The translations under genes were made by a program, and so were the position numbers. Of a stretch of DNA of 31,608 nucleotides, positions 1 to 31,608 are shown piece by piece. The DNA is taken from IMG/VR virus record IMGVR_UViG_3300009335_000004, positions 1 to 31,608 of that record; one strand, written 5' to 3'. The stretch comes from a virus. Position 1 is the stretch's first letter, and each line of letters begins with the position of its first letter. A model generated the notes under the pieces. That model worked only from the letters and a program-made list of their open reading frames with translations, had not been told where the DNA came from and made no database searches.

Positions 1-117
1 TGTGAACTCATCAAACTCATGAAGATAACTGAGTTCAGCGTCAATTTTGTCTAGCTCATCCAATAACGGGTGAAGCGTAGTTAGAATCTCTTTATAAATT
101 GCGTCTTTATTTTTCAT
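1..117 (-). CDS. Hypothetical small protein, N-terminal part (runs off the left edge)
   Basis: This frame opens with ATG at 117 and stays open for 39 codons to the window edge. The ATG overlaps the TGA of the preceding gene (ATGA at 114-117), and a GGAG lies 9 bases upstream. If the window is a closed circle, the frame continues without a break into 31608-31510 and gives a 71-residue, highly charged, probably helical protein. The downstream half ends in an ATGA overlap with the next gene, just as this half begins with one, which supports the join. I do not recognise the family. Confidence 0.7.
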   Translation of the reverse strand, partial: MKNKDAIYKEILTTLHPLLDELDKIDAELSYLHEFDEFT

Positions 118-305
118 TTCAATATCTCCCAAGTGCGATTATTAAAAGTAACTGTGGCGAACTCATCACCCAGCCTGTTGAATTTCAAGCGAAGGTTGTG
201 CGTGGTGGTTCTTTTGTTAAATCCACTAATAGCGTTAGGGTTAGCAACCAACAATTTAGTCAACTGGTTTCTGTTTAGGTCTTTTAGTTGTTTGGTGACT
301 ATCAT
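114..305 (-). CDS. Hypothetical protein, 63 aa
   Basis: Basic small protein of unknown function in the first operon behind the promoter at 881-908. An in-frame ATG exists further upstream at 371, but I chose ATG at 305 because it has the Shine-Dalgarno GGAG with good spacing and lies just after a stable hairpin (321-338). The longer form would overlap the previous gene. The stop overlaps the next start as ATGA. No known motif is visible; it probably belongs to the early host-takeover genes. Confidence 0.65.
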   Translation of the reverse strand: MIVTKQLKDLNRNQLTKLLVANPNAISGFNKRTTTHNLRLKFNRLGDEFATVTFNNRTWEILK

Positions 306-320
306 TTTCTTCTCCGTTGT

Positions 321-338
321 GGGGTGCTTGCGCACCCC
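321..338 (-). promoter_or_regulatory. GNRA-tetraloop hairpin just before a ribosome binding site
   Basis: In the minus-strand RNA, GGGGTGC pairs perfectly with GCACCCC around a GCAA tetraloop. Right after it comes ACAACGGAGAAGAAAATG, the ribosome binding site and start of the 114-305 gene. There is no T-run, so it is not an intrinsic terminator. A hairpin of different stem sequence but the same design precedes the gene at 26815-27111. The likely role is mRNA 5'-end protection or a processing point. Confidence 0.6.
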
Positions 339-345
339 GTTTAAA

Positions 346-687
346 TTAAATTTTCTCGCTTTCCCATCCAAGTCTATGAACGTAAATAACTGTTGCTACT
401 GCTCTGTTGACTGTGCCATCCTTTTTAGTTGGCTGAACTTCAACTCTCCAGTTATTGCCAATTTCTTGGTTATCGTTTGTGATGAGTTTCTGCCACCTTG
501 CGTCAACCTTCATAGCTGTGACACATATATGTTTAGTGCCAACACCATCAAAATAAACATCACCTACATTTATGTTGTTCATTATTTCGTGATGGCAATC
601 GCCACGAACATGGTCAGTCAATCTGAATAATTCGTTATCCCAAGTCTTGCCAGTTAGTTCAGGTGTTTCTATATCTCTTACTCTCAT
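346..687 (-). CDS. Hypothetical protein, 113 aa
   Basis: Soluble protein of unknown function, second gene of the leftward early operon. AGGAGATAGAAAATG gives a strong ribosome binding site for the ATG at 687, and the stop codon of the small membrane gene upstream overlaps that site. The middle part (roughly residues 40-105) is rich in beta-forming residues and may be a small barrel. No catalytic motif is seen and I do not recognise the family. Confidence 0.65.
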   Translation of the reverse strand: MRVRDIETPELTGKTWDNELFRLTDHVRGDCHHEIMNNINVGDVYFDGVGTKHICVTAMKVDARWQKLITNDNQEIGNNWRVEVQPTKKDGTVNRAVATVIYVHRLGWESEKI

Positions 688-697
688 TTTCTATCTC

Positions 698-826
698 CTA
701 TTTAAAAGAATTGTAGATTGTAACAAGAAGAATTGCTATACCAATACCTACTATTAAGGTAACTCCAAGAACAAACCAATCGTCAGATTCGTATTCTTTG
801 AATGTCTTTGTTGCAACTTCTCTCAT
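698..826 (-). CDS. Small single-pass membrane protein, 42 aa
   Basis: First gene behind the strong promoter at 881-908. CAGGAGATAGAAAATG gives an excellent ribosome binding site, identical to that of the next gene. The protein has a charged N-terminal third (residues 1-17) and one hydrophobic helix (about 18-38). As the first-expressed early gene it could act at the host membrane, for example in superinfection exclusion, but that is inference. It was found by reading the gap between larger genes. Confidence 0.6.
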   Translation of the reverse strand: MREVATKTFKEYESDDWFVLGVTLIVGIGIAILLVTIYNSFK

Positions 827-873
827 TTTCTATCTCCTGTTTTTTGGTTTTATGGGTTTTTTTGTGTTCCCAT

Positions 874-889
874 GCGTATAATTATACGC
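874..889. promoter_or_regulatory. Candidate operator: perfect 16-bp palindrome over the -10 box
   Basis: GCGTATAATTATACGC is a perfect palindrome. It contains the TATAAT of the leftward promoter (881-908) and lies about 77 bases before the divergent HTH gene at 966. A repressor dimer bound here would block the main leftward promoter. The adjacent HTH protein is the obvious candidate ligand, but this is inference from position. Confidence 0.6.
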
Positions 890-908
890 CTTTTTTTCGT
901 ATTGTCAA
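881..908 (-). promoter_or_regulatory. Strong sigma70-type promoter (main early leftward promoter)
   Basis: On the minus strand, a perfect TTGACA (908-903) and a perfect TATAAT (886-881) are separated by 16 bases. The spacer is A-rich, with a run of seven A before GGCG. The promoter at 14782-14810 shares most of this spacer. It would transcribe 698-826 and the early operon that runs across the window edge. Confidence 0.85.
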
Positions 909-953
909 GTGTTTTTTTAAAAAAAATATTAAAATTCTTAAAAATACTTACGT

Positions 954-966
954 TATAATAAGCGCA
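954..966 (+). promoter_or_regulatory. Promoter -10 for a leaderless HTH mRNA
   Basis: TATAAT at 954-959 is followed 6 bases later by the ATG at 966, so the expected transcription start falls at or next to the A of the start codon. No Shine-Dalgarno sequence precedes this ATG. The -35 region is weak (AT-rich, no TTGACA), which would allow activation or a low basal level. The arrangement resembles lambda PRM and its leaderless cI mRNA; that comparison is inference. Confidence 0.5.
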
Positions 967-1157
967 TGAACATAAAACAATACATAAAACAAAGGGGCTA
1001 CACCTATCAAAAAGTAGCACATGAGTTGGGGTATTCTTTACCCACGCTTGAGAAACTAATAGTCACAAGACCGAATGCTATATACTATGCGGTCAAAGGG
1101 TTGCCCGAAATATCACACATAAAACGAGAGCGAATAAAGCAAATCCGCAATAAGTGA
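966..1157 (+). CDS. HTH DNA-binding protein, possible repressor, 63 aa
   Basis: Small basic protein with a helix-turn-helix at about residues 12-35 (pattern KVAHELGYSLPTLEKLI). It has no visible dimerisation or cleavage domain and is much shorter than a CI repressor. It is divergent from the main leftward promoter, with a palindromic candidate operator between them, so control of that promoter is likely. It appears to be translated from a leaderless mRNA. The next gene starts with a GTG overlapping its TGA, so the two are translationally coupled. Confidence 0.65.
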   Translation: MNIKQYIKQRGYTYQKVAHELGYSLPTLEKLIVTRPNAIYYAVKGLPEISHIKRERIKQIRNK

Positions 1158-1498
1158 ATGACATAGAACACCAAATCCAGAAATCTATTGCTCAATACTT
1201 AGATATGAAGGGTTATTGTTGGTGGGCTGTTCCTAACGGTGGTAGGCGAACATTAGGCGTGGCTCGAAAAATGAAAGCGGAAGGTGCGAAAGCTGGTGTT
1301 CCCGACATAACATTGATTCACAATGGCAAATACTACGGTATAGAGGTTAAAAAGCCAAAGACAGGTACACCCCAAGGGAGGCTTAGTAAGTCCCAAATAT
1401 CGATGATTAAGCATATCGAGGATGCTGGTTCTAAGGTCGGGATTGTCTATAGTGTTCTTGATGTATTAAATCTATTAAAATCATGGAAGATAGAATGA
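1154..1498 (+). CDS. VRR-NUC domain nuclease, 114 aa
   Basis: Single-domain nuclease of the PD-(D/E)XK superfamily, VRR-NUC type. It shows the family pattern: PNGGRR near residue 28, an AxGxxAGVPD block with the first catalytic Asp near 50, the GIEVKKPKTG block with the Glu and Lys near 63-66, and a following Ser-x-x-Gln. Standalone VRR-NUC proteins in phages are thought to act on branched or flapped DNA during recombination or packaging. The GTG start overlaps the HTH gene's stop (GTGA) and its own stop overlaps the next start (ATGA). It is transcribed against the rest of the phage. Confidence 0.85.
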   Translation: MNDIEHQIQKSIAQYLDMKGYCWWAVPNGGRRTLGVARKMKAEGAKAGVPDITLIHNGKYYGIEVKKPKTGTPQGRLSKSQISMIKHIEDAGSKVGIVYSVLDVLNLLKSWKIE

Positions 1499-1674
1499 GC
1501 AATCTAACTAGAAAACTGTGGAAAGTCGCTGACGCAGTGGAAGTACAAGCGACAACAATAAGGAGTAGCAATATGTTTGAAGATTTAATGAGCTGGGCTA
1601 AGAACAACAAGAAAGTAGTAGCTATTGTAGGAGTGGTATTAGCACTAATCGTGTTTAATTCCCTCTTTGCGTGA
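1495..1674 (+). CDS. Small membrane protein, 59 aa
   Basis: The N-terminal two thirds are polar and probably helical. Residues about 38-57 form one hydrophobic segment ending in NSLFA. I chose the ATG at 1495, which forms an ATGA overlap with the nuclease stop; an ATG at 1483 would add four residues. The position in a regulator/nuclease operon suggests an accessory function, possibly membrane-linked exclusion. I do not recognise the family. Confidence 0.55.
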   Translation: MSNLTRKLWKVADAVEVQATTIRSSNMFEDLMSWAKNNKKVVAIVGVVLALIVFNSLFA

Positions 1675-1823
1675 GCAAGTTAGACTTAATTTCTGGTCGT
1701 ATAAGGCAGGGTGACGAAAACCCTGCCTCTATCCAACAGAGAGAGCAGAGAGAAGCAGAACAAAAAAAGCGAAGGAAGCCAAAAGAGAAGCGCCCTTTCT
1801 GGAAGCAGGATTGGAGGAAGTGA
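1671..1823 (+). CDS. Small strongly basic protein, 50 aa, GTG start
   Basis: The GTG at 1671 overlaps the TGA of the preceding gene (GTGA), the same coupling used at the other junctions of this operon. The frame runs 50 codons to TGA at 1821-1823, only 4 bases from the end of the converging phosphoesterase gene. Residues about 24-50 are dense in Lys and Arg with three Trp/Phe, suggesting nucleic-acid or membrane binding. The evidence is coupling and the intact frame; no family is recognised. Confidence 0.5.
   Translation: MSKLDLISGRIRQGDENPASIQQREQREAEQKKRRKPKEKRPFWKQDWRK
1704..1728 (-). terminator. Candidate end-of-operon hairpin
   Basis: AGGCAGGG and CCCTGCCT form a perfect 8-bp stem with a 9-base loop, lying about 100 bases beyond the stop of the last leftward gene (1828). 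In the minus direction only TTATA follows, a weak U-tract. It lies inside the 1671-1823 frame, so coding is an alternative explanation. It could end late leftward transcription before it runs into the plus-strand operon. Confidence 0.35.
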
Positions 1824-1827
1824 ATAC

Positions 1828-2988
1828 TTATCTACTTGAACGAACCATCTTGAGGCTCGCTGTATTTCGACCAACCTCGCCAAACTCTTTATGAAGAATG
1901 ATGCAGTTCATATCTTTACCAGAGCGGTATCCCATTCCAGCATGCCAGCTATCATTTGGTGCTAAATTCCTGAACGATTCCCAAGTACAACCAACAAACT
2001 CAATAGCATTTCTTGAATGAATATGACCAGTGTACCAGTATCTAAATTCTGTTTCACCCCAATCTTTAGCTCTATCTGATGCCATTATTTGAGGTAGTTT
2101 ATCTGGCTTTGCGGTATCTCCATGTGCTGAACCAATTAAAACTTTTCCGAATTTGTAATACCAAAATTTACTCGGCACAACATCAACAAAGACCCTAGGC
2201 TCATCATGAAAGAACTTCTCCATCGCTAATCCTAAGAAGATTGACGAGTGGTCATCATGGTTGCCGATTATATTCTTAACTATAACCTTCTCATGCTTCT
2301 CAAGCGCTGATAGAGTTATTTCAATCATCAAGTCTATACCAGTTTTAAGAACCTTTGCCCATCTTCCATCAACATCCAGAGCATTGCCAGACCTAGCTGT
2401 ACGGTTCTGCTGATTATCCGAATGGAAAAAGTCACCGAGGTTCAGTATGAGTCCTGTTTTAGAGGGCGGACTTCTATCGACTAGAGCGTTGGTTGCTCGT
2501 CTTAAATCTTCAGAAGCAATCTTTAAATCGAAATCTTCGCCCGATTCTTCTGCCCAAGCGTACATTCCTATATGAGGGTCTCCCATTGGATAAACCGCCA
2601 AAATATCATCATCAACAACATCTGGTGTTGATATGTTACCGATAGGCTGAAAATCACCAAGTGCCTCGGTAAATACTTCTGCTACTTCCTCATAAGAGTG
2701 TCCAGAATTTTGCGTTTTAACCCATTGCCCCTTTACTTGACCATCTTGGTCGTAGTAAGTTGAAACCCCTTTAACATCAAACCCTTCTGCGGTCTGGTGG
2801 GTCATATCCGCCTCTGGCGCGATACCTACTTTAGAAGCTCTCAATTTAAGCATTCTTAAAGTACGAGATACGTTCTGATGACAAATCCCAAGTTCGTCAG
2901 CTACCGCTCTAACCGACTGTAAACGAATGTAGGACTCTAACTTAGCTTTCTGCGACTCTGACGTGCAGAATTCATAAAGATGGTGCAT
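1828..2988 (-). CDS. Calcineurin-like metallophosphoesterase with N-terminal HTH
   Basis: The N-terminal ~60 residues look like a helix-turn-helix (VRAVADELGICHQNVSRTL). The rest carries the metallophosphoesterase blocks in order: GDPHIG near 137, GDFFHSD near 190, GNHDD near 245, SAHGD near 293 and GHIHS near 323. These supply the metal-binding Asp, Asn and His residues. Such phage enzymes cleave phosphodiesters or phosphomonoesters; the substrate is unknown. It is the last gene of the leftward transcript, in the late region next to possible lysis genes. The HTH may guide it to DNA. Confidence 0.8.
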   Translation of the reverse strand: MHHLYEFCTSESQKAKLESYIRLQSVRAVADELGICHQNVSRTLRMLKLRASKVGIAPEADMTHQTAEGFDVKGVSTYYDQDGQVKGQWVKTQNSGHSYEEVAEVFTEALGDFQPIGNISTPDVVDDDILAVYPMGDPHIGMYAWAEESGEDFDLKIASEDLRRATNALVDRSPPSKTGLILNLGDFFHSDNQQNRTARSGNALDVDGRWAKVLKTGIDLMIEITLSALEKHEKVIVKNIIGNHDDHSSIFLGLAMEKFFHDEPRVFVDVVPSKFWYYKFGKVLIGSAHGDTAKPDKLPQIMASDRAKDWGETEFRYWYTGHIHSRNAIEFVGCTWESFRNLAPNDSWHAGMGYRSGKDMNCIILHKEFGEVGRNTASLKMVRSSR

Positions 2989-2992
2989 TTAA

Positions 2993-3406
2993 CTACCTCT
3001 TTGCGTTTGAATTTCCGAAGTAAAATCCGACCACAGCCATAATAGCGTGAGGTAGATAGTCTGGTGTAACTACGCCTTCTAGTTCGACATAGCGTGTAAC
3101 CGTCTTTGTAAAATCTAAGAACCAGAATTTGAACCCTTCAACGTATTCAATTGGTACTTGAGTGCTGGTGTCCCATAATGCTGGAGCAATTAAAATAAAA
3201 CCAGCCATCGCCACAAACGATACAACAAGAAAGCGTCTTGCCCAGTTTGCGCTTGTTGTTTGGAAGGCTCTAGCATCTTTTAAAGCACCCTCTCTTGCTA
3301 AACGCTCATCCGCAAGGTCTTGTCTTTTATCAGCCTGAAGTCGAATGTAAGCCGATGCTATATAGCTTACAATCATTGTTATTAATTCTAATGGTAAACC
3401 AAACAT
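2993..3406 (-). CDS. Putative holin-like membrane protein, 137 aa
   Basis: Three hydrophobic stretches are visible: residues about 3-21, 60-80 and 120-132, with a charged helical section (25-55) between the first two. This topology and the late, post-tail position fit a three-helix holin, but no lysis enzyme was recognised beside it, so the role is inferred. There is no clear Shine-Dalgarno before the ATG at 3406. It ends 4 bases before the phosphoesterase start. Confidence 0.45.
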   Translation of the reverse strand: MFGLPLELITMIVSYIASAYIRLQADKRQDLADERLAREGALKDARAFQTTSANWARRFLVVSFVAMAGFILIAPALWDTSTQVPIEYVEGFKFWFLDFTKTVTRYVELEGVVTPDYLPHAIMAVVGFYFGNSNAKR

Positions 3407-3464
3407 GTTAGTTTAAATAAAGTGTCAAGAACCAGCCAACCAGCTATTAGAAAAATCCATATCT

Positions 3465-3725
3465 TCATTCATATCTTGAAGTTTGATACTTATGAATAAT
3501 GTCAATCATCTTGTCCAGCTTCTCGTCAATACGCCTGAACATTTCCTTGTTGTCATTCTGCATCTGAACAATCTGTTCTTGCATATTTGCCTGCTGTGCC
3601 TGAAGGACTGCCACGTCTTTCTCAATTCCAGTGATGTAAACAATAGCACTCAAGATGAGAACACCTGTTGTTGCTATATGCGATAGACTTATCGCCTTAC
3701 TTACGTGCCATTTCTCTTGTGCCAT
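3465..3725 (-). CDS. Small membrane protein with coiled coil, holin/spanin-like, 86 aa
   Basis: The N terminus is short and polar, followed by one membrane helix (about residues 14-32) and a long heptad-patterned coiled coil (34-78, rich in Gln, Ile, Met). This resembles short phage lysis-cassette proteins such as class II/III holins or i-spanins. It is located after the tail genes and beside a multi-helix membrane protein. The exact lysis role cannot be decided from sequence. Confidence 0.5.
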   Translation of the reverse strand: MAQEKWHVSKAISLSHIATTGVLILSAIVYITGIEKDVAVLQAQQANMQEQIVQMQNDNKEMFRRIDEKLDKMIDIIHKYQTSRYE

Positions 3726-3730
3726 TGTTT

Positions 3731-3976
3731 TTATTCCTTGTTTGAAATCATCATTTGATAAGCGCTAACTACCTCATCTGTCCAAGTAGCGTTAGCGATT
3801 GCTACTACCTTTGGGTCTTCATTGGTTAAGTCATCCGCAGGTACAAGAACGTGTCTGTGGAATGATGAGGATAATACCTCGCCATCTTCAAGTACTCTTG
3901 TTGCTGTGCGTACTTGTACTTGACCCATCTCTAATACTTCAATCTTATCTACTACTGTTTGTTTTTCTAAAGCCAT
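3731..3976 (-). CDS. Hypothetical late protein, 81 aa
   Basis: Acidic soluble protein of unknown function between the tail-tip gene and the lysis-like genes. The residues RTATRVLEDGE and HRHVLVPADDL form two conserved-looking stretches; similar proteins occur near tail fibres of aquatic phages (memory, not checked). It could assist tail-fibre assembly. It has a good ribosome binding site (AGGAGCAAAT) before ATG at 3976. Confidence 0.6.
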   Translation of the reverse strand: MALEKQTVVDKIEVLEMGQVQVRTATRVLEDGEVLSSSFHRHVLVPADDLTNEDPKVVAIANATWTDEVVSAYQMMISNKE

Positions 3977-4029
3977 ATTTGCTCCTTGTTGTTAATAATT
4001 TGTCCACTCCTAGAATCCACTAGGAGTAA

Positions 4030-6489
4030 TTAAACCATATATGTAATATTGATAAAAACATCAGATGTGCCACTTGTATAATCGCTCACAGTAAGAAAGT
4101 CATCAGCAACATTATCACCGTATTCGTTAATCCTGCACCATGAGTCATTATTTGTCATTACCGCACTTACTGAATTTCTTGAGTTGGCAATATTTACATT
4201 ATCAACACGCGAAATCCCGTCAGCATAATGGTGCGATGCGTTATTTGAAGTGAAGGGAAAGCCTCTAAAAAATAAGTCGTTACCGCTAGTAAGACCGGTG
4301 GTGTCCATATTAATAATATAAATTGAAACATTAACCAATCTGCCTATTTTTGTGTAAAAACCTTTTATCGTTGCAGCACTTCCTGTATTACCGCCAGTAT
4401 AGGCATCTGCGATAACTGGAGTAAAAGTACCTTCTTCGTAATCATCTAACAATTCGCTGGTCATAGACCCAGTGCCGTCACTCGTTGCTGAAAAATCAAT
4501 ACCGTGTCCGCTTGTGGATATGACTAAATTTCCGTCATTGATATGAACCATACCAGCGTTGGTTATCTTCATACGCTCAGTGCCATCTATCAGAAATTCG
4601 ATATCTGTGCTACCATGAACACTGTCACCGTCTGCGCTAAATCTCAAATCATTACTGTAAGACACTAGTTCGTGAAACAATCCTGAAGTGGTGGTGTCGG
4701 TTAATCTTACTGCTGGATTAGCCGAAGATATATCAACCTCTTGTTGTGGAGTTGTTGTACCCACCCCAATTGAAGATGCGAATGTAACGACACCGCCAAC
4801 CAAATCAGCAACAGTATGAGTTGTTGTTACCCAATCCGATGAAAAACCACCAACACTAACCGCTTTAACTCGCACATTGTAAGTCGCACCGCTAGAAACT
4901 CCAGCTAGATATATAGGACTGCCAGTAGTTTCAACCTCTCCATCATAAGTCGATGTTGTGCTAAATTGCACTATGTATTTCAAAACAAAAGCATCAACAG
5001 AGTCAGTCCAGCTAACGTGCATTCTTGCTGATATAGTTCCGTCTGAGTTGGTGAGTTGATGAGTTTCGCCAGAAGCCACCGTCAAGCCTGTTGGTGCTGT
5101 GACAGTTGTTGGGTCTGGCAGGTCGGTATCAGTGACGATTGTTATTTCGTCTGTATCTTCCCATGAGTAAGAGGCATCAAAATGCTCAATCAATGAGAGT
5201 GTTACCGTTGCATCTGAATCAAGAGACATATCCATAACTCGGAACTGTTTGCTTGACCAATTAGGTGTTGAGTGGGATACGGTTACAATATCACCAACCG
5301 CGCATTGAAGTGCTTCTGTGGTTGATAAGAATGAGCATCTAAGACCATTGCGCGACTTCTTGACAATTGTTTTAGCAATATTATAAGCCTGATAAATGCT
5401 TGTAACGGTATTTAGGTGCGCTTCTCGCGTCAATTCAAATCCATTGTCCTCGGTCTTATAAGTTGTATAGGTTGAACTTCCTGCGCGTGGGTATTCAATT
5501 TGGTCGCTTTCCCAGTTGTTGTCAGGATTGGCGAAAGTGCATATTGCCCTGTTAAATCTCTCATTATTATTTTCTGACGTAATCGCGATGCCGTCTATTA
5601 TGTGGTCTTCGTTGAAGTCAAAAACGGGAGAGCCAACTAATTCATCTTCAATGAGAATACGATACTCGCCTTGGGTGTATGGCATAATTCCACGCATGCC
5701 AGAGAGCAGTATCTTGACGTTATCAATAATTTTCTTGCCTGTGTTAATAGCGGTATTACATGAGAATTTCTCAATCGTACCTGAACCAGTGTAAGGTGTT
5801 ACGAGTTCATCACATAAGTCTGCGGCTACATGCCATGAAGAAGACAGGTTGGGATTTCCAGCAAAAACACCCGTTTCAAACGATGTCGTTGGTAAACCCT
5901 TGCCGTAACGTGAGTTCGTCATATAGTCGAGCAAGCATATCACAGGGTTCGTTGTATATCCAGTTGAGCCTGAACCACTGTTACCCCTTGGGTCGTAACA
6001 CTTTGTACCCTCAACTTCCGCATGAAATGTTGGAATTGAACTAAAGACTTCGCGGTCAAATTTGAGTCTAATTCCCAGATAAGCAACACCACTTAGCTTG
6101 TGGTCTGTTGTCCAGCTTGAAGCGTTTGTAAGCGTTGAATCTGCTGTCTGTGAATCAGTTCCTACATGCTTGTTGATAGTAACAAGACCAGAGTAGCGTG
6201 AATCGGTCGATAAAACATCATTAATCCATACATTCCCAATGCTGTTAACCTCTCCCTCTGCCAGCACCAAAGCGATGTATAGATACTCGTTATCGCTTCC
6301 TGAACTCTCAACAAATACGCGAGTTCCGCCCACTTTCCTCTTGCCGTATATAACTGGAATATCAGCAATGTTGCTAGACTTATTAACAAGAGTACCTTCT
6401 ACTTCTTGAAAGTCTTCAGGTTTTGGAGTTAATACCCAACTTATTAGCGCACCAACAACTATGTCGAATAACCAAGCCCAGAATGCCAT
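4030..6489 (-). CDS. Tail tip / host-specificity protein, J-like, 819 aa
   Basis: Large tail-tip protein that would bind the host receptor. The N-terminal ~450 residues have the J-type hub composition. A fibronectin type III-like domain spans about 465-560 (APTGLTV start, YNVRVKAV core strand). After it comes a fibre-like part with the phrase GVGTTTPQQEVDIS followed by AVRLTD, typical of trimeric tail-fibre stems. The C-terminal ~140 residues begin LLDDYEEGTFTPV and contain FYTKIGRLVNV, a receptor-binding-tip pattern seen in aquatic phages. It is shorter than lambda J (about 1130). Its start overlaps the upstream gene's stop by one base. Confidence 0.85.
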   Translation of the reverse strand: MAFWAWLFDIVVGALISWVLTPKPEDFQEVEGTLVNKSSNIADIPVIYGKRKVGGTRVFVESSGSDNEYLYIALVLAEGEVNSIGNVWINDVLSTDSRYSGLVTINKHVGTDSQTADSTLTNASSWTTDHKLSGVAYLGIRLKFDREVFSSIPTFHAEVEGTKCYDPRGNSGSGSTGYTTNPVICLLDYMTNSRYGKGLPTTSFETGVFAGNPNLSSSWHVAADLCDELVTPYTGSGTIEKFSCNTAINTGKKIIDNVKILLSGMRGIMPYTQGEYRILIEDELVGSPVFDFNEDHIIDGIAITSENNNERFNRAICTFANPDNNWESDQIEYPRAGSSTYTTYKTEDNGFELTREAHLNTVTSIYQAYNIAKTIVKKSRNGLRCSFLSTTEALQCAVGDIVTVSHSTPNWSSKQFRVMDMSLDSDATVTLSLIEHFDASYSWEDTDEITIVTDTDLPDPTTVTAPTGLTVASGETHQLTNSDGTISARMHVSWTDSVDAFVLKYIVQFSTTSTYDGEVETTGSPIYLAGVSSGATYNVRVKAVSVGGFSSDWVTTTHTVADLVGGVVTFASSIGVGTTTPQQEVDISSANPAVRLTDTTTSGLFHELVSYSNDLRFSADGDSVHGSTDIEFLIDGTERMKITNAGMVHINDGNLVISTSGHGIDFSATSDGTGSMTSELLDDYEEGTFTPVIADAYTGGNTGSAATIKGFYTKIGRLVNVSIYIINMDTTGLTSGNDLFFRGFPFTSNNASHHYADGISRVDNVNIANSRNSVSAVMTNNDSWCRINEYGDNVADDFLTVSDYTSGTSDVFINITYMV

Positions 6490-7043
6490 TACGGTCTACC
6501 CCACTTAATATCTTTATTTACAAGTGCTGAAAAATCAAATCCCTTATCAGTTGAAAAATAAAGTGCTTGTGAATTGCTGTTTGTTTTCCTTCCTGACTTC
6601 TTCTCAAAATCAGACCAATGAGAAGAGATGGATAATATGACTTCAGAGGTGGTATTACTGTCTTTAATCTGATGACCTTCAATTCGCCCATCATATAGTA
6701 AGAATGGGTCACCTATTATCTGGTTGGTGTCGTTTAAGAATGCTCTTAGAATTCGTACCTGTCTACCTGAATAACCTCCTGCAAGCATTAGATTTACAAA
6801 TGTTTGCTCTACACCGCTTAATTTAATCTTAGAAGAGCCAACTCTGATATCTGATGCTTCTTGAATGGCTTCTATTTGTAAAATATGCCCACTAGCAAGA
6901 AACGTGTTTGAGTCATAAACTATGTCTTGAGGCGAGTCTGTGTAATAAATCGGGGTTGCTAAATTAATCTCCAACAAGTGACACATCCTGAAATCATTCG
7001 TGGCGATTTCAGTGATTACGCCAGATGAGATTACACGACTCAT
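6489..7043 (-). CDS. Minor tail protein, 184 aa
   Basis: Tail-tip assembly protein, placed between the distal tail protein and the J-like tip. The N terminus (SSGVITEIATNDFRMCHLLEI) and the pattern of beta strands up to DPFLLYDGRIEG resemble the DUF2163-type N-terminal region of baseplate/tail-tip proteins. The C-terminal part ends in WGRP. It overlaps the upstream gene by 4 bases (ATGA at 7040-7043). The family call is tentative; the structural role is well supported by order. Confidence 0.65.
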   Translation of the reverse strand: MSRVISSGVITEIATNDFRMCHLLEINLATPIYYTDSPQDIVYDSNTFLASGHILQIEAIQEASDIRVGSSKIKLSGVEQTFVNLMLAGGYSGRQVRILRAFLNDTNQIIGDPFLLYDGRIEGHQIKDSNTTSEVILSISSHWSDFEKKSGRKTNSNSQALYFSTDKGFDFSALVNKDIKWGRP

Positions 7044-7603
7044 AGTGCCTCGATGAAGTCTAATTCATATCTGAATAACCCGTCATTGTTAAATGCGAAT
7101 GCTTGTACGTCATTCTTTAGCCTAACTGTTATTGGCACATCATTGTAAACAAGTGCTTCATTATCTGCAACCGCAGTAACCAATGCTGGCGAAACAGTCA
7201 AATTACCAGCAGTATGAGATACAACCATATACACCTTGTCGTGTCCAAACTTAACAAAGTCACCACTCGCTAAATCGCCAGTGCCACCATCAATGGCTAT
7301 TACTGTTTGCCCAGCAACAACCGCACCATTTGCTAAAAAAGTACCAGATGCCGTACCTCTACTGTCCTCTAAGACGGGAATTCTCATAGTAAAGGTGCTT
7401 AGAGTTCCTCGCTTACTGACAACGTAAGAATATACAGGCATGAAATCCGCTTTAGTCATAGGTGGATAAGTTGCCGTAACTTCCCATCTTTGCCCAGACA
7501 CCTTTCTCGCTTGTGTTCTGCCACTAACTGACTCGCTAAACAATGTTGGGTCTACGCTCTTTATATTCGCGGACTGAAAAACTGGTGAAGTAGGTAAACT
7601 CAT
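7040..7603 (-). CDS. Minor/distal tail protein, 187 aa
   Basis: First gene after the tape measure, a place occupied by the distal tail protein or gpM-like protein in lambda-type tails. The sequence begins with a beta-rich domain (residues 20-80), has a Gly-rich insertion around 85-125 with a small-barrel look, and ends with YELDFIEAL. The last element suggests a strand joining the hub ring. The start codon shares one base with the stop region of the tape measure. Confidence 0.7.
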   Translation of the reverse strand: MSLPTSPVFQSANIKSVDPTLFSESVSGRTQARKVSGQRWEVTATYPPMTKADFMPVYSYVVSKRGTLSTFTMRIPVLEDSRGTASGTFLANGAVVAGQTVIAIDGGTGDLASGDFVKFGHDKVYMVVSHTAGNLTVSPALVTAVADNEALVYNDVPITVRLKNDVQAFAFNNDGLFRYELDFIEAL

Positions 7604-9612
7604 TATGCGACTCCCATAGTGCCTTTGTCATTCATTGCTTGATTAATAAGACCAACAATCATTCCTCGTCTTGACTCTAATAAATCATCAAATCCTTCAG
7701 TATCGTTTGCTGTGATATTAAAACTGACATTGACAGACCGCGAAACGTCTTGCTTCTTGGTGTGGTCTATAATTGTTTCTTGTGGGTGAAGTATGGCTGG
7801 AAATCCACCCTTGCCATCAATACCGCCAACTCTTCCGCCTGAACCTGTGTACCCACCCCCATCTCCTGAGAATATACCTTTAATAATATCGCTTATTATA
7901 CCACCGCCACCAGTACCGCCACCCGTACCGCCAGTTAACCAATCCACAGCAGGTTGTGCAATCCTGATTCTAACAAACTGTTCCAGAATGATATTGACCA
8001 TAGACTTGAAAAAATCTTTCATATTAGAAACACCTTGTCCGATATTCATTACCGCATTAGTAATACTATCTTCCATACTTCTAGCAATGTCAGCAACTAT
8101 ACCGTCTAACTTGGCTTCTTTGATTGCATCCGCCGTTTCTTTCCATTCGGCTTGATTTCTGTCCATGTGGTCACCTATATTTTCATAGATATCAATAGTG
8201 GAACTAAGTGTTGTATTTAAGTCTCTATGGACTTTAATTGCCCCTTCCCATTCAGCTTGATTTCTGACCATATGGTTACTCATATTTTCGTAGATATTAA
8301 TGGTAGCACTGAGCGTTGTATTTAAGTCATTATAGGATTTTTTTATTTCTTCAGTCGCTTTCTTTGCGGATTCAAGAGATGTTAAATCAGGCAGACCTTC
8401 ATGAGGGGAGGCGGTTCTGGACTTCATAGAAGCCGTTATTTTTGCTAAGTCGCGTTCAAGGGATAAAATAGCACTACGAAGGGTTTGTAAATGTTGAGCT
8501 TCTCTACTCAACGCGCCACCGAATATTGAACGCTTTGAGGCTTTATCTCTTTCATTTGTTAATTGCTTTTCTAGTTCTCTTAATTTTGCCAGTTCCTGTA
8601 CAATAAGCTGGTATGCTTTTACATCTCCTTGAGCATCTGGCATTTGTTCGAAAGAATCTGTAAACTTATTAATATTGCCAGCCAATAAAGCCAGCCCAGT
8701 TATAGCAATTCTTAATTTCGCGCCACCGAATAAAGCAAGTATAAGTCCAGTGTTTCTAACCCACTCTGGCAAAGCCATGTAGTTAGCGATGGTGTTCTTT
8801 ACAGCAACAGCGATGTCAGCTATAAAACCACCTAAATCTTTAGCACCTTGTATTACCTCTGGACTTTTCAACCAATCGGTTATATCTTGGACAGAACCTT
8901 TTGTTTCGTCAAATATGCCCTCTTTCATAAAGGCAAGACTTAAAGCATCCCAAGCATCTTTCATCATTGATACTTGACCATCGAATGTTTTAGCCAATTC
9001 CTTTGTTGCGCCAACCATAGTAAATGTGCCTTCTTTCCACATATCAACCATGTGTTTTTTGGTTTGCTCTGCTGTGTATTGAACGCCTGTTTGGAATCCA
9101 AGCATTGCTTTTACACCCGTATCACGGAATAAATCAGCCGCGGCTATACCGCCAGAGAATGACCTTTGTAGTTGTTGACCAACTTCCTCAAATGACAAGC
9201 CAGAAACAGCCGCGATATCGCCTGTCATTTTCAACAAATCACCTAACTCGTCTACATTATCAGCAACCGTTAATAATGATGGCGAGGCATTTTGTATTTC
9301 TTGAAGTGTGAAAGGGGCTTCAGCCGCAAATTCAAGCATGGTATCAAATGCTTGGCTTGCATCTTCTGCGTTTCCTGTTATAAATTTAAGGCGGACACCT
9401 AAGTTTTCAACTGTTGCAGTATATTTGAGAGCAGAGCGCAATACAGCACCAGCACCCAATCCGACAAGCGCGCCTTGAAGTGAAAACACCTGTTCTTTGA
9501 CACGCCTAGCGGTACGACCAATACCCTTGATGGCTTTTTTAGATTTGTTTGCACCAAATACAGCACCCTTTGGGTCAACCTTTACTGCAAGAGTTGCTAC
9601 ATTATTTGGCAT
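7603..9612 (-). CDS. Tail tape measure protein, 669 aa
   Basis: Sets tail length and leaves the tail during DNA injection. The N terminus is helical with Gly/Ala-rich stretches (SLQGALVGLGAGAVLRSALK). Residues about 70-230 match the lambda-gpH-like/tape measure N domain (FITGNAEDASQAF, PFTLQEIQNASPSLL). A hydrophobic helix lies near 285-315. Residues about 430-505 contain a 35-residue tandem duplication. The C terminus is Gly-rich (about 570-615) with HPQETIIDH. At about 0.15 nm per residue the tail would be near 100 nm. The gene starts inside the end of the frameshifted chaperone frame. Confidence 0.9.
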   Translation of the reverse strand: MPNNVATLAVKVDPKGAVFGANKSKKAIKGIGRTARRVKEQVFSLQGALVGLGAGAVLRSALKYTATVENLGVRLKFITGNAEDASQAFDTMLEFAAEAPFTLQEIQNASPSLLTVADNVDELGDLLKMTGDIAAVSGLSFEEVGQQLQRSFSGGIAAADLFRDTGVKAMLGFQTGVQYTAEQTKKHMVDMWKEGTFTMVGATKELAKTFDGQVSMMKDAWDALSLAFMKEGIFDETKGSVQDITDWLKSPEVIQGAKDLGGFIADIAVAVKNTIANYMALPEWVRNTGLILALFGGAKLRIAITGLALLAGNINKFTDSFEQMPDAQGDVKAYQLIVQELAKLRELEKQLTNERDKASKRSIFGGALSREAQHLQTLRSAILSLERDLAKITASMKSRTASPHEGLPDLTSLESAKKATEEIKKSYNDLNTTLSATINIYENMSNHMVRNQAEWEGAIKVHRDLNTTLSSTIDIYENIGDHMDRNQAEWKETADAIKEAKLDGIVADIARSMEDSITNAVMNIGQGVSNMKDFFKSMVNIILEQFVRIRIAQPAVDWLTGGTGGGTGGGGIISDIIKGIFSGDGGGYTGSGGRVGGIDGKGGFPAILHPQETIIDHTKKQDVSRSVNVSFNITANDTEGFDDLLESRRGMIVGLINQAMNDKGTMGVA
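8141..8328 (-). repeat. 105-bp-period duplication inside the tape measure gene
   Basis: Positions 8141-8223 and 8246-8328 are close copies at a 105-bp offset. They encode two versions of DLNTTLSxTIxIYENxxxHM followed by RNQAEW. The period is exactly 35 codons, so the frame is kept. The copies differ mostly at third positions and in a few residues, so the duplication is old and under selection. Each unit would add about 5 nm of tail. Confidence 0.85.
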
Positions 9613-10062
9613 TTTCTTCCTCTAATTTGAAATACGCAATCCACCCGTAAAACTCCTCAACTGTCATTAAATCTATCTCATACACAGTTTTGTGTAAGCG
9701 ATTCGCAAGTGCGTACTTAGTATATAACTCGGAATCGCTTGTTAGTTTCCCTCCATTTCATCAATGGTTTGGGTTATGGATATTTCGCCCACCACACGCG
9801 TAATCACGTCTGGTGATACCTTGTTCATCAACTCAACTTTGTTAGATATATCAAACAGTTTATTACCGTCTTTATCAAGTGCTTTTAAAATCAATGTTCT
9901 TACCATGAATTCAAAGTCATCCTCTTTAGCAAACTTCCAAAGTGATTTCTTTTCACCCATAGTAAAAGGCGTGGCATATATAACCGTATCCCACTCTGGC
10001 ACTTCAATTGTTTTTGTGTCAATTTTATCGAAGTGCGCTTTGGCTTTATCCAGTATGCTCAC
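9602..10062 (-). CDS. Tail assembly chaperone GT, made by -1 frameshift, 153 aa
   Basis: Long form of the tail chaperone: residues 1-106 are shared with the short form. Ribosomes then slip back one base at GGGAAAC (9751-9745) and read 47 more codons, from CTA at 9745 to TAA at 9604-9602. The extension starts LTSDSELYTKYALANRL and has the Trp/Tyr-rich end (FYGWIAYFKLEEE) typical of T domains. The frame ends inside the tape measure start, as in lambda G/GT. The extension has no start codon or ribosome site of its own. Confidence 0.9.
9696..9751 (-). promoter_or_regulatory. Programmed -1 frameshift signal: slippery site plus stem
   Basis: The heptamer G GGA AAC is in the correct phase (X XXY YYZ) three bases before the zero-frame TAA. 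After 4 bases, AAGCGATTC (9740-9732) pairs perfectly with GAATCGCTT (9704-9696), a 9-bp stem. Its 27-base loop can form a small inner AAGT/ACTT hairpin. Slippery site plus downstream structure is the standard stimulator pair. Confidence 0.9.
9742..10062 (-). CDS. Tail assembly chaperone G (zero-frame product), 106 aa
   Basis: Short chaperone that coats the tape measure protein before the tail tube assembles round it. It lies between the major tail protein and the tape measure, the invariant place for this gene in lambda-type tails. The acidic, helical sequence ends ITQTIDEMEGN at a TAA immediately after the slippery heptamer. Most ribosomes would end here; a minority would make GT. It starts right after the major tail protein stop. 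Confidence 0.85.
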   Translation of the reverse strand: MSILDKAKAHFDKIDTKTIEVPEWDTVIYATPFTMGEKKSLWKFAKEDDFEFMVRTLILKALDKDGNKLFDISNKVELMNKVSPDVITRVVGEISITQTIDEMEGN

Positions 10063-10452
10063 TTACACAGTACCCCAAGTAACAGCACCGTTAGCCTCAA
10101 AACTAACACTTGTTTCTACCATGCCATCCAATGATGTTGATACACCTTTTTCAGTAACAACTGCTGATAAAGTGGCGTATGTATCTCCAGAAGTTGCACC
10201 TTCTGGATACAGGTTAAGTGTTACTTCTGCACCTACAGTCATTGCACCTTGTCCTGATGTATCAGTTTCATCCCAGAAAGCAGTCAATGAACCACTTGCT
10301 GTTGTTAAACTTGATTTCTTTGTTCTAGCAGTATCGCCAAGAGTTGTATCATCGATAGTTTCAGCAGTTTCGCTTAAACTCCAATCTTTCACCTCTGCAA
10401 TTGTATTTGTGCCGACTTTAGCGACACCCTCGCTTCCTTTATGATTTGCCAT
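10063..10452 (-). CDS. Major tail tube protein, 129 aa
   Basis: Forms the tail tube by stacking hexameric rings. It is small for the family, beta-rich, and carries patterns common to tail tube proteins: a KVGTNTIAEVKDWSLSE start strand, an ETIDDTT loop and a C-terminal TSVSFEANG strand. It sits directly before the chaperone G/GT pair, as expected. A good ribosome binding site (AAAGGAGCAATCAGATG) lies within the end of the upstream 50-aa gene. Confidence 0.85.
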   Translation of the reverse strand: MANHKGSEGVAKVGTNTIAEVKDWSLSETAETIDDTTLGDTARTKKSSLTTASGSLTAFWDETDTSGQGAMTVGAEVTLNLYPEGATSGDTYATLSAVVTEKGVSTSLDGMVETSVSFEANGAVTWGTV

Positions 10453-10591
10453 CTGATTGCTCCTTTGACTTAGATTTATTTACTGGCTTGGCTTTTTCTG
10501 TCCATCCAGCGTTCTTCATTTCCTCAATTTTAGAAGGGTGAGGAATTACACCTTCGCCACCGTTAGGCGGATATAAAATTACGTTTTTCAT
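10439..10591 (-). CDS. Small basic protein between tail terminator and tail tube, 50 aa
   Basis: I chose the ATG at 10591 because it forms an ATGA overlap with the stop of the tail terminator gene; a longer frame from 10633 would lie inside that gene. The N-terminal part (PPNGGEGVIPHPSKIEEMKNAGWTEK without its ends) looks like a short motif for binding a partner. The C-terminal ~18 residues are Lys/Ser-rich and disordered. It overlaps the tail tube gene by 14 bases. Function unknown, probably structural or regulatory for tail assembly. Confidence 0.6.
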   Translation of the reverse strand: MKNVILYPPNGGEGVIPHPSKIEEMKNAGWTEKAKPVNKSKSKEQSDGKS

Positions 10592-10968
10592 GCATCCCTC
10601 CAGTAAGGAATTGTTACATTTATCTGATGCCAAGCGGAATCAGTACCAATGGTCGCTATGCTTGCCACATCGCAGACCACATCATTGAAACTCTCGCCAT
10701 CAAAAATAGCTGATATTGTATCAGCATACCCTCTGATTGTGTGAGTTCCAGAGTTGATAGGTGCAAAAATTTGTACCGTTATCAAACCGTTATGTCGCTT
10801 TAAATTATTAATCGCTCTATAACCACTAGAACCATTAATAATATTAAACCGTACCCACTCTGAATTGCTTGGTGGGTTGAAATCAGCATTTCCCCAAGCT
10901 ATCGGGGTAGTAGTCCAATTAGTATTGAACCTAGTTTCTAAATTCGTTCTTTCACTAGCAAAACTCAT
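10588..10968 (-). CDS. Tail terminator protein, DUF4128-like, 126 aa
   Basis: Caps the growing tail tube and joins it to the head. The features match small tail terminators: an N-terminal helix with FNTNW, then PPSNSEWVRFNI, a central strand HNGLITVQIFAP, and a C-terminal ITIPYWRD-like strand. Its position between the HK97-gp10-like protein and the tail tube gene is the classical one. It overlaps both neighbours by 4 bases. Confidence 0.75.
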   Translation of the reverse strand: MSFASERTNLETRFNTNWTTTPIAWGNADFNPPSNSEWVRFNIINGSSGYRAINNLKRHNGLITVQIFAPINSGTHTIRGYADTISAIFDGESFNDVVCDVASIATIGTDSAWHQINVTIPYWRDA

Positions 10969-11339
10969 AATAAACTCGCTCTCACTTCAGCTAGTGTTAA
11001 AGCAACCATTCCATGTGGTGCTTGTTTGCTATGACCATCTTCAAGTACACCTATATACGGCAATGAGTTGGATATGTAAATAACATTATTACCATCTCCT
11101 TTCTTTAATGACACTCTCTTCTTTCCTCTAGCTTTAGGGTTAACTGAGGTATCCATACTATCGACAGATAAATTCCAGTTTCCCTTTGCCCGTCCAGTAT
11201 CAACAGGTGTTTTATTGGTAATGCCATCATATAAAGATAAGGCTATTTTTCTAACTACCGTATCTAATTCTAACTCTGTTCTTATGGCAAATTTATTCAA
11301 ATCAGCCTCAAAAGAACTTGCATTCATTTTCACACTCAT
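10965..11339 (-). CDS. HK97 gp10-like tail completion protein, 124 aa
   Basis: Neck/tail completion protein. It has the family signature TPVDTGRAKGNW near residue 45 and the C-terminal block PYIGVLEDGHSKQAPHGMV near 95-113, both characteristic of the HK97 gp10 family. It overlaps the upstream connector gene and the downstream terminator gene by 4 bases each, so the neck genes are translationally coupled. Confidence 0.85.
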   Translation of the reverse strand: MSVKMNASSFEADLNKFAIRTELELDTVVRKIALSLYDGITNKTPVDTGRAKGNWNLSVDSMDTSVNPKARGKKRVSLKKGDGNNVIYISNSLPYIGVLEDGHSKQAPHGMVALTLAEVRASLL

Positions 11340-11710
11340 CCTATTCTCCCAACGATAAGCCTGTAAGTCGCACCAGCAGGGTCTTGAATGATTTGATTAA
11401 CCTTGTACGTTTGCGAATCTCTGGTTATTGTGTCATTGGTGTCTGGTGTAACAGCTAAATCATTACTGGAAAATAATATGGATAAATCAGCAGTGATGCC
11501 ATCCATAATCTCGTTTCTATCAACACGAGCGCTTCCAAAGGCAGAAACAATAGCTTGAAAGGTATATACAGTTGTAGTGTGAGAACTTGCGCCAGTTGTT
11601 ACATTGTATGTACCATCTGTTCTTGAGTTATAAGTAATCTCTTCAGCTATATCGCCTACAGTGACGAAAGCCGACTCAACCGACCTTGCTATTGAATCTC
11701 GTAAGCTCAT
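11336..11710 (-). CDS. Head closure / head-tail joining protein, 124 aa
   Basis: Second connector, likely closing the portal channel after packaging. It is a beta-rich protein with the pattern of small head closure proteins: an N-terminal helix, then YNSRTDGTYNVTTG, an IMDGITADLSILF strand pair and a C-terminal YKVNQIIQDPAGATYRLIV strand pair. It lies between the adaptor and the gp10-like protein. The assignment is by gene order and general fold pattern. Confidence 0.7.
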   Translation of the reverse strand: MSLRDSIARSVESAFVTVGDIAEEITYNSRTDGTYNVTTGASSHTTTVYTFQAIVSAFGSARVDRNEIMDGITADLSILFSSNDLAVTPDTNDTITRDSQTYKVNQIIQDPAGATYRLIVGRIG

Positions 11711-12214
11711 TTAAGACCTCACTACAGCTACAGTGCCGAACTTTGCTCTAGCGTGTATCTCTCCCCAGCCTCTAAGCATTTCTTGAACAATATCGGGCAT
11801 TACGCCAGCAGTATCATTCTTGTCAAATGTTAGAGATACGCTTCCTACAACTAGTGAAGATAAACCTTTTCCATCCGCATTGCCTGTTAAATCACTACCG
11901 ATTAAGTGCCTTGCGAATTCAGCTGTAGCGTTCTTTATTGGTTGGGGAATGATAGTAGAAGATACAGTATAGCCTTCATCTGTTACATCATACCTACCCC
12001 ATCCTAATGCTTGCTGTTCTGTTGCTTTAGTACCTACCCAATCAATCTTTTCGTCAAGGATTCTTGTAGCCATTTTAAGGGCTTTCTCCTTGTTAGCAGT
12101 TGATGCGCTAGTCCAAGTGGAAGCATAAAGATGATTATCGTGGTATGCGTCAGCATCAGCCACAGAAACATAACTGTCCGCAGAACTACCATTTACCGTT
12201 GCATCTAATGCCAT
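11711..12214 (-). CDS. Head-tail adaptor, 'DnaT-like'-annotated family, 167 aa
   Basis: First connector below the portal. The helical N terminus (SYVSVADADAYHDNH, KEKALKMATRILDE) and the WVGTKATEQQALGWGR stretch match the phage family often labelled putative DnaT-like ssDNA-binding, which structurally is a gp6/gp15-type adaptor. Here the gene follows the capsid gene, as adaptors do, so the replication label would be misleading. It is expressed beyond the capsid terminator at 12225-12254. Confidence 0.75.
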   Translation of the reverse strand: MALDATVNGSSADSYVSVADADAYHDNHLYASTWTSASTANKEKALKMATRILDEKIDWVGTKATEQQALGWGRYDVTDEGYTVSSTIIPQPIKNATAEFARHLIGSDLTGNADGKGLSSLVVGSVSLTFDKNDTAGVMPDIVQEMLRGWGEIHARAKFGTVAVVRS

Positions 12215-12224
12215 AATTCACCTT

Positions 12225-12254
12225 AATAAAAACCCCCTCCATTAAGAAGGGGGG
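12225..12254 (-). terminator. Intrinsic terminator after the capsid gene
   Basis: In the minus direction CCCCCTTC pairs with GGAGGGGG (one G-T pair) round a TTAAT loop, followed by TTTTTATT. It starts 14 bases after the capsid stop codon. It probably works as a partial terminator that lets capsid be made in excess over the connector and tail genes. Confidence 0.85.
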
Positions 12255-12267
12255 AAGGACAGACCTT

Positions 12268-13188
12268 TTAGTTATTGATACCGTGTAGTACAGCCAATCC
12301 CTTTTCAGAGAAATTAGCTAAACCATTGTAGAACTTAACACGAGTAATAGACTCGTCTTTAGTTTCACTAGCACCAACCTCTTCAACTGATACACCAGCA
12401 TTACCAGAAGCAGTAAGACCAGCAATACCGTGTGACATAGAGCCATCATCCAAAGTACCTACAATAACCGAAGTTGCCGCACTTTCTGTGCCTTGAGTTT
12501 GGTCAATTGGTACATAGTCATTACGGAAGATAGGAATACCACGGTAAGTAGGAACTGTTTTGCCAGATGGAAGCTCCATTGTTTCACCGATACCAGCACC
12601 ACCTAGAGCGCGAAGCAAAGCGTAGTATGAGCGAATAGTACGAGCATTCATTAACATGTAGTCAACCTGACCGTCTTTATCTGTTACTAAATCAATAGTT
12701 TGGTCTAGTAAGTCGTAAGATAGAGCCGCACCGTTTGTGCCAGCACTTACTTTCTGTCCAGATACAGCAAGATTTAACAAGCCGTCTAGTTCATTTGAAG
12801 AACCTGTGCCGTTAATCATTTTGTCCTGATAAGCACGACCAATTGACTTAGCTTTTGATGCAACTTGAGCCGCCTTCTGGTCAGTGATGTTTGAGCGTGT
12901 AGCTTGAATTAAGCCGTTCACTTCAGCATCGCCAACTAGAGTAGTTAGGCTTGTAGTTACTTGTGAGAAAGTTGCCGCGGCTTTACCAGCAGAAATGGTT
13001 GAGCCTACGCCCGTCCATTCTGAAGCGCCAAGAGCGTTTTCACGATTATAAGCAAGTGAATTACCATCGATGTTTTGAAACGGTAATACATCATAGAAAG
13101 GATTTACTGTGATGACGTTTTCAATAACGCCAGCGACAAGCATATCCTGTGAGAGTTTAGCTGATTCAGCTAGAGTTACAGATGCCAT
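12268..13188 (-). CDS. Major capsid protein, HK97-like fold, 306 aa
   Basis: Shell subunit. The N terminus (AESAKLSQDMLVAGVIENVI) and the pattern NPFYDVLPF, then LVGDAEVNGLI and an alpha spine around 100-150, then RTIRSYYALLRALGG and PTYRGIPIFRNDYVPI (the P-domain strand pair near 215) fit the HK97-like capsid family. The C-terminal GLANFSEKGLAVL is also typical. No protease domain precedes it; a scaffold gene does. It has its own promoter (13304-13334) and terminator, so it is a separately boosted unit. Confidence 0.9.
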   Translation of the reverse strand: MASVTLAESAKLSQDMLVAGVIENVITVNPFYDVLPFQNIDGNSLAYNRENALGASEWTGVGSTISAGKAAATFSQVTTSLTTLVGDAEVNGLIQATRSNITDQKAAQVASKAKSIGRAYQDKMINGTGSSNELDGLLNLAVSGQKVSAGTNGAALSYDLLDQTIDLVTDKDGQVDYMLMNARTIRSYYALLRALGGAGIGETMELPSGKTVPTYRGIPIFRNDYVPIDQTQGTESAATSVIVGTLDDGSMSHGIAGLTASGNAGVSVEEVGASETKDESITRVKFYNGLANFSEKGLAVLHGINN

Positions 13189-13303
13189 ATTGCATTCTCC
13201 TAAATTTTGCCCGAGTAAAACAGGGGCAGATTAAAAAATAAATCTACTACTGTTTCACCACTGGCAGAACGTAGGGTTAAACGCTTCACTGAAGGTTTGT
13301 TAT

Positions 13304-13334
13304 ATTATATACCGAATTACGGCATGAATGTCAA
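13304..13334 (-). promoter_or_regulatory. Promoter for the capsid gene
   Basis: TTGACA (13334-13329) is followed by 17 bases and TATATA (13311-13306), or by 19 bases and TATAAT (13309-13304). It lies right at the end of the scaffold gene and about 115 bases before the capsid start. The long leader contains a short TGCCC/GGGCA stem. With the terminator at 12225-12254 it brackets the capsid gene alone. Confidence 0.7.
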
Positions 13335-13335
13335 A

Positions 13336-13998
13336 CTATTTGGCAAAGCCTGTTTGTAACTTCTCAAGAGCCGACATATTACTCGAATTAGAACCTGCTG
13401 TATTGGATTTGTGTTGAGAACCTGAACCATTTGATGGCTTGAATAAATGAGGTGCTATTTCCATCTGACCCTTTACCCATTCCTCAACTGACATTGGTTC
13501 GCTAGTGCCATGCCCGAATATAACATTACCTGTGGCATCACTTGGAACGGCTTTTCCGTCTTTCAATGAAAACACGGATTTCGACCTTAACAGAATATCA
13601 TCCATAGCTGTTTCAACAATCCCAGCTTTAACTGCTGTATCCCTAACAGCGTTATCTATAACCAAAGAGGCTAACTGTGTCTGCAAAGTTTGATTCACTT
13701 TTTCAGATTTCTCAATTTCTTTGTTATGCACATCACGCATTGCTCTAGTTTTCTCTTCAAGTAACTCATCTATTTTTCCTTCATCTATTAGCTTTTTATC
13801 GTTTAACTTTTGCTGTTTCTCAACCATGTCATTATAAACATCTAAGTCTATACCCTCAAACTTTGCATTTAAGGCATCCATGTCTTTCATTAGTTTAACA
13901 TTGTTGGTGCGAAACTCATCTAACTTTGTTTTAGATTCGTCTGCTTTGGTTTGAAGTTCGTTGAATTCTTCTTCTGTGTATGTTTTTGGTTCGCTCAT
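13336..13998 (-). CDS. Capsid scaffolding protein, 220 aa
   Basis: Internal scaffold that guides procapsid assembly. Residues about 5-115 are a long charged coiled-coil (KTYTEEEFNELQTKADESK and on), followed by a region rich in VIDNAVRDTAVKAGI that matches the GP20-like minor structural/scaffold family. The C-terminal tail (190-220) is Ser/Asn/Gly-rich and ends in a short basic helix that would contact the shell. It is directly upstream of the capsid gene. No protease motif seen. Confidence 0.8.
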   Translation of the reverse strand: MSEPKTYTEEEFNELQTKADESKTKLDEFRTNNVKLMKDMDALNAKFEGIDLDVYNDMVEKQQKLNDKKLIDEGKIDELLEEKTRAMRDVHNKEIEKSEKVNQTLQTQLASLVIDNAVRDTAVKAGIVETAMDDILLRSKSVFSLKDGKAVPSDATGNVIFGHGTSEPMSVEEWVKGQMEIAPHLFKPSNGSGSQHKSNTAGSNSSNMSALEKLQTGFAK

Positions 13999-14041
13999 TT
14001 TATTCCCTGAATAATTAAAATTGTCACTCTGTGAAGGAAGT

Positions 14042-14047
14042 ATTATA
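14042..14047 (-). promoter_or_regulatory. Weak promoter candidate before the scaffold gene
   Basis: TATAAT, preceded by TG, lies about 45 bases before the scaffold start and just beyond the terminator at 14077-14110. No good -35 box is present. Something must restart transcription after that terminator, which is the main argument for it. Confidence 0.3.
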
Positions 14048-14076
14048 CATTAGTTTGTGTTTTTTGCGTTAAACAT

Positions 14077-14110
14077 AAAAAAAGGGACAACTTGTTAGGC
14101 TGTCCCTTTT
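14077..14110 (-). terminator. Intrinsic terminator, copy A of a duplicated element
   Basis: AAAGGGACA and TGTCCCTTT form a perfect 9-bp stem with an 11-base loop (ACTTGTTAGGC on the plus strand). In the minus direction a run of seven T follows. The same loop, with a changed but still paired stem, occurs at 14329-14357. Confidence 0.85.
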
Positions 14111-14143
14111 GGTTATATGAAAATAGAGTTTAACTTTTTGATA

Positions 14144-14302
14144 TCAAAACAAATAAAAACCAGCATTTGCTTTTTTACCCATGGAAGTGAGTTTATCAGC
14201 AAGTTTAAATGCCTCTGTTTCTGTATGCCATATCACTTTGTTGTTTTTATCTCTAAGTATTTTTCCATTAACTCTGACATAATAGTCTTTTTTATTATCC
14301 AT
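14144..14302 (-). CDS. Small basic protein, 52 aa
   Basis: The ATG at 14302 has GGAG 8 bases upstream in a leader that is almost identical to the leader of the next gene (14377-14670). The frame runs 52 codons to TGA at 14144. The sequence has a beta-hairpin-like start (DYYVRVNGKILRDKNNKVIW) followed by an Ala/Lys helix. It lies between two copies of the same hairpin terminator, so it behaves as a self-contained cassette. Function unknown. Confidence 0.65.
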   Translation of the reverse strand: MDNKKDYYVRVNGKILRDKNNKVIWHTETEAFKLADKLTSMGKKANAGFYLF

Positions 14303-14328
14303 TTTAAATCTCCAAATAAATTAAAAGT

Positions 14329-14357
14329 AAAGGGATAACTTGTTAGGCTATCCCTTT
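14329..14357 (-). terminator. Hairpin terminator, copy B of the duplicated element
   Basis: AAAGGGATA and TATCCCTTT pair over 9 bp around the same 11-base loop as copy A. The sixth pair differs (C-G in A, T-A in B) but pairing is kept. The downstream T-tract is broken (TTTACTTTTAATTT), so it may only attenuate transcription between the 97-aa and 52-aa genes. Confidence 0.7.
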
Positions 14358-14376
14358 TAGTTTTGATTGTTACTTT

Positions 14377-14670
14377 CTAACCGTATCTATCTTTTTTCCA
14401 CTGCTTCTCATTGAAGTATGGTGGCTCATCCCAAAAGTAGCAACCGCTTTCGCTATACAATCCAGAGTCTGGTTCTGGCTTTCCTTTGTACCAGAACATT
14501 ACAACTCCATGTCCTATAGACCCTGCATCTTTTCTACCGTCAACGTGAATTTCATATTCCACATCTTCTAAAGAAAAGACTTTTCCAACTAGGCTTGCCT
14601 TCTTCTCTTCTTCATCTGCTAATCTGTTAAGAGTGTCAGACAAGAACTTTTCAAGTTCATTTGTTTTCAT
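14377..14670 (-). CDS. Hypothetical protein, 97 aa
   Basis: Acidic N-terminal helix (residues 1-25), then a compact beta-rich part with many aromatics (VMFWYKGKPEPDSG, SGCYFWDEPPYF). It follows a consensus promoter at 14782-14810. Its leader shares about 25 bases with that of the 52-aa gene. The two small genes interrupt the head operon between the Mu-F-like gene and the scaffold, a common place for morons. I do not recognise the family. Confidence 0.65.
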   Translation of the reverse strand: MKTNELEKFLSDTLNRLADEEEKKASLVGKVFSLEDVEYEIHVDGRKDAGSIGHGVVMFWYKGKPEPDSGLYSESGCYFWDEPPYFNEKQWKKDRYG

Positions 14671-14781
14671 TTTGAATCTCCAAATAAATTAAAAGTAATG
14701 GTCGTTTGGCTTTATCTTTATTCGCCTACTTGTTTTTAAAGAGCATCTAGAACCTGTCACATTCTTGATTTTATAGTTCCT

Positions 14782-14810
14782 ATTATACGCCCTTTTTTCG
14801 TGTTTGTCAA
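14782..14810 (-). promoter_or_regulatory. Consensus sigma70-type promoter
   Basis: Perfect TTGACA (14810-14805), 17 bases, perfect TATAAT (14787-14782). The spacer ends CGAAAAAAGGGCG, nearly the same as in the promoter at 881-908, but here only half of the palindromic operator is present. It would drive the two small genes at 14670-14144. Confidence 0.85.
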
Positions 14811-14843
14811 CTTTAATTTACATAAAGTTAAGATAATTGAAAG

Positions 14844-15023
14844 TTATTTGTTTATTTCTTTTACAACAGCATAGGGCATAAACCGTAAACACGCAGGGAA
14901 GGTTGCTAGGGACTTTATGCGTTTTTTCCCTTTTATTTTATACACACTTGCCATCTTTTCATCTTCTTTATAATCAAAAACATAGAGTTTTTCATCATCA
15001 TTAATTATTACTAAATCACTCAT
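14844..15023 (-). CDS. Small hypothetical protein, 59 aa
   Basis: The ATG at 15023 overlaps the end of the Mu-F-like gene by 8 bases, so translation is probably coupled. The frame gives 59 residues: a short beta-like N-terminal half (SDLVIINDDEKLYVFDYKED) and a basic C-terminal half. As a gene hugging a long Mu-F protein with an extra C-terminal domain, it could be an immunity or chaperone partner, but this is only positional. Confidence 0.6.
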   Translation of the reverse strand: MSDLVIINDDEKLYVFDYKEDEKMASVYKIKGKKRIKSLATFPACLRFMPYAVVKEINK

Positions 15024-16974
15024 ACAGTTTCACCTTTATATCTACACCTGCTTTTCTTAATTCTGATTCTATTGCTTTTTTTGCACCTTCAGTCTTAGTC
15101 ATAATATAATCTATATCTTCTAAATCTAATTCGCCATATATTTGCGCCTCAATATATTCTGCTCTAGTTGTTTTAACTAAATCTTTGTAATGACCAGACT
15201 TCATGAATTTGTCAGCATCATCAAACATGTAAGTAAAAGGCTGATAATCCTTACCTTCTGTGTATCTAAAAGTTCGGTAAAAACTTTCTTCATTGATTTT
15301 ATTAAGCGGAGATGGAGGTGTAGCACCACCTAGACTTAAATCGTTGCCATTAAAAGAATCACCCATTGTTACTGTTGTTCTTTTTCTGATTGTATCTTTA
15401 AAAACAACTACATTATCACCATAATCGTAATCAAATATCTTGTCAAAATCAAACTTATCTTTTGATGCCATAAACCCATATTTAGGGTAGTGGCTTACAT
15501 TTTCTGCATCAAAATCATCAAGACCTAAAACTCTCTTTTCTAAACTTATCCTTTCTTTACCGTGTGTCTTGTATGAGCCTTTACCAGATTGTAGGCTGTT
15601 TTTAATTTCTTTATCTCGTATTGCTTTTTTAAGGCTAGTTGTTTTGAAAGCCATGTGAACCTTAACTTTATCAGAACCTAAAGCCTTGGTTGCTTGTTTC
15701 GCTAAATCTTCTGAAACAAAGCCTGTAACCTGAAGGTTTATTAACATATTCTTACTTGCGGTAACAGGCTGGGCTAATTCAGTTGCCTTTCCTATGAATC
15801 GCTCTCCATTTACTTCTTGTATATGTGACCGAGCAACATCATAACTCTTCTCTAAATTAACATACGGCACATCAAACACAACATCATCAACCATGCTTAA
15901 TTTGTTCTTAATCTGTCCTAACGTCAAAGGGTTAGCACTTTGGTCAACTAAATCAGAGAAGCCAACTTTGCCCTCTTTCCAGAGTTTGCGCTTGCCTTTT
16001 CCCAGCACATCTTCTTGGGTGGCTTTGCTTTGCTTTCCGAGCCAAGTTTCATAGTTCTGCTTGCCTGATACTTGACCATCCATACTTGCCTTTGTTGATT
16101 CTGGTATTTCTTTAAACTTTCCTTTTGCGCCTAATTCTTTCCAACTCTTTAGAACACTAACTGTGGTAGAACGACAATTCCAATGGGCAGTGTCCCCAGG
16201 ATATGGTGTACCGTGTCCTATAGGATTGTAATCTAAATCCCATTGTTTGCCGTCAAGATTGGCACATATTTGGCTAGTCCTGTTATCGAATGTTGCTGAC
16301 CACTCTATACCCTTAACAATATCATCGTTTTCTCGGTATGTTTCAACCCTTGCCGAGTTCGCAACAGATTGTACGGATGTCCTAACTAGAGCCTCTGCGC
16401 TCCTATAATTTCCTTGCAACAATCCATCTTTATATTGCAAATCTCTTGAGCCTCTCAGCTTTCTTACTATCTGTGGTGTTGTTTCACCTGAAAGCATACC
16501 CTGTCTTACGGTATCTGAGAATTTATCAACAAAAGCAGTTCCTCTCCTTGCCCACCATTCCTTAGAGGGCGCACCCTCAATAAGAGTGTTTGAGGCTATT
16601 GCCCTGAGAGCCTGTTTGCTCATCCCTGTTGATAATACAGATGCTTTGATAGAGGTGTTTACAGCTTTAACAGTTTGAGCCTCAACAACGCCAGCGACAG
16701 AAGCCAAATCATTATCAAGGCGGTTCTCAATCTCTTTGTAGTGCTGATTGATAGTTTCTTTGGTTTGCTTCAGTAGTTCTCGTAAGCGCTTCTGGCGAAA
16801 CTTTGTCATGGGCTTGCCGTTCAAAACATTAGAATTATCTAACTGCTTAGTTAGCTTGCGCTCTAATACTTTCAACTCTTTTACGACATCTTTCCTCATG
16901 CCAGCTTCAAGCCGATTTAAGCTGACGGCATGCCCCGTTATTTCATCCTTGAGGTCGCTGTTGACACTAGACAT
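15016..16974 (-). CDS. Mu-F-like minor head protein with long C-terminal extra domain, 652 aa
   Basis: Residues about 1-110 are helical. Residues 185-275 carry the Mu-F/SPP1 gp7 head-morphogenesis core: EALVRTSVQSVANSARVETY, then WSATFDNRTSQICANLDG and HWNCRSTTV. Ordinary proteins of this type are about 250-400 residues. Here 290-652 is additional. The last ~190 residues (SGKGSYKTHGKERISLEKRV, YGDNVVVFKDTIRKRTTVT, YIEAQIYGELDLEDI) resemble the DUF3626-type domains fused to phage and toxin proteins, possibly ADP-ribosyltransferase-like. It lies after the portal, overlapping it by 8 bases. The effector role is inference. Confidence 0.8.
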   Translation of the reverse strand: MSSVNSDLKDEITGHAVSLNRLEAGMRKDVVKELKVLERKLTKQLDNSNVLNGKPMTKFRQKRLRELLKQTKETINQHYKEIENRLDNDLASVAGVVEAQTVKAVNTSIKASVLSTGMSKQALRAIASNTLIEGAPSKEWWARRGTAFVDKFSDTVRQGMLSGETTPQIVRKLRGSRDLQYKDGLLQGNYRSAEALVRTSVQSVANSARVETYRENDDIVKGIEWSATFDNRTSQICANLDGKQWDLDYNPIGHGTPYPGDTAHWNCRSTTVSVLKSWKELGAKGKFKEIPESTKASMDGQVSGKQNYETWLGKQSKATQEDVLGKGKRKLWKEGKVGFSDLVDQSANPLTLGQIKNKLSMVDDVVFDVPYVNLEKSYDVARSHIQEVNGERFIGKATELAQPVTASKNMLINLQVTGFVSEDLAKQATKALGSDKVKVHMAFKTTSLKKAIRDKEIKNSLQSGKGSYKTHGKERISLEKRVLGLDDFDAENVSHYPKYGFMASKDKFDFDKIFDYDYGDNVVVFKDTIRKRTTVTMGDSFNGNDLSLGGATPPSPLNKINEESFYRTFRYTEGKDYQPFTYMFDDADKFMKSGHYKDLVKTTRAEYIEAQIYGELDLEDIDYIMTKTEGAKKAIESELRKAGVDIKVKLYE

Positions 16975-18259
16975 CTAGGTCGATTAGTTGCTTCTCATCC
17001 TCAACACTAATGCCTTTAGGTAGTATCTCGCCTCTCTTCATGTTGTGCAAGAATGTGTCATGACTAATAGCACCAGATTGCCAAGCACCCATCAAAGCGG
17101 TTAAGTCTTGCGCTGAAATCTTGGTATCAACAAAGTCAGTATTTAGAGTAACGGTTACTTCCTCAGAAACACCCTCCCATTCAGCCATATGTTGCAAAGC
17201 CCGAGTAATCCCTTCTTCAACTGTCATAACAATACCTACTAAGGTTGAGGCTTCTGCATTTTGCCGTAATCTTATAGAGTCTGCTGATTCAACACCAGCT
17301 TTTTGAGATTGTAATAATTGAGCGCCCAGACCAGCCATGATTGAGCGTTTTTCTTCAACTGCTTTTTCTAACGCGGTTAAACCTTGACCACTGAATTCCA
17401 AATAACCAGCCCTACTAGATGAGTCTGGCAAAATCCAAGCAGAGCCAGAGCCAATAGATAACTCACTATCAACATCAATACCAGTAACGTAAGGTGTAGG
17501 AAGTGCGGTAAAGTGCCTACCATGTTCTAAATCTGCACTTGTTCTATACATTGATAAGCCAACATCTGTTAAAGCCAACAATGGTGGAGCGGATGGTGAT
17601 AAGTTCAATTCATTACCACTGATTCCAACGAAAGGAATATTTACCAAAGCGTTGCCAACATTGGTAGGATACACCTCTTGCCATATTTTCCAGCCTTTGT
17701 TTTCTCTCCAAATCCTTACGATGTATTCGCCCTCTTCAACAAGTAGCTCTCTGTATTGAGTTGCATACTCACACTTGTATTCGTCTTTAGGGTCTTTCTT
17801 GATGTAAGACTCTCTAAGGATAATTCTGTTATTAGCCCAATTGGTAATCTGCTCTGTTGTGTATCCTGAAAGATACGACCTGTCGAAATTCCTATCAACC
17901 AAAACACCTTGCCTCCCAGTTAAAAGCTGTTCGGTAAGCATGTTGGATATGAAATCGTTTAATGAAACACCAGTACCAGTAATATCTTTTGTTAGTTCCA
18001 GAACTCTATCTGGCGCATCAACAACTGGTTCTACCCTCATAACAGCACCCACAAGCCCGCTAACCGTTGATTTTAGAGCGTTTACATATAAAGCGCGTAA
18101 CTTATAAGCGTCATAGTCTTTTTTCTCCTGTCCGCTTAATTTTGGCAAGTATAATTCACCCTTGCTCTTAACCGCATCACTACCTGTATAAGAATCTCTG
18201 ACTCTTTCCCATTGTTCTGCTTTATCATCGTAAAGCGGATGTGTTGATTCAATTCCCAT
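16967..18259 (-). CDS. Portal protein, DUF4055 family, 430 aa
   Basis: Dodecameric ring at the packaging vertex. The N terminus (IESTHPLYDDKAEQWERVRD) and the blocks RALYVNALKSTVSGLVGAV, GRQGVLVDRNF and DLEHGRHFTALPTPYVTG are characteristic of the DUF4055 portal group. Length is normal for that group. It is between the large terminase (one base apart) and the Mu-F-like gene (8-base overlap). Confidence 0.85.
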   Translation of the reverse strand: MGIESTHPLYDDKAEQWERVRDSYTGSDAVKSKGELYLPKLSGQEKKDYDAYKLRALYVNALKSTVSGLVGAVMRVEPVVDAPDRVLELTKDITGTGVSLNDFISNMLTEQLLTGRQGVLVDRNFDRSYLSGYTTEQITNWANNRIILRESYIKKDPKDEYKCEYATQYRELLVEEGEYIVRIWRENKGWKIWQEVYPTNVGNALVNIPFVGISGNELNLSPSAPPLLALTDVGLSMYRTSADLEHGRHFTALPTPYVTGIDVDSELSIGSGSAWILPDSSSRAGYLEFSGQGLTALEKAVEEKRSIMAGLGAQLLQSQKAGVESADSIRLRQNAEASTLVGIVMTVEEGITRALQHMAEWEGVSEEVTVTLNTDFVDTKISAQDLTALMGAWQSGAISHDTFLHNMKRGEILPKGISVEDEKQLIDLDV

Positions 18260-18260
18260 T

Positions 18261-19451
18261 TTAAAATCCTTTGATTGTTGCTAACTTTGGTTTGCCTTTC
18301 TTTTTTATCATTGGTTGTAAAGCGTATCTGAGTGCGTCTATGTAGTGGTTATGAGCATCAACAATGACAGGCAGTATGTCACCAGTAACTCTATCAACCT
18401 TATAACTATATCTGACGAACTCACTAGCTGTTTCCATGCACCTGCTGTGTATATGTACCTGCTTAAAACTCCTGATATGCTCAATACCATCTTCTACACT
18501 TCCAGACCACTTATGTACAGACTCAATCATATAGCCTTGTCGCCTCACATAACTGACAGACTCTGGTCGCGCTGAATCTGCTCTTATTACACATCTTTTT
18601 GAATTAGGTATTTGGTCAATTAGGGTGTAGGTATTATCAAGCTCAACCTGAGTACCGCCAGCCTCATAATCAATGTATAAATCATTCCCAATTATAAAGC
18701 ATCTTAGTATCGCTGTGGGGTCTTGCGAGAAACCCCAATCAAGACCGTAATAATAAGTGGCATCTGTTGGTGACTCGAAATCCTCAACTATATACTTATG
18801 CTTAAATATCTGCGCATCAGTAGACTCTTTACATTCACCTTCCCAGATATGTAAGTAATCATCATAATCAATCTCTTTCTGATATTCCATTTCAGAGCGT
18901 AATTCAGAGCTAAAGAAAGGGTTTTCATTATAATTAATCTTAGTTGTTATCTGGTCTGGTCTTTGGTTGACAATAAACCTTTGATATGTTGGGTCAGTAG
19001 CTATATTTGGATTGAACGAAATCCATATTTCAGAGTTTTCTGCTCTTATTGTTGGGATAAGAACATCCCAGCTATCGTTGCTAATCTTCTGCGCCTCTTC
19101 AACCCAGCAAATATCAACTCCTTCAAGAGATTTAATTTGCATCGGGTCGTGCTTCAATCCATGAAAGATAAACTCTGTTCCATTTTTGCCGTATATAGCA
19201 TCTCTCGTAATTCGATAAAAATTACCAATATTATGGTTCTCTATACAAGTGCAAAGAAGTTTGTGAACAGAGTCCCTTATTGAGCCTTGAACCTCACGGG
19301 TGCAGAGAATTCTCTTCTTGGAGTTACCACCAATAACCAATAAAGCTAGAGCAAACCCCCATGACTTACCACCACCCCTGCCACCATAATAAACCTTATA
19401 TCGTTTCGGTTCAAACAGGGAATTAAAAGCAAAAGGAACTTTGACATTCAT
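18261..19451 (-). CDS. terL: Terminase large subunit, Terminase_3 type, 396 aa
   Basis: ATP-driven DNA packaging motor and nuclease. Walker A is GGRGGGKS at residues 23-30, Walker B with catalytic Glu is VDICWVEEAQ near 112-121, and the coupling motif SFNP follows near 145. The RNase-H-like nuclease has Asp in GLDWGF near 213, DSARPES near 284 and DAHNHYIDALRY near 364. The form resembles Sf6/PBSX-like enzymes, which cut by the headful mechanism; that agrees with a circularly permuted genome. ATGA overlap with the small subunit. Confidence 0.92.
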   Translation of the reverse strand: MNVKVPFAFNSLFEPKRYKVYYGGRGGGKSWGFALALLVIGGNSKKRILCTREVQGSIRDSVHKLLCTCIENHNIGNFYRITRDAIYGKNGTEFIFHGLKHDPMQIKSLEGVDICWVEEAQKISNDSWDVLIPTIRAENSEIWISFNPNIATDPTYQRFIVNQRPDQITTKINYNENPFFSSELRSEMEYQKEIDYDDYLHIWEGECKESTDAQIFKHKYIVEDFESPTDATYYYGLDWGFSQDPTAILRCFIIGNDLYIDYEAGGTQVELDNTYTLIDQIPNSKRCVIRADSARPESVSYVRRQGYMIESVHKWSGSVEDGIEHIRSFKQVHIHSRCMETASEFVRYSYKVDRVTGDILPVIVDAHNHYIDALRYALQPMIKKKGKPKLATIKGF

Positions 19452-19798
19452 TCAGGCATGATAAACTCAACAGTGAAATTCATATCACTATCAACATCGA
19501 ACTCTTGTCTTTCAACATAACCCCTTTCTTTACCAATGGTCTTTAAGTATAGTTGAACAGCTTTAAATCGCACAGACTCGTTTTTAGAGCGCATCAATGA
19601 ATGTATCCCTTCTTCTGCTATATCAATGTTTTCTTCTCTAATGTCTTTCAATTGGTGAGGGTCTTTTAATGCTCTTTCTCTGATAGCAATGCGTGAAATG
19701 TCTACATTGTATTCCTTTTTTGCCAAACGAACTGCTCTAGCATAGATACCTGCGCTCTCTCTTAATACTTTCCAAAATTCGTTATCAGTTAATTTCAT
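19448..19798 (-). CDS. terS: Terminase small subunit, 116 aa
   Basis: DNA-recognition subunit of the packaging complex. Short helical protein with an N-terminal Arg/Lys-rich part and the phrase KNESVRFKAVQLYLKTIGKERG near residues 72-93, minus its first bases, typical of terminase small subunits of this group. It overlaps terL by 4 bases. It follows the phosphoribosyltransferase-FolE gene after only 5 bases, so modification and packaging genes share one transcript. Confidence 0.8.
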   Translation of the reverse strand: MKLTDNEFWKVLRESAGIYARAVRLAKKEYNVDISRIAIRERALKDPHQLKDIREENIDIAEEGIHSLMRSKNESVRFKAVQLYLKTIGKERGYVERQEFDVDSDMNFTVEFIMPE

Positions 19799-19803
19799 TT
19801 TTG

Positions 19804-20628
19804 TTAAGTTTTGATAAGTTTTAAGAATTCGTGCCTAGTATTCATATCCTCTTTAAATGCACCAATCATCTTAGATGTTGTAGTATATACATCGTGTTTC
19901 TTTACCCCTCTCATTGCCATACATAGGTGTTGCGCCTTTAAAACAACACCAACCCCTAATGGGTTTAACTCTTTTTGTATTCTTTCAGCAACTTGAGTTG
20001 TTATTCTTTCTTGGTTCTGAAGTCTTCTTGTGTACTTTTCAACCGTTCTTGCTAGTTTTGATAAACCTACTATTCTACCACTTGGGATATAAGCAATGTG
20101 TGCTACACCAAAAAAAGGTGCTAAGTGATGTTCACACAAAGAGTAAAAAGGAATGTTACATTGCACAATCATTTCATCTGTGCCTTCACCGTCAAATGTG
20201 GTAAAGTTAAAATCATCAGGGGATAAGAATTCTTTTAAAAACTTAACATACCTTTTAGGAGTTTCTTTTAGCCCCTCTCTATTTCCATCGTCAAAGTATT
20301 GTATAACACGAGCCATGTTTTCTTCAACTTCTTTATCGCCATCTTTTTCCCATGGAAATTCCAACCAATCTGTAATACCTTCTGCTTGTTTATCATATAG
20401 TCCAATGAATGGCTTGTTATATTTGCTCATATAGGCGTTTTTTGTTGCTCCTGAGTCGATTAGGTCATCAATGATAAAATCTGCCTCTTCTGGGGTGTCT
20501 ACTGGGTTCAAATAAGATGCTATGGCTTGACCGCCTCTTGGAACTCCGTAGTACTTCGAATTATCATCTAAGCCTAACTCTTTTACTCGACTTTTAATAT
20601 CTTTCCAAGTTATGATTCGCTGATTCAC
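19804..20628 (-). CDS. folE: Phosphoribosyltransferase-like domain fused to GTP cyclohydrolase I, 274 aa
   Basis: First enzyme of the preQ0 route: GTP to dihydroneopterin triphosphate. The C-terminal part (about 110-274) is FolE with zinc ligands C165 and H168 in CEHHLAPF and C236 in QHLCMAMRGV. The N-terminal ~105 residues have the PRPP-binding motif DFIIDDLIDSGAT (50-62) and YYGVPRGGQAIASYL (26-40), so they look like a type I phosphoribosyltransferase. I chose the GTG at 20628, which has GGAG upstream and overlaps the queE stop as GTGA; an ATG at 20670 lacks a ribosome site. What the extra domain does is unknown; base salvage or nucleotide handling is a guess. Confidence 0.88.
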   Translation of the reverse strand: MNQRIITWKDIKSRVKELGLDDNSKYYGVPRGGQAIASYLNPVDTPEEADFIIDDLIDSGATKNAYMSKYNKPFIGLYDKQAEGITDWLEFPWEKDGDKEVEENMARVIQYFDDGNREGLKETPKRYVKFLKEFLSPDDFNFTTFDGEGTDEMIVQCNIPFYSLCEHHLAPFFGVAHIAYIPSGRIVGLSKLARTVEKYTRRLQNQERITTQVAERIQKELNPLGVGVVLKAQHLCMAMRGVKKHDVYTTTSKMIGAFKEDMNTRHEFLKLIKT

Positions 20629-21224
20629 AACACTCTCCACACTTTGTGCGATTGTAAAGATAGCTTCCATTTAGGATTGGCTTTACACAGGTCTATACAA
20701 TGTCTGAGATTTTCGCGATTGATTTGAAATCCATCAGAATGAGGGCTTACCCAATAATGGTCAGCCTCAATGCTTGGTTGAGGTATTTCTTGCCCTGAGT
20801 GTCTAACATATTTAAGTTCGTCAACCTTTTTAAAATTCTTCTTGATAACGTGTTCTCCAACTTTAGGAGATAGGGCTACATAATCTAATCCATCAGGAAC
20901 TGGGTTCAAGCCACTTGTTTCTATCGCTTGATAGTACCCTTTATCTTTGAAGAACTTAATCATTTCATCTGTTAGCTGGTCGGTTGGCTCTCCGCCTGTC
21001 CAAGTTATCTCTTTACAACCATGAGCGTTTTGCTTAATCCAATCTACCAGTTGCTCAAGTTGATACTCTTTGCCAGATTCAAACTCCGTATCACAAACTA
21101 TCCCTTTTTTAAAGCAAGCATGTTTCGCTTTACATCCTTGTAAGCGGATGAATACTGTTGGCGTACCAATTCTTAACCCTTCTCCTTGTAAGGAGTAAAA
21201 AATTTCACTAATATTTAATTTCAT
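20625..21224 (-). CDS. queE: QueE-like 7-carboxy-7-deazaguanine synthase (radical SAM), 199 aa
   Basis: Would convert 6-carboxytetrahydropterin to 7-carboxy-7-deazaguanine. The start SEIFYSLQGEG matches QueE very well, and ITWTGGEP (73-80) is the SAM-binding GGEP motif. The cluster cysteines are odd: C31, C37 and C44, spacing C-x5-C-x6-C, rather than C-x3-C-x2-C or the longer C-x14-C-x2-C. C44 is followed by DTEF, as the third Cys of QueE should be. Overlaps queD by 17 bases. Confidence 0.88.
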   Translation of the reverse strand: MKLNISEIFYSLQGEGLRIGTPTVFIRLQGCKAKHACFKKGIVCDTEFESGKEYQLEQLVDWIKQNAHGCKEITWTGGEPTDQLTDEMIKFFKDKGYYQAIETSGLNPVPDGLDYVALSPKVGEHVIKKNFKKVDELKYVRHSGQEIPQPSIEADHYWVSPHSDGFQINRENLRHCIDLCKANPKWKLSLQSHKVWRVL

Positions 21225-21639
21225 AAGATGCTGAACATTTCCTTGTTTCGTCTATTACACATTTAATTAGTTTACAGCCTGTTTTATCTAGCTGTTTAGG
21301 TGCTACAACTTCAACCAAATGTTGAGCGATATTCTCGGCTGTTGGATTGAAAGGTGTAACAACAATATCTTTAGGTACTATATCTATCATTTTTTCCAAC
21401 AACGGGTCGTTCTCCCACATTAGAAACTTGTGGTCATAGTTGTCTTCAAGCCATTGACACAGTTTTACTTTAATCACAGAGAAGTCTATTACTCTACCTA
21501 TAGAGTCTAATTCATCGGTAGCTACAGTAAAATGAAATCTATAGTTATGTCCGTGAATATGGGCGCATTTGTTTTCGTGACCGGATACTCTGTGTCCTGT
21601 GCTTATGTCGTGATAACGAGATGCGGTTACTAAATCCAT
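21208..21639 (-). CDS. queD: QueD-like 6-carboxytetrahydropterin synthase, 143 aa
   Basis: Second step of the preQ0 route. Zinc ligands H16, H29 and H31 (GHRV, HIHGHNY) and the catalytic C25 are present, as are D69-H70 (NYDHKFLM) and E131 (DETRKC), the usual catalytic helpers. PTAEN (99-103) is the substrate-pocket motif. Length is slightly above the E. coli enzyme (about 120). Strong ribosome site AAGGAGAGAGGATG lies inside the end of queC (10-base overlap). Confidence 0.92.
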   Translation of the reverse strand: MDLVTASRYHDISTGHRVSGHENKCAHIHGHNYRFHFTVATDELDSIGRVIDFSVIKVKLCQWLEDNYDHKFLMWENDPLLEKMIDIVPKDIVVTPFNPTAENIAQHLVEVVAPKQLDKTGCKLIKCVIDETRKCSASYEIKY

Positions 21640-22295
21640 CCTCTCTCCTTGGCTTCATAATAACCTTTCATTCTTAGCTTGCTTGCTGGGTTGTCGGCTT
21701 TACCTCTACCCCATTCGTTGAGTGTCATATCACCGTCATAATCTGTTAAAGTATCATGGACGATTACACCTAAACAATTAAGGTCACACGCCAATCCCCA
21801 AGTTTCTGCTTTATCCAAATACATCAAAGGTGTATGTATTCTGTAATCACCGTTTCCTAGACCTAGACTTAAAGTGTTCTGCATTGAGTCGATGGTGGTT
21901 CTACGGCAATCTGGGTATCCAGAATAATCTGTTTGACAAACCCCTGTCACAATATCGTTTATTCCTTTCTCGGCACAATAACTACCAGCTATAGTTAGAA
22001 ACAAAATGTTTCTCCCACTGGTAAACGAGGCTGGTAAATCTTTATCAACGTAGCTTTTATCGTTGTGATTAGTGTGTTCAGTTAAACTGCTTCTAGCAAG
22101 CAAGCCTTTGATATTAAATATCTTATACTCAACATTAACAAAATCAGCAATCTTTCTTGCTTGCTTTAGTTCTTGAGAGTGCATTTGACCATAATCGAAG
22201 CCAATAGCTTGCACTTGGTCAAAATTCTTCAGCGCCCAATACAAACACGTTGTACTATCTTGACCACCGCTTAGTAATACTAGTGCTTTTTTCAT
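21630..22295 (-). CDS. queC: QueC-like preQ0 synthase lacking the zinc cysteines, 221 aa
   Basis: Would turn 7-carboxy-7-deazaguanine into preQ0 with ATP and ammonia. The PP-loop SGGQDS (9-14), FTSGRNILFL (91-100), GVCQTDYSGYPDCR and the DKAETW block are all typical. The C-terminal zinc site of standard QueC (CYNG then CGxCxxC before LR) is absent: the region from about 182 reads TLTDYDGD and later NPASKLRMKGYY, with no Cys. So either the fold is stabilised without zinc or this is a distinct subfamily. Starts 2 bases after queF. Confidence 0.9.
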   Translation of the reverse strand: MKKALVLLSGGQDSTTCLYWALKNFDQVQAIGFDYGQMHSQELKQARKIADFVNVEYKIFNIKGLLARSSLTEHTNHNDKSYVDKDLPASFTSGRNILFLTIAGSYCAEKGINDIVTGVCQTDYSGYPDCRRTTIDSMQNTLSLGLGNGDYRIHTPLMYLDKAETWGLACDLNCLGVIVHDTLTDYDGDMTLNEWGRGKADNPASKLRMKGYYEAKERGWI

Positions 22296-22297
22296 AA

Positions 22298-22696
22298 TTA
22301 CCTCTCTTTTTTAAAGTTTGAAATAATCTTTAGTCCGCCTCTAGGAAACTGATTCACTATTACTTCAATACTTAAAGGCTCAATAGCTAAGTATATGTCT
22401 TCAGCTATCTTTTTAGCTAGAGTTTCACAATGCGCCCCATATTCACGATAAGACCATAGGTAGAATTTCATAGTTTTGGATTCTACATAAAACCTATCAG
22501 GCTTATAGATTATCGTTATAGTGTTAAAGTCTGGCTGTCCTGTTGTTGGGCATACAGAGGTGAACTCTTGAGTCGAAACAGAAACTATTAAATCGCCTCC
22601 TGTCCACTCTACCTTTCCTTTTTCAACTTCTTGAATCGCATCAGCTGGGTCTGCTGGTCGACTCATATTTCCGTGTATCGGTATTCTTTTACTCAT
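22298..22696 (-). CDS. queF: QueF-like preQ0 reductase, 132 aa
   Basis: QueF reduces the nitrile of preQ0 to the aminomethyl of preQ1 with NADPH. Short (unimodular) form. The signature EFTSVCPTTGQPDF gives nucleophile C49 and D56, and ESKTMKFYL (72-80) is the NADPH-contact motif. Where B. subtilis has FHE (H96, E97), this protein has HCE: C90 stands 41 residues after C49, exactly the place of the His, and E91 is kept. It could therefore be slower or perform a related reaction. I chose ATG 22696 (AAGGAGCGTCTTATG). Confidence 0.88.
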   Translation of the reverse strand: MSKRIPIHGNMSRPADPADAIQEVEKGKVEWTGGDLIVSVSTQEFTSVCPTTGQPDFNTITIIYKPDRFYVESKTMKFYLWSYREYGAHCETLAKKIAEDIYLAIEPLSIEVIVNQFPRGGLKIISNFKKER

Positions 22697-22712
22697 AAGA
22701 CGCTCCTTGTTA

Positions 22713-23453
22713 TTATAATCTGTGTTCTGCATAGTTTATGAATTTTGTCCACTCTCTTAAGTTATGCTCACCTACTTGTTTGTAATTTGTGAATTTCTTG
22801 TTCTCTGGTTTCTTGATAGTTCTAACTCTATCTTTATCAAACACAGATACAGCTCCATATCTAACTCCACCAATCCATGAACTACTATCTACCGAATGAA
22901 ACCTCAACGATTTAAGCCATTTGAAGTGAGTCATGCCTAATCCGTGTACATTACACTTTTTTGCTCTAGCATCAGCAATAAATTTAGGGATTTTATGATA
23001 TTTACTCTCTTTCAGTCCATCGGTTATAAATGCACCAAAACAGATATAGCTATAATCGTGACATATCTCTAGCCACTTGTCATATCCTCTATTTAAGTGC
23101 CAAACTGGCATTGATTGCCAGCCTACTTTTTTTTCTAGTCGCTCTCTCAACCGCTCCACTTCTTTTAAACCAACAATCTTATCAATGTCCACTTCAACAT
23201 AGTTTTTAATGTTGTGTTTTTTTACATAAACAGCATAGTTGTCTACATATTTCTCCCAATCTACCCCGCGAGCGTCTTTGCCATTCAGATAAGTAAATAT
23301 CCCAGAATCAAGAATAAAGTCTTTCCATTTAGGAAAATAAGAAGTCAAGGTTTTGTCTTTCTGTGAGTAATGGTAGGAAGATAGACAGTATATTTCTTTA
23401 GGTTCAGCATGAGTAAACATAATAAGATTATTAATAGCTAGATAAATCTTCAT
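22713..23453 (-). CDS. dpdA: DpdA-like DNA transglycosylase (TGT-related), 246 aa
   Basis: Would exchange guanine in DNA for a 7-deazaguanine base, by the same chemistry as tRNA-guanine transglycosylase. Supporting motifs: LDSGIF with D49, matching the DSGGF of TGT; VEVDID with D89; a VHGLGMTHFKWL strand near 169; and SVDSSSW with D189, the likely nucleophile. The tRNA-specific C-terminal zinc site of TGT (CxCxxC) is missing, which fits a DNA substrate. It overlaps the ParB-like gene by 4 bases (ATGA) and is followed by queF. The product base, preQ0 or preQ1, cannot be told from sequence. Confidence 0.85.
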   Translation of the reverse strand: MKIYLAINNLIMFTHAEPKEIYCLSSYHYSQKDKTLTSYFPKWKDFILDSGIFTYLNGKDARGVDWEKYVDNYAVYVKKHNIKNYVEVDIDKIVGLKEVERLRERLEKKVGWQSMPVWHLNRGYDKWLEICHDYSYICFGAFITDGLKESKYHKIPKFIADARAKKCNVHGLGMTHFKWLKSLRFHSVDSSSWIGGVRYGAVSVFDKDRVRTIKKPENKKFTNYKQVGEHNLREWTKFINYAEHRL

Positions 23454-23983
23454 GTTTGTAACAGATTCAAAACAATAGATTCTTTAGTTCCTTCGTGATT
23501 AGCAAACAATTCAATGATTTGAGTGTAATCTTCATCGTTGTATTCTAAAACAATCTTGTTGGCATTTTGCTTCTCTGTCGTATCATCTTCAAAAAAATCA
23601 TCTAAATCGATTTCAGATGTACCCCAAGTTTTAAGCCCCCATTTGTCAAGAGCTTCTGTATCCCATTCGGTAGATAATAAATCCCAATCCCACTCACCAA
23701 ATCCTACGTTATCTTTGATAATGAATTCTCTTTGTTGCTCTTCGGTCAAACTACTAGCTTTGATTACTGGTACTTTCTTTAACCCTGCTTCTTTGCAAGC
23801 CACTAGGCGCATATTGCCACCTAATACCACCATATCGTCATTAACAACGATTGGTCTAATATCAAGCATTTGTGGAAACTCTTTAATAGAGGATACTAGC
23901 TTATCTAAGTTCTCATCTTTCAAGACGCGCGGATTGTTTGGGTTGCGCTTTATTTTCTCTAAACTTGTGAGGGTTGCTTTCAT
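23450..23983 (-). CDS. ParB-like nuclease/ATPase-fold protein, 177 aa
   Basis: N-terminal ParB/sulfiredoxin-like domain (about 1-95): NPNNPR near 15, IRPIVVNDDMVVLGGNMRLVA without its ends near 42-62 (the GGxxR box), then a helical part with EWDWDLLSTEWD. The C-terminal part (from about 125) is acidic. ParB-like proteins of this type often sit beside phage DNA-modifying enzymes. Here it is translationally coupled to DpdA, so a role in target choice or DNA opening for DpdA is plausible; bacterial dpd clusters also pair DpdA with DpdB, recalled as ParB-like. Confidence 0.75.
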   Translation of the reverse strand: MKATLTSLEKIKRNPNNPRVLKDENLDKLVSSIKEFPQMLDIRPIVVNDDMVVLGGNMRLVACKEAGLKKVPVIKASSLTEEQQREFIIKDNVGFGEWDWDLLSTEWDTEALDKWGLKTWGTSEIDLDDFFEDDTTEKQNANKIVLEYNDEDYTQIIELFANHEGTKESIVLNLLQT

Positions 23984-23986
23984 ATT

Positions 23987-24286
23987 CTAAAACGGGATGT
24001 CATCTTCAAATTCGTCATTAACTGTTGCGCTTACCGCTTGAACAGCTTGGGCAACATAGGGGTCTTTAACTTGACCAGTTAGCATCTTACTGCCGTTCTG
24101 AGTAACTTTGTACTGACCAGTTTGTTTATCAGTTGAAAACCATAAACCGATTTCCTTATCAACACCGTCAAAATTAACCTTTACAGTTAGAATTGGTTTA
24201 CTACCTTTAGCTTCTACGCCAGCTTTGTTGAATAGTCCGTTATCAACGAAAGCTATTGCTGTATTTGTATTATCATAATCCGACAT
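23987..24286 (-). CDS. Small SSB-like protein with DDIPF tail, 99 aa
   Basis: The C terminus EFEDDIPF matches the acidic tip of bacterial SSB (DDDIPF), which recruits replication and repair partners. The first ~75 residues are beta-rich (ILTVKVNFDG, EIGLWFSTD, YKVTQNGSKML) and could form a small OB-like fold, though standard SSB motifs are not obvious. It lies two genes after the ERF-like annealase. A good ribosome site AAGGAGAACAGATG lies inside the upstream gene (14-base overlap). Confidence 0.65.
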   Translation of the reverse strand: MSDYDNTNTAIAFVDNGLFNKAGVEAKGSKPILTVKVNFDGVDKEIGLWFSTDKQTGQYKVTQNGSKMLTGQVKDPYVAQAVQAVSATVNDEFEDDIPF

Positions 24287-24671
24287 CTGTTCTCCTTTGT
24301 TTTTTAATTCCTAAATAGTTCTTGGTTACGAGGCTTCCTATATTCTCCACCGTGATTGGTGGCGGAAACCCGCTCTTGTCATTAACACCTAGCCAACCAG
24401 CTAGAGTAGCTAATTTGTTAATTCTTTCAAAACGAAAGACATAACCTCTGAAAGCCATAGCGTGTGCAACTGTATAGCCTTTGGTTGTTGCCATTCTCAC
24501 AATGCTTTCATCTTGTGTTGTCCAGCCCCTCTTGGCTTGAGCGTGTGCTACAGTCCAACCTAATTTGTTCGAAAGCCTAAGAATAAAGTCTTCATTAAAA
24601 AATCTAAATTTACCCCTCATATCTTTCGTGCTTAAAATCCTTAGAGCATCTTCAAAATCTTCTACTACCAT
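24273..24671 (-). CDS. Protein with degenerate ankyrin-like repeats, 132 aa
   Basis: Two clear repeats are seen: LGWTVAHAQAKRGWTT near residues 37-52 and KGYTVAHAMAFRGYVF near 64-79, with a worn third at LAGWLGVND. The G-x-TVAH-x-A-x-x-G core resembles the ankyrin GxTPLHxAAxxG loop-helix start. This suggests a small protein-binding adaptor. It is between the annealase and the SSB-like gene. AAAGGAG precedes ATG 24671. Confidence 0.6.
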   Translation of the reverse strand: MVVEDFEDALRILSTKDMRGKFRFFNEDFILRLSNKLGWTVAHAQAKRGWTTQDESIVRMATTKGYTVAHAMAFRGYVFRFERINKLATLAGWLGVNDKSGFPPPITVENIGSLVTKNYLGIKKQRRTDVGL

Positions 24672-24793
24672 AATAACTCCTTTGTTTAGTTAAAAGTGAC
24701 TACTTAGGGTAGTCAATCCCGCATAAGACCTAACGAGGTGCGGAGATTCAAATGAAAGAAGTTCACCCCGACTAACCATTGCGATAGGTTAAT
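24672..24793 (-). other. Structured 122-base leader/intergenic RNA
   Basis: No convincing gene. In the minus direction CCGC/GCGG encloses an ACCT-CGTT-AGGT hairpin, and then TGACTAC pairs with GTAGTCA around CCTAA (24715-24697), followed by CTTTTAA. The TTAGG of the first hairpin loop side and the CCTAA loop of the second are complementary. It ends with the AAAGGAG of the next gene. It could attenuate or control the recombination/modification genes downstream. Confidence 0.4.
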
Positions 24794-25399
24794 TTATAAT
24801 TCATCTCCGAACAGGCTAATGGCTTTATCACATATTTGTGTGATGCCTTCTGATTCTGCTTGAAAATAAATAGTCTTTGCTTTGTTAATATCTCCCCTTT
24901 CTTTAGCATTATCCAACAACTCAAATGCCTTGTTAATTCTTGCATTTTGTTGTTGTGTAGGTGTTGTATTATACAGCTTTTTTTCTGTTTTAGGCGCTTT
25001 TTTTGAAACTTTGCCAGAAACCATATTGCCATCATCATCTTCTGTTTCAAGCCCGAACATTGAAATTAACGCATATCGTCTCGCGTAGGTTATAGCAGAG
25101 CCTAACTGTTGCATGTCATTCTTGGTTAGTATCAACCTAACCATTGATTCAACGCTTTGGTCTGGGTTATCCTGCATATATACCGTGGTTTTTAGATAAT
25201 CAAAACCATCTAATACAGTTGGTGATTGTACATATACCAACCCAACCTCATCTAGCACTGGATTGATTGCGCCAATCACTGTGTTAATATCAGCATAATT
25301 ACTGCCGAAAAAAGGGTTTTTTGACGTTTTCTTTATCGTGTCAATCTTGCCCCTGAATTCGGCAAAAGCTTCCATAATGTTTCTGTTTGAAGTAGTCAT
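24794..25399 (-). CDS. ERF-family single-strand annealing protein, 201 aa
   Basis: Promotes annealing of complementary single strands and phage recombination or circularisation. The N-terminal half shows the ERF pattern: KNPFFGSNYADINTVI near 27-42 and the block QQLGSAITYARRYAL near 95-110 followed by GLETEDDDGN. The C-terminal third is Lys/Gln-rich with a short acidic end, as in other ERF proteins, probably for contacting SSB. AGGAGATATAAATG fixes the start. The VRR-NUC and HNH nucleases elsewhere could act with it. Confidence 0.85.
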   Translation of the reverse strand: MTTSNRNIMEAFAEFRGKIDTIKKTSKNPFFGSNYADINTVIGAINPVLDEVGLVYVQSPTVLDGFDYLKTTVYMQDNPDQSVESMVRLILTKNDMQQLGSAITYARRYALISMFGLETEDDDGNMVSGKVSKKAPKTEKKLYNTTPTQQQNARINKAFELLDNAKERGDINKAKTIYFQAESEGITQICDKAISLFGDEL

Positions 25400-25613
25400 T
25401 TATATCTCCTAGTTTTTTATTAACATGTTTCTCTCGCTTATCGACAAGCGTGTAATCTTTAGAGCCTGTCAACTTCTTGACAATAGTATCGATTTTGTCA
25501 ACCGTTCTACATTTAAGGATTGAGATTTTTATCAGTCGATGCGATTGGTCTATCCTACTAAAATCACACATCCACTCATCGTATAACTCAACCACACTAT
25601 CAGTATGGAACAT
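25341..25613 (-). CDS. Hypothetical protein, 90 aa
   Basis: Basic protein overlapping the annealase start by 59 bases and the upstream HTH-like gene by 14 bases. I chose the ATG at 25613 (MFHTDSVVELYDEW), the one nearest the upstream stop. No good ribosome site is seen, so expression would depend on coupling. Residues 30-75 look helical with many Lys. The reason for calling it is that it fills an otherwise empty 200 bases in a tightly packed operon. Confidence 0.45.
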   Translation of the reverse strand: MFHTDSVVELYDEWMCDFSRIDQSHRLIKISILKCRTVDKIDTIVKKLTGSKDYTLVDKREKHVNKKLGDINDYFKQKHYGSFCRIQGQD

Positions 25614-25821
25614 AATCATCAAGCATATAGTTAGCAACTACACATTTTTCACCATATCTATTGTGTATAGTTTTATTCTCTGTAGTTATACCAACACCCT
25701 CGCGCCTTAGTATATAAATTACGGCTGAAAGCCTGTATATACCTAAATCTGTCCAAGCACGTAACGGGTCTATTGATTGGTTATTGACTAGATAACGTCT
25801 AAGTCTATCCTTCTGGGTCAT
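25600..25821 (-). CDS. HTH-like small protein, 73 aa
   Basis: The sequence MTQKDRLRRYLVNNQSIDPL and the following LGIYRLSAVIYILRREG look like a winged-helix N-terminal module of the sort found in small phage proteins. The second half, GITTENKTIHNRYGEKC, would be the wing. The start at 25821 has GAGGAGG upstream, lying inside the previous gene's acidic C terminus. A regulatory or DNA-binding role is likely. Confidence 0.6.
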   Translation of the reverse strand: MTQKDRLRRYLVNNQSIDPLRAWTDLGIYRLSAVIYILRREGVGITTENKTIHNRYGEKCVVANYMLDDYVPY

Positions 25822-26071
25822 AATGCTCCTCCTCTTCAAGTTCGGTGATGACGCTCATACAAACACTTGAACACAGATTACGAGCTTGCTCTTCTGTTAA
25901 CATATCCAACATTTCCGTTTTGAGTCCATGATAAACTTCTATTACTGCTAGAATATCATCACGCTCATCTTGACTTGTTGCGCGCGCAATCATTTTATCT
26001 ATAGCGCCCTTAAATTTATCCCACCTTTCATCTTTAGGTGCGAACTCTATAACTTTACCCTTCTGGCTCAT
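25805..26071 (-). CDS. Hypothetical acidic protein, 88 aa
   Basis: Helical protein of unknown function in a chain of overlapping small genes. The last residues (EEEEHYDPEG) are encoded by the ribosome binding site and start of the next gene. A similar ending, HEPEG, occurs in the gene upstream, so the two junctions look like copies. AGGAGG precedes ATG 26071. Confidence 0.6.
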   Translation of the reverse strand: MSQKGKVIEFAPKDERWDKFKGAIDKMIARATSQDERDDILAVIEVYHGLKTEMLDMLTEEQARNLCSSVCMSVITELEEEEHYDPEG

Positions 26072-26258
26072 GTAGAACCTCCTTCATTAAGTTTTGGCGA
26101 TAATCTTTAAATTGACTTAACACGGATTCTCTACCGCCTTTGAACCCGAATTCCGATTTAATAATTGAATAGGCTGTACGCCCTCTGGATTTAAGACCTT
26201 TTAGCTCTAATTCTAAAGCCTTTTCCAAAACTGCCAATTGATATAAATTAACATTCAT
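26055..26258 (-). CDS. Hypothetical helical protein, 67 aa
   Basis: Leu/Glu/Lys-rich N-terminal helix (about 3-24), then a basic segment with GRTAYSIIKSEFGFKGG. It overlaps the previous gene by 11 bases and the next by 17. The second half could be a DNA-contact region. I do not recognise the family; expression with the early operon is likely. Confidence 0.55.
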   Translation of the reverse strand: MNVNLYQLAVLEKALELELKGLKSRGRTAYSIIKSEFGFKGGRESVLSQFKDYRQNLMKEVLHEPEG

Positions 26259-26469
26259 GATGTGCCTTCTCCCATACTAATTCATAGAACACAGTAGTAT
26301 GCTCATTCATAAAGGCATCACAATCATCGCTAGATAATGGCTCGCCGTTATTGTACTTTGCGCTTGCTATAAAAGCATCGCAGAAATCTGGATAATCCTT
26401 ATAGTCAATCCCGTCAATCTTTACAGACTCCAAATCAACCAAGTCTATATCTAATCGTCCTGATTTCAT
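26248..26469 (-). CDS. Hypothetical acidic protein, 73 aa
   Basis: Strongly acidic with several aromatic residues (IDGIDYKDYPDFCDAF). The ATG overlaps the previous stop as ATGA. The charge distribution resembles DNA-mimic proteins that block host DNA-binding enzymes, but many phage proteins are acidic, so this is only a remark. Confidence 0.55.
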   Translation of the reverse strand: MKSGRLDIDLVDLESVKIDGIDYKDYPDFCDAFIASAKYNNGEPLSSDDCDAFMNEHTTVFYELVWEKAHHEC

Positions 26470-26639
26470 AAAGCACCTATATCCCGAAGCATTGCCTCTG
26501 TTAGCTTGTCTGATTCCCGCTTGTGTTCCTCAGTCATCATTTGCTCATGAGCGTATGACATGAAGTCTGGCTCTTGGTCTTGAACAACAGGCGGAACTGG
26601 TAGATTTGCCAGCTTACTCTTTAGCTTTTGAATCTTCAT
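26466..26639 (-). CDS. Hypothetical protein, 57 aa
   Basis: The start at 26639 makes an ATGA overlap with the upstream stop; a longer frame would run inside that gene. Basic N terminus (MKIQKLKSKLANLPVPPVV), then an acidic helical part. Function unknown. Confidence 0.5.
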   Translation of the reverse strand: MKIQKLKSKLANLPVPPVVQDQEPDFMSYAHEQMMTEEHKRESDKLTEAMLRDIGAL

Positions 26640-26821
26640 CTCAACCACCCTCCCATGTGTACAATGTATGGCACGAGTCCGCACATAAATCCAACTACAA
26701 ATCCGCGCTTGAATAGCCGTGACACTTTGTATCTTTCAACTGTCATTGGGTATTGTTTCAAAGTGGCTAGACCTTTAGTCCATAGCCAGTGATTGGTTGC
26801 TCTTCTGATATTATTTACCAT
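26636..26821 (-). CDS. Small membrane protein, 61 aa
   Basis: The ATG at 26821 overlaps the end of the previous gene by 7 bases and has GGGAG upstream. Basic N-terminal half with WLWTKGL, then one hydrophobic stretch (FVVGFMCGLVPYIVHMGGWL, about residues 41-60) that reads as a membrane helix. An inner-membrane role is likely; function unknown. Confidence 0.55.
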   Translation of the reverse strand: MVNNIRRATNHWLWTKGLATLKQYPMTVERYKVSRLFKRGFVVGFMCGLVPYIVHMGGWLR

Positions 26822-27111
26822 GCTGGATTCTCCCATATGATTTTCCAAATATCATCTTGCTCCAAACTATGCAAGGTGTCGTAGTGCATTTGAACCGATG
26901 AAATTTCATCCAAAGCATCTCTTAGCGCTTCTATTGATTCCATCTTAAACTTGACATTGAAGTCTTTATCTAAATGATGCTCAACAACAGCTATCGTTGC
27001 CCAAACTTCGATAGAGAACCTGTACAACTCATCCTCATATTTTGCATTGTGAGCATGCTCCATACGGTCATGCTCGATTTCGTCCATTAAAACTCTATCT
27101 ATGTATTCCAT
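26815..27111 (-). CDS. Hypothetical acidic protein, 98 aa
   Basis: Helical, acidic and His-rich (MDEIEHDRMEHAHNAKYEDE at residues 9-28). It follows a GNRA-loop hairpin and the same CGGAGAAGAAAA ribosome site as the gene at 114-305, suggesting joint control. The His/Glu pattern might bind metal, but no known motif is complete. Confidence 0.6.
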   Translation of the reverse strand: MEYIDRVLMDEIEHDRMEHAHNAKYEDELYRFSIEVWATIAVVEHHLDKDFNVKFKMESIEALRDALDEISSVQMHYDTLHSLEQDDIWKIIWENPAW

Positions 27112-27127
27112 TTTTCTTCTCCGTAGC

Positions 27128-27143
27128 GGGGGATTTCTCCCCC
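27128..27143 (-). promoter_or_regulatory. GNRA-tetraloop hairpin just before a ribosome binding site
   Basis: In the minus RNA, GGGGGA pairs with TCCCCC around GAAA. Then GCTACGGAGAAGAAAAATG follows, the start of the 26815-27111 gene. Design and downstream bases match the hairpin at 321-338 although the stems differ. Confidence 0.6.
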
Positions 27144-27150
27144 TGTTGAT

Positions 27151-27477
27151 TTAAGCGTTAGCTAGTTTGTACTCTTCTTCTGAAACAGCGTTGCCTGATT
27201 CAACAATATCTAACCAAACTTTTACTTTAAGAACATCCATGTTTTGAATTGCACGGATTTCATCTTTGACAACCCAGTTTTTATTGTCCTTAGTGGTATC
27301 GCTATAAACAAGATAAGAGGCAATCCCACTAAGTTTGTTTTTGATACTGTCTTGCATGTGACTAACCATTTCTTCTCTATTTTCTTCGATATAGTTTTTC
27401 AGAATCTTAACATCGATGTCAATGGCTTGGTTAACGGCATCAATAATTTTTGCTTGTTTTTTAGTAAGTTTTTTCAT
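27151..27477 (-). CDS. Hypothetical helical protein, 108 aa
   Basis: Lys-rich start (MKKLTKKQAKIIDAV), acidic middle, mostly helical. I chose the ATG at 27477, which has AGGAG at 7 bases; the ATG at 27483 is too close to it. It follows a TATAAT (27526-27521) that could give it a promoter. It shows no catalytic motif and no recognised family. Confidence 0.6.
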   Translation of the reverse strand: MKKLTKKQAKIIDAVNQAIDIDVKILKNYIEENREEMVSHMQDSIKNKLSGIASYLVYSDTTKDNKNWVVKDEIRAIQNMDVLKVKVWLDIVESGNAVSEEEYKLANA

Positions 27478-27520
27478 TTTCATTCTCCTGTTTTGGTTAT
27501 AGCTTAATTGCTATACTTAT

Positions 27521-27526
27521 ATTATA
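27521..27526 (-). promoter_or_regulatory. Possible promoter -10 before the 108-aa gene
   Basis: TATAAT preceded by AATAAAAAAAGGTC, resembling the spacer of the two strong promoters (A-run, then GG). The -35 position reads AGCTGT, a poor match. The box is just downstream of the HNH gene stop, in a 60-base AT-rich gap. Confidence 0.35.
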
Positions 27527-27538
27527 GACCTTTTTTTA

Positions 27539-27817
27539 TTAATACAGCTGTTTTTTTAAAAAATTATCAACTTTTTTTAAATAATATTCTTGCTCATCAA
27601 ACATGAATTCCCAAGTCTTGACTCCAATCTGGTGGATACCATCCTTGCCTCGATGATGATTTGGACACAAGGGTATCGTGTATTCGTCTTTAGCTTTCTG
27701 CCCCATGCCACTATACTTAATGCCAAGCAAGTGATGTATCTCTGCTGGCAAGCCACAAACTACACAACCGTATTCTGACAGCGCGTTGAACCTTTCTTTT
27801 TTGTCCTTGTTTGTCAT
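27539..27817 (-). CDS. HNH nuclease, Ref-like, 92 aa
   Basis: The motif order CVVCG (18-22), EIHHLLG (26-32), IPLCPNHHRG (48-57) and GIHQIGVKTWE (60-70) matches the zinc HNH fold of the P1 Ref / recombination-enhancement nuclease group, also common near phage ninB/ninG genes. Ref-type enzymes cut DNA with RecA help. It lies in the replication-recombination block. It is short, so only the nuclease core is present. Confidence 0.8.
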   Translation of the reverse strand: MTNKDKKERFNALSEYGCVVCGLPAEIHHLLGIKYSGMGQKAKDEYTIPLCPNHHRGKDGIHQIGVKTWEFMFDEQEYYLKKVDNFLKKQLY

Positions 27818-27820
27818 CTG

Positions 27821-27997
27821 TTATTGGGACTTCTCTTCATCTTCTTCTGATATTAATGAAACGGATTTAAACCCCATCTTCTTCAACCAATAAAGAACGG
27901 TTAGTTGTGCATGATGCCCCCAGAAGTTATCTGTGTGTAAAGACGATTTCTTCAGAACTTTGCAAGCGAAGATAGCATCATCTATATCAACTTTCAC
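27821..27997 (-). CDS. Small protein, 58 aa, GTG start
   Basis: The GTG at 27997 overlaps the upstream stop (TAGTG), with GGAGG at 7 bases. The frame is 58 codons, with an acidic N terminus (KVDIDDAIFACKVLKK), a GHHAQLTVLYWLKK helix and an acidic tail. Tight coupling on the 5' side and a 3-base gap to the next ATG support it. Function unknown. Confidence 0.6.
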   Translation of the reverse strand: MKVDIDDAIFACKVLKKSSLHTDNFWGHHAQLTVLYWLKKMGFKSVSLISEEDEEKSQ

Positions 27998-28227
27998 TAA
28001 TCCTCCAGTTTCACTATGTCAGATAGTAGGTGAGCATATTCTATTGTTTCAGTATCACCAAATCTTGGAGAGAGGTAACCAAGTTCTAAACTATCATCTT
28101 GCTCTATATCCTCATCACTATCATAAGGGACAAAGTTATAATTAAACTTTCTAAGTGCTTCAGCCTTAGATTTAGCACATATTTCATGTGTTATTACTTG
28201 AACTGATGTTAATTTATATATATTCAT
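27997..28227 (-). CDS. Hypothetical acidic protein, 76 aa
   Basis: Strong ribosome site CAGGAGGATTAATG. N-terminal strand and helix (MNIYKLTSVQVITHEICAKS, then KAEALRKF), followed by an acidic segment DSDEDIEQDD. The N-terminal beta-alpha pattern resembles small phage DpnD/PcfM-like proteins; I hold this lightly. Confidence 0.55.
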   Translation of the reverse strand: MNIYKLTSVQVITHEICAKSKAEALRKFNYNFVPYDSDEDIEQDDSLELGYLSPRFGDTETIEYAHLLSDIVKLED

Positions 28228-28325
28228 TAATCCTCCTGTGTTAATTTTAAATCTTCGTACTCAGCTTCTATCCAAACCGTAGCACCGCAACTCAGTGGCT
28301 GGTTAATGTGAATTTTTGCTTTCAT
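28227..28325 (-). CDS. Micro-protein, 32 aa
   Basis: Coupled on both sides through TAATG overlaps: its ATG with the stop of the DUF1367-like gene and its stop with the ATG of the next gene. Its last codons provide the next gene's AGGAGG. Sequence begins MKAKIHINQPLSCGATVWIE. It may serve mainly as a translational relay; function unknown. Confidence 0.45.
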   Translation of the reverse strand: MKAKIHINQPLSCGATVWIEAEYEDLKLTQED

Positions 28326-28792
28326 TAGTAAAACCCCTCCATCTGTTCCATAACTCGCAACAAGTCACCTTTTGTGTAATTGGTCAAAATCTTATCTAGA
28401 ACCACCTGAACCGTATTGCCGTATAACTTGTTAAACTCAATTTCATCCATGCTTGCAAATCTGATAGACTTAGGCTCAATCCTAACAGAGCCATCAACAC
28501 GATACACTGCCTCATAATAACCAGCCAGAATAATCAAATCTTTTCTAAATCTTTCAAATGATTTCTGAGGCACAACACCCTTCCATCTAGGCTCGTCAAA
28601 CTCATTAGGTGTCCAATGGTCAAATGCGTAATTCAGCAAAGCGAAGTACTTCTTGTGGAACTGATAATTCCTCGGCTTCTTAAACTCACTAACAATTACT
28701 GAGCCAATACCAATCTTGCTCAAATAGTCTTGTGATTGCTCATCATCTGGTGTGAGCGAGTCGTATGCTACCTTTCTAAGCGCTATGTTCAT
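28325..28792 (-). CDS. DUF1367-family phage protein, 155 aa
   Basis: The stretch KKPRNYQFHKKYFALLNYAF (38-57) and the PQKSFERFRKDLIILAGYYE block near 75-94 are typical of the DUF1367 group found in P22-like and other lambdoid phages near replication and recombination genes. The biochemical role is not established. ATGA overlap with the upstream gene. Confidence 0.75.
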   Translation of the reverse strand: MNIALRKVAYDSLTPDDEQSQDYLSKIGIGSVIVSEFKKPRNYQFHKKYFALLNYAFDHWTPNEFDEPRWKGVVPQKSFERFRKDLIILAGYYEAVYRVDGSVRIEPKSIRFASMDEIEFNKLYGNTVQVVLDKILTNYTKGDLLRVMEQMEGFY

Positions 28793-29274
28793 CTCTCTCT
28801 TATCCAGTTGTTAGCTTCATCTGAGGTCATGCTTGCTTCTTTCATATAATACTTCTTAGCTTCATACTTCACAAATGCTGGAATATCGCTCAACTTCTGA
28901 TTTCGGAAAAAATCCATCTTTCTTTCATGACTAGAATTCTTCCATAAACCAAACCAATCTATTTGTGCTTCTGTGTATGCAATCATTTTTCTCTCCTGTA
29001 AGGGCGCGATTTGGCGCATTGTCTTTAGTAATTGTGCTGGGACTGGTGGATGCTGAACTCCTGTATCAAAGTGCTGATTTAGGGCAATTTGGCGCGCGTT
29101 GATTTGCCCGTCTGTCAATCTTGATAGCTGGTCTGCAAACTCTTCAATGGTTTTAATCTTGTCGGCTTTACCCCGTATGAAGTAACCATAATTTCTTTCA
29201 CACCATTCAGCAATCTCGGTTGCAATTTCACGATAATCGTGAACGTGTGTATCTGTTTCGTTGTCTGAATACAT
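28789..29274 (-). CDS. Unknown replication-block protein (helicase-loader position), 161 aa
   Basis: The gene immediately follows the replisome organiser, where lambda-like phages carry the helicase loader P. I see no P-family or DnaC-like ATPase motif; the protein is short, helical, and has Trp-rich segments (QIDWFGLWKN). QHPPVPAQLLKTMRQIAPL near 73-92 is a possible conserved block. The loader role is positional inference only. Ribosome site GGGGGTTAGTATG. Confidence 0.5.
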   Translation of the reverse strand: MYSDNETDTHVHDYREIATEIAEWCERNYGYFIRGKADKIKTIEEFADQLSRLTDGQINARQIALNQHFDTGVQHPPVPAQLLKTMRQIAPLQERKMIAYTEAQIDWFGLWKNSSHERKMDFFRNQKLSDIPAFVKYEAKKYYMKEASMTSDEANNWIRER

Positions 29275-29275
29275 A

Positions 29276-29947
29276 CTAACCCCCGTTAAGTAATGTTAAT
29301 TCTGCCATCGTTGTTGGTGGCTTTATCCTTCTCTTTGATTGTTTAGCGCGAACAGCATCACCAATAGCTTGATAAGTGTCTGGCGGTGAATTCGCAGAGT
29401 TCGGTTTTATCCAGCCCTCTTTCAAGTATCGCCTAAATCCAGCTTGATAGTCTTTAAGTGGTTTGGCTCTATTCTTGGCTTGGTCAATAAAATCATCAAC
29501 AAGAACCTGATAATCCTTCAATTCAGGATACTTCTCTTTAATGCGCTTGATTGATGTTTCGTTCGGTTGGAAAGTGTCTATAGATATCTTTTTATTATCA
29601 TTATCACTATCATTATCACTATCAAGGTTTTTTGGGTTTCCTTGGGTTTTTGAAAAACCCAGTGGGTTATTTTGGGATTCTTTGGGTTGGTTTGGTGGTC
29701 TGCCACCTTTAGCACCATTTGCTCGATTTCTTTCGCAAACTTTCTGATACTTGATAGCCTCTCTAGCGAACTGCTGTTTGAAACTGTTGAATGCAATTCT
29801 TATCAATTGCGATGTTTCTAATTCTTTACCTGAATGATAATCTTTAATTGCTTTGAATAACTGACCAGCTTGCTCATCAGTCATTTCGTCTAAAATCTGC
29901 AAACTATCTAAGTGAAGAATGAATGATTTTTGGGGGGATTTGTCCAT
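29276..29947 (-). CDS. Replisome organiser, DnaT-like, 223 aa
   Basis: Would bind the phage origin and bring in host helicase. N-terminal DUF6291-like region (LHLDSLQILDEMTDEQAGQL, residues 12-31). Then a disordered linker (about 75-120) rich in Asn, Pro, Asp and Ser whose DNA forms iterons. Then a DnaT-like C-terminal helical domain (SIKRIKEKYPELKDY, DYQAGFRRYLKEGWI), which in such proteins binds ssDNA and contacts DnaB loaders. AGAGAGGTTATATG gives a good start. First gene after the structured leader at 29948-30066. Confidence 0.75.
   Translation of the reverse strand: MDKSPQKSFILHLDSLQILDEMTDEQAGQLFKAIKDYHSGKELETSQLIRIAFNSFKQQFAREAIKYQKVCERNRANGAKGGRPPNQPKESQNNPLGFSKTQGNPKNLDSDNDSDNDNKKISIDTFQPNETSIKRIKEKYPELKDYQVLVDDFIDQAKNRAKPLKDYQAGFRRYLKEGWIKPNSANSPPDTYQAIGDAVRAKQSKRRIKPPTTMAELTLLNGG
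29581..29700. repeat. Candidate replication origin: phased iterons and AT-rich tract
   Basis: TGGGNTT-type repeats begin at 29633, 29643, 29663, 29673 and 29683, exact multiples of 10 bp, plus a degenerate one at 29693. The missing place (29653) lies in a perfect inverted repeat, TGGGTTTTTGAAAAACCCA (29643-29661). Beside them, 29581-29625 is AT-rich with a 12-bp direct repeat (TATCATTATCAC). A 10-bp period is not a codon multiple. Lambda's origin is likewise inside gene O. Confidence 0.65.
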
Positions 29948-30066
29948 ATAACCTCTCTGTTTAATTAACTTTGTACCTGCTTAGATAGGGTGGGTAATTA
30001 CTCCCACCCCGTTAATCACCTAAGAGGTCTACATATTATAATACATTTTATTCGCCAGATAATTAT
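29948..30066 (-). promoter_or_regulatory. Leader with hairpin and possible promoter before the replisome organiser
   Basis: No gene here. TATAAT at 30040-30035 (weak -35) could start transcription. Then GGGTGGG pairs perfectly with CCCACCC (30009-29988) around an 8-base loop. No T-run follows, so it is not a simple terminator; a regulatory or processing hairpin, or a protein site, is possible. Confidence 0.45.
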
Positions 30067-30252
30067 TTATCTATAATTTGCCATTCGGTCTTGAATAACG
30101 TCAATGTATAGTTGTTTACACGGGTAGCCCTCTTCATACTTCTGCCACATCCTTGTGCCAATACCGAGCATAAGAGCGCATTCACGCTGTTTAAGTCCGT
30201 ACCCCTTTCTCATTTGCTTAATTTCTTTACCCGTCATACTTGATTTCTTCAT
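30067..30252 (-). CDS. XRE-type HTH regulator, 61 aa
   Basis: MTGKEIKQMRKGYGLKQREC, ALMLGIGTRMWQKYEEG is a clean HTH_3/XRE fold: turn and recognition helices at about residues 20-42. Only the DNA-binding domain is present. The start at 30252 has GGAGGG and is inside the end of the preceding gene (26-base overlap). It is directly before the origin-containing gene, so it may control replication genes or late expression. Confidence 0.75.
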   Translation of the reverse strand: MKKSSMTGKEIKQMRKGYGLKQRECALMLGIGTRMWQKYEEGYPCKQLYIDVIQDRMANYR

Positions 30253-30424
30253 TTTCACCCTCCTGTGTAAAAATAATAGTAATGTTAGTTTCACCATCAT
30301 GGCTCTTGCATATCCACTCAGCCTCCCCACCTGAATAAACAATTTCCTTAAATAACTCAAGGTCGTATTCTGTAAGAGGTACTTCGATTAGGTGTTCACC
30401 TTCTGGAATGAATGTTAAAGCCAT
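30227..30424 (-). CDS. Hypothetical acidic protein, 65 aa
   Basis: Acidic beta-rich protein; ALTFIPEGEHLIEVPLT at the start, ITIIFTQEGENEEIK at the end. AAGGAGAAATCATG is a good ribosome site. The overlap with the HTH gene means they are translated together. Function unknown; its size and charge would suit an anti-regulator, but nothing proves it. Confidence 0.6.
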   Translation of the reverse strand: MALTFIPEGEHLIEVPLTEYDLELFKEIVYSGGEAEWICKSHDGETNITIIFTQEGENEEIKYDG

Positions 30425-30433
30425 GATTTCTCC

Positions 30434-30778
30434 TTATGCGTCAATGTATGATTTCTCTCGCGAGTCTTTGATGTATCCCTGTAGGGTTTTATCAGCCTCG
30501 AACCACAAATCTCTTTCGATGCCTAAACCAAACCCTACATTTACTGATTTTAACTCATCTAGGCTAACATATCCAATCTCTGGAGTACCCCAGCCTAAAT
30601 CACACAATCCAAACATAATTCCATCTGAGTCCATGTCAGTGATTAACCATGTACCATCACCGCATGGGTTGAAGAACTTAACAACTGGCAACATGCCACT
30701 GCTCTCAGCCTCACCTTTCTTTATTGCAGAATTATTCTTTAAGAGTTTTCTCTCAATCTTTTTTGTTAATAGTTTCAT
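30434..30778 (-). CDS. DUF2958-family protein, 114 aa
   Basis: Starts MKLLTKKIERKLLKN, continues with VVKFFNPCGDGTWLITDMD and IERDLWFEADKTL, the standard DUF2958 order (KLL start, VKFF.P....W, GLPIERDLYF). Members occur on phages and mobile elements; function unknown. Ribosome site GGAGAAGTAAAATG is formed by the end of the upstream gene. Confidence 0.75.
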   Translation of the reverse strand: MKLLTKKIERKLLKNNSAIKKGEAESSGMLPVVKFFNPCGDGTWLITDMDSDGIMFGLCDLGWGTPEIGYVSLDELKSVNVGFGLGIERDLWFEADKTLQGYIKDSREKSYIDA

Positions 30779-31092
30779 TTTACTTCTCCTGCATTAAATT
30801 TAAATTCACCATTACTCAAGACTATTATTCGCGCCTTTTTGTCAGCAGGTAATGGCGTTCTACCAGTAACCCATCGAGATGTGGTTGCTTGTGTAACTCC
30901 CAACAATTCTGCTAATTGTTGCTGACCACCAAAATGCTTCTTAATTTGGCTTGCGAACATTTTTCTATCAGCGTCTTTTGATTTAACAGCACTAAATGTA
31001 GCATCATATTCTTCTTTTTGACGCTTGATAATCATTATCAGCAGTTCTTTAGGGTAAGTGTCTAAATAATCTAAATCAACTTCTATTCTCAT
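30775..31092 (-). CDS. Cro/YdaS-like HTH protein, 105 aa
   Basis: The C-terminal half has FGGQQQLAELLGVTQATTSR followed by WVTGRTPLPADKKARI, a typical YdaS/Cro-like HTH in which a short helix precedes the recognition helix. The N-terminal 45 residues are charged and helical, possibly for dimerisation. In the early operon it could be the Cro-type counterpart of the HTH protein at 966. It ends GEVK with the next ribosome site. Confidence 0.75.
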   Translation of the reverse strand: MRIEVDLDYLDTYPKELLIMIIKRQKEEYDATFSAVKSKDADRKMFASQIKKHFGGQQQLAELLGVTQATTSRWVTGRTPLPADKKARIIVLSNGEFKFNAGEVK

Positions 31093-31313
31093 TTTACTTC
31101 TCCTGTTTCCAGTTCTAAAATCTCAGCGTGTCCACTGAGCGTTTGATAAGAGGGAATTTCGATATATCCCTCGCTAAAGTTAGCCTTGCTATCCACCCAA
31201 GAACAGAATCCATCAGTCCATTCTGACCAAAAGCGAAGCCTCACTAATTTATTATGCCTTTCTTGTAGGTCGTAAATCTGAGCATCTGTCAAGTCATAAA
31301 TCTCTTTAATCAT
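31089..31313 (-). CDS. Hypothetical acidic protein, 74 aa
   Basis: Helical N terminus (LTDAQIYDLQERHNKLVRLR), then Trp-rich FWSEWTDGFCSWVD. Its C terminus GEVK and that of the next gene are the same because both encode GGAGAAGTAAAATGA, which serves as ribosome site, stop and start in one. Function unknown. Confidence 0.6.
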   Translation of the reverse strand: MIKEIYDLTDAQIYDLQERHNKLVRLRFWSEWTDGFCSWVDSKANFSEGYIEIPSYQTLSGHAEILELETGEVK

Positions 31314-31324
31314 TTTTCTATCTC

Positions 31325-31513
31325 CTAAACAGCGTAATAAAAACCAGCAGAACCACGCGTTTCGTTATTTAAACGATTGGCTAAAGTATCTGAATTGTTA
31401 AAATCGTCAAAGGCTTGCACCATGTGTCCGCCCATCGCATTAACATCTTCAATGGTTGGGTTGTTGACTTTTTTAGGAAGCCAAATAACTTGTGAGTTTG
31501 TTAATTTTTTCAT
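31325..31513 (-). CDS. Hypothetical protein, 62 aa
   Basis: Start at 31513 with GAGGTGATGTTATG, overlapping the TGA of the upstream partial gene (ATGA). Sequence starts MKKLTNSQVIWLPKK and ends GSAGFYYAV. No recognised domain. A longer frame from 31546 would lie within the upstream gene. Confidence 0.6.
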   Translation of the reverse strand: MKKLTNSQVIWLPKKVNNPTIEDVNAMGGHMVQAFDDFNNSDTLANRLNNETRGSAGFYYAV

Positions 31514-31608
31514 AACATCACCTCTTCTAAATAAGCTTCCCACCATGCTATTTCTCTTCTAAGGTAGGTGGCTCTTTCATGTGTCTTGTCGTCATACTCA
31601 GACCAAGT
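31510..31608 (-). CDS. Hypothetical small protein, C-terminal part (enters from the right edge)
   Basis: The frame is open from the right edge and ends after 32 codons (TWSEYDDKTHERATYLRREI and on) at TGA 31512-31510. It joins exactly in frame with the half gene at 1-117, giving 71 residues. The helical, Glu/Arg-rich character is continuous across the join. Function unknown. Confidence 0.7.
   Translation of the reverse strand, partial: TWSEYDDKTHERATYLRREIAWWEAYLEEVML

Follow-up and report, generated by a model that had tools for sequence, protein, structure and literature searches.

Phage pathways for placing 7-deazaguanines in DNA have been published, including the form that combines DpdA with QueF (PMC6884629), and such genes are annotated in isolates. 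In CAjan, dpdA is essential for DNA modification (PMC6884629). Streptococcus phage Dp-1, which encodes DpdA, QueF, QueC, QueD and QueE, has the same predicted end point as the locus described here, and LC-MS of this DpdA- and QueF-bearing phage found dPreQ1 and no dG+ (PMC6884629). However, Dp-1 DpdA gives no match at E 1e-5 to the DpdA of our window (the whole 31,608-bp stretch of DNA analysed), Dp-1 QueF shares 45% identity across 88 aa and has the canonical His, and Dp-1 QueC carries zinc cysteines, unlike the window QueC. Mycobacterium phage Rinkes and Arthrobacter phage Mufasa8 share the same set of ParB, QueF, DpdA, QueC, QueD, QueE and FolE genes in one run, but differ in the order of ParB, QueF and DpdA, in having a longer and distant DpdA, and in keeping the QueC zinc site. 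Cellulophaga phage phiSM has DpdA, ParB, QueF, QueC, QueD and a FolE-like protein in common with the window, but its gene order differs, its QueF is 31.5% identical and its QueC zinc site is kept. The Queuovirinae phages PaMx25 (with Gat-QueC, like the dG+ phage 9g) and VpKK5 share FolE, QueD, QueE, QueC and DpdA; in contrast to the window, they show no QueF within the stretches seen, their QueE is canonical (CX3CX2C), and DNA polymerase genes come after DpdA. The preliminary description, which considered a full pathway in so small a genome notable, therefore overstated its novelty.

The window covers positions 1-31,608 of IMG/VR record IMGVR_UViG_3300009335_000004, and its source is a virus of bacteria. 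Seven minus-strand ORFs at 19804-23983 (4180 bp, 13.2% of 31,608, in line with the ~13% given earlier) encode, in order, a ParB N-terminal-domain protein, DpdA, QueF, QueC, QueD, QueE and a phosphoribosyltransferase (PRTase)-FolE fusion, and the terminase genes TerS and TerL adjoin (Table 1). Adjacent genes overlap by 4 bp (ParB/DpdA), 10 bp (QueC/QueD), 17 bp (QueD/QueE) and 46 bp (QueE/FolE), and 5 bp separate FolE from TerS. The DpdA/QueF overlap as listed probably disappears with a later QueF start, because QueF of the relatives begins at the second Met, at ~22696. ORFs, overlaps and profiles thus agree with a tight seven-gene operon before the terminase genes, and profiles, active-site motifs and the predicted TGT-like fold of DpdA support that the operon is real. 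To speak of a whole 31.6-kb phage went too far, as the record is classed as 'linear' and a search of its 31,608 bp for terminal repeats found none. No tRNA genes were found in the record, and none of the ORFs scanned was seen to encode a DNA polymerase. Host signals were mixed: TerL points to Nitratiruptor phages (50% identical to TerL of NrS-1), the portal protein to mixed hosts (36%), and most genome records with the QueE lineage of the window belong to Bacteroidota, with a single MAG from Methylococcaceae.

Table 1 Features of the modification operon and its boundary in the 31,608-bp window
Feature	Position	Strand	Evidence or remark
ParB N-terminal-domain protein, 177 aa	23450..23983	-	PF02195 8.6e-8; phrog_498, phrog_620
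DpdA-like DNA guanine transglycosylase, 246 aa	22713..23453	-	phrog_887 4.8e-45
Putative specificity loop CFGAFITDGL (DpdA residues 138-147), TGT 'GGL' position	23013..23042	-	loop association
QueF, predicted preQ0 nitrile reductase	22298..22732, likely start near 22696	-	PF14489 2.3e-17; TIGR03139
QueC, predicted preQ0 synthase, zinc site absent	21630..22295	-	PF06508 5.4e-58
QueC residues 185-208, former zinc site (D185, K199, N202, S205 for Cys)	21672..21743	-	alignment
QueD, predicted 6-carboxytetrahydropterin synthase	21208..21639	-	PF01242 (PTPS) 3e-26; phrog_2389 5.9e-49
QueE, predicted radical-SAM CDG synthase	20625..21224	-	phrog_2076 2.6e-24; PDB 4njg 7.8e-26
QueE residues 31-44, cluster motif CX5CX6C	21093..21134	-	alignment
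PRTase-FolE fusion, 288 aa	19804..20670	-	PRTase ~residues 16-110 (20341-20625); FolE ~113-288
Putative small terminase (TerS), operon boundary	19448..19798	-	position only
Large terminase (TerL)	18261..19451	-	PF04466 1.2e-40

DpdA has no meaningful match in Pfam and is therefore visible to a phage-specific profile only; the PHROGs search returned phrog_887 at the E value in Table 1, in agreement with the earlier DpdA-like call. Residues D49-S50-G51 (DSG), E87, D89, H170, D189 and W193 are invariant across 43 relatives. The top PDB matches of an AlphaFold2 model (pLDDT 89.6) are tRNA-guanine transglycosylases (TGTs; E 4e-5, TM to query 0.53-0.63), a TM of ~0.6 also fitting other TIM barrels lower among the structural matches; hence the predicted structure leaves the proposed TGT fold unrefuted. 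The protein thus has a predicted fold and the DSG base-binding motif in common with bacterial Tgt, but is shorter (246 aa versus ~375 aa) and shows no significant sequence-profile similarity: a profile comparison between the DpdA alignment and E. coli Tgt yielded no significant score, and hmmsearch against PDB sequences returned nothing relevant.

The preliminary description left the DNA base as preQ0, preQ1 or a derivative. The genes support this range, and the presence of QueF, together with a DpdA that falls in a QueF-partnered clade, narrows it to preQ1, which is likely to be the base that is inserted. The window QueF scores 105.7 bits against the cut-off of 86.9 of TIGR03139, the preQ1 synthase model, and keeps the catalytic Cys61 and Asp68 as well as Glu103 and the NADPH motif ESKxxK(F/Y)Y (as ESKTMKFY). 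The active-site His (in FHE of B. subtilis QueF) is replaced by Cys102 in all eight members aligned, and Cys also occupies this position in the actinophages Rinkes and Mufasa8. This substitution would fit a QueF homologue that acts as an amidinotransferase and yields dG+ (archaeosine) in DNA, as would the occurrence of the same DpdA loop in two loci with Gat-QueC, the phage G+ enzyme, and the reported difficulty of separating QueF from QueF-Like by sequence (PMC6884629). However, the NADPH motif is kept, TIGR03139 is passed, and the PDB profile match to QueF (1.2e-24) far exceeds that to the QueF-Like archaeosine synthase (2.5e-4). Moreover, the Dp-1 protein was called QueF-Like by HHpred, yet dPreQ1 is made (PMC6884629). 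We thus regard dG+ as an improbable product, and preQ1 as the likely one.

The enzymes predicted to supply preQ0 are all present, two of them with altered metal-binding features. QueD has the CxxxH and HGH motifs. In QueC, the zinc motif C(x)8CxxCxxC is gone, with all four cysteines replaced in the lineage of the window, in contrast to the zinc cysteines of all QueC proteins compared (L008, VpKK5, phiSM and Dp-1). The window QueC nevertheless retains SGGQDS (SGGxDS), YGQMHSQE (YxQxHxxE), the arginine in GRN (RN of VPxRN) and YPDC, as well as Tyr186, the Tyr following the first zinc Cys position. In E. coli QueC, Y35, R99, Y131 and Y189 are essential by mutation (PMC13329287), and their counterparts are all kept in the window QueC. 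QueE scores below the cut-off of its best NCBIfam model, and its PDB profile match is QueE (4njg). The standard CX3CX2C (or CX14CX2C) before DT is absent from it, and the three cysteines remain as CX5CX6C, a spacing that does not vary among 12 aligned copies or in any QueE surveyed from this lineage; 75 more distant genome records mostly show CX3CX2C. Five close genome records are small contigs or have phage-like gene sets, and among 171 phage records that match QueE, none of the best 25 exceeds 37% identity. Given a zinc-free QueC and an unusual QueE cluster motif, activity cannot be assumed, and both proteins might be inactive relics in a phage that uses host precursor, since features that define their metal binding are missing or altered. 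Against this, dozens of diverged loci carry both changes as fixed features, their reading frames being intact, and the residues essential in E. coli QueC are kept; we consider relics very improbable. Strong conservation across diverged phages instead argues that the operon enzymes are active.

The 'FolE fusion' of the preliminary description was borne out, and its partner, then unnamed, resembles a shortened xanthine/guanine PRTase in profile comparisons. FolE (PF01227, 4.3e-61) is limited to residues 119-286 and has the CEHH and HLCxxMRG motifs. The best profile matches of the remaining domain are xanthine/guanine PRTases (7e-4); NF006613 matches all 22 fusion members (best 2.4e-10), in which the PRPP loop IDDLIDSGxT and a W..FPWE tail are near-invariant. 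The domain, of ~95 aa, is not full-length, with a curated score of 17.1 bits against a cut-off of 138. Only FolE is among the Foldseek matches listed for the fusion model, so that profiles are the basis for the PRTase call. VpKK5 and PaMx25 carry such a fusion as well, and it is thus not peculiar to the window. Since the PRTase sits beside a guanine-releasing enzyme, it may return guanine released by DpdA to GMP.

In almost all of the related loci the ParB-domain gene lies immediately 5' of DpdA, and one of its profile matches, phrog_498, is a DNA methyltransferase carrying a ParB_N domain. ParB_N domains in phages occur together with DNA methyltransferases. The protein is probably an accessory of the transglycosylase and might load or target its neighbour. 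The TerS candidate had no profile match in Pfam or PHROGs. Phages with preQ0 genes have been proposed to boost the queuosine precursor for host tRNA, a proposal made for phages without DpdA (PMC6884629). Such a role is highly unlikely here, as the operon has, family-wide, a DpdA with a putative specificity loop and a ParB-domain partner. The earlier claim of a self-contained 7-deazaguanine pathway for phage DNA agrees instead with gene content, motifs and relatives.

Pattern-based scans of metagenomic sequences found at least ~80 distinct related phage loci, all counts being lower bounds. They share a fixed frame, ParB - [DpdA + tailoring genes] - QueD - QueE - (PRTase)FolE - TerS - TerL, which persists even where TerL identity is only ~25%. 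The slot in this frame holds at least five gene sets: DpdA-QueF-QueC (the window and at least eight other distinct loci), DpdA with plain QueC, DpdA with Gat-QueC (L048, L204 and L206; that of L204 is PF06508 plus GATase), DpdA plus a short protein resembling QueC, and two sets that lack QueC but have a phrog_17812 protein, one of which adds a glycosyltransferase. Two sister loci, L010 and L029, are without QueF. The window is 71-78% identical to them in ParB and 81-84% in QueC, QueD, QueE and PRTase-FolE, but only 39-44% in DpdA, whereas DpdA of the QueF-bearing locus L003 is 76% identical to that of the window. Nucleotide similarity to L010 and L029 ends at ~23450 and returns at 22297-22307, i.e. 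at the DpdA and QueC borders. The DpdA tree requires 7 changes of slot type, compared with 16 on the QueD, 13 on the QueE, 13 on the FolE and 15 on the ParB tree (~20 when shuffled). Because these changes are fewer on the DpdA tree than on the others, DpdA travels with its tailoring genes, and by these trees and borders the two are exchanged as one unit.

A short DpdA loop follows the tailoring gene. It reads CFGAF(I/L)TD(G/N)L in 9/9 QueF loci and likewise in two of three Gat-QueC loci, but not in the third, and CFGAF occurs in none of 36 others, which include every plain-QueC locus. The association (9/9 versus 2/39 elsewhere) has a Fisher value of 3e-8 with shared descent ignored; supported tree branches give one to three independent contrasts, with two or three on most trees, none opposed and none significant by sign test. 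In plain-QueC loci the loop is mostly IGGIVTxEI, and other slot sets have loops of their own. We tentatively take CFGAF as the counterpart of the TGT GGL loop, tentatively because the profile alignment with TGT has a negligible score. Both preQ1 and G+ carry a positive 7-substituent, and preQ0 is without one. Which 7-substituent bacterial Tgt accepts is shaped by its residues Val233 and Cys158 (PMC3660597). The loop association suggests that DpdA recognises the finished base, and the simplest inference is therefore that QueF acts on free preQ0 before insertion. Alternatively, DpdA could insert preQ0 and QueF then reduce the nitrile on DNA, as archaeal QueF-Like acts on tRNA, and the order of QueF action and insertion is stated as open for phages (PMC6884629). 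However, a universal preQ0-inserting DpdA would need no co-replacement, yet DpdA and QueF swap together; in addition, the loop varies with the tailoring gene, and the window QueF is reductase-like rather than QueF-Like. Reduction on DNA thus appears unlikely, and an exchangeable end-cassette of DpdA and QueF instead makes it probable that DpdA selects the finished cationic base.

We therefore consider it likely that the operon encodes a complete preQ1 modification of the phage's own DNA, in which DpdA exchanges guanine for preQ1. In the proposed pathway, FolE would convert GTP to dihydroneopterin triphosphate, from which QueD, QueE and QueC would successively produce 6-carboxytetrahydropterin, CDG and preQ0. 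QueF would then reduce preQ0 to free preQ1, which DpdA would swap for guanine in phage DNA, with probable help from the ParB-domain protein. The GMP that the PRTase domain on FolE may form from the released guanine could feed the pathway, and the modified phage DNA would resist host restriction.

Within the limited literature compared, the exchange of cassettes with a loop signature is the new part, the pathway itself being known, and it is this exchange, together with the metal-site changes of QueC and QueE, that is transferable. More broadly, and with slightly less than even confidence, the family may be viewed as a plug-in base factory: a fixed CDG-making core beside the terminase, metal-altered (zinc-free QueC, CX5CX6C QueE) and bearing a guanine-recycling PRTase on FolE, would accept a cassette of DpdA and tailoring genes whose loop matches the finished base, i.e. 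preQ0, preQ1, G+ or, in glycosyltransferase cassettes, perhaps a sugar-bearing 7-deazaguanine. The sister loci, with their different DpdA(+QueF) cassettes, offer a natural experiment on whether QueF acts before or after insertion, the point left open in the literature (PMC6884629), and the CFGAF/GGIVT loop pair provides named residues bearing on base choice. The zinc-free QueC and the new-spacing QueE bear on the real requirements of much-studied enzymes.

In six related loci that carry QueF like the window (L006 and L104-L108), the QueE cluster motif is CX3CX18C rather than CX5CX6C, and this motif replacement indicates that QueE was exchanged as well. The copy on a contig of the cultured bacterium Cruoricaptor ignavus DSM 25479 (L115), perhaps a prophage, encodes a zinc-free QueC and a QueE with CX5CX6C.

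Other related loci carry different cassettes (table below). The QueC replacement, whose domains were called on locus L022, also occurs in L038, L044, L076 and L086. Cassettes similar to that of L021, which additionally has a Vut_1-type transporter, were found in L041, L050, L054 and L063, and phrog_17812-like proteins are also present in Cellulophaga phage phiST.

Repeats in the window and cassettes in related loci
Feature	Location	Description
Direct repeat	window 8139-8340	97 nt, 80%; within tape-measure gene
Repeat	window 14300-14333 and 14668-14701	34 nt, 94%; close to two adjacent short ORFs
Short QueC-like domain	L022:6233-6979	preceded by Zn_dep_PLPC-like domain; replaces QueC
L021-type cassette	L021:995-2707	phrog_17812 protein, another DpdA; without QueC
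Glycosyltransferase-type cassette	L013:2236-4850	different DpdA, phrog_17812 protein, glycosyltransferase; without QueC

The glycosyltransferase of the L013-type cassette, which also occurs in L023, L031, L043, L062 and L092, matches PF00534 (1.5e-9). Such cassettes possibly lead to glycosylated 7-deazaguanine in DNA.
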